Part shown: piece after piece, positions 1 to 64,000 of the stretch | How the letters are laid out: each line of letters begins with the position of its first letter | Position numbering within the stretch: position 1 is the first letter of the stretch | From: a virus | Length of the DNA: 64,000 nucleotides | Direction: 5' to 3' (one strand) | Virus record (IMG/VR): IMGVR_UViG_3300036770_003093 | Location: 54,244-118,243 of that record | Program-made: the position numbers and the translations under genes | The notes under the pieces: model-generated | What the model saw: the letters and a program-made list of their open reading frames with translations, nothing else | Databases searched by the model: none | What the model was told of the DNA's origin: nothing

Positions 1-660
1 TGCATCTACAACTTTAGCAACATAGAACAACTTACTGCTATTCTTATCATAAAGCTTTTGCAGTTCAGATAGTGCGCGGTTGCGTAGTTTTTTACCCTCG
101 GTCTTAGTAACCATGGTTTCTTCTACCCTATCAAGATAAAATTTAGGTGGTACCGCGCGTGCGCGTGCGTCATCTAAACTTTTAGCAACAATAGAAAAAC
201 CTCCAGCATTAATAGCATGAAGCTTAATCCTGTCAAATGGATCACTAGGATCTAAGAATACAGGATCGTTACCACAGCGCAACGTAATCTTGTTCCAGAA
301 AGTTTTGTTGTTGGGTTGAAGCAGTTCAACCTTGTTCCAAAAATCTTTATCTTCTGGATCAATAATGTTAGCTGCAAGCTCACGCTCTAGTTCAGCAACT
401 GATGCGCGAATCTCACGAATATGAGCTTCACGAACTTCAGGGTCTAGTTTTTTGATTTCAGGAGCAAACTCGTTTAAACCGGTAAGGTAACGAGTAACAC
501 CATTCATCTCTACACAAGCTAACTGCTCTTCATGGTAAACACCATCATATAGAGTAAGCCCGTATTTTTCAAGACCTAGGTTAGAAATGTTGCCATCAAA
601 ATATGGCCTTACAGAAACAGGTGTTAGTTTCTTTGGATCTAAAGTTTCGACAATTGTCAT
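1..660 (-). CDS. Conserved structural-module protein, 3' end outside window
   Basis: An ATG at 658-660 opens a frame that stays open to the left edge (220 codons), so the C-terminus is missing. The leader before the ATG (ACCAACAAATC) is the same A-rich type seen before the scaffold and capsid genes. The protein is soluble and mixed in charge, with a probable helical stretch around residues 70-95 (EVREAHIREIRASVAELERE). It is the last visible gene of the head operon, two genes after the capsid gene, so a head-completion, connector or decoration role is plausible. I recognise it as a family typical of Bacteroidota phages but know no function. Confidence 0.75.
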   Translation of the reverse strand, partial: MTIVETLDPKKLTPVSVRPYFDGNISNLGLEKYGLTLYDGVYHEEQLACVEMNGVTRYLTGLNEFAPEIKKLDPEVREAHIREIRASVAELERELAANIIDPEDKDFWNKVELLQPNNKTFWNKITLRCGNDPVFLDPSDPFDRIKLHAINAGGFSIVAKSLDDARARAVPPKFYLDRVEETMVTKTEGKKLRNRALSELQKLYDKNSSKLFYVAKVVDA

Positions 661-682
661 GATTTGTTGGTTTTAAAAAGGG

Positions 683-1174
683 TTAGTTAATTACTAAAAA
701 GTGAATAGTCAAAGTGTTATTGAATGCATTTGTATCAATATTATAAATACGGATATCAAATGATCCAGCAGCAGGAGGACCATCAACAATAACTACAGGA
801 ATACCTGCACCAGGATGTTCTACAGTAAGAAGAATTGTACTAGTAGCAGTTACCTCGCTGTTATTCACAGTAAAGGCGGCATTGCTACCACCGGCTAGGG
901 TACTAGAAACAGTTGTGATGCGACCAGATGCAGCATTAAGAGTAACAGCAGTTGAAATAGCAGTTTGCTGAGTAACAGTAGAATTAGTTCCTAGAAAAGA
1001 ATCATACAAATCAGAAACAAGCACATTTTTAAAGCTAGTAAACTCAATAGCCCATGTTTTGTAACCATCATCACGAGTAGAATCAGGATTACCAAACAAT
1101 AGTAAGGCATTATCAGGTACAGTGGTAGAAACGATTTCGTTTGCTACTAAATATGAAAAATTAATCAGTTCCAT
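683..1174 (-). CDS. Probable capsid decoration or head-fibre protein
   Basis: 163 aa, no cysteines, rich in Thr, Ser, Val and Asn, with a beta-strand-rich pattern. The C-terminal part (about 125-163), ending with alternating hydrophobic residues (NNTLTIHFLVIN), resembles the small jelly-roll-like C-terminal domains common on phage decoration and fibre proteins. It follows the major capsid gene after a terminator-like hairpin, which fits a surface protein made at high level. A decoration role is inferred from position and composition; no catalytic motif is visible. Confidence 0.7.
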   Translation of the reverse strand: MELINFSYLVANEIVSTTVPDNALLLFGNPDSTRDDGYKTWAIEFTSFKNVLVSDLYDSFLGTNSTVTQQTAISTAVTLNAASGRITTVSSTLAGGSNAAFTVNNSEVTATSTILLTVEHPGAGIPVVIVDGPPAAGSFDIRIYNIDTNAFNNTLTIHFLVIN

Positions 1175-1194
1175 TGTTATAAGTTTTGGTAAGT

Positions 1195-1224
1195 AAAAAT
1201 GGGGAGGATTTGACTCCTCCCCAT
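1195..1224 (-). terminator. Intrinsic terminator after the capsid gene
   Basis: On the minus strand a 10-bp perfect stem (ATGGGGAGGA / TCCTCCCCAT) with a 6-nt loop is followed by TTTTTAC. It lies 20 nt after the capsid stop codon, so it probably ends or attenuates capsid mRNA before the downstream decoration gene. Confidence 0.8.
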
Positions 1225-1243
1225 TTGTTACTCAAGTTTATGA

Positions 1244-2860
1244 TTAGAATGAGCCGCCAGTGATTGGGTTACGCATAACAATCTTCAAAACTTTGGTAGG
1301 GTCTTTTACCCAGATTGCAGGCATAGTCTGAGTCATATACACACGGTAACCGTTGAATTGACCAGAGCTTGCAAATCCTTGAGAACGTCCCATGTAATCC
1401 ATGGTACCGTTTTGGTAGAACCACTTCAACTGATTATCCCAAGATAACTTCAACAAGAAGATGTTGTCATTAGTGTTATCAGTGATATCAAAGATGATGA
1501 AGCTGTAAGAAGACAAAGGATAACCATCAATGATTGGGTTTTCAATGTCGTTAGTAAATACGTTATCAAACGCAGGGTTCAATACAAACTTCACGTTGGC
1601 CAAGAAAGGAATCACATAGCTAGTGTACGCAAATCCAAAGTTCAAGTCCATACCTTTACCAGTGATAGCACCGATATCAGCAGCTTGAATCACCAAACCA
1701 GAGCTGATAGCTTCTTGTTTGATAGCCTCGTTGACCATACGCATACCACCCATACCAGTTTGTACAACTAGTGAACGTTGTGGATCTGGACCTTTGAATT
1801 CAACTTTACCATTGAAGAAGTTGAAGATCTCAGAGCGGAACAAGTCAAGGTTGAAGTTGTTCTTGTTGTAAACACGCTTGAAAGAGTTATCAAGCTGCTT
1901 CCATAGACCTACAGACAAACGCAAATCATCTGGACCATCTTGTTTGATACGTCCACCATGTCCCCACATCAAGTAGGTTTCGATGTCAGTAGCAATTTTG
2001 GTCAAGTGAGCAGCTTCCATTGTGGTCAAGAAAGTGCGAGACAAATCTCCATTTTCCATAGCACGCTTAACAGCATCTTTACCCATAGTTTTTACCATGT
2101 CTTCCAAAGACGTGATAGAAGGATCCATGCGCTTATCAAAGTTACGCCAGATCTCAGTTACAGGTACAGTACCGTCAGCATTCATACCACCTTTGATCAT
2201 AAGATCAGCGCGAGAAGAAATGCTATAGTGAACGTGAGCTTCAGCACCACCTACGTAGTTGTAGAACTCACGGTATCCAGCACCGGTTTGAATATCAGAG
2301 AAACGCTCTCCATATTCTCCACGCGCAGAACCTTTACGGAATACACGGGTACCATTAGCAAGATACTTGTTGTCCAAGAACCGGTAGTTGTCATTGTTCA
2401 CCAACTGCACAGTGTAGATAAATCCATCACCAATAGGCAGGATATCTTCAGCAGTGATGTACAATTCAGCGCCGTTGTATTTGTCATAAGTGATGATATC
2501 ACCATGACCAAACTCACGCTTGTTAATTTTAATCTTGAAGGTTTGACCATCAATACCTTTAGTAAGGTTGTTAGGCTCAATATCTTCAATAATGTAAGGA
2601 AGCTCAAGGCTTACTGGGGTTTGCCATTTGTACTCACCGCGAGCGTTATCAACCTGGATAACATTCTTACCGCCAAAAGAGGACATTTGATAAAGAGGCA
2701 TTTCTACTTTCTGAGCCATTGCCCAAAGGTCAACGGGGCCCATATCCATAGGTTCTGCATCTTTCAACATGTTCACTAAGTGGTAAGAATCCACGTGAGA
2801 ACTGGCAGCATACTTGGTATCTCGGAGGAATATACCATTATTTAAAACTGGAGTTGCCAT
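1244..2860 (-). CDS. Major capsid protein
   Basis: 538 aa, proposed to be the HK97-fold shell subunit. I call it from position (directly downstream of portal and an acidic scaffold-like gene), from size (500 aa class), and from the look of the sequence: a long N-terminal segment, an acidic central region with INKREFGHGD, and a conserved-looking C-terminal strand region with GFAYTSYVIPFLANVKF and a basic-polar end. There is no signal peptide or membrane segment. It has an A-rich leader (AACAACAAAAC) just before the ATG and a strong terminator after the stop codon, as expected for the most abundant late product. It resembles the capsid proteins of crAss-like and related Bacteroidota phages; that assignment is from memory, not a search. 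Confidence 0.85.
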   Translation of the reverse strand: MATPVLNNGIFLRDTKYAASSHVDSYHLVNMLKDAEPMDMGPVDLWAMAQKVEMPLYQMSSFGGKNVIQVDNARGEYKWQTPVSLELPYIIEDIEPNNLTKGIDGQTFKIKINKREFGHGDIITYDKYNGAELYITAEDILPIGDGFIYTVQLVNNDNYRFLDNKYLANGTRVFRKGSARGEYGERFSDIQTGAGYREFYNYVGGAEAHVHYSISSRADLMIKGGMNADGTVPVTEIWRNFDKRMDPSITSLEDMVKTMGKDAVKRAMENGDLSRTFLTTMEAAHLTKIATDIETYLMWGHGGRIKQDGPDDLRLSVGLWKQLDNSFKRVYNKNNFNLDLFRSEIFNFFNGKVEFKGPDPQRSLVVQTGMGGMRMVNEAIKQEAISSGLVIQAADIGAITGKGMDLNFGFAYTSYVIPFLANVKFVLNPAFDNVFTNDIENPIIDGYPLSSYSFIIFDITDNTNDNIFLLKLSWDNQLKWFYQNGTMDYMGRSQGFASSGQFNGYRVYMTQTMPAIWVKDPTKVLKIVMRNPITGGSF

Positions 2861-2902
2861 GTTTTGTTGTTTGATTAAGGGTTAATTATTAAGTGTTAAA
2901 AG

Positions 2903-4159
2903 TTAAAATTTGAAAATGTTTTTGTTAGCGCGTTGTATAGTTTTTCTGGATTTATTAGTTGCTGTATCACTTTCACGCTCTACTACTGCAGAACCTACTC
3001 TACGAGCTTGTTCTGTTTTTAAGGAGCGCACAGTTTGCTCAGTTGCTGCGCGATTACCTTGAGATTTAATTTTAGTTTTAAATCCTTCAGGATCTGCTAG
3101 CAACCATAGAGCTTCAGCAATTAACTCATGATTAGGTTCAACCCACTGATACTTTTCTAAAAGGTGCCCCAACAAGTTAGTTGGTTTACCACTAATAGAT
3201 GGATATCCTGGTTGTACTAATCCAGTATAAAGCATATTTTGAGTCTTACGATCAAGCTTTACACCACCAAGTTCACCTTTTTCAAGAACACCATATACAC
3301 TATCTACAAATTGACCTGCGATAGCTTGTTGTTGTTCTTTTTGTTTTTCCTGCTCTGCAATGCGACGGGCAACTTCTTTTTCTCGAACAGCCTCTAGTTT
3401 AGGTTTATACTGACTAGCTTTTTGCTCAAGACGATCCATATCTTTAAATGTTGCAATCTCGTCTTCAATCTCGTCTTGTGACATATCACCTTTTAGAGAT
3501 AAATACTGGCGAACAATTATTTCCTGATCATTAGGATCAGAAGGATCAAGTTCCATTGCCTCATTAACTTGAGACAGTTGTTGCATCATACCTTTCAAAT
3601 CTGTTCCACCTTTAGATATATAATCCATAAGGTATTGCATTTCTCCAGGCATAGATTGAAAAATCTGCTGAGGAATTCTTTGAGAAAGTTCTGCTTCTTT
3701 TTCTTTCATGTTAGCTTCAAAAAGCTCACGAAAGTCTTTTGCAGAATACTCATCTAAAGGCTTGTCGTCATCAAATGGAAAAAGAACACCTTCTTCAATC
3801 ATTTTTGATGCAAGTTCTACAAGACCACTCTTGTCAACTTTTTTACGACCACGACCACTAGAATCCTCTTGTTGAGAGATTAAACTATCAAGTTCATTCA
3901 ATGCTTCTTCAGCATCTTCAGTGCTTAATGATTCATCATCATTTGAAGTTTCAACCTTTGCAGCAGGTTTTGCTGGTTGCGGTTTATTGTCAAGGAACGA
4001 AGTGTCTACACCTGTAGACGAAAAGATATTAGGTTTTTTCTCATCTTCCTCTTCACCTTGAACAATGATGTTCTCGGCGCCGGGAAGAGCAAACAGTTCA
4101 TCAATGTTGACATCTGCTTGTGTAACCTGTGTTACCTCTTCATTTTTATTTTCTGCCAT
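2903..4159 (-). CDS. Probable scaffolding / head assembly protein
   Basis: 418 aa, strongly acidic in the N-terminal third (QGEEEDEKK, NDDESLSTEDAEEALNELD), with a charged helical middle (about 250-300, KEVARRIAEQEKQKEQQQA) and a basic C-terminal end (KSRKTIQRANKNIFKF). Acidic disordered N-terminus, coiled-coil centre and basic tail, encoded between portal and capsid genes, is the classic pattern of a capsid scaffold whose tail binds the shell. No protease motif is visible, so it is not obviously a fused prohead protease. The role is inferred from composition and gene order. Confidence 0.75.
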   Translation of the reverse strand: MAENKNEEVTQVTQADVNIDELFALPGAENIIVQGEEEDEKKPNIFSSTGVDTSFLDNKPQPAKPAAKVETSNDDESLSTEDAEEALNELDSLISQQEDSSGRGRKKVDKSGLVELASKMIEEGVLFPFDDDKPLDEYSAKDFRELFEANMKEKEAELSQRIPQQIFQSMPGEMQYLMDYISKGGTDLKGMMQQLSQVNEAMELDPSDPNDQEIIVRQYLSLKGDMSQDEIEDEIATFKDMDRLEQKASQYKPKLEAVREKEVARRIAEQEKQKEQQQAIAGQFVDSVYGVLEKGELGGVKLDRKTQNMLYTGLVQPGYPSISGKPTNLLGHLLEKYQWVEPNHELIAEALWLLADPEGFKTKIKSQGNRAATEQTVRSLKTEQARRVGSAVVERESDTATNKSRKTIQRANKNIFKF

Positions 4160-4188
4160 TGTTTGTTGGTTTATGTTATTAATATAGA

Positions 4189-4196
4189 CAAATTTA
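4189..4196 (-). promoter_or_regulatory. Possible -7 promoter element before the scaffold gene
   Basis: The minus strand reads TAAATTTG (matches the Bacteroidota TAnnTTTG element) about 30 nt upstream of the scaffold ATG in a 108-nt AT-rich gap. No TTG is found at the usual 19-20 nt upstream, so only half of a promoter is present. It may drive extra scaffold and capsid mRNA. Confidence 0.35.
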
Positions 4197-4267
4197 TTAT
4201 ATAAACTTTAAAAAGTTGAAATCGTTAGAGTTGTAATCAGGAAAAATAGTTTATTATATAGCACGCA

Positions 4268-7042
4268 CTATTTTTTCTTCTTATTTGATTCTGCTTCTTT
4301 CTCTTTTTTAATGTTCTTTAAATCATACTGATTCTTGTTTTCACGAGCAATTTGTACCTGAGCATTTATTTTTTCTCGTTCAACTTGTAACTTTTCTCTT
4401 TGAATATTTAGTTTTTCAGCCTCTGTAAGCTTTCTATTAGTTTCTTTTTCTCGTTGAAGATTAGTTTGCTCTTGGTATTGTTCTGTTTCTCTGATTTCTT
4501 TCATGGCATCTTGATAGTCAGATTGCTCATTTTTATTAATATCCATCATAGAACCATAGCCGGCAGCTCTAATTTCAGCAACAAGAATATCTTTTTGACG
4601 ATCTTTCTCTTTTTCTGCAGCCTCATATTGTTGTTTCATCTGCTCTTCTTGTTGTTTAGCCTGTTGTGCTTGTTGAGCAAGTTGCTGTTCTTGTTGATAC
4701 TGCTCTTGACGTTGAGCATTAGTTTTCTCCTCAATCTTCTTAAGAACACCAGAAACATCTGCCATAGATTCAGCCTCAATGATTTGGCCAAGATCATATA
4801 TGCTTGCGCCGGCAGTATTGTTTTGAACAGCTAGTTGTTTAATCTGATCTAAGATAGCTCTATGATTAGCTTTGGTTGTAGCATATACACCAATGTCTCT
4901 TAACAACAGATCAGTGCCATTCATCTGGAAGTTAACAATCTCGTCTTTAGAAGAGATGTATTGTAAACGAGATGAAGGTTTAGTAGAATAGTAGTATTGT
5001 GCAATGTCCGTGCGCATCTGATGCACGCGAGGCATTAGATAGTCACAGTGTTGTATAAAGTACTGTTCTGTTTGAGCATATGACCCAACAACAGCTTGCT
5101 CAATAGCAGTAGCTGTTTGTTGACCAATTTGTTGACCCATACGTTGTGGTGTTACACCAACTACTTCAAAAGCTTGCATCTTAAAGTAATTAGCAAGCTG
5201 GATCCTAGACATTAGTCTTTCTGTTTGAGAAAGATCTAGTTTTTGGAAGTGATTAAAGTTTAACGCATTCTCAGTATTAGTTATACTAGTATCTAAAGGT
5301 AGCATCTGAAAGTTCTTCATTGCTACATACGCCTTGGCTAGATTATTCCTACCCCAGTCTTCACCTGCAGAGTGGCGAGGTAAAGTATTTTGATCAAGTA
5401 GAATTACTGTACCAAGCTCGTCAACAAGAATATCAGCAATCTGGTTATTAACAATGTTATAACCAATTTGGAAAGGTTTCATCAAGTCGACGAGCGAAGT
5501 TGATCTAGTATTACGATCTGAGAAAACAGAACCCTCAACAGGCAACTTACAACCATACAAGGTAGTATCACCTTTCATTTGGTAGCGTAGTCTTCCTGGA
5601 CGATTCTTTTGTACACCTAGGTAAATAGGATTAATACCGCCGGGGTTATTCATTCCCCAAAAAGAAGGGTGATTGGGACCAATCTTTACACCACCCCAAA
5701 CATCATTAATCCAGATCCAATCAATGTGCTCACCAAAAATTAAATTGTCTTTGTTTTTATTCTTAAACAGAGTAGTGTCATATACAGGCTTATCAGTCAC
5801 AATATAATCTTCTCCAATAACAGCTGTTTCTACATTTCCTAGTTCATCAATTTTAGTTAGATGGCCTACGCGTCTTTGTGACTTCCAATATACAGTTGTT
5901 ACTCTTAGTAAGTGGGCCACGCCAACATCCAAGTAATCCTCGCTCTCAGAAAGAATCCAGTTTACAATATCACCACCATTATAAATCCAGTTGTCATATA
6001 CAGATGTAAACTGACGATATGCAAGACTTGGCATACTAGTATTCCACTCATGAGATTTCGTAGCATCATAGTAGGTGCCATCATTTTGATAACCTTGAAT
6101 AGGATAACCTGCAGAGCGCACCGGGTAAATAGCTTCTAATGACTTAAGTTCATCCTCAGTCATCAAATAACCATATTTATCAATGACATCTGAAACAGAT
6201 AACATATCTGTTTTACCTACCCAGTTACCCTGGGAGATATAACGAATATCCGGCGACTTGTGATAGAAAGTTAAAACTGGATTCCAGAGCTCTACATCAT
6301 AGTCATCTTCCATCATGTGAAAATGCCAAAACTCTCTATCTGTGATCAACATGTCACGAAAAGCGCGTTCTTCTAACTCTTCAATTTTGAAACGCTCCAT
6401 GTCATGCTGCATAAGGTGGGTAGCCCACTGTTCTGCTTGTGACTTATAGTTAGTTCTAAAGTAATCTTCAATTTCCGGTAAACTCTTTAGCTTTTCAGGT
6501 GATAGTTCTTGTTGAGCTTCTTCAGATTCAATATCCATGCCCATTTCGAGCAACTTATTTGTAATCTTAATTTGAGCATCAGTTAAAAGATACTCTTCAA
6601 CCATGGACTTCTTTTGTTCAAGAAGCTCATTATATGAATACTCGTCAATAGCTTTAAAATTGATTTTAGTGTTTCTTTTAGCAAATTCAGACACAAGAAC
6701 ATTAATTACATTTGGGATAATAGGATAGAACTTAAGTTCTAGTGCACTATAGTCTTCTTGTGTAAGAGTTTCAACAAGATCTGACATTTCATTGTTTTCA
6801 CTAACAATATAGTCTGTCTTATCAATGATCCCCTTTGCTAATTTGTAGTTCTTCATAAGGCGCCGCGCATTACGACGCAGTTGCTTTATACCATTCCACT
6901 CTAACCAGTCAACATTCCAGGCTGCCCACTCATCAGTCTTTTCTTTGTCAGGTATAAATTGTAAGGGTTGGGTAACACTACCTAACCTATTGTAATCTGC
7001 CTTTGCTCCATTCTTGAGCTGTAATGCATTATATATTTGCAT
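4268..7042 (-). CDS. Portal protein
   Basis: 924 aa; forms the dodecameric channel at the packaging vertex. It directly follows the large terminase gene (1-nt gap) and precedes scaffold and capsid, the usual order. The core (about 30-740) is a mixed alpha/beta protein with the features of large portals, including long stretches of aromatic-rich strands (LWNPVLTFYHKSPDIRYISQ) and a helical region with AFEVVGVTPQRMGQQIGQQT. Residues about 760-924 form a long Gln/Glu/Lys-rich coiled coil ending in a very basic tail (KKEKEAESNKKKK). The long helical C-terminus may be the barrel that protrudes into the capsid, as in P22-like and crAss-like portals (inference). Confidence 0.88.
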   Translation of the reverse strand: MQIYNALQLKNGAKADYNRLGSVTQPLQFIPDKEKTDEWAAWNVDWLEWNGIKQLRRNARRLMKNYKLAKGIIDKTDYIVSENNEMSDLVETLTQEDYSALELKFYPIIPNVINVLVSEFAKRNTKINFKAIDEYSYNELLEQKKSMVEEYLLTDAQIKITNKLLEMGMDIESEEAQQELSPEKLKSLPEIEDYFRTNYKSQAEQWATHLMQHDMERFKIEELEERAFRDMLITDREFWHFHMMEDDYDVELWNPVLTFYHKSPDIRYISQGNWVGKTDMLSVSDVIDKYGYLMTEDELKSLEAIYPVRSAGYPIQGYQNDGTYYDATKSHEWNTSMPSLAYRQFTSVYDNWIYNGGDIVNWILSESEDYLDVGVAHLLRVTTVYWKSQRRVGHLTKIDELGNVETAVIGEDYIVTDKPVYDTTLFKNKNKDNLIFGEHIDWIWINDVWGGVKIGPNHPSFWGMNNPGGINPIYLGVQKNRPGRLRYQMKGDTTLYGCKLPVEGSVFSDRNTRSTSLVDLMKPFQIGYNIVNNQIADILVDELGTVILLDQNTLPRHSAGEDWGRNNLAKAYVAMKNFQMLPLDTSITNTENALNFNHFQKLDLSQTERLMSRIQLANYFKMQAFEVVGVTPQRMGQQIGQQTATAIEQAVVGSYAQTEQYFIQHCDYLMPRVHQMRTDIAQYYYSTKPSSRLQYISSKDEIVNFQMNGTDLLLRDIGVYATTKANHRAILDQIKQLAVQNNTAGASIYDLGQIIEAESMADVSGVLKKIEEKTNAQRQEQYQQEQQLAQQAQQAKQQEEQMKQQYEAAEKEKDRQKDILVAEIRAAGYGSMMDINKNEQSDYQDAMKEIRETEQYQEQTNLQREKETNRKLTEAEKLNIQREKLQVEREKINAQVQIARENKNQYDLKNIKKEKEAESNKKKK

Positions 7043-7043
7043 C

Positions 7044-9248
7044 TTATTTAAAGTTTTTAAATGGACTCCTCTTCATACCTACTGGCAATACAGATTTGCC
7101 CATGTGTCTAAACGGACTATTATTAAATTTACTCAATTTATCTGATTTTTCCAATTTACCGTCATCTCTAATTACACGCTTTACATATCCCCGGTTTGTT
7201 TGCTGAATTTTAGCAAATGCTACCAGGGCAGAAAAAGCAACTAATCTATCCACGTTAAGACCATCTTGATAAGCCTGCATTTCGCGCAATAGCATTATAT
7301 CAGGTATACGTTCAACACCAAATTTTGTACGTACAACTTTACCATCTTCATCTATTTCCTCATCTAGCTTTTCTTGCAGATACTCAATAGCATAAGATAG
7401 AAGATGACTTTTAAATAAGGTGCCGGTATTCTTCCAACCATAATCTGCATATACAGCTTTGTTAGAAGTAATTTCTTTCAAGAAAAGTATCTGATCTTTT
7501 GGTACCAAATACTTTTGCTTACGCTTCATCATCATGTATTGAATAAATAAGCTGACGTTATTCTCTACAAGAGTCCAAGCATTATAAAATTCAATTATGT
7601 TTTCTAGGCGCTCATGAGTTTGCTTAATATCATCAAAACGGCCACACCAGGATGCAACAATTTTATCTCCCTCTACATAACTATTTACAGTATCAGCTTC
7701 AACCTTTGTAACTTCCGTTGGAGCTTTATACACAAATATCGAGCACAACGAATCTGACGTTGTAGTTTTTCCTTCTCCCACAGGGTCAATAGACGCGTAG
7801 TACATGCCAAAAGACGGATCCTTAACAGGGCGCTCGTATATAACCACGACACCCTCTTTATCAACCGCATTTTTAGGGACTGGAAATTCATTAATAGGGA
7901 GCTTACGAGTTTCTTTAATAACAACTTTATCATGTTCATCACGAATTAAATTAACATATTCAATAGAAATTTCTTTATCTAAAATACGTCTAATTTGCGC
8001 ATTAACAAGATGTTGTGGAAACTTTGACTCCTTTCTATAAGCAAAAGCCTCTTCTATATTTCTAGGATGCTGTGATATACGCAATTGATACTTATCTGCC
8101 GGCAACTCTTTCTTCCATGTGGCAAACTGTTCTTCTAATGCTACAAGGGCTTCTTCCACTTTTGAATTGCCATATTCGTCGATAAAGGGTGGCATTGACC
8201 ACTGCTCTGGTATGAATAATCCAGATTTTCCATGGGTGCCGTCTTTATCAATAAGATTTGATTCCACCGCGTAAATATCATTTACCTCTGGTTTTAGAAT
8301 CATTTCTTTGAGAGGTTCACATTGATCAAGATCACCTACAGATCCTGCTGCTATAAACATACCACTGGTTATAAAACCAGATTTTAGTGCAGGTCTTATA
8401 TACTCAAAAGTATCATTCATCTTTGGTGCAATACCGGCTTCTTCATGAAAGAAGTATTTACATGGACCACCTACACCATTTGTGGGATCTTTCTCAAATG
8501 ACATACCTTGAATAGTACCTTTAAGACCAACCTCACTTTTTCTATTACCCTTACGCACCTCAATCTTCTGTTGCCACATTAATGTCTTACTAGGATTGAA
8601 TGGTCTATACCATGCAGTATGCTCATTCAAGAAAGCAGCATATTCATCTAGCATTTTCCAGGTACCTTTCTCATTAATGTAATCTTTAAGACTAGCACCC
8701 ATTTTTAAGGTAACACCCTCTTCAAACCAAACCTGATTTATAAGCTTTGCAGAATGAAAGTATGAACTAGCAATCTGACGTTTCTTAAGAATGGCGCTGT
8801 GTTTATAATGAAGCTCTGCTAGTAACTCATAAAGGGCCATATGATACTGCGCGTCGCGAACTTTTGCAAAACCAAACAGGCTCTCTTCCTTATCGTAAAT
8901 AGGTAAGAAATTAAGCCACATGTAGTAATCACGGCATACATACCATGTCTTATCACCAGAAATAACTATTATACCATTTCTGTTTTTTACTTTCTGATCA
9001 TCCCAGTAGTTGACAAAATCTTTGCTTTTAATAGGCGCCTGGCAAAAATAGTTGCGTTCATTAAATATGGTTGCCTGTTCGTTAAAGATAGCAGTGTCTT
9101 CATTAAAACCATACTGACCTGGTTCTTTAAACCGGTCAAGTACAAAAGATTTAAACTCTTCACGATTACCAAATTCTGTAACTTCCCAGTTTCCATTACG
9201 CCAGGTTGGTATACGCTCATAGTATTTTACACCACTCCTACTGATCAT
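7044..9248 (-). CDS. terL: Terminase large subunit (ATPase and nuclease)
   Basis: 734 aa DNA-packaging motor. Visible motifs: a variant Walker A at 155-163 (KKRQIASSY, the adenine/arginine-type form lacking GKT, as in many TerL proteins), Walker B with catalytic Glu at 266-272 (FFHEEAG), and the RNase H-like nuclease with first acid D488 in ASIDPVGEG (485-493) and a second acidic site near VENN (561-564). The length is at the upper end for the family because of an approximately 140-residue N-terminal extension. It overlaps the upstream 170-aa gene by 11 nt, suggesting translational coupling, and is followed immediately by the portal gene. Confidence 0.93.
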   Translation of the reverse strand: MISRSGVKYYERIPTWRNGNWEVTEFGNREEFKSFVLDRFKEPGQYGFNEDTAIFNEQATIFNERNYFCQAPIKSKDFVNYWDDQKVKNRNGIIVISGDKTWYVCRDYYMWLNFLPIYDKEESLFGFAKVRDAQYHMALYELLAELHYKHSAILKKRQIASSYFHSAKLINQVWFEEGVTLKMGASLKDYINEKGTWKMLDEYAAFLNEHTAWYRPFNPSKTLMWQQKIEVRKGNRKSEVGLKGTIQGMSFEKDPTNGVGGPCKYFFHEEAGIAPKMNDTFEYIRPALKSGFITSGMFIAAGSVGDLDQCEPLKEMILKPEVNDIYAVESNLIDKDGTHGKSGLFIPEQWSMPPFIDEYGNSKVEEALVALEEQFATWKKELPADKYQLRISQHPRNIEEAFAYRKESKFPQHLVNAQIRRILDKEISIEYVNLIRDEHDKVVIKETRKLPINEFPVPKNAVDKEGVVVIYERPVKDPSFGMYYASIDPVGEGKTTTSDSLCSIFVYKAPTEVTKVEADTVNSYVEGDKIVASWCGRFDDIKQTHERLENIIEFYNAWTLVENNVSLFIQYMMMKRKQKYLVPKDQILFLKEITSNKAVYADYGWKNTGTLFKSHLLSYAIEYLQEKLDEEIDEDGKVVRTKFGVERIPDIMLLREMQAYQDGLNVDRLVAFSALVAFAKIQQTNRGYVKRVIRDDGKLEKSDKLSKFNNSPFRHMGKSVLPVGMKRSPFKNFK

Positions 9249-9750
9249 ATGCTAAGTTTTGGCCTCCGCGAACTGAGGATTGTTGTTCATCTTTAAGATC
9301 TCTGTATGCACCTTTAAAGCTTTCACGAATCTGTTGATACTTAGCTGCAGCATTAACAAGAGAGTTGATATTACCATCTCTACCATGCTCAATTGGCGTA
9401 TTTTCCATGTAATCTGCCAATCTATCAAGCATTGTTTTGATTCCCCTGTACGCGCGCGATGTTGGTGTTTCATACAGTTTCTTAACAACATCTAATGCAT
9501 GCATGATATAAGCATCCTCTGTAGAAAAGTCAGCATCTATTTCTTGAAGAATAAGCTCTTCGCGATCAATATCTGGAACATCAAAAAAAGGATTTAGATC
9601 CGGGTTCATACAGGTCATGTAAAACACATACTGATAAATCTTAATATAGTTATCAGGATATTCATCCATGATAGTCTTAAGACTTTTCATAGTGTAGCAG
9701 TGCTCAGTAGGCACCACAGCACCATTTTGAATATCAAATATTCTCACCAT
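9238..9750 (-). CDS. Conserved protein upstream of terL, possible small terminase
   Basis: 170 aa, acidic, mostly helical, no HTH that I can see with confidence. Features: an N-terminal block with DEYPDNYIKIYQYVFYMTC, then NPFFDVPDIDREELILQEID, then a helix-rich C-terminus. It overlaps terL by 11 nt and is the only conserved gene in the position where small terminases usually sit. A small-terminase or packaging-accessory role is therefore possible but rests only on position. Confidence 0.75.
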   Translation of the reverse strand: MVRIFDIQNGAVVPTEHCYTMKSLKTIMDEYPDNYIKIYQYVFYMTCMNPDLNPFFDVPDIDREELILQEIDADFSTEDAYIMHALDVVKKLYETPTSRAYRGIKTMLDRLADYMENTPIEHGRDGNINSLVNAAAKYQQIRESFKGAYRDLKDEQQSSVRGGQNLAYDQ

Positions 9751-10124
9751 TGTAATTGATCTTTATACAAATTAAAATCATCGTCAAACGTATCATATGA
9801 AACAGTTATCTCTTCATCAGGATAAATATCTCTAGAAGCAATCATTTTATCTTCTTCAAACACTACACAATTTGGATTAGATGTATGATTCTGAAAAACT
9901 GAATGATCACAAGATGAATAATAATAATCACCATCTCTCCAAAAATATTTATCTATATGCTTTTGCTGAACGTGATTTAAAGTCTCATATATGTCTTTGT
10001 GAAACTTTATATCTAAACCTTCAATAAACTGCCATATAACAGTATTTTTTGGTATGAGCTCGTTAGCAAATAGACCAAAACCTTTTCCTGGTGATTCTGA
10101 TATGTATGTTTCTACTAGTAACAT
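9744..10124 (-). CDS. SET-domain protein (probable lysine methyltransferase)
   Basis: 126 aa, nearly a bare SET domain. Diagnostic motifs: GKGFGLFA at 13-20 (SAM-binding GxG region), NHTSNPNC at 79-86 (the NHxxxPNC pseudoknot motif), and DEEITVSYDTF at 103-113 (the E-[ILV]-x-x-x-Y catalytic end). All three key blocks are intact, so the enzyme is probably active; the post-SET cysteines are absent. It overlaps the next gene (9750) by 7 nt and the upstream one (10124) by 1 nt, so it belongs to the packaging operon. The substrate is unknown: it could be a virion or host protein such as a capsid, HU-like or ribosomal protein. Confidence 0.85.
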   Translation of the reverse strand: MLLVETYISESPGKGFGLFANELIPKNTVIWQFIEGLDIKFHKDIYETLNHVQQKHIDKYFWRDGDYYYSSCDHSVFQNHTSNPNCVVFEEDKMIASRDIYPDEEITVSYDTFDDDFNLYKDQLQW

Positions 10125-10747
10125 TAGTCCTTATTGTTAATATTATAATAGTAACAATCAGTGTCTTCACTTACCCATTTATCAGAAACTGTTTCTACAG
10201 ATGGTAGATCTTCATCAACTTTTATTCTTTTCAACTCAAAAGGAAAATCTTTTGTAATCCAATTTGAATCTCTCCAAACTATTCTATTATTAGGTTGACA
10301 TAGTAAATAACCGTCATCTGCAACTAGTATGTGTCCACATTTATAATCAGAAGGTTCATCAGAATAAGAGTTGTTATACCAATCTACAGTCATTAAATAA
10401 GTAGCCCATACTTTAGAACCGTCTTTTAATATAACTTGACAACGCTTTTCATATAAATAGTCATAAATGGTAACAGAAACGTTTTCACTAAAGCAGTCCC
10501 AAAGCTGTTTAAAATCATAAGGAATATCATTTGTAGGAATCTTTATAAATATCTCAGACATAGGAACCCTTGATCTAAGCATACCATAATCTGTCATAAC
10601 ATGAAAGGTTAAAATCTTCATTGTTAATGACTGTATAGCAAAGGCATAACAGTTATGATAAGTGTTTTTATCAGCAACATCTTTTGTAAAATGAGATGCT
10701 CTTACAAAGCACTTGAAACTCTTTATATTTTCGTTTAGAATAGCCAT
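10124..10747 (-). CDS. Hypothetical protein next to the SET gene
   Basis: 207 aa, aromatic-rich (many Tyr, Trp, Phe), no signal peptide or membrane helix. Several cysteines (13, 33 and others) do not form a clear zinc site. Its start overlaps the preceding nuclease stop region closely and its end overlaps the SET gene by 1 nt, so the two are translationally linked. I do not recognise the family. The tight coupling with SET makes it a candidate partner or substrate of the methyltransferase (inference). Confidence 0.7.
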   Translation of the reverse strand: MAILNENIKSFKCFVRASHFTKDVADKNTYHNCYAFAIQSLTMKILTFHVMTDYGMLRSRVPMSEIFIKIPTNDIPYDFKQLWDCFSENVSVTIYDYLYEKRCQVILKDGSKVWATYLMTVDWYNNSYSDEPSDYKCGHILVADDGYLLCQPNNRIVWRDSNWITKDFPFELKRIKVDEDLPSVETVSDKWVSEDTDCYYYNINNKD

Positions 10748-11554
10748 TTATGATAGATGTTTGATTATATCTACGACTTCTCTTTTCAAATAGGGTACAT
10801 TTATTACGTTAACTCTTTTGACAATAAAGTCTCCGCGCTCATCTTGATGATAAATTGGGTTACCATACTTATCCTCAGCTTTCTGTTCAAACTCAATATG
10901 GTGAATCTGCATGTTACCTGGTTTATATCTTGGATTATGCTTCAAGATAATATACATGTAAATACTGAGTTGTAATGCATAATGATTAAAGTTACAATCA
11001 TCTAGATGACCCAAAGGTTTCTGCATCTTCTTGGTTACACCCTCCCAAGTTTTAAAACCCTCGCGCTTAATCTCCTTGTTTGTCTTATAGTCAATGATGT
11101 TAACCTTTGAGTTAACCACCTCAATTCTATCAGCCTGGCCGCATATACCTGCTGATTTAAGATAAACAAAGTGCTCTGGGTAAATACCCTCAACAAGATT
11201 TTGATCGGGTGCATGCTTGATACCATCAAACTCAATAGGCTTGACAATCTGTAGTTGTCTACCCTCTAGTGTAATGTTATCACATGCGTATAGGTCATTC
11301 TCTCTTTGTTGGTGGTAGAAGGTGCCCATGGACATCGCGCGATCAGATTCATTTTTCCAAATCTGTTGAATCTCAGCTGGCGCCATACCATACCACTTAG
11401 ACCTCTTGTTTTGAGAAGACTTCTTTGATTGAGCCACAGGATCAAATGGCTCTTTGAACTTGCTAATAACTGATGTTACACTAGTCCACTGAATGTTTTC
11501 GTTTTCATTAGTCGAAAGGTAGGTGTGTGTCTCCGGGATAAATTTGACTGCCAT
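10748..11554 (-). CDS. PD-(D/E)XK nuclease (RecB/Cas4-like)
   Basis: 268 aa. The core reads SAGICGQADRIEVV followed by a strand and IIDYKTNKEI, the D...(D)xK signature of the RecB-type nuclease fold, then a C-terminal helix with LQLSIYMYIL (the Q-Y motif seen in Cas4/RecB nucleases). An N-terminal HTYL...SVTSVISKF block also fits this subfamily. I chose the ATG at 11554 (MAVKFIPETHTY) rather than one 63 nt further upstream because the fold starts there. It overlaps the zinc protein gene by 47 nt. A nuclease of this type beside terL occurs in crAss-like phages; it may process DNA for packaging or recombination. Confidence 0.8.
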   Translation of the reverse strand: MAVKFIPETHTYLSTNENENIQWTSVTSVISKFKEPFDPVAQSKKSSQNKRSKWYGMAPAEIQQIWKNESDRAMSMGTFYHQQRENDLYACDNITLEGRQLQIVKPIEFDGIKHAPDQNLVEGIYPEHFVYLKSAGICGQADRIEVVNSKVNIIDYKTNKEIKREGFKTWEGVTKKMQKPLGHLDDCNFNHYALQLSIYMYIILKHNPRYKPGNMQIHHIEFEQKAEDKYGNPIYHQDERGDFIVKRVNVINVPYLKREVVDIIKHLS

Positions 11555-11729
11555 GATTAAGATTAATTGAGTTGTCGTTTGAGTTGAAACATTCCACATA
11601 TCTTGGTGGTAAACCATTTAACTCGCTGATTATGCGAGTGCCTTTGCATGTGGGGCAAATAGCATCTGATGAAACAGGGTTTGAAAATAAACCTGTACCA
11701 TTACAAATAGGGCATTTTTGATAAGACAT
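11508..11729 (-). CDS. Small zinc-finger protein (DnaJ-type CxxC repeats)
   Basis: 73 aa. Two CxxCxGT units at 6-12 (CPICNGTG) and 25-31 (CPTCKGTR) match half of a DnaJ zinc domain, so one zinc ion is probably bound. The remainder is polar and likely disordered. The ATG shares a base with the upstream stop, and its 3' end overlaps the nuclease gene by 47 nt. It may act as a zinc-stabilised adaptor or a partner of the nuclease; no specific function is known. Confidence 0.75.
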   Translation of the reverse strand: MSYQKCPICNGTGLFSNPVSSDAICPTCKGTRIISELNGLPPRYVECFNSNDNSINLNHGSQIYPGDTHLPFD

Positions 11730-12049
11730 TAGTATTCTAGATTAAGATCGTTTTTAACTTGTTCTTCTGTTTCTTCATCTGTTAGTGCATCCCAGCGATT
11801 ATCATCGCAGGCACTAGACAAAGAACGCGTTTTCCATTTAAGATTACAACCACATAGCCCACAACAAGGTTGCGTGCCGGGCATTAAACAAGATGCACCC
11901 TCTCTATCAATGTGGGGACACTTGTTACAAATAGCCATGCGTACATCAGCTACTTGCTCAATAGATTCTTTGGTAATAATAGAGTTCTTAATACCCTCAA
12001 GAATCTTTTTTTTGTTCTTCCAAATCTTTAATATATCTGTTTTTTTCAT
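11729..12049 (-). CDS. Cysteine-rich zinc-binding phage protein
   Basis: 106 aa. A basic helical N-terminus (1-35) is followed by a cysteine cluster: C41, C44, C54, C62, C63, C66, C68 and C81, including CNKCPH and CCGLCGCNLKWKTRSL. The number and spacing suggest two metal sites. This family is common near terminase genes in Bacteroidota phages. It overlaps the HU-like gene by 53 nt in another frame and the next gene by 1 nt. Its function is unknown. Confidence 0.8.
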   Translation of the reverse strand: MKKTDILKIWKNKKKILEGIKNSIITKESIEQVADVRMAICNKCPHIDREGASCLMPGTQPCCGLCGCNLKWKTRSLSSACDDNRWDALTDEETEEQVKNDLNLEY

Positions 12050-12395
12050 CGTAAAAAGATTTCATGCGTTGTTTATCTTCTATAACCTGCTGTAGAGCAC
12101 GCTCAAGATCTACTAGTTCTTCTTCACAAATTTTTACAAGCTTGTAGTTTTGCATGGTATCACGCCGGGAATGCTCAATGATATTCTTATGAGTATCTAT
12201 CTTCTTCCTTACAGCGTTTTCTTTTAAGTTAAACTTACCAAGACCTTCTACAATAATTTGTTTGTACTTAAGACCAGTCAGAGCTTGACGTAACTCTTTA
12301 TAGTAAAAGTCTACTATTCGTGTAAGATCTGCTTCAGATATACCCATATCATCAGCAATCTCAGGAATAAATGACTTAAACTTATGAGGGGTCAT
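11997..12395 (-). CDS. HU/IHF-like DNA-binding protein
   Basis: 132 aa. Residues 8-70 fit the HU/IHF fold: two helices (DMGISEADLTRIVDFYYKEL), then the signature strand region QIIVEGLGKFNLKENAVRKK, where GLGKF corresponds to the GFG(T/S)F turn. Residues 85-130 form a charged coiled coil not present in host HU. IHF-like subunits near the packaging genes are a known feature of crAss-like phages. Likely roles are bending DNA for packaging initiation or nucleoprotein organisation (inference). It overlaps the upstream winged-helix gene by 14 nt and the downstream zinc protein by 53 nt. Confidence 0.78.
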   Translation of the reverse strand: MTPHKFKSFIPEIADDMGISEADLTRIVDFYYKELRQALTGLKYKQIIVEGLGKFNLKENAVRKKIDTHKNIIEHSRRDTMQNYKLVKICEEELVDLERALQQVIEDKQRMKSFYDEKNRYIKDLEEQKKDS

Positions 12396-12744
12396 GAGAT
12401 AACATTTTGATGTCTAAAAACACAGGATGTTGTATAACAACCTTTATTTCAGGATTTACGTAAATAGTCCTAGACTTCTTACGTTTAAGAACCAGATTCT
12501 TTGTCTGCAGTTTTACCACCAGGTTTCTTACAGATTGGGGGTTTGAGAGAATCTCGTGATTGACAATGTGGTCACAAAACGGGATCAACTCAAACTCCCC
12601 CAAAACTGCAAGATGTGATAAACATTCAATTTCAGTCTCAGTAATTTTTACACCATTAACTAAGCAATGATGCCAAAACTGATACTTAATGATATCAGCC
12701 AAATTTAATCTAGTTCTTTTTTGAACTTGATTAACTATAGCCAT
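12382..12744 (-). CDS. Winged-helix protein, probable transcription or packaging factor
   Basis: 120 aa. The middle and end (about 70-105, NPQSVRNLVVKLQTKNLVLK followed by a basic wing RKKSRTIYV) read like the recognition helix and wing of a winged HTH. The N-terminus has an LADIIKYQFWHHCLVNGVKIT helix pair. It lies between an HU-like gene and a short helical gene at the start of the packaging operon, so it could be a late regulator or a DNA-binding packaging component. The family is familiar from crAss-like phages; its function has not been established to my knowledge. Confidence 0.72.
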   Translation of the reverse strand: MAIVNQVQKRTRLNLADIIKYQFWHHCLVNGVKITETEIECLSHLAVLGEFELIPFCDHIVNHEILSNPQSVRNLVVKLQTKNLVLKRKKSRTIYVNPEIKVVIQHPVFLDIKMLSHDPS

Positions 12745-12745
12745 C

Positions 12746-13000
12746 TTAAGACTTTTTTAAATTACGAGACTTAGAACTAGGTTCTGGTGAAGGCTCTTCT
12801 TCAGGATCTGGCGCCATATATTGGGCTACCTTAACCTGAATCATAAACCGGTTAGCACGAGCTTCCTCAATTTTTGTAAGCAGTTCTTCATACTCTAGCT
12901 GCCTCTTTAAAAAGGGAATGGTTTCTTTGTAATGAGCACTTAGCTCCTCACGCCGGCGAACTAGTTCTTCAGGACTGATGTTTTCTTGTTGGTTTTCCAT
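12746..13000 (-). CDS. Small helical conserved protein, first gene of packaging operon
   Basis: 84 aa from the ATG at 13000 (an upstream in-frame ATG at 13027 lies inside the promoter, so it is rejected). The core is ELVRRREELSAHYKETIPFL plus a following LEYEELLTKIEEARANR helix; the tail is Pro/Glu/Ser-rich and disordered with a basic end. This is a recurrent family in Bacteroidota phages. Directly downstream of a strong promoter with a leader of only about 10 nt, it opens the operon that leads to terminase. Its function is unknown. Confidence 0.78.
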   Translation of the reverse strand: MENQQENISPEELVRRREELSAHYKETIPFLKRQLEYEELLTKIEEARANRFMIQVKVAQYMAPDPEEEPSPEPSSKSRNLKKS

Positions 13001-13016
13001 ATCATTAAAGTTTACA

Positions 13017-13047
13017 CAAATATACAAAAAATGTTTAAAGTGTACAA
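13017..13047 (-). promoter_or_regulatory. Bacteroidota-type promoter for the packaging/head operon
   Basis: On the minus strand TTG (13045-13047), a 20-nt spacer, then TATATTTG (13017-13024), which matches the primary sigma factor consensus of Bacteroidota (TTG / TAnnTTTG). Transcription would start near 13010, giving a leader of about 10 nt before the ATG at 13000. It overlaps the T-tract of the preceding terminator, so one operon ends where the next begins. Confidence 0.82.
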
Positions 13048-13077
13048 AAAGAAAACCCCGCAGTAAAAACTACGGGG
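13045..13077 (-). terminator. Intrinsic terminator of the lysis/fibre operon
   Basis: The minus strand has the stem CCCCGTAGT / ACTGCGGGG (one wobble pair), a TTTT loop, and then TTTTCTTTTT. It lies 27 nt after the stop of the spanin-like gene at 13104. Confidence 0.88.
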
Positions 13078-13103
13078 CTCTGTAACCAATTAAACACCTC
13101 ACT

Positions 13104-13523
13104 TTATGAGACACCAAATATAATAATTAAAACAACTAGTAAGCCACCTATTACGCTACCAATAGCTGTTCTTTTTTTGATCTTTCTCTCTAGCTTAGTA
13201 ATGTTTTCTTCTTTAGTGCTGATTATCTGTGTGTATACACTGTCTTTCTTGTTAATAAGAGAATCCTTGACCCCAAGTGTAGTTTGTAACTTTTTGTTAA
13301 TCACGATCAAATCCTGGCAGTTTCCTGCTACCTTTTCAAGACTATCTACTTGTATCTGGGCATATTCATGCTTTAGATAAAGCACATTTAGGTTACGCTG
13401 TTGCTGCTTAGTTATAGCGATAACTGTATCACTTTCCAGCACTAAAATCCTGGGATATCCAACCTGTGAAAAACACAAAGGAGGCAGAATCGCTAAGATT
13501 AGACACATAATGAATTTTTTCAT
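13104..13523 (-). CDS. Spanin-like secreted protein with C-terminal membrane helix
   Basis: 139 aa from ATG 13523 (MKKFIMCLILAILPPLCFSQ is a clear signal peptide; a more upstream ATG at 13550 would only add a polar stretch). The mature protein has a periplasmic coiled-coil stretch (about 35-110) and a C-terminal hydrophobic helix (TAIGSVIGGLLVVLIIIFGV). Signal peptide plus C-terminal membrane helix is the topology of a unimolecular spanin, but the expected lipobox is not canonical (PPLC). It lies beside a holin and a second membrane/coiled-coil protein, so a role in outer-membrane disruption is likely. Confidence 0.68.
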   Translation of the reverse strand: MKKFIMCLILAILPPLCFSQVGYPRILVLESDTVIAITKQQQRNLNVLYLKHEYAQIQVDSLEKVAGNCQDLIVINKKLQTTLGVKDSLINKKDSVYTQIISTKEENITKLERKIKKRTAIGSVIGGLLVVLIIIFGVS

Positions 13524-13788
13524 CACGCTGCTTTTTGATTTGTTTGACATTTGTAAGAGTTACATTTACCTGGTTTGAGATTTTATCAGCTTGCACATTT
13601 AAAGTTTTAATCTGATAATTTGTAGAATCAATCTTCTTACCAAGATTATAAACCTCCATCTCTAATTTTGTTGTAGAGATTTGCTCTTCATCTTCAGTAA
13701 GGTACCGGTCAAACATAAAGAATATGAGCATACCTATGCCAGCTAGACTAGCATAGCGCACAATTCTATCAAACTGCTCCAGGCTCAT
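13429..13788 (-). CDS. Inner-membrane coiled-coil protein, probable i-spanin
   Basis: 119 aa: one N-terminal membrane helix (about 11-27, YASLAGIGMLIFFMF) then a long coiled coil (30-95) with KLEMEVYNLGKKIDSTN and KISNQVNVTLTNVKQIKKQR. This is the i-spanin (Rz) topology. It overlaps the holin end by 20 nt and the downstream secreted protein start by 95 nt in a different frame, and such overlap is typical of Rz/Rz1 pairs. Function is inferred from topology and neighbours. Confidence 0.68.
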   Translation of the reverse strand: MSLEQFDRIVRYASLAGIGMLIFFMFDRYLTEDEEQISTTKLEMEVYNLGKKIDSTNYQIKTLNVQADKISNQVNVTLTNVKQIKKQRDEKIHYVSNLSDSASFVFFTGWISQDFSAGK

Positions 13789-14245
13789 TGTCTCTATGTT
13801 TTTTTAGGTTGATGATTACACCTATAGTTTTCTTAATGCTTCTAACAAACTCAAATATTCTTTCAGTAATACCTTTTCCAGTTTGCCATCTTACTTTTTC
13901 ATCAACAGAACTGTACTCTATCCAGATTATAAACAAAGCAGTGAATAGTGTAGATAGATATTCTTTAGGAAAGTACATCATCACAAAATCATTAAGGACC
14001 CAGCTATCTAACATAAAGATAAACGTGAGTCCTCCGCCGTATGTAAACATCTTGTTTACAAAACCTTTTCTTGTGATTTCACTAAGTACCTCTTTACCTT
14101 GTTTTTTCGCGTACCATCTTCCTGCAAAAGTATCTGCTACAACAGCAAAGAATACTAAAAGTAATAGTGGTACTAGTGGCATGAAGAATGTTATTACCAC
14201 TGATATATATGAAAGTAGAGTTGCTTTAAGATTTAGCTTTTCCAT
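13769..14245 (-). CDS. Holin
   Basis: 158 aa with three or four membrane segments (about 10-35 with FFMPLVPLLLLVFFAVVADT, 68-85, and 95-110) and a basic cytoplasmic tail. The VVADTFAGRWYAKKQG loop after the first helix is typical of the large holin family of Bacteroidota and Firmicutes phages. It would make the timed inner-membrane lesion that releases or activates the endolysin encoded at 16301-16813. Both spanin-like genes follow immediately. Confidence 0.8.
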   Translation of the reverse strand: MEKLNLKATLLSYISVVITFFMPLVPLLLLVFFAVVADTFAGRWYAKKQGKEVLSEITRKGFVNKMFTYGGGLTFIFMLDSWVLNDFVMMYFPKEYLSTLFTALFIIWIEYSSVDEKVRWQTGKGITERIFEFVRSIKKTIGVIINLKKHRDNEPGAV

Positions 14246-14287
14246 TTTGTTCTTGTTATCTTATAATATACAAATTATTCTTGGGTA

Positions 14288-15469
14288 TTACAAGAATGCA
14301 GCTAGCTGGGCGCCGGTGCTTTGAACAGTAGATGCATCTTTTAGTCTCTCTCCAATACTATTAGGTGTAGTAATACTTGCTAGTGGTACATTCCAGATGT
14401 CTGTAGGATTTAAATATGCTGTTCCTGTAGTATTATCAACAGGTACACCAAGGCTTACCGTATTTGCAGGTGGCACAGCGCATGTACCTGTTAGGTTATT
14501 TGTAGGGCCGTAAACAATACCAGTTCTTACGTTGTTGGTTGCAGGATGCCCAGTTGCAACGCCGGGGGTGTATAGGGTGTTGGTAGTTAGGTTTGATTTT
14601 CTGAACTCCCAAGAATTTACATTTTCAATAAATACAAAGTTTATAACTGTTGCCATTAGGCCATTTGATGCATTAAAAATATCGCCATACATATAAAGTG
14701 TAAGACCGCCAGCAACGCCGTATGAATTTGTATTTGCAGATAGCGAACCAGTTATTGTAACATTTGCAGTCCCCGATGACCTTATTGCTGTGCATGGATT
14801 TCCCAAATTATTCGATATGCCAGCCGTTACGTTTCCAATTATATTAACTGTATGGCTATTCCCTTGAAGCCCTATTCCAAAATTTGCGATGCCGCTGCCT
14901 CCAAAAACATTCCCAGCTATGTTGATAGTATTGCTATTTAAACCCTCAATACCATTTCCCAACCCAGCTGCACCTCCTGAACCAGCTTGCGTTCCACCAT
15001 ATACATCGCCAGTTAAATTTAAAGTTGCTGCGTTTGCAAGTTCTATACCCCTATAAGCTGTTGTTGTTACATTCCCAACAAAATTTAAAGTTGCACTTGA
15101 TGTTAATCTAACTCCAGCATTGAAGAGACTTCCTGATGTTACAACCAAATTACCATTTATGTTTACAATGTTTGGGAAAGATGCAGTTACTGATATTAAA
15201 TTATTGCCACTTGCATGAAACAAATCAGCATTTACCGTTCTTGATGTTGAAATAACACCAGCACCCCCAGCCGTTACTCCTGTTGCGCTGTTGTTTCTAA
15301 TCTGTAAAACCGTAACATCAACATCCATTTGCACGGTGAAATTGTTGAAATACACAACATCACTCGCCCCCGGCAACACCGTAGATGCGACATAGCTACC
15401 AGTCGAATCGTCTTGCCAAGTAGCCAATGCCGACCAGTTGCCGTTGGCTACCGCTTTGTAATTAGCCAT
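14288..15469 (-). CDS. Beta-helical tail fibre / receptor-binding protein
   Basis: 393 aa. An N-terminal module (NGNWSALATWQDDSTG...VLPGASDVVYF) resembles the G8-like start of bacterial beta-helix proteins: NWS...TW followed by P-x-x-x-D-x-V. Residues about 90-290 contain repeating short strands with Asn/Gly turns (NIVNINGNLVV, TLNLTGDVYGG, TINIAGNVFGG), typical of a right-handed parallel beta-helix. The C-terminus is globular. It is likely a host-recognition or depolymerising fibre; no catalytic residues can be assigned by eye. Confidence 0.75.
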   Translation of the reverse strand: MANYKAVANGNWSALATWQDDSTGSYVASTVLPGASDVVYFNNFTVQMDVDVTVLQIRNNSATGVTAGGAGVISTSRTVNADLFHASGNNLISVTASFPNIVNINGNLVVTSGSLFNAGVRLTSSATLNFVGNVTTTAYRGIELANAATLNLTGDVYGGTQAGSGGAAGLGNGIEGLNSNTINIAGNVFGGSGIANFGIGLQGNSHTVNIIGNVTAGISNNLGNPCTAIRSSGTANVTITGSLSANTNSYGVAGGLTLYMYGDIFNASNGLMATVINFVFIENVNSWEFRKSNLTTNTLYTPGVATGHPATNNVRTGIVYGPTNNLTGTCAVPPANTVSLGVPVDNTTGTAYLNPTDIWNVPLASITTPNSIGERLKDASTVQSTGAQLAAFL

Positions 15470-15471
15470 GA

Positions 15472-15765
15472 TTAAAGACCTTTTGCGTTAATATACTCTT
15501 GAACTGCCTCAGTAATCTTAGCAAATGCTTTTAATGCATCTGCATCACCTGAAGTAGTAACATCACCATATACAACAGGAACGTCATATTGTGATGGATC
15601 TTCAGGTCTAATTACATTTCCATTTTCATCATGGGTGTAATACTGCAATCTAATGGCTACAGTTTGCCCAATTTCAGCTTCTCTGAACAATGGCATTGAT
15701 GAAAGAGATGCTGCTACCTTGTTGTAGGTAACATCATCTACTGTAATAGGTTTATTTGTGTTCAT
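15472..15765 (-). CDS. Small hypothetical protein in the fibre module
   Basis: 97 aa, acidic, with a beta-rich centre (EIGQTVAIRLQYYTHDENGN) and a C-terminal helix (DADALKAFAKITEAVQEYIN). It starts 5 nt after the upstream gene and ends 2 nt before the fibre gene, so it may be a fibre chaperone or a minor fibre component. I do not recognise its family. Confidence 0.7.
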   Translation of the reverse strand: MNTNKPITVDDVTYNKVAASLSSMPLFREAEIGQTVAIRLQYYTHDENGNVIRPEDPSQYDVPVVYGDVTTSGDADALKAFAKITEAVQEYINAKGL

Positions 15766-15770
15766 AGTTT

Positions 15771-16304
15771 TTAAGTATAAGGTACAATATATCTGTCATC
15801 CCAGGCAACATTGTTAGCATTCAACACAGTTGTTGAGCCATCATTGTTTACCTGTATTCTTTTTATATCCCAATAGGGATCGCTTGTTGATACACCAATT
15901 GGTGCCACCCCGCAATAACTATAGGGACTTACCCAGTCACTTTCTGTTTGTAAGAGAAGCTGCCCCGGGGAATAAGTTGCCGTTAATCTATTCGTCCAAG
16001 CTACATTATAAGCTGACGAAAATATAACGTCTCCTGTATTTGTAATCTCTAGTCTATCAATCTGCCATACAGGATCTGTTTCTTGTGCTCCCGTGGGCGC
16101 GGTGCCACAATATGAATATGGAGCAACCCAATCATGGCGATATTCACCAACTACAGGAATGCCTCCACCACCACCAGATACAGGTTTGTAAGTACCATCA
16201 TCGGCCAAATACATGTTTCCACCACCACCTTTTGTGATGATTTCTAACACATCCCAGTTAAAATGAACGTGCTCTTTTACTCTATTGGCCCAGGTTTGTT
16301 TCAC
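15771..16304 (-). CDS. Fibre-module protein with a tandem internal repeat
   Basis: 177 aa. A short N-terminal head (MKQTWANRVKEHVHF, then GGGG-containing linker around 25-50) precedes two homologous repeats at about 59-111 and 124-176. Each contains W-V-[AS]-PYSYCG-x-AP, a D-P-x-W-x-I-x-R-[LI] block and NVAW-[TD]-[ND]-R. The repeat seems to be a small beta domain with one conserved cysteine. The Gly-rich YLADDGTYKPV segment is typical of virion proteins of Bacteroidota phages. Role: probably exposed virion or adhesion module. Confidence 0.75.
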   Translation of the reverse strand: MKQTWANRVKEHVHFNWDVLEIITKGGGGNMYLADDGTYKPVSGGGGGIPVVGEYRHDWVAPYSYCGTAPTGAQETDPVWQIDRLEITNTGDVIFSSAYNVAWTNRLTATYSPGQLLLQTESDWVSPYSYCGVAPIGVSTSDPYWDIKRIQVNNDGSTTVLNANNVAWDDRYIVPYT

Positions 16305-16813
16305 AATCTTACGTACTCTGTACCGGGGATAAAATCTTTAGCATTATAACGACGAAGTAACTCTTTGTTAGATAAGCCAAAGGTTTTTTCAAAGTGAGGT
16401 CTATCTATAAATTTCCAATCACCACCCCATGCCCAACCATGAGCTTTGAAGATCTTTACTACCTCCATCCAGTCACTTACTTTATCGCCATCAAAGTCTT
16501 TCTTATAGTCCCATGATGCGTGTCTCTTATCAACAATAAGGCATATATCTAAAGCTAGACCATAGTTATGATAAGATTGGCCACCTTTAGCATTGGTTAC
16601 CTTACCAATGCGATTACCAAAACTATCAAACAAAACAGTTCTACCTTTAGCATAGAGCTCATCTTGCTCCTTGAAAGTGCGTAGAGTATAAGCAAAGCGA
16701 CATGTAGCGCGGCCAGATAACGCCGGTACTATCTCTTCAATGTATATTGCGCGTACCTCATCTCTAAGTTGAGGATGTAAATGCTCAATTCTTCCTAGTG
16801 TTACTGCATCCAT
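16301..16813 (-). CDS. Endolysin, M15-family peptidase
   Basis: 170 aa, zinc D-Ala-D-Ala carboxypeptidase / L-Ala-D-Glu endopeptidase type (VanY, CwlK-like). The metal ligands are visible: H82 and D89 in SYHNYGLALD (SxHxxGxAxD) and H140 in DRPHFE; the WGGDW block (129-133) precedes it as in CwlK and T5-type endolysins. It cuts the peptide part of peptidoglycan. No signal peptide, so it needs the holin at 13769-14245. It overlaps the next gene by 4 nt. All key residues are intact. Confidence 0.9.
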   Translation of the reverse strand: MDAVTLGRIEHLHPQLRDEVRAIYIEEIVPALSGRATCRFAYTLRTFKEQDELYAKGRTVLFDSFGNRIGKVTNAKGGQSYHNYGLALDICLIVDKRHASWDYKKDFDGDKVSDWMEVVKIFKAHGWAWGGDWKFIDRPHFEKTFGLSNKELLRRYNAKDFIPGTEYVRL

Positions 16814-16823
16814 TTTTTTGGTT

Positions 16824-17090
16824 TTAAGGATTGTTTTCTTCTATTGGTGAAACTGGTGGTACCCAAGGTATCATGGGCAAATCCTTCACCCACAAAAAAT
16901 CTTCGTTCACAGTCTGATCTACTTCCTCAACTGAGATAACCCAATTGCTCGGATCATTGCCATCTTCAACAGGATTAAAATAGCTGTCAGGGGCATACAT
17001 CTTCCCTGAAATCTCATCTTTCTGCTGAGTCGTAATTAAAGCTACAAACTGAGACTCCTGCCCAAGCGGTATTTCATTTCTTGCTATCAT
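16824..17090 (-). CDS. Small acidic fibre-module protein
   Basis: 88 aa, acidic, with several Pro and Trp residues (PWVPPVSPIEENNP at the end). The N-terminus (IARNEIPLGQESQFVALITT) is strand-like. It overlaps the upstream lectin-like gene by 4 nt, indicating co-translation. Similar small proteins accompany fibre genes in Bacteroidota phages, but no function is known to me. Confidence 0.68.
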   Translation of the reverse strand: MIARNEIPLGQESQFVALITTQQKDEISGKMYAPDSYFNPVEDGNDPSNWVISVEEVDQTVNEDFLWVKDLPMIPWVPPVSPIEENNP

Positions 17091-17917
17091 ACTTGGCGGC
17101 CTAAAGTTGTTTGGAATGTTTGAACAATGTTGTATAAATTAAAGTTGTCAGCATCTGAAAGTCCTTGATTTTCAATGTATGCAAAAGCACACTGCTTTCC
17201 ACTATACTGTGCAAATCCATTTGCCACTAATATGTAAGCATTTGCAGAATCAAAAGATAAGAAAGAAAAAGAACTTGTTTGAACCCTAACTCCATTTTTG
17301 TAAGAAGCACCATTAGATGCTCCGAGCCCTGTCCTCGTAACAGTATAAAACCCTCTCCCATCAAGATTTGGACTTGTAAGCCAAGACGCCGAGCCTTCGT
17401 TTGCATAAAAGACATCATCTATATACCTCGGTATCACAATCAAACTTCTTGATCCATTCGTTACATTAATGCCCATCTCTCTACCACCCTGAATATTTGT
17501 TCTTGAGTAAAATCCCAATCCTCCTACCCCGGAAGAAAGCTCAGTACCAACATTAAACCAAGTGTTCGCATATCCGTTAATTGCATTCCCTTGAATCCCA
17601 AAAGCACTGTGGGTAACGCCTCCTAAAAATACAAGCCTGTATGCTGCGTTTGTGTCCGCAGGGTTTATAAGGTTAAACTTATGCGTAGTGGCTGTCCCCC
17701 CAACAAAAGGGTACATTGCTTTCATTTTAGTCCAAATACCGTAACTTTTCAGGTCTAAAACCAATGTGTCAATGGCTGCCGTTATAGTTGCATCAGTTAT
17801 GCCAGCCGCAGTTAAAAAAGCCTGAGCATCAGGATCTATTGATCCACCAGATACTGGCGGCTCAATACCCCTTACCTTGGAGCCAAGATACTTGCTTATG
17901 TTAATGCTATTGCCCAT
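17087..17917 (-). CDS. Lectin-like virion protein of Bacteroidota phages
   Basis: 276 aa. An N-terminal helix block with DPDAQAFLTAAGITDATI and LKSYGIWTKMKAMYPFVGGT is followed by a long beta-sandwich-like region with repeated aromatic/Gly strands, and it ends with the helix LSDADNFNLYNIVQTFQTTL. This arrangement is very common in virion adhesion proteins of Bacteroidota phages and resembles a concanavalin-like fold. It probably contributes to surface binding. It overlaps its upstream neighbour by 1 nt and the downstream one by 4 nt. Confidence 0.78.
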   Translation of the reverse strand: MGNSINISKYLGSKVRGIEPPVSGGSIDPDAQAFLTAAGITDATITAAIDTLVLDLKSYGIWTKMKAMYPFVGGTATTHKFNLINPADTNAAYRLVFLGGVTHSAFGIQGNAINGYANTWFNVGTELSSGVGGLGFYSRTNIQGGREMGINVTNGSRSLIVIPRYIDDVFYANEGSASWLTSPNLDGRGFYTVTRTGLGASNGASYKNGVRVQTSSFSFLSFDSANAYILVANGFAQYSGKQCAFAYIENQGLSDADNFNLYNIVQTFQTTLGRQV

Positions 17918-18282
17918 TAGTAGGTATAGGTAATAATAAAGGTTGTACCGGTTGCGTTGTATGCAAAATGACTAGCTGGATATTTAGAGGCAGTTCCCGC
18001 ATCAAAGTTCAAAGTTACACCCGCAGGGAGACTAACATTACCACCACCATTTACATTCACAGTGCCCGGCGCGGCACCAGCATTATAAATAGATACAGAC
18101 TTAGTAGCTACAGTAATAGTACCAGAACCTGTTGATGACAACAAAGCACCAGTAGAACTACCTGTATTACTAACAAGTGTAGATAGTGAAGTAAATAAAG
18201 CTTGCAACCCCTCAAGTACCTTGAGCTGGTAGGGCATATTACTACCCTTTTGACCATATGTTTTTATATTACCTACAGACAT
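17917..18282 (-). CDS. Conserved small virion protein (GNIKTYGQKG family)
   Basis: 121 aa. The N-terminal MSVGNIKTYGQKGSNMPYQL block is characteristic of a small family found beside fibre genes in Bacteroidota phages. The rest is a Gly/Thr/Ser-rich beta domain with SVSIYNAGAAPGTVNVNGG and a final strand region (YNATGTTFIITYTY). It is probably a trimeric tip or decoration component, a guess based on context. Confidence 0.75.
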   Translation of the reverse strand: MSVGNIKTYGQKGSNMPYQLKVLEGLQALFTSLSTLVSNTGSSTGALLSSTGSGTITVATKSVSIYNAGAAPGTVNVNGGGNVSLPAGVTLNFDAGTASKYPASHFAYNATGTTFIITYTY

Positions 18283-18284
18283 GG

Positions 18285-18974
18285 TTAATATGTTTTAGTT
18301 AAAGTTACAATTTCAGTGTAAATAGAGTTTAATGGATCAGCAGCGCTCCATTGTGCGGTGATAGTCAGTGTGTTAAGCACTGTTGTATCAAAAGTTGTGT
18401 TGTTAACAACACTAAAATCTACCCCTTCATAAGCAGTAGAGGCATCCTTTATATAAGTAAACTGGCCACCGCTAGCAATACTAGCAACCCCAGCTGCACC
18501 AATAGCGCGAATAGTGAAATCCATGTTTAGTTCAAAATGCTGATTAGTCAACCCTGGCATGTTTATATTACCTGTATCAACCAATACTACACTTCCAGAT
18601 TTCACCCTTATACGCAGATCGTCATTGTTTTTAGAGGATAAATGGCCAATAACTGTTATATGGAAACTATCACCAACCATAAACACGTTTGCCGGCACAC
18701 TCAAGCTACCAACACCGGTACCCAGAATGTTTGTCTCAGTAGTAGTGTTTGTAACAGTTGGACCATTCACAGTTTGGCTAAACAATCCCCCGCCAGTAGC
18801 GACATTGAAGTTTATATAAGCCATGAAATCCTGCACGGTAATAATAGCGGGTCTATAATCACCATCATACTGATCATTTTTTACACCAATCATAAAAAGA
18901 TCAGAAGCCTCGGGCGCAGTGCGCCGGGCCCCTATCCTAATCAAATTGAATAAATTCAATAAATTGTTTAACAT
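18285..18974 (-). CDS. Virion / fibre protein with beta-rich C-terminal domain
   Basis: 229 aa. The N-terminal 45 residues include a helix (LLNLFNLIRIGARRTA) and a DLFMIGVKNDQYDGDYRPA block that looks like an attachment module. The rest is beta-sandwich-like (SLSVPANVFMVGDSFHITVI...), which resembles head-fibre and tail-fibre C-terminal domains. It sits at the start of the late operon beside other fibre genes. The exact virion location is unknown. Confidence 0.72.
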   Translation of the reverse strand: MLNNLLNLFNLIRIGARRTAPEASDLFMIGVKNDQYDGDYRPAIITVQDFMAYINFNVATGGGLFSQTVNGPTVTNTTTETNILGTGVGSLSVPANVFMVGDSFHITVIGHLSSKNNDDLRIRVKSGSVVLVDTGNINMPGLTNQHFELNMDFTIRAIGAAGVASIASGGQFTYIKDASTAYEGVDFSVVNNTTFDTTVLNTLTITAQWSAADPLNSIYTEIVTLTKTY

Positions 18975-18976
18975 GC

Positions 18977-19117
18977 TTACCTGCCTTGACGGTTATACGG
19001 TTTCTTATAGTTCTTGCTAGTCTTTAGTCCACTAGACTTCTTCTTTGAATGCACACCAGGACGGCTAATCTTAACCTTCTCCTGCTTTACACCAGAATTT
19101 TCTTTTTTCGCTGCCAT
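18977..19117 (-). CDS. Tiny highly basic conserved protein (46 aa)
   Basis: ATG at 19117, stop at 18977. It has 15 Lys/Arg and almost no hydrophobic residues: an N-terminal MAAKKENSGVKQEKVKI, then SRPGVHSKKKSSGLKTSKNY and a KPYNRQGR end. The RPGVH(S/A)K...SKNY...KPY..QG pattern is one I know from many Bacteroidota phages, which argues for a real gene despite its size. It is probably disordered and nucleic-acid or virion binding (inference from charge). Confidence 0.75.
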   Translation of the reverse strand: MAAKKENSGVKQEKVKISRPGVHSKKKSSGLKTSKNYKKPYNRQGR

Positions 19118-19155
19118 TTTTGTACGATTATACCTCTTAATATAACCATTATTCC

Positions 19156-19488
19156 CTACTTATCCAAACTACCACCATCACGCTTCAATAAAAAGTCGCG
19201 GATCTCCACACAAATCTCATACTCCTCAGTATACTCATAATATCCCAACATGTCCTGAATAATCTCGTCAGTAATACCCACAGCAGGGTCGTGCCCTATA
19301 AACAACACCATGTTCTCCCTCTGAGCACGCTCTAATAACTCCTCATAACTAACAACACCAAACAATATCTTCCTGGTATTATTATAACCAACAGATATCA
19401 TCACATCCTCAAAATTCTCGGCGTCAAACTTGACCCCACGCATACCATCACCATCACCATCTAAATAATAAGCATGTTCACTTCTCAT
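19156..19488 (-). CDS. Hypothetical acidic protein, first gene of the late operon
   Basis: 110 aa, acidic, with a GDGDGM turn near the start, a central VVSYEELLERAQRENMVLF helix and a C-terminal helix ending KRDGGSLDK. No recognisable motif apart from a possible metal-binding Asp/Gly loop (YLDGDGDGMRG, 8-18). It is the first leftward gene after the divergent control region. Confidence 0.65.
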   Translation of the reverse strand: MRSEHAYYLDGDGDGMRGVKFDAENFEDVMISVGYNNTRKILFGVVSYEELLERAQRENMVLFIGHDPAVGITDEIIQDMLGYYEYTEEYEICVEIRDFLLKRDGGSLDK

Positions 19489-19502
19489 ATTACTAATATA
19501 AA

Positions 19503-19510
19503 CAAAAATA
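19503..19510 (-). promoter_or_regulatory. Possible -7 element for the late operon
   Basis: The minus strand reads TATTTTTG 15-22 nt upstream of the ATG at 19488, fitting TAnnTTTG. No TTG stands 19-20 nt upstream, so the promoter may need a phage activator. Confidence 0.4.
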
Positions 19511-19682
19511 ACAATACCCCCGGGTACCTACACATTTTTACCCACCCCCCACCATATTAGGGATATACAATATAAGATAATAGACAGTGTGAGGGGGGCT
19601 CCATAAAACGAGCCCCCGCCGTGCACGCGCGGGTGGCCACCCCCTATGCTGCGCGTGCTACGGCGCAAGCCACCGCGCACAC

Positions 19683-19720
19683 CAACAAAAGTTTTTTTTC
19701 CAAGGGAAAAACTTTTGTTG
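19683..19720. repeat. Perfect 14-bp inverted repeat
   Basis: CAACAAAAGTTTTT at 19683-19696 and its exact reverse complement at 19707-19720, with a 10-nt spacer. It could be a bidirectional terminator-like cruciform or an operator in the divergent region. It is not followed by a T-tract on the plus strand. Confidence 0.8.
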
Positions 19721-19736
19721 TTGTCATGCTGTGCTG

Positions 19737-19791
19737 TGCATGCTGTGCATGCACATGCGTTGCTAGTCATGTCATGCATGCTGTGCATGCA
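19737..19791. repeat. Two copies of a palindromic 17-mer
   Basis: TGCATGCTGTGCATGCA occurs at 19737-19753 and 19775-19791, exactly 38 bp apart start to start, in a tract full of TGC/GCA words. Each copy is itself an imperfect palindrome, as expected for a dimeric DNA-binding protein site. Confidence 0.8.
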
Positions 19792-19817
19792 TTGCATTGC
19801 TACGAAGGTTCTGTATG

Positions 19818-19843
19818 TACATTCATTTAATTACTTAACTAAT
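19818..19843 (+). promoter_or_regulatory. Early leader/promoter element, copy 1
   Basis: TACATTCATTTAAT, then TTAACTAA, beginning 38 nt before the ATG at 19856. The same two-part element precedes five further early genes at nearly constant distance, so it is a promoter or a shared 5' leader. Confidence 0.7.
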
Positions 19844-19855
19844 ACCCCTTGTCAT

Positions 19856-20044
19856 ATGAAAAATGCCAATTATCGTGTTGATCTGTTCTTTGTAAAGAAC
19901 GACAACAGCCAAGAGCTTACGCAAATGCAAACGCGTTTGAATCAATGGATTACCGCAGGTTCTCTGTTGAAATTCGATATTACCGCTTGCGGCGATACGC
20001 TCTTGTTCCGCGTTCTTCGCAAGAAAGATACTGGTGCTGCATAA
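19856..20044 (+). CDS. Early small protein 1
   Basis: 62 aa. The ATG at 19856 lies 38 nt after the conserved early element; a longer frame starting at 19646 runs through the repeat-rich control region and is not credible. The sequence (MKNANYRVDLFFVKNDNSQE, then a WITAGSLLKFDIT block and a basic end) suggests a small alpha/beta fold. The stop codon lies in the loop of its own terminator. It is probably a host-takeover protein by position; no family recognised. Confidence 0.7.
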   Translation: MKNANYRVDLFFVKNDNSQELTQMQTRLNQWITAGSLLKFDITACGDTLLFRVLRKKDTGAA

Positions 20045-20060
20045 GCACCAGTATTTTTTT
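20028..20060 (+). terminator. Intrinsic terminator of early unit 1
   Basis: An 11-bp perfect stem ATACTGGTGCT / AGCACCAGTAT with a 5-nt loop, followed by TTTTTTT. The TAA stop of the gene spans the loop and the 3' arm. Confidence 0.92.
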
Positions 20061-20066
20061 CGGCGA

Positions 20067-20093
20067 TACATTCATTTAATCCCTTAACTAAAT
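20067..20093 (+). promoter_or_regulatory. Early leader/promoter element, copy 2
   Basis: TACATTCATTTAATCCC followed by TTAACTAAA, beginning 37 nt before the ATG at 20104. It lies immediately after the terminator T-tract of unit 1. Confidence 0.7.
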
Positions 20094-20103
20094 ACTTTAT
20101 CTT

Positions 20104-20400
20104 ATGAAAAACACTTCATTTGGCTTTTACGAGACAGCCTTTGGCATCGCCTTACACCTTATTTATAAGGATCAGGCTGACGCAGAGCGCCTATTGCCTT
20201 GGCTTGATAGGGCAAGCATTTATCCAGGCAAGAATGGCTGGCATATTTGCGGATTGCTTTACGGCGATTTTCGCGACACCGCTTTACGCGAAGCCATTGC
20301 TGATATCAAAATCGCTAAACTTCAGCGAGAGATTGACGCTATTAAAGGCCGCATTTACGGCGGTACTTTGCCACCACTCGCTGATGACTTGCCCTATTAA
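20104..20400 (+). CDS. Early small protein 2
   Basis: 98 aa. N-terminal half aromatic and hydrophobic (FGFYETAFGIALHLIYKDQ), with a GKNGWHICGLLYGDF turn in the middle and a C-terminal helix (EAIADIKIAKLQREIDAIKG). No membrane helix or cysteine motif. It is a monocistronic early unit with its own terminator at 20409. Higher GC than the rest of the window. Its function is unknown. Confidence 0.72.
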   Translation: MKNTSFGFYETAFGIALHLIYKDQADAERLLPWLDRASIYPGKNGWHICGLLYGDFRDTALREAIADIKIAKLQREIDAIKGRIYGGTLPPLADDLPY

Positions 20401-20408
20401 CAGAAATA

Positions 20409-20431
20409 ACCCGCGTAAAAGCGGGTTTTTC
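20409..20431 (+). terminator. Intrinsic terminator of early unit 2
   Basis: Stem ACCCGC / GCGGGT with the loop GTAAAA, followed by TTTTC TTTTC. Confidence 0.88.
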
Positions 20432-20441
20432 TTTTCTGCAA

Positions 20442-20467
20442 TACATTCATTTAGTTAATTAACTATA
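20442..20467 (+). promoter_or_regulatory. Early leader/promoter element, copy 3
   Basis: TACATTCATTTAG then TTAACTATAAA, beginning 39 nt before the ATG at 20481. Confidence 0.7.
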
Positions 20468-20480
20468 AACACTTTATCTT

Positions 20481-20690
20481 ATGAAACTATTAGTTCTTTT
20501 CCTACGCGTATGGTTCTCCGCATTAGTAGCAACCTTTGTTCCACTGTTGAGCGTTGCATTTCTAATCTCTGTGTTCACAGATATTAGTTTCTTGCAGGTT
20601 ACAAGTCATGGCACATTCTGGATATTCGCCACATTCGCGATGATTCTACTGCTTGTGCTATTCGGCACAACAGAAGAAGATAAGTTGTAA
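20481..20690 (+). CDS. Early small membrane protein
   Basis: 69 aa with two membrane helices (about 5-30, LFLRVWFSALVATFVPLLSV, and 45-62, FWIFATFAMILLLVLFG) and a short acidic tail (TTEEDKL). Likely an inner-membrane protein with both ends in the cytoplasm. An early membrane protein could act in superinfection exclusion or host membrane modification; this is inferred from position only. Confidence 0.72.
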   Translation: MKLLVLFLRVWFSALVATFVPLLSVAFLISVFTDISFLQVTSHGTFWIFATFAMILLLVLFGTTEEDKL

Positions 20691-20698
20691 CACCAGTT

Positions 20699-20728
20699 GT
20701 AAAGCCTCGCAGTGATGCGGGGCTTTAC
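20699..20728 (+). terminator. Intrinsic terminator of early unit 3
   Basis: A 13-bp stem GTAAAGCCTCGCA / TGCGGGGCTTTAC with a 4-nt loop (GTGA). The T-tract after it is short (TGTTTG). A second GC-rich hairpin (GGCCC/GGGCC, 20748-20765) follows. Confidence 0.8.
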
Positions 20729-20803
20729 TGTTTGTAAGGTAACGCATGGCCCCGCTCGCGGGCCCAAGTACCTTAACTCGTAGTCCTTGCCTCGACGCGG
20801 CAA

Positions 20804-20830
20804 TACATTCATTTGATTCATTAACCATAA
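20804..20830 (+). promoter_or_regulatory. Early leader/promoter element, copy 4
   Basis: TACATTCATTTGATTCA then TTAACCATAA, beginning 39 nt before the ATG at 20843. Confidence 0.68.
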
Positions 20831-20842
20831 CACTTATCAATT

Positions 20843-21046
20843 ATGACTAATGAAAATGTCACAAAAGAAATGTATTTAGACACATGTCTATCTCACAGTG
20901 AAGAACCAATTCCTGTTCGTGTTGAGCGTGTGATTTATCATCGCACCAAGACTATGACGGTAAGGAAATGGTGCATGAAAACCAACATGATACTCGCTGT
21001 TGTAAGAAATTTACCCGCACCTATTAGCGTGGTAGGCAAGCCTTGA
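20843..21046 (+). CDS. Early small protein 4
   Basis: 67 aa, basic. The centre VRVERVIYHRTKTMTVRKWC and the end NLPAPISVVGKP contain no motif I can name. It has three cysteines without zinc spacing. Expressed as a separate early unit, with a terminator at 21067. Its function is unknown. Confidence 0.68.
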   Translation: MTNENVTKEMYLDTCLSHSEEPIPVRVERVIYHRTKTMTVRKWCMKTNMILAVVRNLPAPISVVGKP

Positions 21047-21066
21047 ATAAGGTGTATTTGGTTAGG

Positions 21067-21096
21067 ATAACGGGGCGCAAGCCTCGTTATTCCTTT
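21067..21096 (+). terminator. Intrinsic terminator of early unit 4
   Basis: A 10-bp stem ATAACGGGGC / GCCTCGTTAT (with one wobble) and a GCAA tetraloop, followed by TCCTTTT. Confidence 0.85.
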
Positions 21097-21117
21097 TGTA
21101 TATGCCTATGCCAAATT

Positions 21118-21143
21118 TACATTCACTTAATCACTTAACTAAA
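21118..21143 (+). promoter_or_regulatory. Early leader/promoter element, copy 5
   Basis: TACATTCACTTAATCAC then TTAACTAAA, beginning 38 nt before the ATG at 21156. It shares the longer upstream word ATGCCAAATTTACATTC with copies 6 and 7. Confidence 0.7.
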
Positions 21144-21155
21144 TCCTTTTACGTT

Positions 21156-21599
21156 ATGAAAAAAACATCTCAGAAACAAACCGTGAGTGTAGATTTGCCC
21201 GAAGAGTTTCTTAAGTATCAACTCGCACAGAAACTCGAAGGTAGAAACTCTCTTCTCGTTGACTGCATTGTAGAAACATGCGACAACAAAGAAGCTTTGA
21301 TGCACGTGCTATTAGGTACCTTTGAAGAGCCTCAATTCTCTGTTGGTGACAAGGTGTACTGCACAGACACCTATTATCACAGACCAGAAGGTGCTGAAAA
21401 TGGTAGCTACGTTGAATATGGCGACTGCGTGGTGATTGGTGTTAACCCATTCAATCAGCGCTACCGCTATGAAGTGCAGCAACAACCGCAGATAGACACT
21501 TTTACAGATGAAATCATTCCTGGCAAGCAGGTTTATTGCCGCGAGTCGCACCTTAGCCCTTTAGAGTACAAGGAATGCGTTGCGGCCTCAATGATTTAA
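21156..21599 (+). CDS. Early small protein 5
   Basis: 147 aa from the ATG at 21156, placed 38 nt after the early element (an in-frame ATG 60 nt upstream lies before the element and is rejected). N-terminus basic, then a helical block (VDLPEEFLKYQLAQKLEGRN). Residues about 60-120 form a strand-rich region with QFSVGDKVYCTDTYYHRPEG and YGDCVVIGVNPFNQRYRYEV that reads like a small SH3-like or beta-barrel domain. Acidic overall. Its function is unknown. Confidence 0.72.
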   Translation: MKKTSQKQTVSVDLPEEFLKYQLAQKLEGRNSLLVDCIVETCDNKEALMHVLLGTFEEPQFSVGDKVYCTDTYYHRPEGAENGSYVEYGDCVVIGVNPFNQRYRYEVQQQPQIDTFTDEIIPGKQVYCRESHLSPLEYKECVAASMI

Positions 21600-21646
21600 C
21601 AGGGGTTTGAGTTTGAAGGGAGTGCCCCAAGTACCTGAACAAGTAG

Positions 21647-21673
21647 CCGTGGCCTCGAGCCACGGTTGCTTTT
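21647..21673 (+). terminator. Intrinsic terminator of early unit 5
   Basis: A 7-bp stem CCGTGGC / GCCACGG with loop CTCGA, followed by TTGCTTTTG. Confidence 0.75.
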
Positions 21674-21693
21674 GCTCGTATTTATGCCAAATT

Positions 21694-21718
21694 TACATTC
21701 ATTTAATCCGTTAAGACA
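21694..21718 (+). promoter_or_regulatory. Early leader/promoter element, copy 6
   Basis: TACATTCATTTAATCCG then TTAAGACATAA. Here the ATG (21758) is 64 nt away instead of 37-39, and a second CCACTAAATCC leader directly precedes it. Confidence 0.65.
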
Positions 21719-21757
21719 TAATGCAATTTTGCAACATAACCACTAAATCCAAAAACT

Positions 21758-22294
21758 ATGTCTCTATTGAAAGCAACCCTTATGGGTAAATACCGCAGTG
21801 CCAAAAGCGGTAACATCGTTAAACGCTATGTTGTCACCGGTAGCAAAGACGCTCTCGCTGAATACAAAGAAATTCAGGGTACCAACTATGTCGCAGACGA
21901 CAAAGGTAGACCCCTGTTCTTTCGCAGCGAAAACGACGCACAAGGCAAGCCCTATCCAACCGTGATGATGATTGAGCCCAATTATCGTCGTGATGGCTAT
22001 GAGATGGCCTTTGACACCTCCTACGATGACGCTGAATTCGCAGCCTCTTTGCCAGGTGCTGTTGGTCAAGCCGTTGCAGAAGAAATCGCTAAGGATATTC
22101 TTGCCCGCCGCCGTGCCCTACGCTCAGGAACAAGCGGCATTGTCGCTCCAACTCCTGCACAGGAAAATGTTGCGGAAAACATTGATGATATTATCAATGA
22201 AGAACCACAGCAAAAGACAGAGCAAAAGACGCCAAAGCCTAAGAAAGAACAGGTGTCTGCCACGCCAGAAGACGCAGGTTTAGGCGATATCTAA
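21758..22294 (+). CDS. Early protein 6 with acidic/basic disordered tail
   Basis: 178 aa. Residues 1-120 look folded: KATLMGKYRSAKSGNIVKRY and YEMAFDTSYDDAEFAASLPG, then a helical AVGQAVAEEIAKDILARRRA. Residues about 130-178 are low-complexity (EEPQQKTEQKTPKPKKEQ) and end in DAGLGDI, an acidic tip reminiscent of proteins that recruit partners. It could be a DNA- or replication-associated early protein; no family is recognised. GC content is well above that of neighbours. Confidence 0.72.
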   Translation: MSLLKATLMGKYRSAKSGNIVKRYVVTGSKDALAEYKEIQGTNYVADDKGRPLFFRSENDAQGKPYPTVMMIEPNYRRDGYEMAFDTSYDDAEFAASLPGAVGQAVAEEIAKDILARRRALRSGTSGIVAPTPAQENVAENIDDIINEEPQQKTEQKTPKPKKEQVSATPEDAGLGDI

Positions 22295-22314
22295 TCCGCT
22301 CTCGCACACACACA

Positions 22315-22351
22315 ACAGGGTTGCTCGCATTTGCGGGTAACCCTGTTTTTT
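22315..22351 (+). terminator. Intrinsic terminator of early unit 6
   Basis: A 14-bp stem (22315-22328 ACAGGGTTGCTCGC with 22333-22346 GCGGGTAACCCTGT; one mismatch or wobble) with loop ATTT, followed by a run of T. Very strong. Confidence 0.93.
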
Positions 22352-22968
22352 AATCACCTTTTTTTTCAATTTATGCCAAATTTACATTCTTTTGATTCGG
22401 CGAGCCTGCCCTCAAACCCACCCGCAGAAACAAGCGACTCCTTACGGAAAATAGATTGTGTGCCTAACCTTCTCATTATCAAGTACCTCGAGTAAAATTG
22501 CACTCGGGGTGTCGCTTATCGCTAGACGCTAAAAACTAAAATTGTTTACGATGAGATTACTATTGATAATCAAGCAGTTAGTCTCACTTTCCCACCGCGT
22601 GGATAAACTTACGAAAAGGCGATTGTTTACGATATCTGTGGTGGGGGTCGCTTATCACTCACAACAACAACATAAATACAGTAGTTTTACTTTAAGTAAC
22701 ACGACGTAAGTGCTTGAGTATCAGTGAGTAGGTGGACGTATACCCCCTATTATTAGTAACCCGATAATCAAACTAATTTAGGCCGGGTACCAGATAACAA
22801 GTGGGGGATATAGCACGGAGAACACCTAGCGTTTCAACTCTTATCTTATTTATCTATTCTCTTTCTTATATAAGTAAGAGTTTGATTTGTTGATAAAGAG
22901 AATCCGCCGCGGGTTTAGTCACGAGTATTTTTCAAATCATTATATAAACAACTCAAAAAAACAAACTA
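22352..22968 (+). ncRNA. Non-coding block 1, likely structured RNA
   Basis: This 617-nt stretch has no credible gene. It begins with a seventh early element (22383) but no ATG follows at the usual distance. It contains a helix AAGCGAC (22432-22438) / GTCGCTT (22511-22517) enclosing a hairpin ACCTCGAGT / ACTCGGGGT (22485-22510). It repeats ATTGTTTACGAT (22541 and 22622) and GTCGCTTATC (22511 and 22647). CCCACC and GGTGGG enclose the second repeat set, and near its end ATTCTCTTT pairs with AAAGAGAAT. A transcript starting at the element would be a highly structured, untranslated RNA. An origin of replication with repeats is the alternative. Confidence 0.5.
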
Positions 22969-23097
22969 ATGTTTAGTAACTTAAAACAATTTGAAACTAA
23001 GCCCAATACTTTTGAAGGTACTTTTATTAAAGTAAAAGATAGAGTTATGGTTTGGCAAAATGGTGTTATACATACAGGATATGTGTATCTTCCATAA
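22969..23097 (+). CDS. Tiny protein between RNA blocks (42 aa)
   Basis: ATG at 22969, TAA at 23095-23097. The sequence MFSNLKQFETKPNTFEGTFI, then KVKDRVMVWQNGVIHTGYVY and LP, has good codon use, and it reads like a small beta domain. The A-rich leader (CAACTCAAAAAAACAAACTA) supports translation. Its function is unknown. Confidence 0.6.
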   Translation: MFSNLKQFETKPNTFEGTFIKVKDRVMVWQNGVIHTGYVYLP

Positions 23098-23263
23098 TTT
23101 TACAGGTTGGTAAACCGTAAGCTTCCACTCTTTAAACATTCCGGGAGAACAGGCTATGCAGGAACCACAGTTAACACTCATATTGTCTGATGTATCAGAA
23201 GTGTTCTGCCTCATACCTGTTCTTACGAATCTTTTTTATTTTAAACATTTAACCCTCAATCCT
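23098..23263 (+). ncRNA. Structured leader with a 23-nt repeat
   Basis: This 166-nt gap starts with the 23-nt repeat (23105-23127, containing GGTTGGTAAACC) found again at 23663. ACAGGT (23102) can pair with ACCTGT near 23214, and a hairpin TCTGA-TGTA-TCAGA sits inside an ACACT/AGTGT stem. It ends in an AT-rich leader to the ATG at 23264. It may be a cis-regulatory leader. Confidence 0.5.
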
Positions 23264-23614
23264 ATGCTCAACTCTATTCTAGAGCAGTATCGGGAGGCAC
23301 AGCAGCGGGTAAATGAGCTGTATGAACAACTGCGTAATACATCTGATGGGTATCTTTATGTTACCTGTCTGAGATGTTATGGCAGTTTGACTTGGGAGAG
23401 CCATGTCAATAAGTTCACAGTTCAGGAACTCTGTGATGAGTATGATGGTTATAATGGTATAGTGGATGTTTATACCACTAATCCTGACCATGGTATTTAT
23501 TCTTATGGCGGTGTTAAAGTTATGTCAGAAGCCGAGCTTCAAGACATGGCTAAAAAAGACATCTCCATGAGTACAGCTGTGACCAACTGGATAACACGCT
23601 CAACTGGTTATTAA
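23264..23614 (+). CDS. Hypothetical protein inside the RNA region
   Basis: 116 aa from the ATG at 23264 (a longer frame would run through the structured leader). Helical N-terminus (LNSILEQYREAQQRVNELYE), a CLRCYGS segment, acidic middle, and a YSYGGVKVMSEAELQDMAKK end. One CxxC pair is visible but not a complete zinc site. Own terminator at 23629. Its function is unknown. Confidence 0.68.
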   Translation: MLNSILEQYREAQQRVNELYEQLRNTSDGYLYVTCLRCYGSLTWESHVNKFTVQELCDEYDGYNGIVDVYTTNPDHGIYSYGGVKVMSEAELQDMAKKDISMSTAVTNWITRSTGY

Positions 23615-23628
23615 GATAACCGGGGCTC

Positions 23629-23662
23629 ACACCATATGCCTGGCAACAGAAGGTGTTTTTTT
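23629..23662 (+). terminator. Intrinsic terminator after the 116-aa gene
   Basis: A short stem ACACC / GGTGT with an 18-nt loop, followed by seven T. It is weaker than the early-unit terminators. Confidence 0.6.
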
Positions 23663-23731
23663 GGTTGGTAAACCGTAAGCTTCCAAATTTTTCTTTAAGG
23701 TTGATAAACCTTGACAAGCATGTGGGGCAAC

Positions 23732-23801
23732 GACACCATTCTATCTATTACTGCAAGTAAAATAGATAGTATCAAACACTTTTGCAGAGTGTAATGGTAT
23801 C
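23732..23801 (+). ncRNA. 70-nt predicted three-way junction
   Basis: An 8-of-9 closing helix GACACCATT / AATGGTATC encloses two perfect hairpins: CTATCTAT...ATAGATAG with an inner TACT-GCA-AGTA, and ACACT-TTTGCAG-AGTGT. tRNA-sized, but with two arms instead of three. Confidence 0.6.
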
Positions 23802-23914
23802 ATATGAGATATAATCTCTATGATTTAGCGTTTGTGCAGACTTAAAAATCATGCAGTTATAAGCAACTTGATATGTTGTGGAAGTTACATAACTTTAAAA
23901 GCAAAATGCTTATC

Positions 23915-23967
23915 TCTATCTCAAAAAAGTCACAGAGGTAGATGCTTAATGGTTTGTGACGAACCAT
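23915..23967 (+). ncRNA. Hairpin pair with complementary (kissing) loops
   Basis: Hairpin 1 has the stem TCTATCTC / GAGGTAGA (23915-23922, 23935-23942) with loop AAAAAAGTCACA. Hairpin 2 has the stem ATGGTT / AACCAT (23949-23954, 23962-23967) with loop TGTGACG. GTCACA in loop 1 and TGTGAC in loop 2 are perfect 6-nt complements, so a kissing-loop contact or pseudoknot is predicted. Confidence 0.6.
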
Positions 23968-24246
23968 AAAAATTTGGGAGTATATGCGTTAAGCCACATG
24001 ATGCAGACTGGTAATCTGTTGAATCCCATTTATATGACAACTAACAACCGACAGGGGGGTAAATACTCACCTTGTAAGTGATCTACCAAAGATTGCGAGT
24101 CCTCAACAAGCTGTTAAATCAGCCAACATTCTTTTTTAGTAGTTATTTTTTCTTATATGGGATAAAGCATAGAAAAAAATCTACACCTCTTGAAGGTTAC
24201 CAAAGAGTATAAATAAATGGTAGCTCAAACTCAAAAACTTATTATT

Positions 24247-24435
24247 ATGAAAGAAACATGGTTATTGGTTTGTGAAGAATTTGGTATTCTCGACAAATGT
24301 TTAGCATCATCAAAAGATGAAGCAAGTGATATATTCAAAAAGAATAATTCATACATTGATTGGTCAGAATCAGATATATTATCAGAAGCTGATTATATGA
24401 ATGAACTTGAACTAAATTCTTTTGAATGTCAGTAA
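24247..24435 (+). CDS. Small acidic protein between RNA blocks
   Basis: 62 aa from the ATG at 24247 (MKETWLLVCEEFGILDKCLA...). An in-frame ATG at 24217 is possible, but the AAACTTATTATT leader fits the later start. Its pattern (WLLV...F...SSKDEASDIFKKN...YIDW) reads like a small alpha/beta fold. A terminator follows at 24448. Its function is unknown. Confidence 0.65.
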   Translation: MKETWLLVCEEFGILDKCLASSKDEASDIFKKNNSYIDWSESDILSEADYMNELELNSFECQ

Positions 24436-24447
24436 AAATCTTCTACA

Positions 24448-24478
24448 CTCCCTGAGATAGTATCAAAGGGAGCTTTTT
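24448..24478 (+). terminator. Intrinsic terminator after the 62-aa gene
   Basis: Stem CTCCCT / AGGGAG with a 13-nt loop, followed by CTTTTT. Confidence 0.8.
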
Positions 24479-24609
24479 ACGAATCAGAGTTAACTTGAAC
24501 AAACGATAGTTCTCAGATTGATGATGTTTCTTTTATCAACCGTGCGGGGCAGTAATCCTCGCCGCAACTAGTAAGACTAACCAATAATGTCTTACAAAAC
24601 AATCTCAAA

Positions 24610-24686
24610 GCCAGCACTAAGAAACTCGGCGGTCTTATGACCAATGTTTCCTTGCAACTAGAAATAGTGTGCTAAATAGTGCTGGC
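24610..24686 (+). ncRNA. 77-nt RNA closed by a 10-bp helix
   Basis: GCCAGCACTA (24610-24619) pairs exactly with TAGTGCTGGC (24677-24686). Inside are GAAAC...GTTTC, which encloses GGTC-TTAT-GACC, and CTA-GAAA-TAG. Together they make a three-way junction like that at 23732. It has no T-loop, so it is not a normal tRNA. It lies in a 640-nt gap (24436-25076) with no gene that I can support. Confidence 0.6.
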
Positions 24687-24694
24687 TTCATCTT

Positions 24695-24890
24695 TCTCTC
24701 TTCACTAACTTTAGGGTGAATAGTTGTAATCTTCAGGCAATGTAAGTAAACTACCTAAATAGCCATAACGGAAGTGCTTAAGAGCTTTCTGTTGTGTTGA
24801 TGGACAATATGTTCTTTTAGCTTTAGAAGAGATTATAACTAAGTGTTGAGAAAATCTCTCTTCACTAACCGCAAGGTGAACAGTTGTGAT
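24695..24890 (+). repeat. 36-nt direct repeat heading RNA elements A and B
   Basis: Copies at 24695-24730 and 24855-24890, 160 bp apart, share TCTCTCTTCACTAAC, then five variable nt, GGTGAA, and AGTTGT. The variable bases lie in the loop of a TTCAC/GTGAA hairpin, so structure is conserved while sequence changes. Confidence 0.8.
24721..24841 (+). ncRNA. Tandem RNA element A (about 121 nt)
   Basis: TAGTTGTAATC (24721-24731) pairs with GATTATAACTA (24831-24841), 11 bp with one wobble. A GGACA-ATA-TGTTC hairpin lies inside. It is preceded by the 36-nt motif (24695-24730) that also precedes element B and overlaps the closing helix. Confidence 0.55.
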
Positions 24891-24995
24891 AGACAGGATT
24901 TTGTACAATCCTGACCACTGGTATAATTAAATAGTTTTGTAGTATGCCTCTACCATAAGGAAGGCTATAAAATGTTCATTATTCTATCACAACTG
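24881..24995 (+). ncRNA. Tandem RNA element B (115 nt)
   Basis: A perfect 13-bp closing helix, CAGTTGTGATAGA (24881-24893) with TCTATCACAACTG (24983-24995). Inside are the perfect hairpin CAGGATT-TTGTAC-AATCCTG (24894-24913) and a GCC/GGC hairpin near 24946-24965. CTCTTCAC upstream can further pair with GTGCAGAG downstream (7 of 8). Paralogous to element A by its 5' motif and 3' AGTG. Confidence 0.65.
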
Positions 24996-25076
24996 AGTGC
25001 AGAGGGGTAAAAAACTTAATAACTTCCAAAGTTGTTGAGAACACAAGTTTTTCTTTAAAACATAAATAAAATAGAC

Positions 25077-25289
25077 ATGAAAGTTATAGCAACTATTCCT
25101 TCTTTTGATAAGAATAAGTCTTATTCTGACGTAGTAAAGTCTAAGCATATTCCTGTTTATCCTAATCAATGTCCTTGCCACTATGGGTATGAATGCGATG
25201 ATCCTAATTTTGATTATAGCAAACCTATAGGCTACATAGAAGTAGATAAGAACGATGAAAGAAACAGTGTTTTAGACACAGATACCTGA
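25077..25289 (+). CDS. Small cysteine-containing hypothetical protein
   Basis: 70 aa. The centre PNQCPCHYGYECDD has three Cys and a His close together, possibly a small metal site. The start ATG follows an A-rich leader (ATAAATAAAATAGAC) directly after the RNA region. No family recognised. Confidence 0.65.
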   Translation: MKVIATIPSFDKNKSYSDVVKSKHIPVYPNQCPCHYGYECDDPNFDYSKPIGYIEVDKNDERNSVLDTDT

Positions 25290-25361
25290 GCAAGTATTTA
25301 AACTGCTCTAGTAAATCATCCTACTTAGTGGATGAATAACCTCTTTTAAAAACCAAAAACC

Positions 25362-25643
25362 GTGAAACAAAGATTTCAAAACATTCTATTAGCCACTGCT
25401 GTAGTTCTTACTGGTGTATTCATTAGTGCTTTTACTATTGAGACTCTTGATAAAGAACCGGCGCCGCCGCTAAAACAACTTTCTTACGAGAAAATCCAGG
25501 CTATTAACGCCCTGGAAGATATGCGTGATTGGGTGTATGAAGATTTAGCATATGTAGAAGAAGATTCGGTGCTTACCGCGCGTCTACAAGCCTATATCAA
25601 CAACATAGATTACGCAATCGAAATGTTAAACAACGAACAGTAA
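25362..25643 (+). CDS. Small membrane-anchored protein with GTG start
   Basis: 93 aa. Start GTG at 25362 (no suitable ATG; an A-rich AAAACCAAAAACC leader precedes it). Residues 1-25 (KQRFQNILLATAVVLTGVFI) form a signal anchor or uncleaved signal; the rest (40-93) is a soluble helical domain with EKIQAINALEDMRDWVYEDL. Probably a periplasm-facing helical protein. Its function is unknown. Confidence 0.65.
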   Translation: MKQRFQNILLATAVVLTGVFISAFTIETLDKEPAPPLKQLSYEKIQAINALEDMRDWVYEDLAYVEEDSVLTARLQAYINNIDYAIEMLNNEQ

Positions 25644-25673
25644 ACTCAAAAATCAACTCAAATACTCAATCCA

Positions 25674-26741
25674 ATGAACACTATCATTAAATCTTACAAC
25701 ATGGATAAAATAGCAGATGTTCTTGCTATAGAAAATCCTATTGCAAAAAGAATCGCTGTTGGAAAAAGCCCAATCAGTGGCTATGAAACATCTATTTGTG
25801 TCAAAGATGGTAAAACGTACTTTTCTTCAAGATACATGTGTACAGCCATAGGCAGTACTGGAAATGTATATCTTAAGATCGATACACAATGCGGTTTTAC
25901 TTATGATGGTAAAACTATCAAATACTGGTTTGGTAAGAGTCCTTTTCAGCATTTATCACAAGAAGATCTATACGCGCTTATGACGCATTTAGGCTTAGAT
26001 TGGATTAAGTCTAAAGAATTCAACAGCCTATATTTTCATTACAAAAGTGTTGTTCTTAAAATCTTACAAGGTAAAATCACAAACTTTGAAGATTTGTACA
26101 AGGCTATCATGAAAAGCATGCGTGTCAAGAACTGCTCACCAAAACTGTTTGAAAAGGTTTTAAATCATATGAGAAGATTTCAAATCAGTCAACTGGTAAG
26201 AGTTACCGAAAATCACGGCGAGCAGTTTATAGCGTACATGAAACAGGATAAGAATCTGCAAATACTTGGAGACACCATAGAACAAGCAGTACTACTTGGT
26301 GAAAAGATAGATCTTCGTTGGTCGAATAAAAGACTAAATGAAGTTCACACGGATTTTACCAGAAGGATAATGTTCTATGAAGCTGAAACTGTCAAAAATG
26401 TAGATTTTACCATTCCTGAAGTTAAGTATATAGCTGAAGAAAGGAACTTTGAGTACATCTCTAACAACAGAAGGTTGTATGAAGAAGGCATGATACAGAA
26501 ACATTGCGTTTACACTAACTACTCCAACATGTGTATAGACAAGAGATTTCTTGTTTTTAACATTGATGGTTACACACTTGGTGTGAACGTAAATAATTCT
26601 GTAGATAACTCTTCTGTATTCAATAAAAGGTTTACCTTTAATCAGCTTTATGGTAAATTCAATGCTCCGGCGCCTATAGAGATAAGTCAAAAGGCAGAGC
26701 GTTTTATTGAAGAACTTAACTCTAGAGTTACTCTAAACTGA
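25674..26741 (+). CDS. PcfJ-like protein
   Basis: 355 aa. The C-terminal third (about 265-345) carries the PcfJ signature as I know it: LYEEGMIQKHCVYTNY, then a short strand, FLVFNIDGYTLGVNV, and FNQLYGKFNAPAP (the L-x-x-E-G...HCV...Y...Q-x-x-G-x-x-N-x-P pattern). PcfJ-type proteins occur on conjugative plasmids and in phages; a role in DNA processing or RNA binding has been suggested, but none is firmly proven to my knowledge. The N-terminal part is unassigned. A GC-rich inverted repeat (26748-26800) follows the stop. Confidence 0.65.
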   Translation: MNTIIKSYNMDKIADVLAIENPIAKRIAVGKSPISGYETSICVKDGKTYFSSRYMCTAIGSTGNVYLKIDTQCGFTYDGKTIKYWFGKSPFQHLSQEDLYALMTHLGLDWIKSKEFNSLYFHYKSVVLKILQGKITNFEDLYKAIMKSMRVKNCSPKLFEKVLNHMRRFQISQLVRVTENHGEQFIAYMKQDKNLQILGDTIEQAVLLGEKIDLRWSNKRLNEVHTDFTRRIMFYEAETVKNVDFTIPEVKYIAEERNFEYISNNRRLYEEGMIQKHCVYTNYSNMCIDKRFLVFNIDGYTLGVNVNNSVDNSSVFNKRFTFNQLYGKFNAPAPIEISQKAERFIEELNSRVTLN

Positions 26742-26747
26742 TTCCAC

Positions 26748-26800
26748 GGCGGGTCTCCCACAACGTTTCCTAATTCCATCCCAACTCGGGGGGCCCGCCA
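26748..26800 (+). terminator. GC-rich hairpin after the PcfJ-like gene
   Basis: GGCGGGTCTCCC and GGGGGGCCCGCC pair (with wobbles) around a roughly 30-nt loop. No T-tract follows (AAACTT), so it could be a terminator of unusual type or a protective 3' structure. Confidence 0.5.
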
Positions 26801-26858
26801 AACTTATAGGTGGTAGTAAGTATACCTTTATAAACTTACAAACATTTATCTCAATTTT

Positions 26859-27083
26859 ATGTCACAATCCTTAAACGAAGCTCTAAACATCTCAGACGAA
26901 AGAGCAGATGAGCTTGCAAAAACATCTGTAGAAATCCTTAGAGCAAATGAAACGCTTGACCAGGCGTTAACAAGTTTGTATTCTGGAATTACAGGCAAAG
27001 AAGATCTTACTACAGAAGAAAAAGAAGCGATCTTCTCAATTTATGCCTTGGGACACTATTTGTCCTCTTTTCGTCAATCCTAA
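26859..27083 (+). CDS. Small helical protein, related to its downstream neighbour
   Basis: 74 aa, acidic and helical (SLNEALNISDERADELAKTS..., LTTEEKEAIFSIYALGHYLS). The N-terminal NEALNI word and the C-terminal EAIFSIYALGHYLSSFR segment resemble the next gene (VNEALNIPQNL..., RRLLAIGYMVGCEIM), so the two are probably paralogues. Its function is unknown. Confidence 0.7.
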   Translation: MSQSLNEALNISDERADELAKTSVEILRANETLDQALTSLYSGITGKEDLTTEEKEAIFSIYALGHYLSSFRQS

Positions 27084-27084
27084 A

Positions 27085-27110
27085 TCATTTAATCAATTAA
27101 CCACTAAATC
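27085..27110 (+). promoter_or_regulatory. Partial early leader element
   Basis: TCATTTAATCAATTAACCAC then TAAATCC, ending 9 nt before the ATG at 27119. It matches the 3' two-thirds of the early element (TTCATTTAATC..TTAACTAAATCC) but lacks TACA. Confidence 0.45.
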
Positions 27111-27118
27111 CATTTTTT

Positions 27119-27412
27119 ATGAACGTAAATGAAGCTTTAAACATTCCACAAAATTTGTGGGACCAAGATGACGAATTTGTAAACAAAGTTATCAAAGAGG
27201 ATGATTCAACAGTAGCAAGCTGTCTTGAAAGTTCTGGAAATCACGTTAAAAGTGATGAGTTTAATATTAACGGTATTGAACTCTCATTGTATGAACGTAG
27301 ACTTCTAGCAATTGGCTACATGGTAGGTTGCGAAATCATGAAATATAGGGTTCAAAATGACCCAAGAGTCATGATGGACATGATTCGATCATTCAAAAAA
27401 ATGTTTGACTAA
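27119..27412 (+). CDS. Small helical protein, paralogue of the upstream gene
   Basis: 97 aa. VNEALNIPQNLWDQDDEFVN begins the protein; LYERRLLAIGYMVGCEIMKY lies near the end. It resembles the 74-aa neighbour in both blocks, with a longer acidic middle. A strong terminator at 27429 ends the unit. Confidence 0.7.
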   Translation: MNVNEALNIPQNLWDQDDEFVNKVIKEDDSTVASCLESSGNHVKSDEFNINGIELSLYERRLLAIGYMVGCEIMKYRVQNDPRVMMDMIRSFKKMFD

Positions 27413-27428
27413 ACTATCTTTGAACCAT

Positions 27429-27456
27429 GGGCGGGGAAACTAATCCCCGCCCTTTA
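27429..27456 (+). terminator. Intrinsic terminator
   Basis: A perfect 9-bp stem GGGCGGGGA / TCCCCGCCC with loop AACTAA (27438-27443), followed by TTTATA. Confidence 0.85.
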
Positions 27457-27469
27457 TACACAATCAATC

Positions 27470-27877
27470 ATGAAAAATCTATTATTTCTCTTATTACTGT
27501 TTATAGGAAGCGCTGCAAACGCTCAAAACATGATCTACATAGATCACACTTACGATGCAATGAAAGAAGCCCTAACAGAAGATGGGAACTACATTGACAA
27601 AGAAGAAGACTATAAAGGTCAAGTTGTAGTTACTATATTCTCTCATGAGCACCCGGAAAGAGTTGGTCTGTTGTTTTACAAAAATGGCGAATGTGTAACA
27701 AACGCTATCTTTTATAACGATATGCCTAAGTTTAACGCTGCAATCGAAGATTACAACAAACATTTCGTAGTTTTAAGCAATAAATCGTGGAGAGTTTATG
27801 CAAAAGGTAATTCTTACCACGCATCTATAGAAACTACGAGTAAAAACAAGTTTTATATTCTCTGGACTAGAGAGTAG
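27470..27877 (+). CDS. Secreted (periplasmic) hypothetical protein
   Basis: 135 aa with a textbook Bacteroidota signal peptide (MKNLLFLLLLFIGSAANAQ, cleavage before Gln19). The mature part is a small alpha/beta domain with QVVVTIFSHEHPERVGLLFY and a FVVLSNKSWRVYAKGN segment. It has no lipobox. An exported early/middle phage protein may alter the envelope or block superinfection; this is inferred from export only. Confidence 0.72.
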   Translation: MKNLLFLLLLFIGSAANAQNMIYIDHTYDAMKEALTEDGNYIDKEEDYKGQVVVTIFSHEHPERVGLLFYKNGECVTNAIFYNDMPKFNAAIEDYNKHFVVLSNKSWRVYAKGNSYHASIETTSKNKFYILWTRE

Positions 27878-27885
27878 ATAAACAT

Positions 27886-28009
27886 AGTCAGGTGGCGGAA
27901 TGGTACGCAAAGATATAGGCTGTGGAAAATAACTTGTTATACAGCCAGCAATAAGCGATGGATTGGTTATCCAGTATCTTTATACAGGTTCGAGTCCTGT
28001 TCCTGACAA
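27886..28009 (+). tRNA. tRNA-like gene with an oversized anticodon loop
   Basis: Canonical parts: a 6-bp acceptor helix GTCAGG / CCTGAC (one A-A mismatch outside), T8, a D-arm GCG-GAATGGTA-CGC with GG, anticodon-stem candidates AAGAT (27910-27914) / ATCTT (27976-27980), and a perfect T-arm ACAGG-TTCGAGT-CCTGT. Where a 7-nt anticodon loop should be there are 61 nt (27915-27975). These contain their own hairpins: GGCTGT/ACAGCC and GGAT-TGGTT-ATCC. If an insert of about 54 nt is removed, a class I tRNA remains. I cannot assign the amino acid. No CCA is encoded. Confidence 0.6.
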
Positions 28010-28022
28010 ATCAATTCAGGTC

Positions 28023-28052
28023 TTGGTATTGCCCTGAAATTTTGTATATTTG
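28023..28052 (+). promoter_or_regulatory. Bacteroidota-type promoter for the endonuclease gene
   Basis: TTG (28023-28025), a 19-nt spacer, TATATTTG (28045-28052), and then a leader of about 10 nt to the ATG at 28069. Perfect match to the host primary-sigma consensus, unlike the phage early elements. Confidence 0.8.
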
Positions 28053-28068
28053 TAGAAATATAAATACT

Positions 28069-28449
28069 ATGAAACAACAGGGTGATACCGCTGAATTGAG
28101 ATTTATGCTATTGAACCATGAGTTAGGATATATCGTGTCTAAACCATTTGGTGATAATGCAAAGTACGATTTAATTGTAGATACAGGAGATAATCTTGAA
28201 AGAATACAAGTTAAATCAACAAGAAGAAAAGAAAATTCTTCAGGAATGGATTGTTACAATTGCCTTGTTTGTTCAGGTGCTGATTCAAAACAACAGTACT
28301 TAGAAAAAGATGTGGATTATATAGCAATTTATGTTATACCTGAAAATGTTTGGTATAAAATACCACTAAAAGAAATTAAGGGTAAGACAGTAAAACTGTA
28401 TCCTCATAGGAAATCTCAAAGAAACACCTATGAAAAATATAGAATATAA
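28069..28449 (+). CDS. PD-(D/E)XK endonuclease of the I-Ssp6803I type
   Basis: 126 aa from the ATG at 28069; a longer frame extends into the tRNA-like gene and is rejected. The N-terminal half shows the family pattern: GDTAEL (E9), GYIVSKPFGDNAKYDLIVD (D34, D38), then RIQVKST (Q47, K49), with a final basic tail. This matches the PD-(D/E)XK family that includes the homing endonuclease I-Ssp6803I of a cyanobacterial tRNA-fMet group I intron. It lies 60 nt after a tRNA-like gene with an insert and has its own host-type promoter. It could be a homing or free-standing mobile endonuclease, or a restriction-like enzyme. Confidence 0.75.
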   Translation: MKQQGDTAELRFMLLNHELGYIVSKPFGDNAKYDLIVDTGDNLERIQVKSTRRKENSSGMDCYNCLVCSGADSKQQYLEKDVDYIAIYVIPENVWYKIPLKEIKGKTVKLYPHRKSQRNTYEKYRI

Positions 28450-28478
28450 TCCTGTCCTGACTACTAAATATTAAAACG

Positions 28479-28682
28479 ATGATAACAATTTCAATATTAT
28501 TAATTCTACTATACTCATACAGTATATATAAAATTAGAAAGGACTCTGGATCTTGGAAAGATTTTGATTTCTATGAGAGTAATATATTTGTTTATCTTAT
28601 ATTCTTATTTGGTACAGCAACAATTGTCTTAAGCATAATATCTCTTATGATTTATGCGGTAAATAATAATATTGTACCTTAA
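28479..28682 (+). CDS. Small two-helix membrane protein
   Basis: 67 aa with membrane helices at about 2-18 (ITISILLILLYSYSIYK) and 38-62 (FVYLIFLFGTATIVLSIISL) separated by a charged loop. It lies between the two tRNA-like genes. Its function is unknown; a membrane-located accessory or exclusion function is possible. Confidence 0.62.
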   Translation: MITISILLILLYSYSIYKIRKDSGSWKDFDFYESNIFVYLIFLFGTATIVLSIISLMIYAVNNNIVP

Positions 28683-28692
28683 ATAATAATAT

Positions 28693-28792
28693 AGTCAGGT
28701 GGCAGAATTGGTAACAGTTCCTGGGCTATTAAGGATGCTGGAAACGGTAGATAGAGAGATTCTTAATGCGGGTTCGATTCCCGCCCTGGCTC
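28693..28792 (+). tRNA. Second tRNA-like gene with atypical interior
   Basis: A 7-bp acceptor AGTCAGG / CCTGGCT (one wobble), T8-G9, a D-loop with TTGGTA, and a perfect T-arm GCGGG-TTCGATT-CCCGC. The D-stem is poor, and the 52 nt between D-arm and T-arm do not give a normal 5-bp/7-nt anticodon arm; the best helix is ATTAAG (28728-28733) / CTTAAT (28762-28767). It shares its first 20 nt almost exactly with the other tRNA-like gene (GTCAGGTGGC-GAATTGGTA). It may be a class II tRNA, a tRNA with an insert, or a decayed copy. Confidence 0.5.
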
Positions 28793-28806
28793 CTAATTTA
28801 AAACAA

Positions 28807-28944
28807 ATGGAAGAATTAGATAAAAAGTTTCAAGAATTAGGTTGGAGAGACACAACCGAGGCATATTATGGATTGGATTTTACTCCTTTCATGAGTATCA
28901 TTATAGAACACATTTCAGAAATCTCTAAAAAACAAGAACTATGA
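28807..28944 (+). CDS. Tiny hypothetical protein (45 aa)
   Basis: ATG at 28807 after an AAAACAA leader; a longer frame would start inside the tRNA-like gene and is rejected. The sequence is acidic and helical (MEELDKKFQELGWRDTTEAY..., FMSIIIEHISEISKKQEL). It overlaps the next ATG (TATGA), indicating co-translation with the transglycosylase-like gene. Confidence 0.6.
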   Translation: MEELDKKFQELGWRDTTEAYYGLDFTPFMSIIIEHISEISKKQEL

Positions 28945-29300
28945 AAGGATTAATCTTATTTAAGCTCATATCTGCTATGATAATGGTAGAGAGTGGTGGT
29001 AACCCTAATGCATTTAACCCTAAAGAAGATGCCGCAGGTGTACTACAAATCAGGCCAATTATGGTCGCTGAACTTAACAGATTAGGAATAGAGTTTAGTC
29101 TTGATGACAGATACTCTAAAACAAAATCTGTAGAAGCATTTGAGAAATGGGTTGAAATCAAGAACTATACTAATCCAGAGGTAATTGCTAGAAAATGGAA
29201 TGGTGGTCCTAGTGGCCACCTTAAACCTACTACTCTTAACTACTGGAGAAAGGTTAGTAATTTGATGTACCCCAAATTTTATAAATGTGACCTCAGATGA
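28941..29300 (+). CDS. Lytic transglycosylase-like protein
   Basis: 119 aa. SLT-type features: MIMVESGGNPNAFNPKEDAA (catalytic Glu in VESGGNP), GVLQIRPIMVAELNRL, and VIARKWNGGPSG near the end. The N-terminal 12 residues are hydrophobic but too short for a clear signal peptide. It would cut the glycan strand of peptidoglycan. Located away from the lysis cassette and transcribed with small early/middle genes, it may act in cell wall remodelling or entry rather than terminal lysis. Confidence 0.78.
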   Translation: MKGLILFKLISAMIMVESGGNPNAFNPKEDAAGVLQIRPIMVAELNRLGIEFSLDDRYSKTKSVEAFEKWVEIKNYTNPEVIARKWNGGPSGHLKPTTLNYWRKVSNLMYPKFYKCDLR

Positions 29301-29725
29301 AGATTCCACAAACACCTAAAGATTTTGTAAAAGACATCTTAGAACTTTTGGAAAGAAACACATATCAAGGCTTTGAAAAAGAGTATTTGTATGCAATGTA
29401 CCTAGAGCTTGTTAGTAAGGAAAAGTTTCCGCAGCCTAAATTTAAAGTTGGTGAATATGTATATGTTCATACAAAAAACTTAGGCTACGGTTACAGCGAA
29501 GAAAATTCTCAAAAGAAAGATCTTATATTCTTCATTGACAACGCTCCTTATGTGATGGGTATAATCACAGACTTTTCTATTTATAATAGAAGATCTTATG
29601 AGGTTAAAACCTATTTTGCTGATAACCGTGATCCTGAAAAAGAATCTGATATAAAAAGGTTTACTGAAAGCGAACTCATAAAAATGTCAGAATACTGTAA
29701 GAATCCCTTGTTAGAAAAAGATTGA
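29297..29725 (+). CDS. Hypothetical protein
   Basis: 142 aa. Helical N-terminus (TPKDFVKDILELLERNTYQG), then a strand-rich segment starting FKVGEYVYVHTKNLGYGYSE that resembles a small SH3-like barrel, and an acidic end. It overlaps the transglycosylase-like gene by 4 nt. A terminator follows at 29749. Its function is unknown. Confidence 0.7.
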   Translation: MKIPQTPKDFVKDILELLERNTYQGFEKEYLYAMYLELVSKEKFPQPKFKVGEYVYVHTKNLGYGYSEENSQKKDLIFFIDNAPYVMGIITDFSIYNRRSYEVKTYFADNRDPEKESDIKRFTESELIKMSEYCKNPLLEKD

Positions 29726-29748
29726 CAGAGAGGTAGATTGTTTATATA

Positions 29749-29776
29749 TGGGGAGGTGAGAAGTCTCCCCATTTAT
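29749..29776 (+). terminator. Intrinsic terminator
   Basis: Stem TGGGGAG / CTCCCCA with a 9-nt loop, followed by TTTAT. Confidence 0.75.
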
Positions 29777-29801
29777 AAATTTTATTTATTTAACTTTGCT
29801 C

Positions 29802-30071
29802 GTGCTGTATCAATTACCAAACGGAAAAGTAATCTCAATGTCACTTGAGCAATACCTTCAGTTAGATCATGAAGAGATACAATTCTTGATTTCTCTTGAT
29901 TGTGGCAGCATAATTCACAACCCATTTAGTGGGTCCTCAATTAATAAATCTCAAAGATACTATGATCCTGACCTTGATGAGATTGTAGATGATAATGAAG
30001 ATATAGAATCTTTTGAAGATATAATTGTTGATGATATCGACTTATTAGAGGACATAGATCCTCTCGAATAA
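29802..30071 (+). CDS. Small acidic conserved phage protein (YQLPNGKVI family)
   Basis: About 89 aa. The best start is GTG at 29802 (gives MLYQLPNGKVISMSLEQYLQ); TTG 29796 and ATG 29838 are alternatives, but the latter would cut the conserved YQLPNGKVI start. N-terminal folded part, then a very acidic tail (DDNEDIESFEDIIVDDIDLL). The family is common in Bacteroidota phages; the acidic tail suggests DNA mimicry or partner binding. Its function is unknown. Confidence 0.65.
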   Translation: MLYQLPNGKVISMSLEQYLQLDHEEIQFLISLDCGSIIHNPFSGSSINKSQRYYDPDLDEIVDDNEDIESFEDIIVDDIDLLEDIDPLE

Positions 30072-30093
30072 TATTGCAACACGAAGTTGTGAT

Positions 30094-30135
30094 ACTCTAC
30101 TGTGCATAAAGGCCCGTGCGCAGTGGAGTTTTTTA
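30094..30135 (+). terminator. Intrinsic terminator
   Basis: A 9-bp stem ACTCTACTG / CAGTGGAGT (one wobble) with a structured loop (TGCA...TGCG), followed by TTTTTT. Confidence 0.85.
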
Positions 30136-30166
30136 ATTTTGGGCTTAACCAATTCAATCATTTTTT

Positions 30167-30703
30167 ATGAACCCAGTTGTAGTAACAGCAGACCAACTTG
30201 GAAATGTAATCATCCCTAGCGAGAATAACGCTGAATGGGGACATGTCAGGGTAGAACAAACCCGAGTACAAATTGATGACAAAGGATTCTTGCGCAAATC
30301 TAAAATGAGCGCTCTTATCCATGGTAAAATGGAAGATCTCACAGAAATGGGATTCTTCAAAGGCCAAAAGTTGCCTGGTAAAATCGTCGTAATCGAGTCT
30401 TTAGAGCCATTTAATACTAAAGAACCGGCACGCGATTACAAAGTTGCTGGTGCTACCGGTGTTGTTTGTTGCGTTGATGGTCAACCCATCTACCGTAAAA
30501 CATTCTTCCGTGAAGATATCAATGCACAAGATGAAACCATTCAGCACAACAACACAGATGATATCAAAGCTGCTTATCAAGCAACCTTGGCATCTACTCG
30601 TGTTCAACCTACTTTTGAAGAAGAAGAGGTTGAAGAAGAGGAAGAAGTGTTCGCCGGTGATGATGACAGCGATGACACCATCCAAGGCACATTTGATCTG
30701 TAA
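30167..30703 (+). CDS. Conserved early protein with acidic tail, possible SSB-like
   Basis: 178 aa. A strand-rich body (about 20-110) contains WGHVRVEQTRVQIDDKGFLR, ALIHGKMEDLTEMGFFKGQK and LPGKIVVIESLEPFN, then GVVCCVDGQPIYRKTFF; the C-terminal 40 residues are strongly acidic (EEEEVEEEEEVFAGDDDSDD) and end FDL. A beta body with an acidic, Phe-containing tip is the architecture of single-strand DNA-binding proteins, but another SSB-like gene exists at 41459. The family is familiar from Bacteroidota phages; the SSB role is a guess. Confidence 0.68.
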   Translation: MNPVVVTADQLGNVIIPSENNAEWGHVRVEQTRVQIDDKGFLRKSKMSALIHGKMEDLTEMGFFKGQKLPGKIVVIESLEPFNTKEPARDYKVAGATGVVCCVDGQPIYRKTFFREDINAQDETIQHNNTDDIKAAYQATLASTRVQPTFEEEEVEEEEEVFAGDDDSDDTIQGTFDL

Positions 30704-30720
30704 TTATGTATTAACGATAA

Positions 30721-30742
30721 CGGGGGCTCCTAGTGGGCCCCC
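30721..30742 (+). terminator. GC-rich hairpin, possible terminator
   Basis: GGGGGC / GCCCCC with a 9-10 nt loop just after the 178-aa gene. No T-tract follows (AATATC), so termination is uncertain. Confidence 0.45.
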
Positions 30743-30778
30743 AATATCAAAATTGTAAATTAAATCTATCTATCAATC

Positions 30779-31276
30779 ATGTCACAAAAACCTTATTCAA
30801 AACCAATGTACTCTGGCAAAATGCAGGAGTACCAAGTCTCTCCCAAGCGAGTAATGAATTATGAAAAAGATGAATTCTCGCAGTACCAAAACTTTCTTTA
30901 TCACAGAGCTATATATGGCTTAAAAGTGTATGAAGAAACAGAACTTAAAGTTATGAGCAAACAGAAAAAATCTCGTATCTTTAAAGTTCATAAGAGAGCA
31001 CAGCAAGTCATCAATCTAATGAAACACGAAGTTGTAATGGATCGCACAAACCGGTTATTTACCGCATTGTTCCCTAAAAGCAGCCTCGTGCAAGAGTTAC
31101 TTGCTGAAAAAGAACCCTCCTTAGAAGTAGTAAATACCTCTTCTTTTAAAGAACTCAACATCTCTAAGAAAGATTTAGTTGAGAGATTTATTAAAGAGCG
31201 TATTTTACCACCAAACTTCTATCAACTTGAACAAGATCCTAATTTTCTACCTCGACTAAAAGCTTGTGAAAGCTAA
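30779..31276 (+). CDS. Hypothetical basic protein
   Basis: 165 aa, basic, helical. The body has FLYHRAIYGLKVYEETELKV, then MSKQKKSRIFKVHKRAQQVI, and a FKELNISKKDLVERFIKERI segment near the end. The pattern suggests an RNA- or DNA-binding helical protein. It overlaps the HNH gene by 11 nt. No family recognised. Confidence 0.72.
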   Translation: MSQKPYSKPMYSGKMQEYQVSPKRVMNYEKDEFSQYQNFLYHRAIYGLKVYEETELKVMSKQKKSRIFKVHKRAQQVINLMKHEVVMDRTNRLFTALFPKSSLVQELLAEKEPSLEVVNTSSFKELNISKKDLVERFIKERILPPNFYQLEQDPNFLPRLKACES

Positions 31277-31667
31277 AAAGAAAATATGTTCGTCTTGTAA
31301 AAGGGAGTCCCTCATATGGAAGAGCGTGGGGCGTGAAAAGTATTGTAAATCATGCTGGAGTTGCCAAAAACCTAGTCAAGAATTGCAGACTAAAAAACCA
31401 ATACGCCCCCGCTCTCCTAAGAGGGTTTTAGATGATGCTCTGTACACAAAACTCAGAAAAGTATTCATGGATAAAAATCCATTGTGTAAAGCTAATCTTC
31501 CAGGATGTACGCTGAATGCTACAGATGTGCATCATAAAGCTGGTCGCACTGGCGATAATCATTTAAAAGAATCAACCTGGCTGCCTGTATGTAGAACCTG
31601 TCATAATTATATTCATGACAAACTTAGCATGGAGGACGCCATAACTCTAAATCTTAGAACACGATGA
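31266..31667 (+). CDS. HNH endonuclease (NinG-like zinc protein)
   Basis: 133 aa. An N-terminal zinc ribbon (CSSCKRE...CKSCWSC at about 8-39), a basic linker, then a ββα-metal core: CKANLPGCTLNATDVHHKAG followed by HLKESTWLPVCRTCHNYIHD. The two Cys pairs plus the DVHHKAGR and CHNYIH blocks match HNH nucleases of the NinG/Rap type. Possible roles are branched DNA resolution or packaging-related cutting. The start overlaps the upstream gene by 11 nt and the end overlaps the next ATG (ATGA). Confidence 0.8.
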   Translation: MKAKKKICSSCKRESLIWKSVGREKYCKSCWSCQKPSQELQTKKPIRPRSPKRVLDDALYTKLRKVFMDKNPLCKANLPGCTLNATDVHHKAGRTGDNHLKESTWLPVCRTCHNYIHDKLSMEDAITLNLRTR

Positions 31668-31852
31668 CTTACACAACCTATGACATAGTATTTTCACTGA
31701 TATACTTACTAATAGTATTAGCAATATTTCTAGTTACAATTATCGCAATAACAAATAGTTTAAATGACACGAGATCAGATACAAGGAGAAGCGCTGGTAG
31801 CTTTAAAAGGAAAAAAGAAAGCTGGTTTAGCTGTAAGCGTTGGCGTAGGTAA
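31664..31852 (+). CDS. Small membrane protein overlapping the helicase start
   Basis: 62 aa. One strong membrane helix (about 7-30, IVFSLIYLLIVLAIFLVTII) and a very basic tail (KRKKESWFSCKRWRR). The ATG overlaps the HNH stop (ATGA) and the last 89 nt run inside the SF2 helicase gene in another frame. The helix and coupling argue for a real gene; the long overlap argues for caution. Confidence 0.5.
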   Translation: MTYTTYDIVFSLIYLLIVLAIFLVTIIAITNSLNDTRSDTRRSAGSFKRKKESWFSCKRWRR

Positions 31853-32852
31853 AACGCTAATCGCATTAAAACACATAGACTCTCTTTATACAGAGAACCT
31901 AACGGTTTTAGTAGTTGCCCCAAAGAAGAGTATTTTCCAATCTTGGAAAGATGAAGCTAAAAAACATAACCTCGAGCATTTACTCGAGCACATTAGCTTT
32001 ACAACATACTTATCTTTGAATAAACAGAGTATCCATTACGATGTAGTTTACCTAGACGAGTGTCACTCTTTGTTGTTTTCACATCAAGATTGGTTAGCAA
32101 ACTATACCGGCGCCGTGATTGGCTTAACAGGCACGCCACCTAAATACAAATCTTCTGAGAAAGGTATTATGGTTGAACGCTATTGCCCAATCGTATACCG
32201 GTATATTACTGATGACGCAGTTAAAGACGAGATTCTTAACGATTATAGAATCAAAGTTCATATGCTTAAGCTTAATCCTAATAAGTCTATTTGTAAGACA
32301 AGCAAGGATGGCCGCCGCTCTTGGTATACTAGCGAACTAGCAGAGTATAATTACTGGACCCAGGCAACAATCACAGCTAATTCTCCTAAACAACAACAGA
32401 TCATGCGTATAATGCGCATGAAAGCGTTAATGGAGTTCCCGAGCAAAGAACAATATGCTCAAAAGCTGTTTAATGCCAGCCAGGAGAAATGCATTCTCTT
32501 TACCAACACACAAAAGCAGGCTGATAAGATGTGTAGCCACAGTTATCATTCTAACAATCCCCAATCTGAAGAGAACCTGGAAGATTTTAAGAATGGATAT
32601 ATAACTAAGCTATCCTGCGTATTACAGCTTAATGAAGGTGTTAATATCCCCAATCTTAAAGAAGGGATTATTATGCACGCATATGGTAATGAGCGCAAAT
32701 CTAGTCAGCGCATAGGTCGATTATTACGTTTATCTGCAGATCAAACAGCGACTATACACATTTTGTGTTATGTTAACACCATAGATGAAAAGTGGGTTAA
32801 CGAAGCCATTTCTCACCTAGACTTAACAAAAGTAGAAATCATAATTGTTTAA
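31764..32852 (+). CDS. SF2 DNA/RNA helicase
   Basis: 362 aa. Motif I VGVGKT at 26-31 (Walker A without the usual first Gly), motif Ia VVAPKKSI, motif II DECH at 98-101, motif III GLTGTP, motif IV region CILFTNTQKQ, motif V LNEGVNIPNL, and motif VI QRIGRLLRL. This is a compact DExH helicase like those of crAss-like phages. It likely acts in replication, recombination or late transcription. All motifs are intact. Confidence 0.88.
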   Translation: MTRDQIQGEALVALKGKKKAGLAVSVGVGKTLIALKHIDSLYTENLTVLVVAPKKSIFQSWKDEAKKHNLEHLLEHISFTTYLSLNKQSIHYDVVYLDECHSLLFSHQDWLANYTGAVIGLTGTPPKYKSSEKGIMVERYCPIVYRYITDDAVKDEILNDYRIKVHMLKLNPNKSICKTSKDGRRSWYTSELAEYNYWTQATITANSPKQQQIMRIMRMKALMEFPSKEQYAQKLFNASQEKCILFTNTQKQADKMCSHSYHSNNPQSEENLEDFKNGYITKLSCVLQLNEGVNIPNLKEGIIMHAYGNERKSSQRIGRLLRLSADQTATIHILCYVNTIDEKWVNEAISHLDLTKVEIIIV

Positions 32853-32854
32853 CT

Positions 32855-33028
32855 ATGTACTCATCAAATTTACCACCGGGGACCTCAGATAAAGACTTTG
32901 AAAGAAATCTTTGTCCTAACTGTGATTCTGAAATTATTTCAGAGATGTCTCAAGATGAAATTTCTGGATTAAAACTGTGTCCAACATGTATACAAGAATA
33001 TCGCTACGACAATGAAGATAGAGAATAA
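32855..33028 (+). CDS. Tiny zinc-ribbon protein (57 aa)
   Basis: ATG at 32855, two nt after the helicase stop. Two CPxC knuckles 22 residues apart (CPNC at 20-23, CPTC at 42-45) form a zinc ribbon; the C-terminus is acidic (YRYDNEDRE). Its 3' end overlaps the next gene by 17 nt. Possibly a transcription- or helicase-associated adaptor. Confidence 0.7.
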   Translation: MYSSNLPPGTSDKDFERNLCPNCDSEIISEMSQDEISGLKLCPTCIQEYRYDNEDRE

Positions 33029-33428
33029 AGACATACTGCTTGGCGTTTTAAACTGTACACCTAAAGAGCTAAGAAAATTAAAAAAGCTTTTTAAAAAGCT
33101 CCATAAGTATAATATAACCCTTGATGAAGTAATTACTACAGCAAGGGGACAATATATTACTCAAACGGAGCCTTTGACATATGGAAAACTAGTCAAAACA
33201 TCTTTTTACATGTTACATGGTTTACTCATAGCTTATTTCTATGGGCGAGCCAAAAATGCAAAAACAGATAAAGAGCTTAACATGGTCGAACTCTTTATTG
33301 AAAAGGTAAGCTACTCACCAAATCTTGAAAAACTAAAGTTTGATAACTTACTAGATGATCTACCACTAGACGGTGATTTATCTGAAGACTATGATTATTT
33401 TATTTATCTCTTAAACCAAAAACCATGA
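33012..33428 (+). CDS. Hypothetical protein
   Basis: 138 aa. Basic helical first half (CTPKELRKLKKLFKKLHKYN), aromatic middle (SFYMLHGLLIAYFYGRAKN), acidic tail (DGDLSEDYDYFIYLLNQ). It overlaps the zinc-ribbon gene by 17 nt and the next gene by 4 nt, so it is part of the operon. No family recognised. Confidence 0.68.
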   Translation: MKIENKDILLGVLNCTPKELRKLKKLFKKLHKYNITLDEVITTARGQYITQTEPLTYGKLVKTSFYMLHGLLIAYFYGRAKNAKTDKELNMVELFIEKVSYSPNLEKLKFDNLLDDLPLDGDLSEDYDYFIYLLNQKP

Positions 33429-33781
33429 CAACAGACATTAAAGCAACAAAAAAGAAACTTGAGCTAATCAAGAGAATTTACGAGCACATTGAGCAAAATG
33501 ATGTAAAAAATGCTAGAGATCTTAGAACCGAAATGAAATGCGATTCTAGATTAATAGGCTTTCTATTTAAAAACAACCTTATCAAAAAAGAAAATGGTAA
33601 GCTTGTAATTGGTAGAAACTCTACACCATCTATTGCTTTAGCAAGAACTTATCAAAGTTACATTGAAGTTGAAAATGCTAAATCAAGAAGTATGAAAAAA
33701 GGTAGAAATACTGAAAAAGGAATCGCTCCAACAAGAAGAACCTTTAGTATCTTATGGGGTTTATTTAAGATTTCCTGGTAA
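33425..33781 (+). CDS. Basic hypothetical protein, possible winged helix
   Basis: 118 aa, basic. Residues 10-62 (LELIKRIYEHIEQNDVKNAR, LRTEMKCDSRLIGFLFKNNL, IKKENGKLVI) fit an HTH with a small wing. The C-terminal part is basic and contains RSMKKGRNTEKG. It may be a DNA-binding regulator. It overlaps its upstream neighbour by 4 nt; a hairpin follows. Confidence 0.65.
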   Translation: MTTDIKATKKKLELIKRIYEHIEQNDVKNARDLRTEMKCDSRLIGFLFKNNLIKKENGKLVIGRNSTPSIALARTYQSYIEVENAKSRSMKKGRNTEKGIAPTRRTFSILWGLFKISW

Positions 33782-33789
33782 TTTAATTA

Positions 33790-33816
33790 GCGCCCTCCTG
33801 TTTATAAGGAGGGCGC
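33790..33816. terminator. Perfect 10-bp hairpin
   Basis: GCGCCCTCCT / AGGAGGGCGC with loop GTTTATA, 8 nt after the stop at 33781. No T-tract follows (ATTAACCC), so it may be a weak or Rho-aided terminator or a 3' stabiliser. Confidence 0.6.
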
Positions 33817-33831
33817 ATTAACCCAAAGCTT

Positions 33832-34377
33832 ATGTTTCCTGAATTTGTAATATTTACCGGCCCCATGTTTGGCGGTAAAACCACTAGGTTATTATCCGTG
33901 CTAGAAAGAGCGCGGTACCAAAAGAAAAAGATTATTCTTTACAAACCCAAGATAGATTCTAGATACTCTCTAGATCATGTATTAACCCATAGCGGTTTAT
34001 CTTGGGAATGTAAAACCGTTGTTACTGGAGATGACATCTTAACTAACAGCAAAGATTATGATATCATTGCTGTAGATGAAGCATTTCTAATCCAAGGTTT
34101 ATCTCAAGCGTTATTAACGCTGTTTAAACAAGGTAAGACTATATACGTAAGTAGTATTCAATTATCAGCAGAAGGTGAGCCTTTTGATGAGATAAAAGAG
34201 ATTTTACCCTACGCCACAAAGATAGAGATCTGTCCCGCGGTGTGTCCTATCACCAGCCAAGATGCTTATTACACAATAGCTAAAGAAAAGACAGAACACT
34301 TTCAAGTTGGCGGTAGTGAAACATATGAACCAAGAAGTTTTTATTACTCAAAACTATACTTTAAGAACAAGCTATGA
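33832..34377 (+). CDS. tdk: Thymidine kinase (type II)
   Basis: 181 aa, the usual TK1-like length. P-loop GPMFGGKTT at 10-18, a DEAFL block at 82-86 (replacing the common DEAQF), and the C-terminal zinc/lasso region CPAVCPITSQDAYYT followed by VGGSETYEPRSFYY. It phosphorylates thymidine to dTMP and so raises dTTP supply for phage DNA. The second half of the usual zinc site seems reduced (only CPAVC visible). It overlaps the next gene by 4 nt. Confidence 0.92.
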   Translation: MFPEFVIFTGPMFGGKTTRLLSVLERARYQKKKIILYKPKIDSRYSLDHVLTHSGLSWECKTVVTGDDILTNSKDYDIIAVDEAFLIQGLSQALLTLFKQGKTIYVSSIQLSAEGEPFDEIKEILPYATKIEICPAVCPITSQDAYYTIAKEKTEHFQVGGSETYEPRSFYYSKLYFKNKL

Positions 34378-34760
34378 CACAACAAATTAAACCCGCATAC
34401 GCAACCCCTGAACAAGCTAAATGGCTTAAAGAGAAAGGATTTGATGAGCTAACAACTGTATGGAGACAGCACGGAAATGGTGTATCTGGAGATGTTGAAG
34501 GTAAACGAGATTATTATAACAGAAAAGGTGATGTTTATATATCTTTACCCGAACAACATCAAGTAGTTGAATGGTTAAGAGTTAATCATGGTATTCATAT
34601 TGAAATACTACTAGAAGAAAATAAACCTTGGAATAAATTTTATTACAGAATAATGAAAATAGGTCAATATTTTAGTTTAAGTCATGATGGTATTTATTCA
34701 GAAACACCACAAGAAGCTTATTCAGCAGCATTTGATTACATTTTAAATGATTTGATATGA
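34374..34760 (+). CDS. Accessory phage protein (paralogue 1)
   Basis: 128 aa. N-terminal YATPEQAKWLKEKGFDELTT, a middle PEQHQVVEWLRVNHGIHIEI and a C-terminal SETPQEAYSAAFDYIL are characteristic of a family widespread in Bacteroidota phages. The next gene has the same layout, so they are paralogues. Its function is unknown. Confidence 0.75.
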   Translation: MTQQIKPAYATPEQAKWLKEKGFDELTTVWRQHGNGVSGDVEGKRDYYNRKGDVYISLPEQHQVVEWLRVNHGIHIEILLEENKPWNKFYYRIMKIGQYFSLSHDGIYSETPQEAYSAAFDYILNDLI

Positions 34761-35200
34761 CACAACAAGAAATACAAGAAAACACAAACTATGAAAAGGA
34801 ATTTGTGCTTTATGAACAAGCCCTAGCATTAAAAGAACTAGGGTTTGATGAACCTTTTAAAATTTTTGACCAAGCTATTGTCTTTAGAAATAAAGGTATA
34901 TGTATGGCTAATGAATATGCTTTAGAATATTTTGATTTTTATGGTGATGAAGTTATATCAGCACCACTTTACCAGCAAGTATTTAGATGGTTTAGAGAGA
35001 AGTATGGTTTATGTTCTTGGATAGAAAGAATGTATACAGCAGATAGTATTTGTTATTATAGATACACGTGTGAATATAAAAAGGATCCTTCATCAAAGAC
35101 TCATGAAGTTATACTTAGTATTAAAGAATATAATACCTACGAAGAAGCAGAACTTGCTTGTCTTAAAAAACTAATCGAAATCGTTAAACAACAACTATGA
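34757..35200 (+). CDS. Accessory phage protein (paralogue 2)
   Basis: 147 aa. ALALKELGFDEPFKIFDQ at the start and APLYQQVFRWFREKYGLCSW in the middle align with the KEKGFDEL and PEQHQVVEWLRVNHGI blocks of the preceding gene; the end YNTYEEAELACLKKLIEI matches its QEAYSAAFDYIL. It overlaps both neighbours by 4 nt. Confidence 0.75.
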   Translation: MTQQEIQENTNYEKEFVLYEQALALKELGFDEPFKIFDQAIVFRNKGICMANEYALEYFDFYGDEVISAPLYQQVFRWFREKYGLCSWIERMYTADSICYYRYTCEYKKDPSSKTHEVILSIKEYNTYEEAELACLKKLIEIVKQQL

Positions 35201-35424
35201 GCAACAAACAACAAACAGCAGTTGAGTGGTTAGCATCTCAATTAGGAAAACATATTATTTGGGAAGAAAAGATAATAGACATAATCGAACAAGCCAAAGA
35301 ACTTGAAAAGCAGCAGATTATTGATGCTTATGATTTAGGTAGCTTATCAGATATGCAATACCCTGACCCTAAAACAGTAATTGAAAATGGCGAACAATAC
35401 TACAACGAAACCTTTAACAAATAA
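35197..35424 (+). CDS. Small accessory phage protein (TAVEWL family)
   Basis: 75 aa. TAVEWLASQLGKHIIWEEKI, then EQAKELEKQQIIDAYDLG and a final ENGEQYYNETF. This is among the commonest small families in Bacteroidota phages. Helical; its function is unknown. 4-nt overlap with the upstream gene. Confidence 0.75.
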   Translation: MSNKQQTAVEWLASQLGKHIIWEEKIIDIIEQAKELEKQQIIDAYDLGSLSDMQYPDPKTVIENGEQYYNETFNK

Positions 35425-35427
35425 CCC

Positions 35428-35637
35428 ATGAACAACAACAAACAAGAAACACTTGAAGAGGCTGCTGAAAAGTATTGGGCTAAACAACCTTATAATCAAG
35501 ATGCTTTTGAAGAAGGTGCTAAATGGCAAGCAGAGAGAATGTATAGCGAGGAAGAAGTTAAACGTATTTTAATGAAAACAGGTAACTATACAAAGATAAC
35601 TTTAGATACATGGTTTGAACAATTTAAAAAGAAGTAA
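35428..35637 (+). CDS. Small accessory phage protein ending WFEQFKKK
   Basis: 69 aa. EEAAEKYWAKQPYNQDAFEE, WQAERMYSEEEVKRI and a WFEQFKKK end. Its last codons, stop and the following ATG are part of a 28-bp segment repeated at the end of the next gene. Its function is unknown. Confidence 0.72.
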   Translation: MNNNKQETLEEAAEKYWAKQPYNQDAFEEGAKWQAERMYSEEEVKRILMKTGNYTKITLDTWFEQFKKK

Positions 35638-35915
35638 TATGAAACAGTTAATAGTAATTTTATCAGTATTTTTATTATTTAGTTGTAATTCTGATTATAA
35701 AGTAGTTAATACAAAAATAGTAAAAGGAAGAGTTTCTGCAATTGAAGAAGGCTACATAGGTACAAGGACATCAAAACTACCTAAAATATATATTCAGGAT
35801 AACAAACAGACTATCACAATAGACATACCGTTTGCTAATGAAAATGATTACAAAATAGGTGATAGCATTAGTGTTATTATTCAACAAGTTGAACAATTTA
35901 AAAAGAAGTAATATG
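35610..35915 (+). repeat. 28-bp direct repeat at gene junctions
   Basis: TTGAACAATTTAAAAAGAAG followed by TAATATGA stands at the end of the 69-aa gene (around 35614-35641) and again at the end of the 90-aa lipoprotein gene (around 35888-35915). Each copy encodes the end EQFKKK, the stop codon and the ATG of the next gene. It looks like a recombination seam that swaps whole genes. Confidence 0.85.
35639..35911 (+). CDS. Small lipoprotein
   Basis: 90 aa from ATG 35639 (a longer in-frame start lies within the upstream gene). Signal peptide with lipobox: MKQLIVILSVFLLFSC, Cys16 lipidated. The mature part is a small beta domain (TKIVKGRVSAIEEGYIGT, QTITIDIPFANENDYKIGDS). It ends EQFKKK, which looks recombined from the family of the previous gene. 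Outer-membrane or periplasmic; possible superinfection or envelope role. Confidence 0.72.
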   Translation: MKQLIVILSVFLLFSCNSDYKVVNTKIVKGRVSAIEEGYIGTRTSKLPKIYIQDNKQTITIDIPFANENDYKIGDSISVIIQQVEQFKKK

Positions 35916-36494
35916 ACACACAACATTATCAAAACCGAAAACTATCTTCTTATTGTAAGTGATGAAATACCTACTACATGGTACTATGACACTTACATAA
36001 ATCAGGTGCGACATACGGGAGGTGCTGAATATGGGGATAGTTCTATTACTAAAAAAGTGATTGGTCATTTACCACTCAACAACTCACCTGTTCTTGAAGG
36101 TGTACCCCTTTTGCCACCGCTTGAAGATGAAGCTGAAAGTTTATCTTTAAAATCTGTGAATAAAAGAGGGTACACAACAGATGATTATCAAGATGGTTTT
36201 GAGGATGGCTACAACAAAGCCAAAGAGAAGTATAAGTTTACAGAGGATGATTTGAGAGAGGCTTTATTTGAAGCATTAAATACACCAAAAGAAGAATGTT
36301 GTGTGAGTTACACAAAAGACAGTATTGTTCGTAGAGTAATCCAATCCCTCCAACAACCAAAGATGCCTGTTGCGTTTGAGTGTGATATGGAAAACAAGAT
36401 TGCTATTGATGGTCATACAGTAATAGGTAGTGAGCCAAAAACCACAACCAACCCCCAAGGCCAAACCGTTTTGGTAGGCAAATACATTTACTAA
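35913..36494 (+). CDS. Modular accessory phage protein
   Basis: 193 aa from the ATG at 35913. N-terminal module with YLLIVSDEIPTTWYYD and KKVIGHLPLNNSPVLEGVPL; middle module with YQDGFEDGYNKAKEKYKFTE; C-terminal module with MPVAFECDMENKIAIDGHTV. These blocks recur in different combinations in Bacteroidota phages, so the gene is a mosaic. Its function is unknown. Confidence 0.72.
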   Translation: MTHNIIKTENYLLIVSDEIPTTWYYDTYINQVRHTGGAEYGDSSITKKVIGHLPLNNSPVLEGVPLLPPLEDEAESLSLKSVNKRGYTTDDYQDGFEDGYNKAKEKYKFTEDDLREALFEALNTPKEECCVSYTKDSIVRRVIQSLQQPKMPVAFECDMENKIAIDGHTVIGSEPKTTTNPQGQTVLVGKYIY

Positions 36495-36520
36495 AAACTT
36501 AATACCTTTGAAGAAAAACT

Positions 36521-36775
36521 ATGACTACAATTACTTTTGTAAACGGGTGGAAAGAAAGCTACCAACACATTAATCTTATTCCACACACGCAGATCGTGCG
36601 TAAAAAACCAGGTAAAGTTGAATCCTGCATGAAAGGGTGCATCAATACCAAAAAGTGTAAAGATCCTTTCTGCACACAAATCTTAGAAAAAAGAAGAGAG
36701 ATTGTGATCAGCTGGTTAGGATTTACTCTGAACATCATTACTGTAGAACACACAATAGATAAACCTAACAACTAA
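36521..36775 (+). CDS. Small cysteine-containing hypothetical protein
   Basis: 84 aa, basic. The middle has ESCMKGCINTKKCKDPFC, four Cys that could bind one zinc ion. The C-terminus (EIVISWLGFTLNIITVEHTI) is strand-like. The stop overlaps the next ATG (TAATG). Its function is unknown. Confidence 0.68.
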   Translation: MTTITFVNGWKESYQHINLIPHTQIVRKKPGKVESCMKGCINTKKCKDPFCTQILEKRREIVISWLGFTLNIITVEHTIDKPNN

Positions 36776-37161
36776 TGTTTCACGGCGTTCTTAAGAAAGA
36801 AAATGGAAAGCTTGTATACTCTGATCATGCTGAGAAATTAAAGTATGATCTGTTTTTAAAGAACCTGCCCGAGGGTGCCACAATCGAAATCTATGTAGAA
36901 GCCGTTAAATCTGATGGGAGTGTAGCCCAGCTTGCTAAAGTTCATGCTATGATAAGAGAACTCGCAAATTTCCTGGGTTACACTTTCGAGGAGATGAAAT
37001 ATGAGGTAAAAGAAAAAGCCGGTTTATGCCTTGTTAAAGACATAAACGGCTCTCAAGTAAAAGTGTGCAAATCTTTTGCAGCCTGTTCTAAAATGGAACT
37101 AGGTATGGCTATCAATGCCTGCCTAGAAATTGGAGATATAGTAGGTTTTAACCTTCACTAG
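36775..37161 (+). CDS. NinB-like recombination accessory protein (tentative)
   Basis: 128 aa. QLAKVHAMIRELANFLGYTF followed by EEMKYEVKEKAGLC is the pattern I associate with NinB/Orf-type phage recombination proteins (H-A-x-x-R-x-L-A...F-E-E-M-K...K...G-L). The N-terminal half is strand-rich. Such proteins load recombinases on single-strand DNA. The gene directly precedes the replication block. Confidence in function is low. Confidence 0.6.
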   Translation: MFHGVLKKENGKLVYSDHAEKLKYDLFLKNLPEGATIEIYVEAVKSDGSVAQLAKVHAMIRELANFLGYTFEEMKYEVKEKAGLCLVKDINGSQVKVCKSFAACSKMELGMAINACLEIGDIVGFNLH

Positions 37162-37471
37162 TAGGTTCTACATACCCCTCGTCTCCAGGTTCTAGAATTT
37201 CTTTCTCATTAAACTGCTTTTGCTCTACAGAAGCATTCTCGATTTCACTAAGCAAAATGAAAAGCGTTTGAATATCAAAAGCTTCTGGATTACTGTTGTA
37301 AAACTCAGGAGACTTTTCTGATGCTTGTGGATTCAAAAATTCTTTTACAATCTCTGGATCAAGTTTGTTTAACTGACGAAAAAGCATAGATTTTACACGC
37401 TTATAGAAAAATCCACTGATTTTAATTGACACCAAATGGTCATCTTGAAGTTCCTTAACTGTAACAGCCAT
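37148..37471 (-). CDS. Leftward hypothetical gene inside the rightward block
   Basis: 107 aa, reads VTVKELQDDHLVSIKISGFF, RVKSMLFRQLNKLDPEIVKE, then an acidic C-terminus. Its 3' end overlaps the preceding plus-strand gene by 14 nt, and its ATG lies 20 nt from the divergent UDG ATG. It is the only minus-strand gene between 19.9 and 55.6 kb. The acidic small-protein type resembles late structural accessory proteins, so it may be expressed with late genes. Its function is unknown. Confidence 0.72.
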   Translation of the reverse strand: MAVTVKELQDDHLVSIKISGFFYKRVKSMLFRQLNKLDPEIVKEFLNPQASEKSPEFYNSNPEAFDIQTLFILLSEIENASVEQKQFNEKEILEPGDEGYVEPTSEG

Positions 37472-37491
37472 AATTTAAATGTTTAAAGTTT

Positions 37492-38202
37492 ATGACAAAT
37501 ATAGATATAGATTCCATACGAGACAAATTACACGCAAAATTAGAACCATCTGGTTGGGCTACAGTACTTAGACACTTTATTTACAGCGACGAGTTTACTA
37601 AAATTATAGTAAAGCTAGAGCATGAAACTAAAGAAGGTAGAAGATTTACTCCTTCTCTTAGTAAAATGTTCAGCGCTTTTTATGATTGTCCCTATGATAA
37701 GTTAAGTGTAGTCATGATTGGACAAGATCCTTATCCCTATGTAGGGGTAGCTGATGGTAAAGCTTTTTCTGTGAGTAATGATTCTAAACATGTGCCGCCG
37801 TCGCTAAAGTATATCTTTAAAGAGATAGAGCGCACAGTATACAAAGAGAAAAAGAACTTTCAACCAGATTTATCAAGGTGGTCTAATCAAGGCATATTGT
37901 TACTAAACATTGCTCTTACCACAACTGTAAACAAAGTAGGCCAACATTATCTTATCTGGCAACCATTTCTAGCTTATCTCTTTGATATGCTCAATTGGCA
38001 CAAGCCTCAAACTATCTATGTTTACATGGGTAAAAAAGCTAGTGATTGGCAAGATAGTGTATCTGACAACAACAAAAAGTTAGTAACTTCACATCCCGCA
38101 TCCGCAGCTCATAATAAACTTGAGAACTGGGATTCCGGGGATGTATTCAACAAGATAAACGAATGTCTACAGAAACTAGAGAAGCCACAGATAGAGTGGT
38201 AA
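37492..38202 (+). CDS. ung: Uracil-DNA glycosylase (family 1)
   Basis: 236 aa, close to the usual size. GQDPYP at 77-82 with catalytic Asp79, the LLLNIALTT block, and SHPASAAH near 200 (family motif HPSPLS modified to HPASAA, with the catalytic His kept). It removes uracil from DNA. It starts the replication block. UDG genes are common in crAss-like phages. Its stop codon overlaps the start of the next gene. Confidence 0.9.
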   Translation: MTNIDIDSIRDKLHAKLEPSGWATVLRHFIYSDEFTKIIVKLEHETKEGRRFTPSLSKMFSAFYDCPYDKLSVVMIGQDPYPYVGVADGKAFSVSNDSKHVPPSLKYIFKEIERTVYKEKKNFQPDLSRWSNQGILLLNIALTTTVNKVGQHYLIWQPFLAYLFDMLNWHKPQTIYVYMGKKASDWQDSVSDNNKKLVTSHPASAAHNKLENWDSGDVFNKINECLQKLEKPQIEW

Positions 38203-38663
38203 TGAATCCAAATTACTACTACGATTTACATCAAGAAATCTCTAGATTTTGTAAACGTATCGCGCGGCTGTATGATGTTACACTCCATGTAACAACACTA
38301 CAAACCATAGATATTGTCACAAAGCTTCCTCTAGAAACAATAGAGAGCGCAGTAAATGCTGTCATTGAAAAAGAGTATCCCGGCGAAACTGTAAAGACTT
38401 TAAGCCGTGGTGGAGCTATTTATAGACAAGTGTTTTCTAAGATTGCTAGTGATCTAGGTCATGTAAAATTGCACATCGCCGCTTATCTTGGTCAAAACCA
38501 CACTACAGTTTTATACTCTATAAGAACCATCACAAACCTTATAGAAGTCAAAGACTACAACACGTTACTAATCCATAACAAATGCATTCATGAGCTTAAA
38601 TCCAAAGAACAAACTTATAACTCTTTTTCAACAGACTCTGAACCTGTCGATAACACCCAATGA
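38202..38663 (+). CDS. DnaA domain IV-like DNA-binding protein
   Basis: 153 aa from the ATG at 38202, which overlaps the UDG stop (TAATG); an earlier ATG at 38163 would need a 40-nt overlap. The C-terminal half has SRGGAIYRQVFSKIASDLGH and AAYLGQNHTTVLYSIRTI, the last being the DnaA signature (L-G-x-x-H-T-T-V-x-x-S). The AAA+ part of DnaA is missing. It may bind DnaA-box-like sites in a phage origin or compete with host DnaA. Confidence 0.8.
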   Translation: MNPNYYYDLHQEISRFCKRIARLYDVTLHVTTLQTIDIVTKLPLETIESAVNAVIEKEYPGETVKTLSRGGAIYRQVFSKIASDLGHVKLHIAAYLGQNHTTVLYSIRTITNLIEVKDYNTLLIHNKCIHELKSKEQTYNSFSTDSEPVDNTQ

Positions 38664-39225
38664 GTTGTTTGCTATGTTGTGTTTCAAGGAAAAGATAATG
38701 ATTGATCATACCAAGATCAATCTACACTTTGAAATGCGACGACTCAAATCAGAAGGGTATGTTATCTACGATGAGAAAGAGGAGAAAATAGTTATCACAG
38801 AAAAAGGTGAAGCTCTTTTAACTGAAATGGAAACGCTATATAGCAAAACAGTTGAGAGTATTTCTAAACAGGTTATTGGTAATAACTATGAAGAGAACAT
38901 TGCTAGTTACAACATGTTGTTCCCGCGCGGTAAACTACCTAGTGGTAAACAAGCCCGAGTAAATGCTAAAAATCTAGAAGCTTCTTTCAAATGGTTCTTC
39001 AAAACTTTTGATTACTCATGGGAGATTGTTCTTAAAGCAACCGAGCTTTACGTAAATGAGTACAGATTACGCAACTATCTTTATATGCGTACATCCCAAT
39101 ACTTTATTCGTAAAACTCTCCCTGATCGTACATCAGAATCTGAGCTGGCTAATTATTGTGAAATGATTGTAACCGGCAACTATGAAGATCCAGGAAGCGA
39201 GCATTTTAGTGAAAGAGTAGTATAA
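38590..39225 (+). CDS. Winged-helix protein before the helicase, possible loader
   Basis: 211 aa. Residues about 15-75 are a winged helix (ITPNELFAMLCFKEKI, LHFEMRRLKSEGYVIYDEKE). The C-terminal part is helical and basic (ARVNAKNLEASFKWFFKTFD, LRNYLYMRTSQYFIRKTL). It overlaps the DnaA-like gene by 74 nt and stands 14 nt before the replicative helicase gene. A DnaB-loader or origin-binding role is inferred from this order. Confidence 0.7.
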   Translation: MSLNPKNKLITLFQQTLNLSITPNELFAMLCFKEKIMIDHTKINLHFEMRRLKSEGYVIYDEKEEKIVITEKGEALLTEMETLYSKTVESISKQVIGNNYEENIASYNMLFPRGKLPSGKQARVNAKNLEASFKWFFKTFDYSWEIVLKATELYVNEYRLRNYLYMRTSQYFIRKTLPDRTSESELANYCEMIVTGNYEDPGSEHFSERVV

Positions 39226-39239
39226 TTAAATAGATAGAT

Positions 39240-40238
39240 ATGTTGAAAGGTAAACAGGCTTGGAAAAGCCAAAAGGAAGGGTTTGTTGATTCTCTTAACT
39301 ACCTAAAAGGTAGGCAAGAAGGCTTGATTAAAAGCATCAGAACACCCTGGGTAAAATTTAATGACGCGTCTACAGATGGTATTGAGTGGAACTCTATGAC
39401 TGTTATTGGTGGAAGACCAGGTAGTGGTAAAACTCTTATTGCGGCCCAGATAATACGAAGTGCTTATTCTCTTAATAAAGGGCAAAAGTTTAGAGTATTA
39501 CAGTTTCAGTTTGAGATGCTTGCTCGTGTCTCCGCCATTCGTGAATACAGCAGTTATCTAGGTAAATCTTACAAGTATCTATGTAGTGCGGATGGTCAAC
39601 TTACAGCAGAAGATTTGACTAAATGCTATGCTTATGCAAAGAGTAGAGTAAAGTATCCAATTGATGTTGTAGATGAACCATGCACAACAAAAGAGTTCAA
39701 AAAGATCGTAGAAACTTACATGGAAGAACACGCAGAAATAGTTGACGAAGAGAAGGTTTTTACAAAAACAATTATTACCTTAGATCATTCATTACTAGTT
39801 AAAAAAGAGACTTACGAGAAAGATAAATATGAAACACTTTACAATTTAAGCGAAACAATAACTGAGTTAAAAAGAAAGTATCCTATAGCCTTTATCATAT
39901 TAAGCCAGCTTAACAGAAACATTGACTCGCCAGAGCGCAATGAAGATGGTAAATATGGAAACTACATTCTAGAATCTGATCTTTTTGGTGCCGATGCTTT
40001 GTTGCAACACGCAGACATGGTAGTTGGTATAAACCGGCCAGGTAAACAAAAGATTAGATTTTATGGCCCAGATAGATACATTATTGAAGATGACAAAATT
40101 CTTGTCATGCACTTCCTAAAATGTAGAAACGGTGATAACAGAATGAGTTTCTTTAAAGCAGAGTTTGAGAAGATGCAGATTATAGAAACAGATACTCCAC
40201 CCACACAAGAAAAAAGAACATTAACCAAAATCACATAG
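39240..40238 (+). CDS. Replicative helicase, DnaB-like RecA domain only
   Basis: 332 aa, SF4 helicase core. Walker A GGRPGSGKT at 57-65, Walker B near 180 (IITLDHSLLV), the H3 block FIILSQLNRNID near 220, and an arginine-finger-type C-terminus. The DnaB N-terminal domain is absent, as in several phage helicases. It unwinds DNA at the fork; the primase at 42250 and polymerase at 52036 are partners. Two nt separate it from the next gene. Confidence 0.88.
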   Translation: MLKGKQAWKSQKEGFVDSLNYLKGRQEGLIKSIRTPWVKFNDASTDGIEWNSMTVIGGRPGSGKTLIAAQIIRSAYSLNKGQKFRVLQFQFEMLARVSAIREYSSYLGKSYKYLCSADGQLTAEDLTKCYAYAKSRVKYPIDVVDEPCTTKEFKKIVETYMEEHAEIVDEEKVFTKTIITLDHSLLVKKETYEKDKYETLYNLSETITELKRKYPIAFIILSQLNRNIDSPERNEDGKYGNYILESDLFGADALLQHADMVVGINRPGKQKIRFYGPDRYIIEDDKILVMHFLKCRNGDNRMSFFKAEFEKMQIIETDTPPTQEKRTLTKIT

Positions 40239-40239
40239 T

Positions 40240-40788
40240 ATGTCAACAAAAACAAGAGCAGAAATCGTCAAAGAATTAAAAGAACATCATCAACTAGTAT
40301 TTAACGCACTCGGAATCCCAGATGCTAACTTTGTCCCTAAGTTAGCATGGAAACCTCAAGACAAAGATTATTACTGTATGGGCTTCTTTGCTAATGAACT
40401 TAGCGGAGGCACTGATGTCTATACAGAGTATGTAAGTTCTAATTTAGAACCCGAGGATCCACAGCGTAAACTGTATAGATGGAAATACAATCCTCATTTT
40501 GCTGAGGAGTATGACACTATACCTACTAGCTCTGGACATGTGAGATATTTAATTCCTGTTGATGAGTTACATGAAGTAACTGTAGATACAAAAATTGAAT
40601 CTGCACCAAAAGAGTTACCAAGTCTTAAGACTAAGAGTAAATCTTTTGAAATCATGGATCCTGACAATGACGCACCCATTGATCAGATGACTATTAAGGA
40701 TCTTGCTGCAATATTGTGGCAGTCTCCTGTAAGCGACAAATCATTTTTAAACCAATTAATCAAAGAAAGATGGCCGAAGCATGCTTAA
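40240..40788 (+). CDS. Conserved replication-block hypothetical protein
   Basis: 182 aa. A strand-rich middle (KLAWKPQDKDYYCMGFFANE, RKLYRWKYNPHFAEEY) and a C-terminal helix (MTIKDLAAILWQSPVSDKSF) that looks like a partner-binding tail. It overlaps the ATPase gene by 19 nt. The position between helicase and recombinase suggests a replisome accessory role; no family is known to me. Confidence 0.7.
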   Translation: MSTKTRAEIVKELKEHHQLVFNALGIPDANFVPKLAWKPQDKDYYCMGFFANELSGGTDVYTEYVSSNLEPEDPQRKLYRWKYNPHFAEEYDTIPTSSGHVRYLIPVDELHEVTVDTKIESAPKELPSLKTKSKSFEIMDPDNDAPIDQMTIKDLAAILWQSPVSDKSFLNQLIKERWPKHA

Positions 40789-41447
40789 TCATTGCTGAGT
40801 CTGGATCTGGTAAGTCTACTAGCATCCGCACTTTAGATCCTGAAACAACGTTTATTATCAACGTTGCAAACAAACCGTTGCCGTTTAAAGGCTGGCGAGA
40901 AAAATACATACTTGTAAGCAAAGACTATCCCCAGGGTAACATGAGTAATACATCTACTCCTGGAGGTATTATCAAAGCTTTAGAATATGTATCTACATCC
41001 CGGCCAGAGATCAAAACTATTGTCATAGATGACTGGCAGTATATGTCAAGCTTTGAGTTCTTTGATAGAGCTCTAGAAAAAGGTTATGAGAAATTTACTC
41101 AGATTGGTGCCGGTATAGCAGCTGTTGCTAAAACACCAAAAGATTTGAGACAAGATCTTGTAATCTTCTTTCTTACACATGCTGAAGACTTTTATGATAG
41201 CACCGGCGCTCGTAAAACCAAAGCTAAAACAATTGGTAAAATGATTGACGAGAAACTTACTCTCGAAGGTTTATTTTCCATTGTACTATATGGCAAGGTA
41301 AAGAAAGACAAGGACAACAATCTTAGATATGTCTTTGAGACAAAGAACAGTGGCGATAACACATGTAAAGCACCACTCGAAATGTTTGAATCAGATGAGA
41401 TTCCTAACGATCTAGAATTAGTACGTAAATCAATCATTAACTTTTAA
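40770..41447 (+). CDS. RecA-like ATPase, Sak4-type recombinase
   Basis: 225 aa from the ATG at 40770. P-loop AESGSGKST at 9-17, Walker B IKTIVIDDWQY near 85, and a polar sensor strand DLVIFFLTHAE. This compact RecA-core ATPase matches phage Sak4-type single-strand annealing proteins, typically encoded next to an SSB, as here. It likely promotes recombination and fork repair. A frame extending 54 nt upstream is rejected because the P-loop domain starts at this Met. Confidence 0.8.
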   Translation: MAEACLIIAESGSGKSTSIRTLDPETTFIINVANKPLPFKGWREKYILVSKDYPQGNMSNTSTPGGIIKALEYVSTSRPEIKTIVIDDWQYMSSFEFFDRALEKGYEKFTQIGAGIAAVAKTPKDLRQDLVIFFLTHAEDFYDSTGARKTKAKTIGKMIDEKLTLEGLFSIVLYGKVKKDKDNNLRYVFETKNSGDNTCKAPLEMFESDEIPNDLELVRKSIINF

Positions 41448-41458
41448 ATCAATTAAAA

Positions 41459-42187
41459 ATGGCACTAAGCACAAAAAAAGTAACCACAGATGGTGGTGGT
41501 AGTTATGTCTCAAAAACAATTGAGCCAGGAAATGTAACAGCAAAGATTCTTGAAGTAAGACTAGAACCTTTCACTTTTGTAGAAAACTCCTACCATATTA
41601 TCCTGGAGTTAGAAACTAAAGAGATTCCTGGATTTGAAGGTTTTGCTATTAACAAAGACAAACCAGATGGACCTAAATACAAAGGTCAAGTTGGACGTGT
41701 TAAAATGAGTCAGTATGCCTATGTAGATGGTGTTACTAAAACTGGCCGCGAAGTTTCTCGTGATACAGAAATCTTGCGGGCAATTAAAACTATCTGTGAA
41801 GCTACTGATACAACATCTTGGTTTAATGATCAAGATGAGAAGCATGACACTATTGAGTCTTTTGTTAATGCATTAAATGCTCAGAAGCCTTTCCGTGGTG
41901 CTTTGATTAATTTCTGTATTGGTGGTAAGGAGTATCTGAGCCGCGAGGGTTACACAAGATATGATTTGTTCCTACCAAGAACAGGAAAAGGTCAAGTAGC
42001 AATGGAAAGAAATGATGTAGAAGAGGGATCTTCTAGATTGATGTCTTTTGATGCTAATCTACATGTCACCAAGAAACCTGGAGCTAAAGAAGTATCTTCT
42101 TTCTCAGGTGGTGGTGATTCTGATGATCTACCTCCTTTTGATACAGGAGAATCATTTGGCTCTCCAGCAGGAGATTTTGAACTTTAA
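41459..42187 (+). CDS. Single-stranded DNA-binding-like protein
   Basis: 242 aa. N-terminal strand-rich body of OB-fold type (TAKILEVRLEPFTFVENSYH, IILELETKEIPGFEG) and a C-terminal disordered Gly/Asp-rich tail (SSFSGGGDSDDLPPFDTGES) ending in acidic GDFEL, the typical SSB tip that recruits partners. Position beside a Sak4-type ATPase supports this. Terminator at 42204. Confidence 0.75.
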   Translation: MALSTKKVTTDGGGSYVSKTIEPGNVTAKILEVRLEPFTFVENSYHIILELETKEIPGFEGFAINKDKPDGPKYKGQVGRVKMSQYAYVDGVTKTGREVSRDTEILRAIKTICEATDTTSWFNDQDEKHDTIESFVNALNAQKPFRGALINFCIGGKEYLSREGYTRYDLFLPRTGKGQVAMERNDVEEGSSRLMSFDANLHVTKKPGAKEVSSFSGGGDSDDLPPFDTGESFGSPAGDFEL

Positions 42188-42203
42188 CTAAATGTAACTA
42201 GAG

Positions 42204-42229
42204 CCCCGGTGTAACAGCCGGGGTTTTTA
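42204..42229 (+). terminator. Intrinsic terminator
   Basis: CCCCGG / CCGGGG with an 8-nt loop, followed by TTTTTAG, after the SSB-like gene. Confidence 0.88.
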
Positions 42230-42249
42230 GTTAACAAATATCTCTAACA

Positions 42250-43221
42250 ATGCTAAAAACTAAAAATGTAGTATTCGACATAGACAGTGTGCCCGCTACA
42301 TGGGTTTTTGAGCACTATCTTTGTTGTGATGTTCTTACCGGTCAAAATGTAAAAATCAAATCTGTATTTAACCCCAATGATAAAAACCCTTCTATGTTTG
42401 TCTATGTTAATCCAACAGGCAGGTATAAGTTTAAAGACTTTTCAACCGGCGCTCAAGGTGATCACATAGATTTAGTTGCTGAACTATTTGGTATAACCAG
42501 AGTTCAAGCAATCAACAAAATCATGGAAGACTTTTCTAAAAACAACACCGGTGATACAGAAACAAGAATTATCAAAAGAGAAATCTTTAAAATTGAAGAT
42601 TACTCAATGCGGCACTGGACAGACTACGATGCAAAGTTTTGGCAAAAATATCAGATTGGTAGTACTCTACTTAAGCATTATAATGTTCAGCCCCTTGAAA
42701 GCTATACGTATTCTAAAAGCAAAGGCACGGAAATAAGATACTCCAAGATTGCTAAGAACTATACCTATGGTTACTTTAAAGAAGATGGATCTCTCTACAA
42801 AATTTATCAACCTTATAGTACAACAGCTAAGTTCTTGAAAGTCAAGCCTTATATTCAAGGCTTAGAACAGATAGACTACAACAAAGAATTGCTGTTTATA
42901 CTGGCTTCTCTAAAAGACCTGATGGCATTTACATTACTGCAGTTTGGTAATGCTACACAACTTGCACCAGATAGTGAGAACACCACTATCCCGGAGAAAA
43001 CAATGACCAAACTAAAATCTAAGTTTAAAGACGTAATCGTTGTATTTGATAATGACGATGCCGGTATTAAATCCTCAAAGAAATATGAAGAAACTTTTAA
43101 TATTAAAAGTGTAAACATATCTTTAGATAAAGATTTGGCAGATTGTGTAAAAAACCACGGCCTAGCTAAAACAAGACATGAGTTAATAACCTCTTACAAA
43201 CAGAAATATGGAGGATCCTAA
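42250..43221 (+). CDS. DnaG-like primase with TOPRIM domain
   Basis: 323 aa. The N-terminus (about 35-85) resembles a CHC2-type domain (FNPNDKNPSMFVYVNPTGRY, KFKDFSTGAQGDHIDLVAEL) but lacks the zinc cysteines. The TOPRIM core has VIVVFDNDDAGIKS near 265-278, with the DxD metal site. It would make RNA primers for the PolB polymerase with the DnaB-like helicase. It overlaps the next gene by 14 nt. Confidence 0.82.
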   Translation: MLKTKNVVFDIDSVPATWVFEHYLCCDVLTGQNVKIKSVFNPNDKNPSMFVYVNPTGRYKFKDFSTGAQGDHIDLVAELFGITRVQAINKIMEDFSKNNTGDTETRIIKREIFKIEDYSMRHWTDYDAKFWQKYQIGSTLLKHYNVQPLESYTYSKSKGTEIRYSKIAKNYTYGYFKEDGSLYKIYQPYSTTAKFLKVKPYIQGLEQIDYNKELLFILASLKDLMAFTLLQFGNATQLAPDSENTTIPEKTMTKLKSKFKDVIVVFDNDDAGIKSSKKYEETFNIKSVNISLDKDLADCVKNHGLAKTRHELITSYKQKYGGS

Positions 43222-43417
43222 AAAAACATCTATAAAAGACTTTGAAGACTACATGAAGCGTAAGTCTAAAGAGTTTCCAGATGAAAGCACAAGCTTTCTT
43301 GTATTGTATCTAAGCTGTTGTCAAGAAATTGATGAGGGCGCCCCTGTAGATGAAACTATCTATGAATACATCTCAGAAGTAGAACAGATTATTAAAGAAG
43401 TAAATAAAAACCCATGA
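43208..43417 (+). CDS. Small hypothetical protein
   Basis: 69 aa, acidic, helical (IKDFEDYMKRKSKEFPDEST, YISEVEQIIKEVNKNP). Overlaps primase by 14 nt and the Ala-rich gene by 4 nt. Its function is unknown. Confidence 0.62.
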   Translation: MEDPKKTSIKDFEDYMKRKSKEFPDESTSFLVLYLSCCQEIDEGAPVDETIYEYISEVEQIIKEVNKNP

Positions 43418-43908
43418 CATTCAAAGAGCTTTTAATCAAATTAGACGCTTGCGAAGAAGCAAAAGAATGGGCAAGAGATATGTCTATCGAAGAAATAGTT
43501 TTAACCTGCCACCGAGCAGATTGGTTGCTTTGGCTTGCCCAAAAAGTTGATTTAGATTTACGCCTTCGCACGTTGGCGAAAGGCCATTGTGCAAACACGG
43601 TTAGACGCTTAATGGAAGATGAGCGAAGCATCAACGCTGTTAATGTGGCTATTGCATTTGGTGAAGGTAAGGCTACACGTGAAGAGTTAGATGCTGCTGC
43701 TGTTGGTGCTGTTGCTGTTGCTACTGTTGCTGCTGCTGCTTATGCTGCTGATGCTGCTGTTTCTGCTGCTGATGCTGCTGTTGCTGCTGCTGATGCTGCT
43801 TATGTTTCTGTTGCTGCCAACCGCCAACAAGCCGCCGACATCTGCCGCCAGTATATTGGCGCAGCCTTAATCGAAAAAGTAAATCAATTATTAAATCAAA
43901 ATGAGTAA
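43414..43908 (+). CDS. Imm-5-like protein with alanine repeat tract
   Basis: 164 aa. Residues 10-90 follow a family pattern: DACEEAKEWARDM, CHRADWLLWLAQKVDLDLR, AKGHCANTVRRLMEDERSIN, ATREELDAAA. Residues about 90-140 are almost only Ala with spaced Asp, Ser, Tyr and Val, coded by a GCTGCTG microsatellite-like tract (43689-43818). The end (ADICRQYI) matches the family again. This resembles the Imm-5-like family seen in phages and toxin immunity loci. The tract length is probably variable by slippage. Confidence 0.7.
   Translation: MTFKELLIKLDACEEAKEWARDMSIEEIVLTCHRADWLLWLAQKVDLDLRLRTLAKGHCANTVRRLMEDERSINAVNVAIAFGEGKATREELDAAAVGAVAVATVAAAAYAADAAVSAADAAVAAADAAYVSVAANRQQAADICRQYIGAALIEKVNQLLNQNE
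43689..43818 (+). repeat. GCTGCTG-type low-complexity tract inside a gene
   Basis: About 130 nt made of GCT, GTT and GAT codons in tandem (GCTGCTGCTGTTGGTGCTG...), coding Ala/Val/Asp. It is in frame with the Imm-5-like gene; such tracts expand and contract in multiples of three. Confidence 0.85.
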
Positions 43909-44413
43909 ATACATTGCTATTGACCCCGGTAAGAATGGTGCTATTGTATATCGCGATAAGCAATTACCTGAAAGTGAAATAAAGATTCACACAATGCCCT
44001 TGATAAAGAAGGAGCTCGACTACCACGCGCTAAACAAACTTATAACAAGTTTAGCAGGTGATAACTCAGACGTAGTTCTGGTTATAGAAAAGGTTGGTGT
44101 AATCTTTGGTACCAGCAAAACAACCGCATTTTCAATGGGTCATCAATCTGGGGCTATAGAAATGTGTGCCGTGGCTAATGGTTACAAATATGTTTTGGTG
44201 CCACCTAAAACCTGGCAAAAAGATATCTTCCTGGGAATACCGGTGATATCTAAGGCAAAAAGTAGCGCTAACGACACTAAAGCAATGGCTCTAGTAGCAG
44301 CTAACAGAATGTTTAATCCAGAAATGCTAAGAACTAATCCTAAGAATAAACCTCATGATGGAATAGTTGATGCATTACTTATATCTGAATTCGCATGTCG
44401 AAACAATTTGTAG
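43901..44413 (+). CDS. RuvC-like Holliday junction resolvase
   Basis: 170 aa. RNase H fold with catalytic acids D8 (IAIDPGKNG), E63 (LVIEKVG) and D153/D157 (HDGIVDALLI). The sequence PPKTWQKDIF in the middle is typical of phage RuvC-like proteins. It resolves branched DNA before packaging. It overlaps the next gene by 19 nt and its ATG overlaps the upstream stop region. Confidence 0.88.
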   Translation: MSKYIAIDPGKNGAIVYRDKQLPESEIKIHTMPLIKKELDYHALNKLITSLAGDNSDVVLVIEKVGVIFGTSKTTAFSMGHQSGAIEMCAVANGYKYVLVPPKTWQKDIFLGIPVISKAKSSANDTKAMALVAANRMFNPEMLRTNPKNKPHDGIVDALLISEFACRNNL

Positions 44414-44595
44414 AACTTAAGGCTGACAAAAAAGTAAAAGAACTATTAGATAAGTATGTTATTAGCGATGCTATAATCATTGCTAAACAAGCATTATATC
44501 TAGTAGAAGAACTTGGTAAACTAAAAGATTACAGGTTAAAATACGAAGTGTGGCAACGAGTATATGAAAAACTAAATGCTTTAGAAAATGAGTGA
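44395..44595 (+). CDS. Small helical hypothetical protein
   Basis: 66 aa, charged, predicted helical throughout (ADKKVKELLDKYVISDAIII, VEELGKLKDYRLKYEVWQRV). Overlaps RuvC-like by 19 nt and the next gene by 8 nt. Its function is unknown. Confidence 0.65.
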   Translation: MSKQFVELKADKKVKELLDKYVISDAIIIAKQALYLVEELGKLKDYRLKYEVWQRVYEKLNALENE

Positions 44596-44953
44596 TTTAA
44601 TAGATGAATTTGAAAATGTATGTAAACAATTAAAAGCAGGAAACGATGATAAATTAGTAGCTAAGTTTATTATTGATAGCAAAGACATAATGGTAGCTAA
44701 ATTATGGTTAGCTCTAATTAAACTTCGCGGGATACCTATTGAATTTAAAGAGGCTAATTTTACAAGTTTGGCAACAATCTACAATTCTAATTCTGAAATA
44801 ACATCCTATACTCAAGTTTTAGACATAATAAACTATACTGATGAGTTAGGGCCTTTAGAATTAGTTCTTCATGAGATGTCAAGATCTGCAGAAGCCCTAG
44901 TCAATCTAAAAACAATGGGTTATACCGTAAAATTCAACTTTGAAATATTATGA
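44588..44953 (+). CDS. Hypothetical protein
   Basis: 121 aa, acidic, alpha/beta. LIDEFENVCKQLKAGNDDKL at the start, LWLALIKLRGIPIEFKEANF in the middle. It overlaps its neighbours by 8 and 4 nt and precedes the VWA/metallopeptidase gene. Its function is unknown. Confidence 0.65.
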   Translation: MSDLIDEFENVCKQLKAGNDDKLVAKFIIDSKDIMVAKLWLALIKLRGIPIEFKEANFTSLATIYNSNSEITSYTQVLDIINYTDELGPLELVLHEMSRSAEALVNLKTMGYTVKFNFEIL

Positions 44954-46152
44954 ACAGACATGAAAACCTAGCAAAGACAGTAAAAAATCTTATGCTAAAA
45001 GAACCCTTTTATGGGATATTTGCCTTGTCTCTTAGTAAAGAGTTTAACAAGGATAAAGTACCCACCGCAGGTGTTGCAAAAATGGGTATTAATTACAAAC
45101 TATGCATAAACCCAGAATTCTGGGATGGCTTAGAGCCTAATGTCAAAGAAGGTATTTTGAAACACGAGCTTATGCACATTGCTTTCTTTCACCTGTACAT
45201 GCAAGATAGTTATGCTGATAAAAAGCTCTTTAATGTGGCCGCTGACATGGAGATTAACCAGTATATTGAGCGTGAAGATTTACCCCAAGAAGGTATCTTC
45301 ATAGAAAACTATGCTGAACTAAAGCTAGAAGAGAAAGCCGGCAGCGACTATTATTACAAAGCTTTACAAAACGCTCAGGAAGAATATCAGAAAAACGGTA
45401 CTTGTGGTTGTCAAGCTGCAGATGAACTTTTTGAACAAATGGAAAATGGTGATGAGCTTCCTTGTGATCACCCAACATGGAAAGAGTTTGAAGGTTTATC
45501 AGATGCTGACAAACAGCTTCTTAAAAGACAAACTGTACATTTACTTAAAGAAGCTGAATCTGCAGTTAAAACACGAGGTACTATGCCCGGTAAAGTAGCA
45601 GAGCTCTTAGAACTACTACAAGACATTCCTCCAAAGTTTGATTGGCGTCAGTATTTACGTCGCTTTAGTGGTGGTTCTAATATACCATACACAAAGAAAC
45701 TAAGACGTAAGTATAACAAACGCTATGAAGATAATCCAGGTTTAAAGATTAAGTATCACAAGCATTTGCTTGTTGCTATTGATACATCTGGGTCTGTTAA
45801 TAAGGATGAGCTCGAGGAATTTGTGAATGAACTAGTTCATATCCACAAAACTGGTGGTAAAATCACTGTTGCACAAACTGACGCGGCAATCTCTTCTATT
45901 GAGGAATTCAATCCTAGAAAAAAAGAGTTTACTATTCATGGTCGTGGAGGCACCGATTTTCAACCTATTATTGATTATTACAGAGAGAATCTTAAAAAGT
46001 ACACGGCGCTAATCTTCTTTACAGATGGAGAAGCACCTGCACCAATTGATGTAAAAGGTAAAGTATTATGGGTAGTATCATCATTGTCCACACACTTTGA
46101 TCATTTACCCGGACAAGTAGTTAAATTAGAAGAAAAACAAACAAACAATTAA
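44950..46152 (+). CDS. Metallopeptidase-like VWA protein (DUF2201 type)
   Basis: 400 aa. The N-terminal domain has a zincin motif LKHELMHIAFFH at 70-81 (HExxHxxxxH; H72, H76, H81). The C-terminal VWA domain starts near 275 with VAIDTSGSV (MIDAS DxSxS) and continues with the threonine loop RGGTDFQP and FFTDGEAP. This is the architecture of the VWA-like partners of MoxR AAA+ ATPases. The next gene is such a MoxR ATPase 11 nt downstream. Together they likely form a chaperone for metal or protein complex assembly; the target is unknown. Confidence 0.85.
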   Translation: MNRHENLAKTVKNLMLKEPFYGIFALSLSKEFNKDKVPTAGVAKMGINYKLCINPEFWDGLEPNVKEGILKHELMHIAFFHLYMQDSYADKKLFNVAADMEINQYIEREDLPQEGIFIENYAELKLEEKAGSDYYYKALQNAQEEYQKNGTCGCQAADELFEQMENGDELPCDHPTWKEFEGLSDADKQLLKRQTVHLLKEAESAVKTRGTMPGKVAELLELLQDIPPKFDWRQYLRRFSGGSNIPYTKKLRRKYNKRYEDNPGLKIKYHKHLLVAIDTSGSVNKDELEEFVNELVHIHKTGGKITVAQTDAAISSIEEFNPRKKEFTIHGRGGTDFQPIIDYYRENLKKYTALIFFTDGEAPAPIDVKGKVLWVVSSLSTHFDHLPGQVVKLEEKQTNN

Positions 46153-46162
46153 TTAAATCAAC

Positions 46163-47338
46163 ATGAACAACGTAGTAAAACTAAATCTTGACGAACTAAA
46201 AGAGTTCTTACGTCATATTGTAAAAAACAATCAACATATTCAAGGAGAAGGAAAGGTTCCTGTAGCAGTAAATATTGAAGGCGAAGCTGGTCTTGGTAAG
46301 ACTTCATCTTTACTTCAATTAGCTGAAGAGCTTAACATGCAAATTGTAAAACTGAGTTTATCTCAGATTGAGGAATTAGGTGACCTTGTTGGTTTTCCCG
46401 TCAAAGAATTTGAGATGGTAAAAGATGACGGTAAAAAAGTTTGGATTCAAGATTCAGTAATGTCAATGTATATTCAAGCTAAATATAAACCCACCGGGGC
46501 AAAGCGTATGACTCATGCTGCTCCTGAGTGGATTCAGGGCCGTGGTGAAGGTGGCTTCTTAATCCTTGATGATTATACCCGCGCCGATCACCGCTTCATG
46601 CAAGCTTGTATGGAAATCATTGACCGGCAAGAATATATTTCTTGGCGTTTACCAAAGAACTGGCACGTTGTATTAACCACTAACCCAGACAATGGTAATT
46701 ATCAAGTTACATCTCTTGACAATGCTCAAAAGACTCGTTTCATTACTGTTGAAACTAAATTTGACATTGATGTATGGGCCCGCTGGGCAGAGAAAGTAAA
46801 TATCGACACTCGATGCATCAACTTTTTGTTGTTGAATCCAGAGTTAGTTACTGACACACTCAACCCTCGTAGCATTACTACGTTCTTCAACTCAATCTCT
46901 TGTATTGAATCTTTTGAGGATTCACTAGGTTTAATTCAAATGATTGGTGAAGGTTCTGTTGGTAATGAATTTGCTAGCATGTTTACCATGTTTATCAACA
47001 ACAAACTTGATAAACTATTATCTCCAAAAGATATCTTCAGCAAAGATATGTCATACATTGTAGGTGCTTTACGCACCAACATTGGTAGAGGAGATAATTA
47101 CAGAGCAGATATTGCTAGTGTAATGGGCACGCGGATTGTAAACTATGCATTAACGCATGCAGAAAACAATCCTGTTACCCCAGATATGATTCAAAGAATC
47201 ATTACTGTTTCTACAGATGAGGAAATCTTTACTAAGGATATTAAGTACTTTATTGTACGTGCATTATTATCTGGTAACAAACAGAAGTTCCAGAAAATTA
47301 TGACTAATCCAGAATTAGTAAAGATGGCTGCGAGCTAA
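46163..47338 (+). CDS. MoxR-type AAA+ ATPase
   Basis: 391 aa. Walker A GEAGLGKTS at 40-48, Walker B LILDDYTR at 133-140, sensor 1 HVVLTTNPDNGNY, and a MoxR-like insert ahead of the Walker B region (PEWIQGRGEGG). Works with the upstream VWA/metallopeptidase protein. Such pairs act as chaperones in bacteria; in phages they are known but poorly understood. Confidence 0.87.
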   Translation: MNNVVKLNLDELKEFLRHIVKNNQHIQGEGKVPVAVNIEGEAGLGKTSSLLQLAEELNMQIVKLSLSQIEELGDLVGFPVKEFEMVKDDGKKVWIQDSVMSMYIQAKYKPTGAKRMTHAAPEWIQGRGEGGFLILDDYTRADHRFMQACMEIIDRQEYISWRLPKNWHVVLTTNPDNGNYQVTSLDNAQKTRFITVETKFDIDVWARWAEKVNIDTRCINFLLLNPELVTDTLNPRSITTFFNSISCIESFEDSLGLIQMIGEGSVGNEFASMFTMFINNKLDKLLSPKDIFSKDMSYIVGALRTNIGRGDNYRADIASVMGTRIVNYALTHAENNPVTPDMIQRIITVSTDEEIFTKDIKYFIVRALLSGNKQKFQKIMTNPELVKMAAS

Positions 47339-47401
47339 TTCAGCTTCCAGTCTTTTCAAATGTAAAGAAACACAAAGGAATAATTAATCAATGTTTAACT
47401 C

Positions 47402-47429
47402 AGCGGGATGGCGTAACAACCATCCCGCT
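47402..47429. repeat. Perfect 10-bp hairpin before the next gene
   Basis: AGCGGGATGG / CCATCCCGCT with an 8-nt loop, 14 nt before the ATG at 47444. An A-run follows on the plus strand, so it is not a normal terminator; it could block or regulate translation of the next gene. Confidence 0.7.
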
Positions 47430-47443
47430 AAAAACAAACTATT

Positions 47444-48682
47444 ATGCTTAAGCCAACACACATAAGTGTTAATGTAATCTTTAAAAAAGAGTTTGGTTTC
47501 AAAACAATTAAACTATCTGAAAATCCGTTGATTATAGCAGATGATGATAAAGATAATCTTAAAAAACACATAGAGAGTTATTTAAACTTATCGACTTTTG
47601 ACACTAGTAACTTTCCTAGTATATTCATAGATAAGTCCTGTAAAATTCCAAGAGCTAAACTCGGCGCCCTTAAAGACAATAAAACTCTACAGGTAAAAAG
47701 AGATATTCAAAAAGCTGATTACTTAGTTATTAACAAAGATAGTTACATAGACAACATGATGGAGTATACCTGGGCTTATGAGTTAATCTATCTAGATGAA
47801 CTTCACAACTGGGTAAAGTTTGATTTACAGCATAGACAAGGATACAGTGATGAAGAAAGAGAAACTATAAAATCAAATTTTGCAGAAATTGTAGAACTAT
47901 GTAAAGCTCATTCTATAACTAAACTTTCGATTAGAGTAGATTATGAACTTAGAAAAATTCTATGTGAACCAGACTCTGTTTACAGAAATAACTATTTTAG
48001 TCATTTATTAAATGCACCTGATCCTTTAACAGTAAATTTTCTCAATAATCCTGCACGTGGAAAAAATGAAGATGGTGATATAATATGTATAGACCTACGT
48101 CACTATGTAGAGTTAAACAATGAAAAATTACAGGCTTTAATTTATGCACTGCAGAACAACATAAAAATCATTAACTCCTCAGAGGTTACTAAGCTAATCA
48201 ATGTAACAGTTATTGATAAAGAGTTGTTTGAGTCATTAAACAACATGTTACAAAGCCAAGACCGGTCTAATCATGATACAGCTCTAGAAATAATAGCTTC
48301 TTGTGATTTTGAAGAATCTCTATTTTATATAGTGTTACTGCTGAATCTTAACTATCAAAGTGTTGCCTATTCTGATTACTTCAAACATGTTAACTTTCAA
48401 GCTGTTGTGCAATTTGTTAGAACAAAGTTAAATAAAGGAGAGATGAGTACACCATATAGATTTCGTAGTGCTATGGGTGGTCAAAAATGTATTGAAAACG
48501 ACTCTAAACATCTGCTAGAATCAGGATATATGTTTTCTGAACACAAATGGGTAGTTGAAAAATATATGTTCCCTTATCATGAAATAGACTGCGATTTCAT
48601 AGACACAGAATTTTTAATTGCTAAGTCTGTTCTTGAACAAATAGAAATAAACGATAAACGTAAAGAAGAAAATGAACTTTGA
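47444..48682 (+). CDS. Large hypothetical protein after the MoxR pair
   Basis: 412 aa. No clear motif. It contains a MEYTWAYELIYLDELHNWVK segment, EIVELCKAHSITKLSIRVDY, a SEVTKLINVTVIDKELFESL block and a conserved-looking end with HLLESGYMFSEHKWVVEKYM. The central leucine-rich lines could form repeats, but I see no regular period. It may be a substrate or third part of the MoxR/VWA system by location. It overlaps the exonuclease by 11 nt. Confidence 0.72.
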   Translation: MLKPTHISVNVIFKKEFGFKTIKLSENPLIIADDDKDNLKKHIESYLNLSTFDTSNFPSIFIDKSCKIPRAKLGALKDNKTLQVKRDIQKADYLVINKDSYIDNMMEYTWAYELIYLDELHNWVKFDLQHRQGYSDEERETIKSNFAEIVELCKAHSITKLSIRVDYELRKILCEPDSVYRNNYFSHLLNAPDPLTVNFLNNPARGKNEDGDIICIDLRHYVELNNEKLQALIYALQNNIKIINSSEVTKLINVTVIDKELFESLNNMLQSQDRSNHDTALEIIASCDFEESLFYIVLLLNLNYQSVAYSDYFKHVNFQAVVQFVRTKLNKGEMSTPYRFRSAMGGQKCIENDSKHLLESGYMFSEHKWVVEKYMFPYHEIDCDFIDTEFLIAKSVLEQIEINDKRKEENEL

Positions 48683-49709
48683 TGAACTTGCGCTAGAAGG
48701 AGAATTCTACGCTAAAGATTTTTACTTTAGCTACTCCTCACTAAACAAACTACTGTATTCGCCGTCAGCTTTCTATAAGCACTACATCCTTAATGAAAGA
48801 GAAGACAAAGTAGAATCTTATTTGATTACAGGTAAGGTTATACATAGTCTTATTCTTGATAAAGGACGCTTTGACGATTTCTTTGTGGTTGTTCCCACGA
48901 ATCTTCCCGGGGATAGCATACGGAGAATTGTAGACTACATTTTCAAAGAACACTTTCTAAAACAAGAAGACTTTGAGAAAAATCTAGAAGACTATGATAA
49001 AGAGATACTTGCACACATGCAAGAAATAAATCTCTATCAGAGTTTGGTAGATGACAAAAAAGATGTACATTTGACAGGTGATAAGAAGCGACTCGAAAAG
49101 ATTATCACAGACCAATCCAAACAATACTTCTCGTACCTCAAATCAAGCTTAGGTAAAGATTTAATCGACGAAGAGACACTGAGAATTTGTGAAGAGGCCG
49201 TTGTGGCAGTAAAGCAAAACAAGCGGGCTTGTGAGCTTTTAAACACAGAGGCACAGTTTGAGTTACAAGAAGTATACAATGAGATGTTTATATCAAGGGA
49301 TTATAGACCCGTTTACCCTTTTGGTTTAAAGGGTATAATTGATAATATAACCATTGACCACTCTAAGAAGGTTATAACAATATGTGACCTTAAGACAAGT
49401 GGTAAAACACTCAGCGAGTTTCCAACAACAATAGAGTTCTATAATTATTGGTTACAGGCAGCACTCTACGTCAGAATGGTTCACCACGAGTTAGTTCTCA
49501 GTAAACCAGACGCTAATATGTGGAAAATCAACTTTCACTTTGTGGTAGTTGATAAGTTCAACATGTGCTATGTTTTCGATGTTACAGACGAAACTATGAA
49601 TGTTTGGCAAGAACGTCTTACAGATGTACTCAACAAAGCAAGTTATCATTACTCAAATCGCTCATTTAGTCTTCCCTATGAGTTCTTAGTTGGTAATGTA
49701 AAACTGTAA
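48672..49709 (+). CDS. PD-(D/E)XK exonuclease
   Basis: 345 aa. FSYSSLNKLLYSPSAFYKHY at the start and ITGKVIHSLIL (about 51-61) are typical of phage RecB-like exonucleases (DUF3799 type). The catalytic core near 220-245 is FGLKGIIDNITIDHSKKVITI split as GIIDN...ICDLKTSG with D-x-K. Residues about 255-265 (YNYWLQAALYVRM) carry the Q-x-x-x-Y motif. With the Sak4-like annealing protein and SSB it would form a recombination set. Confidence 0.82.
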   Translation: MNFDELALEGEFYAKDFYFSYSSLNKLLYSPSAFYKHYILNEREDKVESYLITGKVIHSLILDKGRFDDFFVVVPTNLPGDSIRRIVDYIFKEHFLKQEDFEKNLEDYDKEILAHMQEINLYQSLVDDKKDVHLTGDKKRLEKIITDQSKQYFSYLKSSLGKDLIDEETLRICEEAVVAVKQNKRACELLNTEAQFELQEVYNEMFISRDYRPVYPFGLKGIIDNITIDHSKKVITICDLKTSGKTLSEFPTTIEFYNYWLQAALYVRMVHHELVLSKPDANMWKINFHFVVVDKFNMCYVFDVTDETMNVWQERLTDVLNKASYHYSNRSFSLPYEFLVGNVKL

Positions 49710-49714
49710 ACCCC

Positions 49715-50281
49715 ATGGTTATCGAATCTTTGTACACGGATTATTTCCAAAAATCTAAAGCCTTTATGTATCCGGTTTTAGGTGTTAAACGAGGAAGCAG
49801 TGTCACACCCATTGAAACTTATGTTTCATGGGTGGGGCACCTTGTTCCTGAAGACATGCGTTTGATATGCAAGTATCACATGCGTGAGGATGCAGAATTT
49901 ATAAACTTTGAAAAGACCCATTTACGAAGCTCTAAATACTTTGAAAGATTTCATCTTGTAGATGATAAAACAGGACTTTACATATTTGATATGTCTAAGC
50001 ATAAATCTGACTGGTATTACCTTCTAAGCGGTAAATATTCAAAGTTTAGTAATAATCAAAAGAATATCATCTTAAAATTCTTTGGTGGTAATTCTTCAAG
50101 CTCTGTCTACATAGACAGTTTCTTGAATCCAAAAAAATATTTTGAAATCTATGCGAAACTACTAGATGTTCCTAAAGAGCTTTTAGAAAGCGTTGGCGAG
50201 CTGTGCTCTATGCCGGATTTAGAAAAGGAATCACTAGTATCTTTAGTGGAAGATTTTGATAGAAGCGCGTTAATTAGCTAA
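49715..50281 (+). CDS. Hypothetical protein
   Basis: 188 aa. VIESLYTDYFQKSKAFMYPV, then GVKRGSSVTPIETYVSW and a C-terminal acidic helix (SLVEDFDRSALIS). The body looks globular with many aromatic residues. It starts 5 nt after the exonuclease. The family seems conserved in similar phages (from memory), function unknown. Confidence 0.68.
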   Translation: MVIESLYTDYFQKSKAFMYPVLGVKRGSSVTPIETYVSWVGHLVPEDMRLICKYHMREDAEFINFEKTHLRSSKYFERFHLVDDKTGLYIFDMSKHKSDWYYLLSGKYSKFSNNQKNIILKFFGGNSSSSVYIDSFLNPKKYFEIYAKLLDVPKELLESVGELCSMPDLEKESLVSLVEDFDRSALIS

Positions 50282-50299
50282 CTTTACCAAAAAATTATA

Positions 50300-50704
50300 A
50301 TGAAAAACAACAGTATTAAACCAACAATGCTTGCTATCAAATCAACGTGGAATGGCAAGCAAACAGCAAAGCTTATACCTATAAGTAACGATTGCCCTTA
50401 TGTAGAATGTATAATGGATCCAGAGAGCAAAATCATGGTAGTTATCTCTAAAGTTTCTAAGCAAACTTTACATATGCTACCAAGATTAGATGACAATGGG
50501 GACCCTAAAATACTTAAAGTAACCAAGCGTCCTAGTGGTAAAACAGTAATGGAAGAGCGTAAAACAATTGAGACTTTCCAAGAATACTATATTGATGATA
50601 AAACAGCCATTATGAATATAATCGACCTTCACAGCGTAAATCCTGAAGAGATTAAAGTTATAGTAGCTGAGATTTTATCAGACTCCGCAGCGAGTCAAAA
50701 ATAA
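50300..50704 (+). CDS. Hypothetical protein
   Basis: 134 aa. Strand-rich N-terminal half (MLAIKSTWNGKQTAKLIPIS, PESKIMVVISKVSKQTLHML), then KVTKRPSGKTVMEERKTIET, and a final acidic helix. It is the last gene before the cassette-like island. A terminator follows at 50735. Its function is unknown. Confidence 0.68.
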   Translation: MKNNSIKPTMLAIKSTWNGKQTAKLIPISNDCPYVECIMDPESKIMVVISKVSKQTLHMLPRLDDNGDPKILKVTKRPSGKTVMEERKTIETFQEYYIDDKTAIMNIIDLHSVNPEEIKVIVAEILSDSAASQK

Positions 50705-50734
50705 CCCTTTTGGGTTTAGTGGTAAGCAGTAGAG

Positions 50735-50758
50735 GCCGGGGGTAACACCCCGGCTTTT
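50735..50758 (+). terminator. Intrinsic terminator
   Basis: GCCGGGG / CCCCGGC with a 6-nt loop, then TTTTAC. Confidence 0.82.
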
Positions 50759-50763
50759 ACATT

Positions 50764-51014
50764 CTCAAGCCACACCTTTACAAAACCAATAAAACACTTA
50801 ATAAAATGGAAGAAGAAGTACTGAAAGAGTTAATCAAAGAAATGGAGCTTAGGGCAGCATCATTTGAGTATAACCGTGACTTGAATAAAGAAGTTGATGC
50901 ACAGCATGGTTATTGGGACGGCAAGCGTTCAGAAGCGCAATTTATGGTCGAAAAATTAACATGGATTTTGGAGAATGGTGGGCTTTAGAGAGTCAAGCCA
51001 CACCTTTACAAAAT
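50764..51014 (+). repeat. 21-bp direct repeat flanking a small gene
   Basis: TCAAGCCACACCTTTACAAA plus one A appears at about 50764-50786 and again at about 50992-51014, on both sides of the 60-aa gene. It fits duplication at an insertion site or a shared recombination seam. Confidence 0.8.
50806..50988 (+). CDS. Small acidic protein of the cassette-like island
   Basis: 60 aa, helical (EEEVLKELIKEMELRAASFE, GKRSEAQFMVEKLTWILENG). It is bounded by a 21-bp direct repeat. Its function is unknown; it may be a DNA-damage or anti-defence accessory protein. Confidence 0.62.
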   Translation: MEEEVLKELIKEMELRAASFEYNRDLNKEVDAQHGYWDGKRSEAQFMVEKLTWILENGGL

Positions 51015-51058
51015 GACTAAAAAGTAAAGTTATATAGTTACCTTTTAACAATTAAATT

Positions 51059-51310
51059 ATGAACCAAGAACAAAGAATACGAATGAAACAAAAATTTGCT
51101 GATGCTGGAGAGCAGTCGGCATTGACAAACCTTGAACAATTGCCGAGCAGAATTAGGCATTATTTACTTGAGTGGAAAGATTGCCATTTAGAAGAATATT
51201 GTCGTAATTACGGCGAACTAAAATTACGTGATTTAACCAAGCGACAACTTCATGCTTTGTTTTATTATGCAACTTCAAAAGATTTTTCATTGAAATCTTG
51301 GGAAGATTGA
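51059..51310 (+). CDS. Small cassette protein 1
   Basis: 83 aa. MNQEQRIRMKQKFADAGEQS, then LPSRIRHYLLEWKDCHLEEY, and a LRDLTKRQLHALFYYATSK end. Helical, slightly basic. Spaced from its neighbours by over 100 nt on the 3' side, unlike the tight phage operons. Its function is unknown. Confidence 0.62.
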   Translation: MNQEQRIRMKQKFADAGEQSALTNLEQLPSRIRHYLLEWKDCHLEEYCRNYGELKLRDLTKRQLHALFYYATSKDFSLKSWED

Positions 51311-51426
51311 TAGCATTACGCATAACCGCACCTGCAATTTTTAGAACCCGAATCAGCCCCTATTACACTTAATAAATAAAACAAAATAAGTTTGGGGTGA
51401 ATTATTAACAACTAAACTTTATTAAA

Positions 51427-51669
51427 ATGCAAGAAAATTCAAAAAACAACGAAACTGCCCAATTGGGTATAGGTGCTGTTATGCACCGTTTGAAAACTAT
51501 ACAAACATTGAGAAATAGTCCAGACCTACTGCTGCTAATGGCGGAGTTTAAACGAGCTAATTTTGTTGGCTCTTACATAATAAAACATCAAATTGAATCA
51601 GAGGAAGAGTTAGCAGCAGTATGGCTATCTCAATTGGAAGCACAATTGTTTCGGTCAAATGGTGCATAA
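51427..51669 (+). CDS. Small cassette protein 2
   Basis: 80 aa, helical (AQLGIGAVMHRLKTIQTLRN, LLMAEFKRANFVGSYIIKHQ, EEELAAVWLSQLEAQLFR). The stop overlaps the beginning of the attC-like inverted repeat at 51665. Its function is unknown. Confidence 0.62.
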   Translation: MQENSKNNETAQLGIGAVMHRLKTIQTLRNSPDLLLLMAEFKRANFVGSYIIKHQIESEEELAAVWLSQLEAQLFRSNGA

Positions 51670-51734
51670 CGTTTTGCAAATAGGCGAAGCGGAACGTAGT
51701 GTAGTTTTGCTTATTTGCTGTTATAAGCCGTTTT
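51665..51734. repeat. attC-like imperfect palindrome between small genes
   Basis: ATAAC (51666-51670), GCAAATA (51676-51682) and GC, then about 25 nt, then GC, TATTTGC (51712-51718), T, GTTAT (51720-51724). This is an R''-L''...L'-R' arrangement like integron attC sites. Only the arrangement matches; the core bases differ from the strict GTTRRRY consensus. It is followed by AAGCCGTTTT. Confidence 0.5.
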
Positions 51735-51963
51735 TATTTACTAATTAATTTTAAAAATATGATGACAATAAACTTAAACATCAAGGCAAATGTAGATAAT
51801 CTAACACTTGCAGAAATTTACGAACTACTTGCTAAGTATAGCCGAGAAACAAAAAACAAGGACAATTTTTATGAGTTCAAAGGCTATATTTTTAAAATAG
51901 AAGCACAAACCAATATGTCAATTGATTATGTTATTACAGAGGTCATTTAAAATGGCTTATAAC
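51720..51963. repeat. Inverted repeat flanking the 63-aa gene
   Basis: GTTATAAGCCGTTTT at 51720-51734 and AAAATGGCTTATAAC at 51949-51963 are reverse complements with one mismatch. The right copy overlaps the stop codon of the enclosed gene. Consistent with a mobile or recombined cassette. Confidence 0.8.
51759..51950 (+). CDS. Small cassette protein 3 between inverted repeats
   Basis: 63 aa. MTINLNIKANVDNLTLAEIY, LLAKYSRETKNKDNFYEFKG, YIFKIEAQTNMSIDYVIT; strand-rich ends. It is flanked by a 15-bp inverted repeat (51720-51734 and 51949-51963; 14 matches). Its function is unknown. Confidence 0.6.
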   Translation: MMTINLNIKANVDNLTLAEIYELLAKYSRETKNKDNFYEFKGYIFKIEAQTNMSIDYVITEVI

Positions 51964-51980
51964 TAATGTATAGGCGCAAC

Positions 51981-52005
51981 AGCCCTACTTAGGTGGGGCT
52001 TTTTG
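51981..52005 (+). terminator. Intrinsic terminator before the polymerase gene
   Basis: AGCCCTAC / GTGGGGCT (one wobble) with loop TTAG, followed by TTTTTG. Confidence 0.85.
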
Positions 52006-52035
52006 TTATAAACCACTAAGATTAATAACTATGAT

Positions 52036-54027
52036 ATGGCATATGGATATGTAATGGACTATGAAACAATGTCCAACCTCTTCGTGGGTGTATTCGAGGA
52101 TATTAACACAGAAACTCAACACGTTTTTATAGTTCATAGGCTACGCAATGATCTTTCTAAACTACTCAAGTTCTTAGATGGTAATATCAAGAATAACGAA
52201 AGGCATATATCCTTTAATGGTTTAGCATTTGATGCTCAAATTACTGAGTATATACTTAAGCATCGTGATTACTTATTATCTATACCCGGGGAGGCTGTTG
52301 CTAGAGAAATCTACGCCGAGGCGCAACGGGTCATCGAGCTTAGTAACGCCGGCGAGTTTGCTAGCTATTCTGAGTGGCAGATGAAGATTAAACAGATAGA
52401 TGTATTTAAGCTAAACCACTGGGATAATGCTGCGAAACGCTCTAGTTTAAAATGGATACAGTATTCCATGGATTGGTCTAACATACAAGACATGCCATAC
52501 ATCCATACTCTGGATGTAGAAAGTTTTGATATAATCAATGAAATCGTAGACTACTGTATCAATGACGTAAAGTCCACTAAAGCAATTTTGTTCCTGTCTA
52601 AAAACCAGGTAAATCTAAGAAACAAACTAAGCCTAGAGTATAAGATATCTCTTTATTCAGCATCAGAGCCCAAGATTTCTAAAGATTTATTTCTGTTGTT
52701 TTTATCTAAGAAGCTTAAGGTTCCTAAGTATGAGCTCAAGAAATATAAAACTGTAAGGAAGTCTATTGATATCTCTAAGATACTACTAGACTATATCAGT
52801 TTTGTTAGACCAGAGTTTCAAAGGTTGCATGCGAAGTTTAAAAGCTTAATCATCGACCCGAAGAATACTAAAGGCGCCTTTGAGTATCACATTAGGTACC
52901 GCAATGTTCAAACAGATTTTGGTTTTGGCGGCGTGCATGGTTCAAATAAAAGCGGTGAATATGTTGCTAAGGACGGCATGATTATCATGACCTCAGATGT
53001 AACTAGCTTCTACCCGAATCTTGCAATTAGAAACAAATGGTCACCTGCACACATACCCAAAGATATATTCTGTGAGCAGTATGAGTGGTTCTTCGATGAG
53101 CGTACAAAAATACCGAAGAAAGACCCCAAGAACTATGTGTACAAGATTATTCTAAACAGTACATATGGTTTGAGCAATGAGGAAAATAGTTTCTTATATG
53201 ACCCCGAGTTTACCATGCGTATCACCATGAATGGTCAGCTAACACTAATGATGCTTTACGAAATGATTTGTGAAGCTATCCCGGAAGCTATACCAATTAT
53301 GCAGAATACAGATGGTCTAGAAACAATGATTCCTGAACACGCGTATGATAAATATATGGAAGTGTGTAAACGGTGGGAGGAGATAACAAAATTATCTCTA
53401 GAACATGACCAGTACGATAGAATATTTCTCGGCGACGTGAATAACTATATCGCCCTATTCACAGAAAAGGAATGCTCTCAAGAGGAGCTTTCTAAGATAC
53501 TGATAGCAAATCCCCACTTTCCACATAGAGAAGACAACGGCAAGTTCTATTATCAACCAGTAAAATGCAAGGGTAGATTTGAGTTCGTAGATCTTCCGCT
53601 TCATAAGAACAAGAGTTTTCTAATAATCCGCAAAGCTATTTACAACAACCTTGTGTTTAACACTCCTGTAGAAGAAACTATCAACAACTGCAAAGATGTT
53701 TTCGACTTCTGCGCAGGTGTAAAGATTAAAGGTGACTGGGAGTTTGTACAAACATGTATTATAAATGGCAAGGTAACAAAAGAAAAACTGCAGAACACAC
53801 TAAGATACTATGTAAGTAACAAAGGATGTAAAGTCATAAAGTATAATTACACAGATGGTAGAGAAATACAGCTTGAAAGCGGCCCGTGGCTGCAAACAAT
53901 TTTCGTTAAGTATGAAAAGAAACCTTTTGAGCAGTATGATTTAAATCTTAAATATTACATACTGAAAGCAAAGCAAGAAATAGAGAAGCTTAAACAAACA
54001 AACTTTAAACAATTAACTTTTTTCTAA
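52036..54027 (+). CDS. Family B DNA polymerase
   Basis: 663 aa, compact. Proofreading exonuclease: ExoI DYET at 8-11, ExoII FNGLAFD at 60-66, ExoIII YCINDV at 173-178. Polymerase: motif A DVTSFYP at 321-327 (D-x-x-S-[FL]-Y-P), motif B KIILNSTYG at 370-378, motif C QNTDGL at 423-428 (usual Y-x-D-T-D reduced to N-T-D). The short length and lack of a long TPR insertion resemble the PolB of crAss-like phages. It replicates the phage genome with the DnaB-like helicase and primase. Confidence 0.92.
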   Translation: MAYGYVMDYETMSNLFVGVFEDINTETQHVFIVHRLRNDLSKLLKFLDGNIKNNERHISFNGLAFDAQITEYILKHRDYLLSIPGEAVAREIYAEAQRVIELSNAGEFASYSEWQMKIKQIDVFKLNHWDNAAKRSSLKWIQYSMDWSNIQDMPYIHTLDVESFDIINEIVDYCINDVKSTKAILFLSKNQVNLRNKLSLEYKISLYSASEPKISKDLFLLFLSKKLKVPKYELKKYKTVRKSIDISKILLDYISFVRPEFQRLHAKFKSLIIDPKNTKGAFEYHIRYRNVQTDFGFGGVHGSNKSGEYVAKDGMIIMTSDVTSFYPNLAIRNKWSPAHIPKDIFCEQYEWFFDERTKIPKKDPKNYVYKIILNSTYGLSNEENSFLYDPEFTMRITMNGQLTLMMLYEMICEAIPEAIPIMQNTDGLETMIPEHAYDKYMEVCKRWEEITKLSLEHDQYDRIFLGDVNNYIALFTEKECSQEELSKILIANPHFPHREDNGKFYYQPVKCKGRFEFVDLPLHKNKSFLIIRKAIYNNLVFNTPVEETINNCKDVFDFCAGVKIKGDWEFVQTCIINGKVTKEKLQNTLRYYVSNKGCKVIKYNYTDGREIQLESGPWLQTIFVKYEKKPFEQYDLNLKYYILKAKQEIEKLKQTNFKQLTFF

Positions 54028-54707
54028 TGGAACCATACGAAGTAATAGAATTAAAAAATGATCATGTACTACATATTGTACATGACACCAATCCTGAATC
54101 TCCCAGAAGCTGGGAGCCTTTAGGAACAATGATTTGTGTACACAGACGATATAATCTTGGAGATATTCAAGCAGACAGCAACCTTGAGTGCTTACAACAA
54201 ATTGCAGACGATTTAGGAATAACTGAGATTATAGAGGATCTCGAAATGTATGAAGAAATTTATGAAGATGAAGAGCAGCTTCAAGATTGGATTAACTCAA
54301 GAGAAGACTATGTAATTCTACCATTATATCTTTACGATCACGGTGGTATTACTATGAGTACTTCTAGTTATAGTTGCCGCTGGGATTCTGGTCAGGTAGG
54401 GTACATATATTGCCCTACCAACAAAATCCTAAAAGAATATGGTAACACTAACCTAAGTACTTTAACTAAAGTTGAGGACATTCTAGAAGATGAAGTAAAG
54501 ACATATGACCAGTATCTAACTGGTGACACTTATGGATATAAGCTTTACAAAAAAGAAAAGTGTTCTTTAGGCCACGAGCATCTTGAACTTATAGATTCTT
54601 GTTATGGTTTTTACGGAGATGATTTTAAACAAAATGGTATCTTTGGCCACATTGATTCTAAACTAATCCCCGAAGAATATGCAACAGCAACTGTGGAAAG
54701 TCATTGA
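54027..54707 (+). CDS. Conserved phage/plasmid hypothetical protein
   Basis: 226 aa. HDTNPESPRSWEPLGTMICV and HRRYNLGD near the start, then VILPLYLYDHGGITMSTSSY and SCRWDSGQVGYIYCPTNKI, form a pattern that I know from many phages and plasmids (PRxWDNLGTM...HRRYxLGD). It has an acidic, aromatic composition. It shares one base with the polymerase stop. No function is established. Confidence 0.75.
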   Translation: MEPYEVIELKNDHVLHIVHDTNPESPRSWEPLGTMICVHRRYNLGDIQADSNLECLQQIADDLGITEIIEDLEMYEEIYEDEEQLQDWINSREDYVILPLYLYDHGGITMSTSSYSCRWDSGQVGYIYCPTNKILKEYGNTNLSTLTKVEDILEDEVKTYDQYLTGDTYGYKLYKKEKCSLGHEHLELIDSCYGFYGDDFKQNGIFGHIDSKLIPEEYATATVESH

Positions 54708-55062
54708 CTTTCACCAATCTTTTAGACAACCCTATTCTAAGATACCTACACTACTTCCCATGGAAGAGTGCACTCTAAGACACGACCTCATGAAAGAGGA
54801 GAATGTAGAGTATCTCATTGCATGCGGAGAAGGTAATCTACCAGAGATTGCCGACGCTCTAGGAGATCAGTTATACATCTTACTTGGTACCATTATCAAA
54901 CATGGTATGCAAGATGTAATCGCTGATGTTTTTAGAGAAATCCATGATAGCAACATGACAAAACTAGGTGAAGATGGTTTACCTATTTTGCGCGAAGACG
55001 GTAAGATTTTAAAAGGTCCTAATTACAAAAAACCAAACATTAAACAATTCTTTGAAAAATGA
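54679..55062 (+). CDS. MazG-like nucleotide pyrophosphohydrolase
   Basis: 127 aa. All-alpha NTP-PPase pattern: RHDLMKEENVEYLIACGEGN, EIADALGDQLYILLGTIIKH, then FREIHDSNMTKLGEDGLPIL and REDGKILKGPNYKKP. The E-E-x-x-E and E-x-x-D acids for Mg2+ binding are visible. Such enzymes cut dNTPs or the alarmone ppGpp and are frequent in phages. Overlaps its upstream neighbour by 29 nt. Confidence 0.85.
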   Translation: MQQQLWKVIDFHQSFRQPYSKIPTLLPMEECTLRHDLMKEENVEYLIACGEGNLPEIADALGDQLYILLGTIIKHGMQDVIADVFREIHDSNMTKLGEDGLPILREDGKILKGPNYKKPNIKQFFEK

Positions 55063-55379
55063 ACATCGTAAAATTAGATGAGGTAAAACACCTCTACACA
55101 GATTTGGTATACCAAGATGGTAAACCCTACTTGATTCCTTTGACTCAGGTAACAGAAGATGATATCCGGGAGTTTCTAACTAAAACTGACCAGGTGTTTA
55201 ATGATGATATGGTAAAGGATATCACCAACCATATGCATAAATCCATTGCTGAAGTTTACCTGGAAGGTAATATCTACACAATAGGTAGATTGTTTAGCCT
55301 GCTTATTGAAAGAAAATACGACGTATTTGATTTAATCGGCGCCGGTGAAGCTTTAGATTTAGCAACTTTTAAATCGTAA
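55059..55379 (+). CDS. Hypothetical protein
   Basis: 106 aa, acidic. LTQVTEDDIREFLTKTDQVF and LEGNIYTIGRLFSLLIERKY are helical. The start overlaps the MazG-like stop by 4 nt. Its function is unknown. Confidence 0.68.
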   Translation: MNIVKLDEVKHLYTDLVYQDGKPYLIPLTQVTEDDIREFLTKTDQVFNDDMVKDITNHMHKSIAEVYLEGNIYTIGRLFSLLIERKYDVFDLIGAGEALDLATFKS

Positions 55380-55382
55380 TAC

Positions 55383-55604
55383 ATGAGCTTTTTTGTAAAA
55401 TGTATAAACGCGAGTGGTTATAACAGCGGTTTAATTGAAGACTCTGTATATAAAGTTCTAGAAGTAACAGAAAAAGGTAATTTTATTCTGGAAGGAGCTA
55501 CTCCACCAGAACCATTTACGTCATTTGAAAAAACAAGATTCGCTGTTGTAGATGATACACCAGCTGAAATTGAAGAGTTAGACGAGTGTGTTTATAAATC
55601 TTAA
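55383..55604 (+). CDS. Small beta-barrel-like hypothetical protein
   Basis: 73 aa. FVKCINASGYNSGLIEDSVY, KVLEVTEKGNFILEGATPPE and FEKTRFAVV alternate strands like a small SH3-type barrel; the tail is acidic. It is the last rightward gene before the convergent terminator. Its function is unknown. Confidence 0.68.
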   Translation: MSFFVKCINASGYNSGLIEDSVYKVLEVTEKGNFILEGATPPEPFTSFEKTRFAVVDDTPAEIEELDECVYKS

Positions 55605-55621
55605 AGATTTAAAATTTAAAT

Positions 55622-55662
55622 ATGGGGGATTGAGCTTATGCTCTTTCCCCCATTTTTTTTTA
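55622..55662. terminator. Bidirectional terminator between convergent genes
   Basis: ATGGGGGA (55622-55629) pairs with TCCCCCAT (55646-55653), enclosing GAGC-TTAT-GCTC. A run of eight T follows on the plus strand; on the minus strand ATTTAAATTTT follows. It ends both transcripts. Confidence 0.9.
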
Positions 55663-58600
55663 CTTACGCGCTTCAACAGATTCTTGTGGCATGATTCCTC
55701 TGCCCACTGGGTCATAGAACTTACCTTTAACACCAAATAGACTTAGAGTATGGTTCATAATCTTGTAGCTATCTTTTTCTTGCCATGAGAATGGACCAAC
55801 ATCTCTAGTATACTTAGCTTTCTCTGAGCCAATTGACATATAGAACATGTCTTTTAGCAATGTTCCCATTTGACCTATTGACCTGCCAAATACTAAACTT
55901 GTTAAGTCAGCATTTTCACGAAGGTCTTCTAAACCAAGTTTTGGTACTGGGATAAAAGATGTTGTTTCTGCAAATACGTTTTTAGAAAACAAAATCAAGT
56001 GTTGAGCTAACCACCAATCAACGTTAAAGTTATTACTAAACATATCTCCTGATTTTGCCCGCAACTTTTTATATCTATCGTCATCACCTGGGTCATATCC
56101 AAACAGTATTGTAGACATCATGTATAGCATAGCTATAATGATAACCTCCATTAGTATTTTACGAAGAGCATACTTCTCTTCTTTGCTCATGAACTTCCAA
56201 TACTTATTTGATACATTAGCCATTTTAATTAGTGCAAGAACACCCTCAACATAATATCCTCTTTCTACAGTGTTCATTGCCCAATTATACCTGTATCCAC
56301 CAACATTACCATCCCGGGTACTAAAACCAAATCTATTCATAAACATTTCAGTAAAATATTTACGAAGGAAGCTTGTTACTTTATATGCATAGAACTTATT
56401 AGCCATAGGTAGGTCAATATCAGCATATGCACCATAAAGTTTATTAGCAGCATTTTGCATCAACGTTTTAAACTTAGCATACTCAGTACCACCTAAGTCA
56501 TATTTTTTATCAACGCCGTCTTTCAATTTCATTTTACCAGAAGCATCCAGCTCCCAAGCATCAATGTACCGGATGTTTATCTTCTTACCATCACTAGTAG
56601 TTCTCTCGATGATTTTATGATGCATCATCCCAAAGAATAACTCTAAAACAGATTGTCTCTCTAAAAACTTACGAGGAGACATAAAGAAAGACAAACTTGT
56701 AACATCGCTAATAAATCCACGACTTTGAGTTTTACCAAAGTTTTGGTTAAAGTAACTCTGGCCGGGATCAAAGTTTAACATCATTTGTGTCTGTAGAGAA
56801 GGTAAACCTTTCTCATATCTCTGGCCCTGCATGCGAACCATTTGTTGGTGAGCCATTCTACTACCCACAGCCAAACTATACAGCGTTATGTTCTTACCAC
56901 CCGCAGCCTCAATAGCATTTTGTACAATCTGTCCACCCCAGTTCTTAGTAGCAGATACTAAATCTAAAGCAAAGAATCCAAATGATACTTGCTTCATAAA
57001 GAACTTGGTGATTTTATTTAGGTATGGATTATCACCAAAACTATTATTCTGTATACCTAAAAACTCACGATCATAAAGATGTGATATCTGAGCAGCTCTT
57101 AAATCTTGCCGGCGTTTATCACGAACATACTTAGTTATACCCTTTACACGAGCAATGTTTTTGTTTACAAGCTTAGTATTTTTCTGAGCATTTTGTTCTG
57201 AACCAGTGAATTCTTTAAGTGCTCTACCCAATGGGTCCATATCACTTAGCTGTTTATAGCGCATCGCGCTGAATAAGTACTTGTGGAAAGTTCTTATTAC
57301 ATCTAGTGATACCTGGTCAGTTTCTAATCTAGATAATCCACCAATTGGAATATATTCCTGCTCTTCACCTAATGCATTTACACGAACCATGTTCTTTTGA
57401 GAATCATAGTTTACATCTGAATCTGCAGTTTCACGAAATAGCGGTTCCTCTTCTCTAGCCTCTCTACTTACTAAACCTTTAATTTGTGTCCATGTACGCA
57501 GAGCTTTTTTCTTAATCTCGCCGCGAAGAATTAATTCTTGATTGTCTTCTATACCAAATCTTGGTAAGTCAAGATAAAGCTTACCATATGTAGATACTAC
57601 ATTTTGTGTTTGAAGATGGTACTTTTTCATAATCTCTAATATCTTATAGATATCAGAGTTTTTGTCCATGGCCTCAAACTCTTTGTTTATGTACCTATCA
57701 TCTTTAGCTGAGTTTCTATCTCCTGGAACATAAGGTCTAGGTAAGAAATTAGGATTCTCAGAAAGATTAGTGTTGTCGATATAAACACCTACATAACTGG
57801 ACCAGTCATCTTTCTTTAAAAGCTTGTATTCTTTTTTTACAGAACGATCATAAAATCTTGAACCGGGTACAGCGTTAACTGTTATATACTCACCTGTTTT
57901 CAGTTTTACCGTAGTAGTCTTTAAATAAGACTCATTAGTTGGTCTAATAATATTCCATAGATACAACCTCTCGTAGTAAACACCATCTTTATTTTCTTTT
58001 TGTACGTGATTTGCTAAAAACCAATCTTTAAAAGATCCATCAAGAGACATTAGAAAATTAGCTGTTGCGGCGTCAGCAGAAATATTAGTAGCTTCTTCAG
58101 CATTAACTTCATCTCTACCAAGCTTACTCATCCAAAAGTTTATAGTATCTACATAATCCTGATTTGGTTCTTTACTAGTAAGATCTGAAATATTACCTAA
58201 CAAACTGTAATAAATATCTTTATCCGCTTTACTTAAACCCAGAGCATCTTTCTTAGTTCTAAGAGTAGCAAACTCTGTAGCCTCAGATGGGGTATGCATT
58301 GTTGTCTTGTTATTAAGTTCATTGTATCTATCCCATTCAACAGAAGATAACCCAGATACACCAACTTGTTCTCTTTGAATTTGAACTATCTCTTCTTGTA
58401 AGTCTTTTACTTTCTTAAATGTTTCTGGTGATAAAACAGTTACATCAATTTGACCACTAGGATCCCGGGCAAGAATTAAAAGGTCATTGATCTCAGAATG
58501 TATTTCAGTAATTCTTGTGTTTCTAGCACCAGCAGGAAACTTAGCATTAATGAAATCTGTTAGTGCTTGTATTGCACGCTGTTTATCATCAAAGTATTTT

Positions 58601-61600
58601 TCATTGAATTCAACACGAGTGTTTTGATCTAACCACTCCATTAACCTTGCTTCCCTTTCTTCTTCATTTAATCCCTCAGCAATCAAACTATCTTCAAACG
58701 CTGAAAAAGCTTTTTCAAAAGCGCCCTCTTTAAGTTTATACTCATAAAACTTCCTACTCTTTTCAGCGTATTCTTGATGAGTCTTTGCTTTTGTTAAATC
58801 AAATATCCCACGAGCTGGATCATCAATCTTTGGAGTACCATCTTCATATGTAAGTTTAGATAACTCTTTTAGTTGACGTTCTAGAGATCTAATGTTTGAA
58901 TAGCTGTTGAAACGATCTAATTCTGTTTGTAAGGGGGTTCTTGCATTCCGCAGCTCAGTAAGAATAATCTCCTTCTCCATTAATGCATCCCGGGTAACAT
59001 CATTCTTATCATAAACAGAATCTTTTACATCGTAATATTCCCGATCATACATCTGCCACATATAATCAGATTTGAATTTCTCCAAAGCTTTATATGCAGC
59101 TCTAATAGCTGTTTGATCTTTACTCTCTATAGCTTTTTGAAGACCAAATTCTAGTTGAGAAAGATCAAACCGGTAATCTTTAAATCTATCCATGTATGAC
59201 CACACCCTTTGCAGTACTAACTCACCTTTTTCATTAATGTCAGCGACAGCATCTTCAAAAGCTAAAGCCTTACCAAGAAGTAAAATTTCATTCTTGCTTA
59301 GATTTTTAAGGAAAGGTTGTAACTCTTCTATAAGATCGTTAGATATGCGCGCGGTCTCAGCGTCAATCTCAGCATATTTGTTTTTAAGATATGCAAAGAA
59401 TGGACCAGATATCAAACTTTGACTAGCACTATATGATTCTAGATACGCATTTAACCAGTTCATTCCTGGCCCTTCACCAACTAACTCAGCTCTAATCTTC
59501 TCAGGTGTAATCTCTACACCCTTGTAGTTTTTTATCTGAGCCTTAAGTGCAGACTCAGCGCCTCTAGACATTTTGCTTTTATCTGCTTCTGTTAATGGTT
59601 GATTAGCAATAAGTTTTTCAGCAATTTGCTCTGCAAAAGCTTCATCACCAGTATCAATTCTAACAATGTTTTTAAACCTTTCACCAAAATTTTGTTCGAT
59701 GTTCAGTCTCATGTCTTTAGTTAAGTCACCTAAAAACTTAGTAAGCTGTTCTTCAAGAATTTTATTTGATTTTCTTTTTATGACAGATATGCTTGTTGAC
59801 ATCGCACTTACCGTATCGTTAAAATCCCTGATGCCTTGTTTTTGAACAGCGTTATTTAAGTCACTATCCTGAATTACCTCTTGAAGAGGGTTAATAAAAT
59901 TCTCTTCTACATACAATGCTAAATCACGATAGTACATAATTCTAGCAATTGTATCAGGGGTAACATCCTCTGGTTTTAATTCTTCTAAAGCCCTAATATT
60001 TTGCTTTATAACATTAAATACTTGATTGTATCCAAACAGAGCTCTTGCTAATGCGGCAGCTTGTCTGTTCTTAGCAATAGCATCTTCAGCCATAGCATTT
60101 ACTATGTTCCTTCTATTTAAGCTAGAATCTGACATTAACTGAGAACGCATCTGCTCAAATACAGAATCTTTCTCAATTAAAGCTTTTATCTCATTATCAT
60201 TAGAACGTTTAACAAGCTGTTCAAATTCTTGAGCTGATACTGTAGCAGCATCAATTAAACTTAAAACAGTTGCGCCGGTGCTTTCTACGGCATTTACAAA
60301 CTCTATCTGCTCTCTAGTTTCAAGGCGTATAAACTCGGCAACCTCGTCATTAGTAAACACCTCAGAACTTAAAGCAAACTTTTCTCCCGTCATCATATCT
60401 ACCAGCTGCTTAATGCTGGTATTAGTATTAAGCTTTTCGATTTTAATACTCTTACCAAACAGACCTCTTAACAACTGTTTGATATGGAAAAGAATCTTCT
60501 CAATCCATGACTTATACTGTTTAGATACAGGCTCACCAGTATTACGCATTTGTCCCTCAAGACCCATGGCTGTAACAATAACCTCCTCTTTTAATCTATC
60601 TCCAGTATAATCATAGTTTCTTTGAACTCTAGCTAATACCTTTTGACCCTCTGGTGTAGAAATCAACTCTTCATATAGAGCATTAAACAACTTAGGATTC
60701 TGTATTCTTATAGATTGTATCAAAGGGTGAGCAAACTCGTGGAATACAGTTTCTGCAGTAATTTGGCCTTCTACAAAGTACACTTTGCCATTATAGAAAA
60801 ACGCGGGCTCCCCTCTATACTCAATACCACTATCTTTTAAAATCATAGCCGCTTCCTCGGAAGAAGCAACTGTTTCAAAGGGAACACCTAAATTATCAGA
60901 TAACACCTGCATAAGTGAACTGATAGCTTCATTACCAAAGTTATTACTGGTTTGTTCTTGGCTGTAAGTGGCGCCGGGATTATAATTATCCTCACTATTC
61001 TCAAAGAACTCTTCTACTTGATCTCTATAATCTGGGAGCTTAATGCTTACATCCCTATCTAAGTTATCTGTGGGTGTAGAAACATCTGGTCTAAAGAAAG
61101 AAATCCTGTTTTTTAAATCTCTATTTACATTAATATCAACTTCATTCCAGGTATTACCATATTCGTCTGTAACTAATACAGGGTTATAACCTTGTTTTTT
61201 AAGAACATTAGCTATAGTATTTTCATAGAAGTTATAGATAGGTGCTAATGCACTGAATCCTTCTGTTTCTACTCTTTCAAGTTCTTGTTTAAGTTGATTT
61301 ATTTCATTAGTATTATCTACCTCTTGTATATAAATATCATATCCAGACTCTGAATCTAATTCATCTTTTCTTTTTTGAGCTTTTTCTTTAGTTTTGAAAA
61401 AACCTATGAAATTATTATATTCATCAATTAGATTAAATCCTCTCTCCTGTTTTTCAAGTTCCTTAATCCTATCTTCTTTTTGTTTTTTAAATTCCTCTAA
61501 AGTAGAATGTCCTTCTATTTTACTAGCTGTATTACCTGTAGGAAATAATACTCTCTCATATCCTTTTTTAGCAGAGTCTTGTATAATCGATTTAACAAAG

Positions 61601-64000
61601 AATGTAACCCAGTTATTGTCTTTGTTTAGGAGTTGTAAAAATTCGTTGCTGCTATCATTTTCTCTTATATAATTTTTTGATATTTTTTCATCATTTCTGT
61701 ATTCTTCAAAAAGTAATTTTGAAAGTTCAGGATATTTTTTTTGTAATATTGCTTTTCTACCTATTTCTCCTTTATACTCTATTTTAATAGAGGGCGAGTC
61801 CGTATAAATTACACCATTTACTTCTTGTTTACGATTTCTTTTAATTAATCGTAACATATCTCTACCTTTCTGAAATAAATCAGATTGTACTTCTAGTATT
61901 CTTCTTGTTTTAGAACCATATTTCTTAGTTTCTTTATATTCCTTTCTTTTACCTACCCAATCATCTATTTCTTCCCAAATATCTTCTTTTTTACTAATTT
62001 GTTCATCACTTCTAAACCATCCAATACCTTTATCAGTAGCAAATTGAGCATGTCCTTTAATAGAAGGAGTAATAGCTGGTGTAGCTATTTCATTTTCTGT
62101 ATAATTAGTACCTCCTGGAACTGTTAAATTAGAGTAATATTGAGTAGGGTTGCGTCCTTTTTTTAATTCTATTTCTATTAGTTTTAATTCTTCTTTAGTA
62201 GCAGGAACTCTCTCATATTCGTCTATCCAACCTATTCCACTAAGTTTAAAATCTTTACCGGCTACAGAAACATAACTACCTTCTAAATCTGTAGAAGAAC
62301 CATCTTTAGCAATATTAATCTCAATAGTATAACTATAATTAGCAATGAATGATGCTAGTTTTTCTTCTATACTTTCACCAGATGATTCTCTTAATAATAA
62401 GACTTGTTGCTTAGGGATCTGTAGATCTTGTTGAATTTTGTTCCAAAATTTATCAGTATTACCTAAAGATTTATACCACTGATTTATCTTAGATATATTG
62501 TTATTTAAAATCTGAACCACCTTAAAATCATAGTATACCTTATTAGAATCAAATACTTCTTCTACACCTGTTTTGATAACATTATCTCTACCAACAAAAT
62601 CCTTAAATAATTCTATATCTTTTTTAGTTCCTAATTGATGAACTTGTTCTTTCTTATATGTAACATATGTTTTTTCATTAACTCCTTGACCACTATCTCT
62701 TCCAATTACTGAATCAGTATTTTTTTCTCTTACTTCGTCAGGAGTTACATATTCATCTCCTAATCCACTTTCTCTAAACTCTTTAGCTCTATCTGTAAAT
62801 TCATAGTATGAATCAACAATAGTAGGGTTGGTTATGTTTAAAAGAATTGGAATTCTTTTACCTTTTATTTCTTCTAGCTCTGTTAACCAAGAACCGAAAT
62901 CTGTAGAATAAAAAGCTTTATTATCTGTTAGGAATATAGTCCCGGTTTTATTAACGTGATATACAATATCTTTTACTTGACTACCGGGGAATATAGTATC
63001 TAAGTATTGAGAGTATTGTTCAGGAGTTCCTATAGAAGCTAGCTCAGGATTAGAATCAAATAGCTCTTGTACTCCTGGTTTGATTGGTGTAGATGGTATT
63101 TTTTGAAAAGGTATATCATCTTGATCCCACTGAGTGAATGGTATATCCTCAGATATAGGCTTAACTTCACTTCTAATTAAACTTCTAGGATACTTCTTAG
63201 CTACTTCTTTAAGCTTGGCTATTTTAGTGTTGATTAACGCTTGTTCTGTGTAGTTTTTTTTAGGAATTATTTGTTCATTTAACTCTTCTTCAGATAGTGA
63301 CTCTAAATATTTTAATCTTTGTTCTTGATTACCTAATAAACCAAAGGGTTCTATTGCTAATAAGATTTCTAGTTCTTCCTTAAATGTTTTTGGTTTTAAA
63401 ACTTTAGCTTTAAAACTCTCAATACTTGTAGTATTCTCTTTAGTTTGAGTTGGTTGGATACCTTGTTCATAATTAGATTTTAAGTTTTTAATATATTCAA
63501 CAGCATCTTTAATTTCATAAAAAAATTCAAGTTCCCCTTCTTTTTCAGAATATACATAATACCCTTCAACTTTATTATACTGTCCTTTCTCATAATCAGG
63601 ATTTTCTAATCTTTCTCTAATTGTTGTAACACCATATTTATTTACAAAAGAGTTTAAATTGGTAATCTCAGGCTTAACTAACTTACCATACTTTTGGTCA
63701 AGTATTCTATTGATACTATCAATAATTTTTTTAGTCTGATAAGGAATATCTTCATCATATTCTAATCTAAAGTTATTTCCTGTAAGAGAAATACCTAATT
63801 CATTATGATGATGCGCTAAATCATCTACAATAGAAGCTAAATTTGGTTGTATAGCATTTACATTACTTAAAGAAGGATATTTAGTATAGCTAACACCAAG
63901 CAGTTCAGATTTTTTATCCTTGCTCACTTTTTCAGAAGCATCCCACACACTTCCTGAATAAACATCTGTATTTGCAGCCCATTTAATATCTTTAGATTTG
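55660..64000 (-). CDS. Giant polyvalent protein (probable virion-associated), 5' end outside window
   Basis: At least 2,779 codons; the frame stays open to the right edge beyond a GTG at 63948, so the start is missing. Visible parts (residues counted from 63948): an ADP-ribosyltransferase-like region near 340-430 (FYSTDFGSWL...DSVIGRDSGQG), a large-polyvalent-associated block near 670-710 (ILEVQSDLFQKGRD), RVLFPTGNTASK near 803, a zincin metallopeptidase motif VFHEFAHPLI near 1069 (HExxH), long coiled coils (1200-1900), and a C-terminal part with hydrophobic helices (VIIIAMLYMMSTILFG near 2600). This matches the 'polyvalent protein' class of phage multidomain proteins thought to be injected with the DNA. 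No RNA polymerase DxDxD motif was found. Confidence 0.85.
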   Translation of the reverse strand, partial: KSKDIKWAANTDVYSGSVWDASEKVSKDKKSELLGVSYTKYPSLSNVNAIQPNLASIVDDLAHHHNELGISLTGNNFRLEYDEDIPYQTKKIIDSINRILDQKYGKLVKPEITNLNSFVNKYGVTTIRERLENPDYEKGQYNKVEGYYVYSEKEGELEFFYEIKDAVEYIKNLKSNYEQGIQPTQTKENTTSIESFKAKVLKPKTFKEELEILLAIEPFGLLGNQEQRLKYLESLSEEELNEQIIPKKNYTEQALINTKIAKLKEVAKKYPRSLIRSEVKPISEDIPFTQWDQDDIPFQKIPSTPIKPGVQELFDSNPELASIGTPEQYSQYLDTIFPGSQVKDIVYHVNKTGTIFLTDNKAFYSTDFGSWLTELEEIKGKRIPILLNITNPTIVDSYYEFTDRAKEFRESGLGDEYVTPDEVREKNTDSVIGRDSGQGVNEKTYVTYKKEQVHQLGTKKDIELFKDFVGRDNVIKTGVEEVFDSNKVYYDFKVVQILNNNISKINQWYKSLGNTDKFWNKIQQDLQIPKQQVLLLRESSGESIEEKLASFIANYSYTIEINIAKDGSSTDLEGSYVSVAGKDFKLSGIGWIDEYERVPATKEELKLIEIELKKGRNPTQYYSNLTVPGGTNYTENEIATPAITPSIKGHAQFATDKGIGWFRSDEQISKKEDIWEEIDDWVGKRKEYKETKKYGSKTRRILEVQSDLFQKGRDMLRLIKRNRKQEVNGVIYTDSPSIKIEYKGEIGRKAILQKKYPELSKLLFEEYRNDEKISKNYIRENDSSNEFLQLLNKDNNWVTFFVKSIIQDSAKKGYERVLFPTGNTASKIEGHSTLEEFKKQKEDRIKELEKQERGFNLIDEYNNFIGFFKTKEKAQKRKDELDSESGYDIYIQEVDNTNEINQLKQELERVETEGFSALAPIYNFYENTIANVLKKQGYNPVLVTDEYGNTWNEVDINVNRDLKNRISFFRPDVSTPTDNLDRDVSIKLPDYRDQVEEFFENSEDNYNPGATYSQEQTSNNFGNEAISSLMQVLSDNLGVPFETVASSEEAAMILKDSGIEYRGEPAFFYNGKVYFVEGQITAETVFHEFAHPLIQSIRIQNPKLFNALYEELISTPEGQKVLARVQRNYDYTGDRLKEEVIVTAMGLEGQMRNTGEPVSKQYKSWIEKILFHIKQLLRGLFGKSIKIEKLNTNTSIKQLVDMMTGEKFALSSEVFTNDEVAEFIRLETREQIEFVNAVESTGATVLSLIDAATVSAQEFEQLVKRSNDNEIKALIEKDSVFEQMRSQLMSDSSLNRRNIVNAMAEDAIAKNRQAAALARALFGYNQVFNVIKQNIRALEELKPEDVTPDTIARIMYYRDLALYVEENFINPLQEVIQDSDLNNAVQKQGIRDFNDTVSAMSTSISVIKRKSNKILEEQLTKFLGDLTKDMRLNIEQNFGERFKNIVRIDTGDEAFAEQIAEKLIANQPLTEADKSKMSRGAESALKAQIKNYKGVEITPEKIRAELVGEGPGMNWLNAYLESYSASQSLISGPFFAYLKNKYAEIDAETARISNDLIEELQPFLKNLSKNEILLLGKALAFEDAVADINEKGELVLQRVWSYMDRFKDYRFDLSQLEFGLQKAIESKDQTAIRAAYKALEKFKSDYMWQMYDREYYDVKDSVYDKNDVTRDALMEKEIILTELRNARTPLQTELDRFNSYSNIRSLERQLKELSKLTYEDGTPKIDDPARGIFDLTKAKTHQEYAEKSRKFYEYKLKEGAFEKAFSAFEDSLIAEGLNEEEREARLMEWLDQNTRVEFNEKYFDDKQRAIQALTDFINAKFPAGARNTRITEIHSEINDLLILARDPSGQIDVTVLSPETFKKVKDLQEEIVQIQREQVGVSGLSSVEWDRYNELNNKTTMHTPSEATEFATLRTKKDALGLSKADKDIYYSLLGNISDLTSKEPNQDYVDTINFWMSKLGRDEVNAEEATNISADAATANFLMSLDGSFKDWFLANHVQKENKDGVYYERLYLWNIIRPTNESYLKTTTVKLKTGEYITVNAVPGSRFYDRSVKKEYKLLKKDDWSSYVGVYIDNTNLSENPNFLPRPYVPGDRNSAKDDRYINKEFEAMDKNSDIYKILEIMKKYHLQTQNVVSTYGKLYLDLPRFGIEDNQELILRGEIKKKALRTWTQIKGLVSREAREEEPLFRETADSDVNYDSQKNMVRVNALGEEQEYIPIGGLSRLETDQVSLDVIRTFHKYLFSAMRYKQLSDMDPLGRALKEFTGSEQNAQKNTKLVNKNIARVKGITKYVRDKRRQDLRAAQISHLYDREFLGIQNNSFGDNPYLNKITKFFMKQVSFGFFALDLVSATKNWGGQIVQNAIEAAGGKNITLYSLAVGSRMAHQQMVRMQGQRYEKGLPSLQTQMMLNFDPGQSYFNQNFGKTQSRGFISDVTSLSFFMSPRKFLERQSVLELFFGMMHHKIIERTTSDGKKINIRYIDAWELDASGKMKLKDGVDKKYDLGGTEYAKFKTLMQNAANKLYGAYADIDLPMANKFYAYKVTSFLRKYFTEMFMNRFGFSTRDGNVGGYRYNWAMNTVERGYYVEGVLALIKMANVSNKYWKFMSKEEKYALRKILMEVIIIAMLYMMSTILFGYDPGDDDRYKKLRAKSGDMFSNNFNVDWWLAQHLILFSKNVFAETTSFIPVPKLGLEDLRENADLTSLVFGRSIGQMGTLLKDMFYMSIGSEKAKYTRDVGPFSWQEKDSYKIMNHTLSLFGVKGKFYDPVGRGIMPQESVEARK

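Follow-up and report, generated by a model that had tools for sequence, protein, structure and literature searches.

The two adjacent hairpins at 23915-23967, reported in an earlier note to carry perfectly complementary loops, were found to be present as claimed and belong to a single RNA at 23694-24105, about 412 nt long, which starts at a hatchet ribozyme and ends in a conserved 3′ tail. Comparative evidence shows base pairing in four long-range contacts of this RNA, namely kissing pairs A, B and C and a helix between the tail and the hatchet core, and a homologous architecture was found in about 50 other phage loci. This structural part of the explanation, which draws on sequence comparison, is regarded as nearly certain. 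The earlier note had described pair B only; the hatchet, which lies 60 nt upstream, was not mentioned there, nor were pairs A and C or the helix between tail and core.

The hatchet ribozyme, the hairpin pair and their genomic setting

The window, that is the whole stretch of 64,000 nt analysed, forms the final 64 kb of an IMG/VR virus record 118 kb long. Its terminase was most similar (about 25% identity) to those of crAss-like phages and of other Bacteroidota phages, and the portal, the major head protein and the DNA polymerase matched phage families. The hairpins were found in a non-coding stretch between ORFs. The features of this region are as follows.

23691-23854, plus strand: hatchet ribozyme RF02678 (cmscan 66.4 bits, gathering threshold 51)
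23694-24105, plus strand: extended hatchet RNA after predicted self-cleavage, about 412 nt, from the hatchet C^U site (5′) to the conserved tail (3′)
23741-23792, plus strand: P4 arm of the hatchet with kissing pair A, CTGCAA (23751-23756) with TTGCAG (23782-23787)
23839-23842, plus strand: GACU in the hatchet core strand GUGCAGACUU, pairing with tail AGUC (24098-24101) by covariation and RNAalifold
23855-23894, plus strand: helix AGUUAU/AUAACU with an inner CAAC hairpin, 3′ of the hatchet, from the sequence and the alignment with L003-L005 and L012
23915-23942, plus strand: hairpin 1 of pair B, kissing segment GTCACA (23929-23934)
23943-23948, plus strand: linker TGCTTA (RNA UGCUUA), 6 nt, whose GCU recurs in the linkers of several groups
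23949-23967, plus strand: hairpin 2 of pair B, kissing segment TGTGAC (23955-23960)
23975-24028, plus strand: three-way-junction domain with a hairpin at 24004-24018 and loop segment TGGTA (24009-24013; pair C)
24051-24075, plus strand: hairpin ACAGG..CCTTGT, with different stem pairs in L012, L017 and L020 (by eye)
24078-24096, plus strand: 3′ hairpin GTGATC(TACCAAA)GATTGC, of which TACCA (24084-24088) pairs with TGGTA (24009-24013; pair C)
24098-24105, plus strand: 3′ tail AGTCCTCA, pairing with the hatchet core GACU
24217-24435, plus strand: next same-strand ORF downstream, 72 aa (alternative start at the internal ATG, 24247)

Hatchet ribozymes cut between C and U at the base of P1 and leave a 5′-OH. 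The membership of the window RNA in RF02678 was indicated by its score and by the presence of the core segments UGUGGGGC, GUGCAGAC and AAAAUCA together with P1 and P2 (GCAUG/CAUGC). Cleavage is predicted, by analogy with the assayed hatchets (PMC4604424), at C23693^U23694 in the sequence UUC^UUUAAGG at 23691-23700. The relatives scanned with Rfam were also found to contain a hatchet above threshold. Rfam covered none of the region beyond the hatchet, where searching up to an E-value of 10 gave just sub-threshold chance matches, such as eukaryotic snoRNAs.

Hairpin 1 contained a stem of 8 bp including one G-U pair, TCTATCTC (23915-23922) with GAGGTAGA (23935-23942), and a loop of 12 nt, AAAAAAGTCACA as DNA and AAAAAAGUCACA as RNA, of which the earlier note had given only the 3′ half, GTCACA. 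This was followed by the linker and by hairpin 2, with a stem of 6 bp, ATGGTT (23949-23954) with AACCAT (23962-23967), and the 7-nt loop TGTGACG (RNA UGUGACG). The final six bases of loop 1 are the exact reverse complement of the first six of loop 2. Both stems were contained in the MFE fold prediction with pair probabilities of 0.77-0.99, calculated without a kissing term.

The hairpin-pair score of the local 280 nt (best adjacent pair with complementary loops) was equalled in 2 of 1000 dinucleotide shuffles, and the score of 43 was reached at 5 places on the 64-kb plus strand, against 1, 3 and 0 in three shuffles. The claimed rarity by chance was thus found to be moderate, so that one sequence alone is suggestive, not convincing; the covariation in relatives was decisive.

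Several other elements were observed in the same region. An exact 22-nt repeat, GGTTGGTAAACCGTAAGCTTCC, was found at 23105-23126, just upstream of an ORF, and at 23663-23684, just upstream of the hatchet; it was also present near the hatchet in L005 and L004 and resembles a small leader or processing element that this phage places close to genes. Further non-coding, apparently structured stretches without an Rfam match were found at 24473-24700 and 24690-24960; in L003 and L004 the piece 24487-24528 immediately precedes the hatchet, and the pieces near 24690 and 24855 are alike. A tRNA-like Rfam match with long inserts at 28693-28792 was barely above threshold (30.3 bits), and ARAGORN found no tRNA in the window. 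The minus strand contained an open reading frame of 2762 aa at 55660-63948.

Covariation of the kissing pairs and of the tail-core helix

The relatives were collected with a wider hatchet pattern, a tail pattern and a phage collection, which gave 46 unique hatchets with enough downstream sequence; in most of these, two adjacent hairpins with complementary loops were present behind the hatchet. In the three near relatives found by exact pattern (near-identical core, L003-L005) the stretch from the hatchet to 24105 was retained and the flanks were different. The pattern CACATGATGNNGACNGGTAANC gave matches in close relatives only, and the search through the downstream 355-aa protein returned no relatives. 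The only hatchets in the named phage and plasmid collections were of the short crAss type, and some of the collections contained none. Of the 22 contigs that the tail pattern gave, about 14 were rejected as chance matches to coding sequence or to unrelated DNA. The viral contig L017 contained a tmRNA gene at 8424-8820 (62.7 bits), and there was a type III hammerhead ribozyme at 621-675 of L055, on the same contig as a hatchet.

The earlier note had left it to homologues whether both loops of pair B change together, and they were found to do so in six complementary classes, GUCACA/UGUGAC, CUCAC/GUGAG, AUUCCA/UGGAAU, AUUCCACU/AGUGGAAU, CUUCCAC/GUGGAAG and ACCAC/GUGGU. Among the sequences with pair B about 22 are close relatives, not independent, and its equivalence among the groups is set by position and architecture, not by sequence homology. 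The AUUCCACU/AGUGGAAU class had 7 of 8 pairs formed in L048. MAFFT misaligns the kissing hairpins between groups (their sequences are unrelated), and the pairs were therefore compared by architecture and permutation. The mean Watson-Crick run of the distinct loop pairs was 6.6 for cognate partners against 4.8 between loci, the observed sum was reached in none of 20000 permutations of partners, and the per-locus shuffles gave 0-14 per 1000 (ten loci), tests which correct only in part for a hairpin finder that selected partly on complementarity. The locus L012, found through a hatchet 3′-strand pattern blind to the loops, was found to contain the complementary pair B loops CUCAC and GUGAG on stems entirely unlike those of the window (UCUUACAG/CUGUAAGA and UGGGU/ACCCA). 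In every group the two hairpins are adjacent, with a linker of 5-8 nt as parsed, or of 5-9 nt according to the start chosen for stem 2. The loop-loop contact in pair B is supported by this covariation, and the comparative evidence shows base pairing.

Pair B was not universal. It was absent from the short gut crAss forms (L035-L037, L052 and L086, the call in L036 being spurious), which points to an accessory lock rather than a part of catalysis, and it was not recognised in L055, L076, L087 and L103.

Pair A, CUGCAA/UUGCAG in the window, was found as 13 distinct complementary sequence pairs in relatives, with an extra 5-bp call in L105 that is doubtful. These included CUUCUAA/UUAGAAG, CUACUAA/UUAGUAG, UUAUCAG/CUGAUAA, CUACCAA/UUGGUAG, CUGUUAA/UUAACAG, CUAUCAA/UUGAUAG, UUACAG/CUGUAA, ACGCAA/UUGCGU, AGCGAC/GUCGCU and others, and no permutation of partners among 20000 reached the observed complementarity. 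Pair C joins the loop of the three-way-junction hairpin with that of the last hairpin, UGGUA/UACCA in the window and UUGGUA/UACCAA, CUAGG/CCUAG, UAGGAA/UUCCUA or UGGGAA/UUCCCA elsewhere. It was represented by at least 7 distinct complementary sequence pairs (0 of 20000 partner permutations matched the observed value); many sequences contained just the 4-bp UAGG/CCUA, and the L038 call GGTG/CACC is doubtful.

In 21 aligned relatives, RNAalifold predicted pairing of the tail AAGUC with GACUU of the core strand GUGCAGACUU. Because these pairs were nearly invariant in that alignment, hatchets with a non-U base after GAC were scanned as a test, the tail motif GUC.U[CU]A being sought within 430 nt downstream or the shorter stretch available. 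Seven true hatchets with a non-U core were found, each with a single copy of the tail motif, and the preceding base was complementary in all seven (GACG with CGUC in four, GACA with UGUC in three). The set of 56 unique hatchets contained 49 occurrences of GTC.T[CT]A, and in 47 of these the base preceding the motif complemented the core base (T-A 40, G-C 4, A-T 3), against a motif background of 0.2 per 400 nt; the two mismatching occurrences are extra copies. The hatchets L121 and L145 from bacterial assemblies added two more G-C cases, one with the slightly different tail CGUCCACA, so that the matching tail base was present in 9 of 9 non-U hatchets overall. The tail test is free of the bias of a finder selecting on complementarity. 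By this covariation, GACN of the core and N′GUC of the tail N′GUCCUCA form a conserved 4-bp helix that closes the RNA.

Comparison with published hatchets and other phage RNAs

The window RNA shares P1, P2, the conserved core and the expected cleavage site with hatchet RF02678 (Li et al. 2015, PMC4604424). The hatchet has been described with P0-P4 from 210 metagenomic examples, and the construct Ht-1 stops at P2 with UUCG in place of 44 nt of the P4 loop (PMC4604424), whereas P4 of the window RNA holds a kissing pair. The published model ends after the 3′ strand of P2; here a 3′ domain and the tail extend about 60-350 nt past the model, and the tail was found in neither the Rfam model nor the assayed construct. 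The words pseudoknot, phage and downstream are absent from the text of the hatchet biochemistry study (PMC4604424), and the tail and the kissing pairs were unmentioned in that study and in the review; the original 2015 discovery paper and the 2019 crystal paper may contain such a mention. From the comparison of dozens of phages, the published hatchet descriptions examined seem to lack most of this RNA, tail included.

The hatchet crystal dimer is driven by the palindromic ACGU at nt 67-70, which is dispensable for catalysis and of unknown purpose (PMC7357161). In our own mapping this palindrome falls on GACGUU of the consensus, which is the tail-pairing strand. In the crystal, two molecules pair through ACGU (PMC7357161), whereas in the window GACN would pair with the tail of the same transcript; the dimer could be due to the omission of the tail.

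Like ROOL and GOLLD (PMC12286853), the window RNA is a large ornate phage RNA with several stabilising kissing loops, but it is shorter, usually lies directly before an ORF and differs in sequence and secondary structure. Identity with either was rejected, their Rfam families giving no match even at E-values up to 10, and the trait of covarying kissing loops, present here as three pairs, is a likeness in working and not in membership. We know of no hatchet in ROOL or GOLLD. RAGATH-6, RAGATH-7 and RAGATH-9 were found in the same non-coding clusters of the relatives but are separate Rfam families, and Rfam gave no match to RAGATH families in the window. A contig binned as Sphaerochaeta (L137, 6464-7288) contained RAGATH-7 and two tandem hatchets and is probably a misbinned crAss-like phage.

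Downstream genes and the proposed role of the RNA

In 30 of 54 loci, the next same-strand ATG ORF was found to start no more than 50 nt past the tail, compared with 16% for randomly chosen positions; the gap was often 18-20 nt, and the ORFs are small and differ among loci. From the cleavage site to the tail, three size ranges were observed: the short gut crAss forms of the RNA have 180-230 nt, some intermediates 270-350 nt, and the long forms, to which the window RNA belongs, 390-500 nt. A processed compact mRNA leader is proposed because an ORF usually lies close behind the tail and these small ORFs differ. In the window, however, 111 nt separate the tail from the next ORF, and in L076 a tRNA follows the tail directly, so that a leader of the next gene is not a general description; a general intergenic processing element or a free non-coding RNA is a possible alternative role. 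The 3′ flank at 24106-24216 (CAAGCTGTTAAATCAGCCAACATTC...) was also observed in L017 (from position 612), whose RNA belongs to another sequence group, and this common flank is read as modular swapping of gene-proximal leaders. In another phage type, a different repeated leader, CCAATTGCT..AGGTTC..GAGCACAA, was observed before several ORFs (L012 10110-10180 and 10430-10490, and L096 past the tail).

In the proposed explanation, the hatchet would cleave the polycistronic transcript of the phage at C23693^U23694, in the manner of the assayed hatchets, and the RNA would remain attached to the downstream message, forming a folded 5′ leader that begins with a 5′-OH. The leader would separate the message from the upstream RNA and leave an AU-rich stretch ahead of the start codon accessible to the ribosome; the locks would hold it folded and may couple complete folding to cleavage. 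The explanation as a whole, with pair B kissing most likely within one molecule of an extended hatchet RNA that acts as a 5′ leader, is considered fairly probable, and the leader or processing function by itself is given even chances. The idea of the earlier note that the loop-loop contact compacts the RNA fits this arrangement.

For pair B itself, chance complementarity of two ordinary hairpins has next to no probability: a few similar-scoring pairs do occur elsewhere in the window, but the six covarying classes and the permutations of the relatives refute it. A switch in which GUCACA and UGUGAC form an alternative stem replacing both hairpins is very improbable. Pairing of the two segments would give a hairpin whose loop has 20 nt; against this, the two hairpins reach high pair probabilities in the fold prediction, the alternative of 5-8 bp would rarely form alone, and all three helices are retained together in every group. 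Covariation does not distinguish cis from trans contacts, and the joining of two or more copies by reciprocal contacts of loop 1 with loop 2, in line with the dimerisation as in RNA cages that the earlier note had suggested, was weighed as an unlikely alternative. A ROOL kissing loop marked by covariation as tertiary proved to be quaternary in the cryo-EM cage (PMC12286853), and a straight coaxial stack of about 20 bp is estimated to place the linker ends about 50 Angstrom apart, which is hard for 6 nt to span, so that a contact in cis needs a bend. A contact in trans would not need the hairpins to be always adjacent with a short linker, as they are in every group, and this constancy favours the contact within one molecule, which is most likely. 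A broader view is improbable: every native hatchet would be the core of a larger RNA that the tail-core helix closes, and pair B of the long forms would act between molecules, so that the leader makes defined dimers or higher assemblies on phage mRNA.

At the level of the whole RNA, a stand-alone phage non-coding RNA, with its 5′ end made by the hatchet, other processing at the tail and a function either in trans or as an RNA machine comparable to ROOL and GOLLD, is a tentative alternative of a weight clearly below that of the leader. It agrees with the size, the ornate fold and the several kissing loops, with the position in non-coding phage clusters beside RAGATH-7, RAGATH-9 and tRNAs, and with the tRNA right after the tail of L076, through which RNase P could release the 3′ end. 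No U-run terminator was found past the tail in the sequences seen, and a same-strand ORF is usually close behind; both speak against it.

These observations would mean that the hatchet model used for biochemistry, and probably that used for crystallography too, is without the conserved core-pairing tail, and that a kissing contact is present in the P4 loop of natural hatchets. Pairing with the tail would offer a simple explanation for the palindromic crystal dimer. The observations also connect hatchets with crAss-like and related phages, and with the region 5′ of small genes in these phages, so that hatchet function would become directly testable.

Follow-up and report, generated by a model that had tools for sequence, protein, structure and literature searches.

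Tandem structured RNA elements of a phage genome belong to a widespread family with twister-like members

The window, a stretch of 64,000 nucleotides, comes from an IMG/VR record of 118 kb. Its phage portal, terminase, capsid and polymerase proteins match PHROGs, and the capsid protein is distantly similar to those of Leptolyngbya phage Lbo-JY46 (28.8% identity), phage csAssE-Sib and Cellulophaga phages. ARAGORN detected no tRNA or tmRNA in the window, and neither GOLLD RNA nor an Rfam twister was found in the record. Several RNA features lie upstream of a gene at 25077 (Table 1). The first of these is a hatchet ribozyme (RF02678), about 840 nt upstream of the tandem elements described below; hatchets also occur in the element-carrying loci L001, L019, L022 and L047, although their fold and sequence are unrelated to those of the elements. 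The noncoding segment that follows the hatchet is almost invariant in L001 and L017, gave no Rfam match at E≤5, and contains a stretch resembling a tRNA anticodon arm (CAGACTGGTAATCTG, then TTGAATCCCA); it is possibly another structured RNA. The next module is 97% identical in L002, where it ends just before type I elements, and is partly conserved (82–100%) in L001, L004, L017, L060, L106, L178 and others. An inverted repeat that is absent from L002 stands between this module and the first of the tandem elements.

A single nucleotide separates the tandem elements, A and B. They contain a direct repeat, which a preliminary description had reported as a 36-nt motif recurring after 160 bp; the repeat is real and extends over 43 nt. 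The closing helices of 11–13 bp around about 90–100 nt that were claimed there were also found, the one in B being perfect as stated. That description had bounded the elements by motif and long helix, which are indeed present, and had missed two further parts, one a short hairpin and the other an outer helix in which the sequence 5' of the motif pairs with AGTGYNGAG immediately 3' of the long helix. With these, each element forms a three-way junction, and the conserved unit, outer helix included, measures about 153–161 nt. The MFE structure of B is exactly this junction of outer helix/P2, P4 and P5 (z = -6.06, with 0 of 200 dinucleotide shuffles folding as well). For A the MFE z-score is -2.54 (1 of 200 shuffles as good), and in the copy folded alone a competing hairpin of the TTCACY/GTGAA type displaces the outer helix. 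The + strand carries no ORF of at least 60 aa across A and B, in keeping with the non-coding RNAs that had been proposed; the sole overlapping ORF is a 65-aa TTG ORF on the opposite strand. Paired substitutions in relatives, named beforehand as decisive for the structured reading, were found as well, the long helix changing on both sides with pairing retained. The segment directly 3' of B, where the scan called no terminator, is 83–93% identical in more than 12 other loci, and in L001 and L004 a similar segment likewise lies directly 3' of an element.

Table 1 Features upstream of the gene at 25077 (positions within the window)
Feature	Position	Strand	Description
Hatchet ribozyme	23691-23854		66.4 bits, above gathering score
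Noncoding segment	23855-24215		~360 nt, directly 3' of the hatchet
RNA-like module	24480-24607
Inverted repeat	24608-24688		Perfect, 12 bp, AAGCCAGCACTA/TAGTGCTGGCTT, 57 nt apart
Direct repeat	24695-24737 and 24855-24897		43 nt, 79% identical, spacing 160 bp
Element A, type I	24693-24853	+	Type I model R1 and fold
A, outer helix/P2	24693-24706 with 24842-24853	+	TTTCTC..TT-CACT with AGTG-TT-GAGAAA
A, P4 hairpin	about 24708-24717	+	Short loop, TTAG-like
A, P5 helix	24721-24732 with 24830-24841		TAGTTGTAATCT with AGATTATAACTA; 12 bp, one G-U; P5 insert 97 nt
Element B, type I	24855-25007	+	Models R1 and R2 and fold
B, outer helix/P2	24855-24866 with 24996-25007	+	TCTCTC-TT-CACT with AGTG-CA-GAGGGG
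B, P4 hairpin	24868-24877	+	ACC-GCAA-GGT, loop GCAA
B, P5 helix	24881-24893 with 24983-24995		CAGTTGTGATAGA with its exact complement; 13 bp; P5 insert 89 nt
Hairpin, then T-rich run	25008-25056	+	AAAAACTTAATAACTTCCAAAGTTGTTGAGAACACAAGTTTTTC; directly 3' of B; candidate 3' end/terminator of the RNA unit

Relatives of A and B were sought in IMG/VR with a pattern drawn from the shared 5' part, which matched first L001 and L002 and then about 20 contigs. In all but a few chance matches, a 3' signature (ACAACTGAGTGCAGAG or a near variant) followed 50–200 nt downstream. Scanning IMG/VR for this signature gave at least 120 matches, as did a scan for TAATGCACCA-N6-10-TTCCCAAGG. Among 20 large records (88–127 kb), 19 carried one to three copies, located within about 1.1 kb of each other except for a two-mismatch match in G011 that is likely due to chance. 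The elements lie between genes (no ORF of at least 80 aa overlaps 139 of the 148), and the next gene downstream shares their strand in 118 of 124 cases. tRNAs are rarely adjacent and not regularly so. Searches against Rfam returned no match at gathering score and none that was relevant at E≤5–10. These elements form a widespread phage RNA family that is absent from Rfam and missed by its models. A covariance model (R1) built from 13 type I elements of other contigs, with the window, L001 and L002 left out, recovered both B (69.9 bits, E 6.3e-13) and A (40.9 bits, E 2.4e-6). No element match was found among the isolated phages of INPHARED, including Lbo-JY46, the closest isolate by capsid protein, and one contig among the cellular genomes of GTDB matched the element pattern. 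A search through the neighbouring 355-aa protein yielded no relatives in IMG/VR. As for other RNA features of the group, tmRNA genes and a group I intron are present in its phage contigs (L003:5468-5866 (-), L166:69-403 (-) and L020:3483-3698).

Three architectures can be distinguished within this family. Type I, to which both window copies belong, reads [CYCUU]-UGCAC-U-A-ACC..GGGU-GAG-CAGUUGUAAUA..insert..UAUUACAACUG-A-GUGCA-GAGRG. Type II reads [P1]-UAA-UGCAC-CA-nn-[P4 5 bp]-UUCCCAAGG-[P4']-CAGUUGUAAUA..insert..UAUUACAACUG-A-GUGCA-GA-GGG-[P1']. Type III follows the layout of type II and has two further conserved hairpins, GUGGAUAUAAAGACUUC..AAGAUGUGAAACCAC and CUGAUUAA..UUAAUCAG, immediately 5' of CUCCCAAGG within the P4 loop. 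P5 of types II and III is large and variable, mostly 40–200 nt. The 181 unique P5 inserts comprised 115 singletons, with the rest falling into 27 clusters, some of which display internal paired changes of their own and are common to several element types. Four clusters contain homologous inserts from type I and from types II/III, and the types thus have parts in common, through either descent or recombination. What had been described as loop bases differing between A and B is this P5 insert, of a kind exchanged among different elements of the family.

Twisters are among the fastest small self-cleaving ribozymes, and their biological roles are largely obscure. A likeness of types II and III to twister, first suggested by the env22 sequence, was then tested by pairing register, covariation and model searches. 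Types II and III have the parts of a twister (RF03160 twister-P1; P3 and P5 types): P1, a UAA step, P2, an L4 CCCAAG loop, a T1 pseudoknot with GGG, GA between P2' and GGG, and P1'. The order is the same in the Rfam consensus (ccuuUAAcgCc ... GUCCCAAGCC ... gGcgGAGGGaagg). Across 28 type II sequences, 92.7% of the cells of the full structure were paired, with 127 changes on both sides of a pair, against 41 in shuffles and 16–32 in slid registers. Compensatory changes were present in P1, P4 and P5 of types II/III; P4, for instance, occurs as CUCAC/GUGAG, UCUAC/GUAGA, CCUGA/UCAGG, UCAGC/GCUGA, CUAGC/GCUAG and CUAUC/GAUAG. P1, whose strands flank UAA on its 5' side and GAGGG on its 3' side, is supported in the twister register alone (z 9.2 for pairs, 13.0 for run), with no signal in shifted registers other than same-register slides; individual P1 helices are often only 3–6 bp long, and 67% of P1 cells pair. 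UAA precedes P2 in 118 of 120 type II/III elements, a count to be read with the fact that one of the two search patterns demanded TAA and the other, anchored at the 3' end, did not.

T1, which joins UUCCC of L4 (UUCCCAAGG) to the 3' GAGGG, is supported although it lies outside the nested structure: the middle pair is C-G in 69 unique elements and A-U in 5, with 0 mismatches; the flanking pairs each show one compensatory case, giving seven compensatory cases in all. For T2 (L4 with L2), one candidate pair is C-G in 73 cases, U-G in 1 and U-A in 1, with no mismatch and a single double change. Rfam twister models matched none of types I–III even at E≤10, and we therefore call types II and III a divergent twister variant rather than members of RF03160. 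Judging from these pairings, types II and III, to which most of the family belongs, look like a divergent form of the twister ribozyme, for which cleavage is predicted. Canonical-type twister-P1 ribozymes were also detected near elements in L001 and L085 and elsewhere in the L135 record (48–52 bits, E about 1e-11).

The variant departs from known twisters in several respects. Published twisters have optional P3 and P5, two pseudoknots and a U-A cleavage site, and P5 is present in about 1% of those annotated (PMC6154101). Types II and III, by comparison, have no P3 and always a long P5; the candidate T2 has CA/GG instead of GCC/GCC; and type III has its two conserved hairpins inserted in L4. 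The type I copies of the window are without UAA, L4 and T1. In both A and B, CTCTCTT stands ahead of P2 where the UAA step between P1 and P2 is missing, and the L4 CCCAAG loop and the T1 pseudoknot are gone, the GAGRG tail pairing upstream. P2, P5 and the 3' tail are kept. Pairing of the type I tail with the upstream strand reached z 3.5 over 20 type I elements, and the outer helix displays modest covariation, with both-side changes in 3 of 13 pairs in a type of which there are few elements. An attempt to read type I as a twister, with CACUAAC supplying the UAA, was rejected, since no GAGGG/P1' order fits. As for xrRNA-like, antiterminator, pistol and group I RNAs, which were considered as leads, none of their defining features was recognised.

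Since P5 inserts are common to several types, type I is best read as twister scaffolds dead for catalysis. We propose, with a probability of roughly 60%, that A and B belong, in tandem, to a phage RNA family with a twister ancestor, in which types II and III cut themselves and type I is a retired scaffold with a structural role. We infer that type I derived from types II/III rather than the reverse, and loss of catalysis with the scaffold retained is the simplest account of the window copies. According to this proposal, a type II/III RNA would fold as P1-UAA-P2-P4(L4 UUCCCAAGG)-P5-P2'-GA-GGG-P1' and would self-cleave at the U-A step of UAA; the 3' product would start with a 5'-OH and have a compact fold with a pseudoknot. 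Type I is without the cleavage site and the L4 loop. Its freed GAGRG tail pairs with the upstream CUCUY, turning P1 and P2 into one near-continuous helix, and a short loop caps P4. The resulting three-way junction is predicted to be stable, to be unable to cleave and to hold out a long P5 arm. In A and B it would most likely act within the untranslated stretch of the transcript, as protection or as a spacer.

An unlikely alternative is that type I is a structural RNA of separate origin, perhaps one that stabilises mRNA, binds a protein or mediates antitermination, whose P2 and P5 arms were recombined from twister-like neighbours. P5 inserts do move between elements, and recombination of P5 arms could mimic descent. 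Type I also has a conserved core of its own (CACUAACC..GGGUGAG), and twister-like elements lie side by side with type I in L001, L010, L013 and L043. However, the resemblance goes beyond P5, with P2 (UGCAC/GUGCA), the GAGRG tail and the 3' strand GGGUGAG also common at the sequence level. The type II model (R2), moreover, scores type I elements significantly, element B with 20.1 bits (E 0.004) and others with E 7e-9 to 0.09, and L103 and L126 carry elements in which UAA is kept and L4 is absent.

The preliminary description had proposed two related non-coding RNAs, to be sought as discrete species of 115–125 nt; read as free-standing small RNAs, these would act in trans. Its recognition of related, structured paralogues stands; the wider family, the pseudoknot and the twister anatomy were not part of it, and no ribozyme was suspected. 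Strong folds, the tandem arrangement of paralogues and the conserved hairpin with a T-run just 3' of B are what independent small RNAs might display. We nevertheless consider them improbable, as the promoter/terminator scan found no promoter per copy beyond chance and no discrete end for either, and the copies abut within conserved units that include the outer helix and exceed the proposed length. Least probable is a DNA-level mobile repeat or recombination site whose palindromes only resemble an RNA fold: phages exchange modules and the elements lie between genes, but compensatory changes, G-U pairs, a pseudoknot with conserved single-stranded loops matching the ribozyme core and the orientation fixed relative to the downstream gene all speak against it.

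The placement of the presumably active relatives of A and B may hint at a role for types II and III. The 40 nt before the UAA of type II elements fold more stably (MFE -7.1) than sequence upstream (-4.4) or downstream (-4.6; p 6e-9), and type II elements tend to lie just 3' of a hairpin. In L060 (4367-4842), L098 and L115, the large phage RNA GOLLD (RF02032), itself a separate RNA, is located directly upstream of type II, whose predicted cleavage site falls 10–13 nt after the conserved GOLLD 3' end; these GOLLD matches (84–101 bits, E 1e-24 to 1e-29) are under the gathering score of 150. In L008, GOLLD lies about 600 nt upstream of a type I element. A ribozyme-made 3' end of GOLLD is possible in those three contigs.

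This is reminiscent of theta ribozymes, HDV-like ribozymes of gut phages that stand beside phage tRNAs in positions suited to trimming the 3' end of a neighbouring RNA (PMC10879173). Both are phage-encoded and placed where they could trim a 3' end; theta ribozymes differ in their HDV fold and tRNA adjacency, the family described here being twister-like and rarely next to tRNAs. The type II sites beside hairpins and GOLLD suggest that these elements may trim the RNAs next to them, much as theta ribozymes do. For A and B, our guess from position and structure is a structural role between the hatchet ribozyme and the gene at 25077, protecting or spacing the transcript.

More tentatively, we postulate that aquatic phages possess a modular RNA toolkit in which a P5-bearing divergent twister may serve as an exchangeable chassis. 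P5 would be a cargo slot shuffled between catalytic types II/III and retired type I, active copies would be positioned to excise adjacent RNAs, among them the 3' end of the giant GOLLD RNA, and the window copies would be dead ribozymes kept for their structure. A large family of phage RNAs, built differently from known twisters and sometimes joined directly to the 3' end of GOLLD, offers a concrete and testable role for twisters in the processing of RNA 3' ends or mRNA 5' ends. If true, the members that keep the scaffold and lack catalysis would represent a rare natural case of a ribozyme that was retired and reused as a structural RNA.
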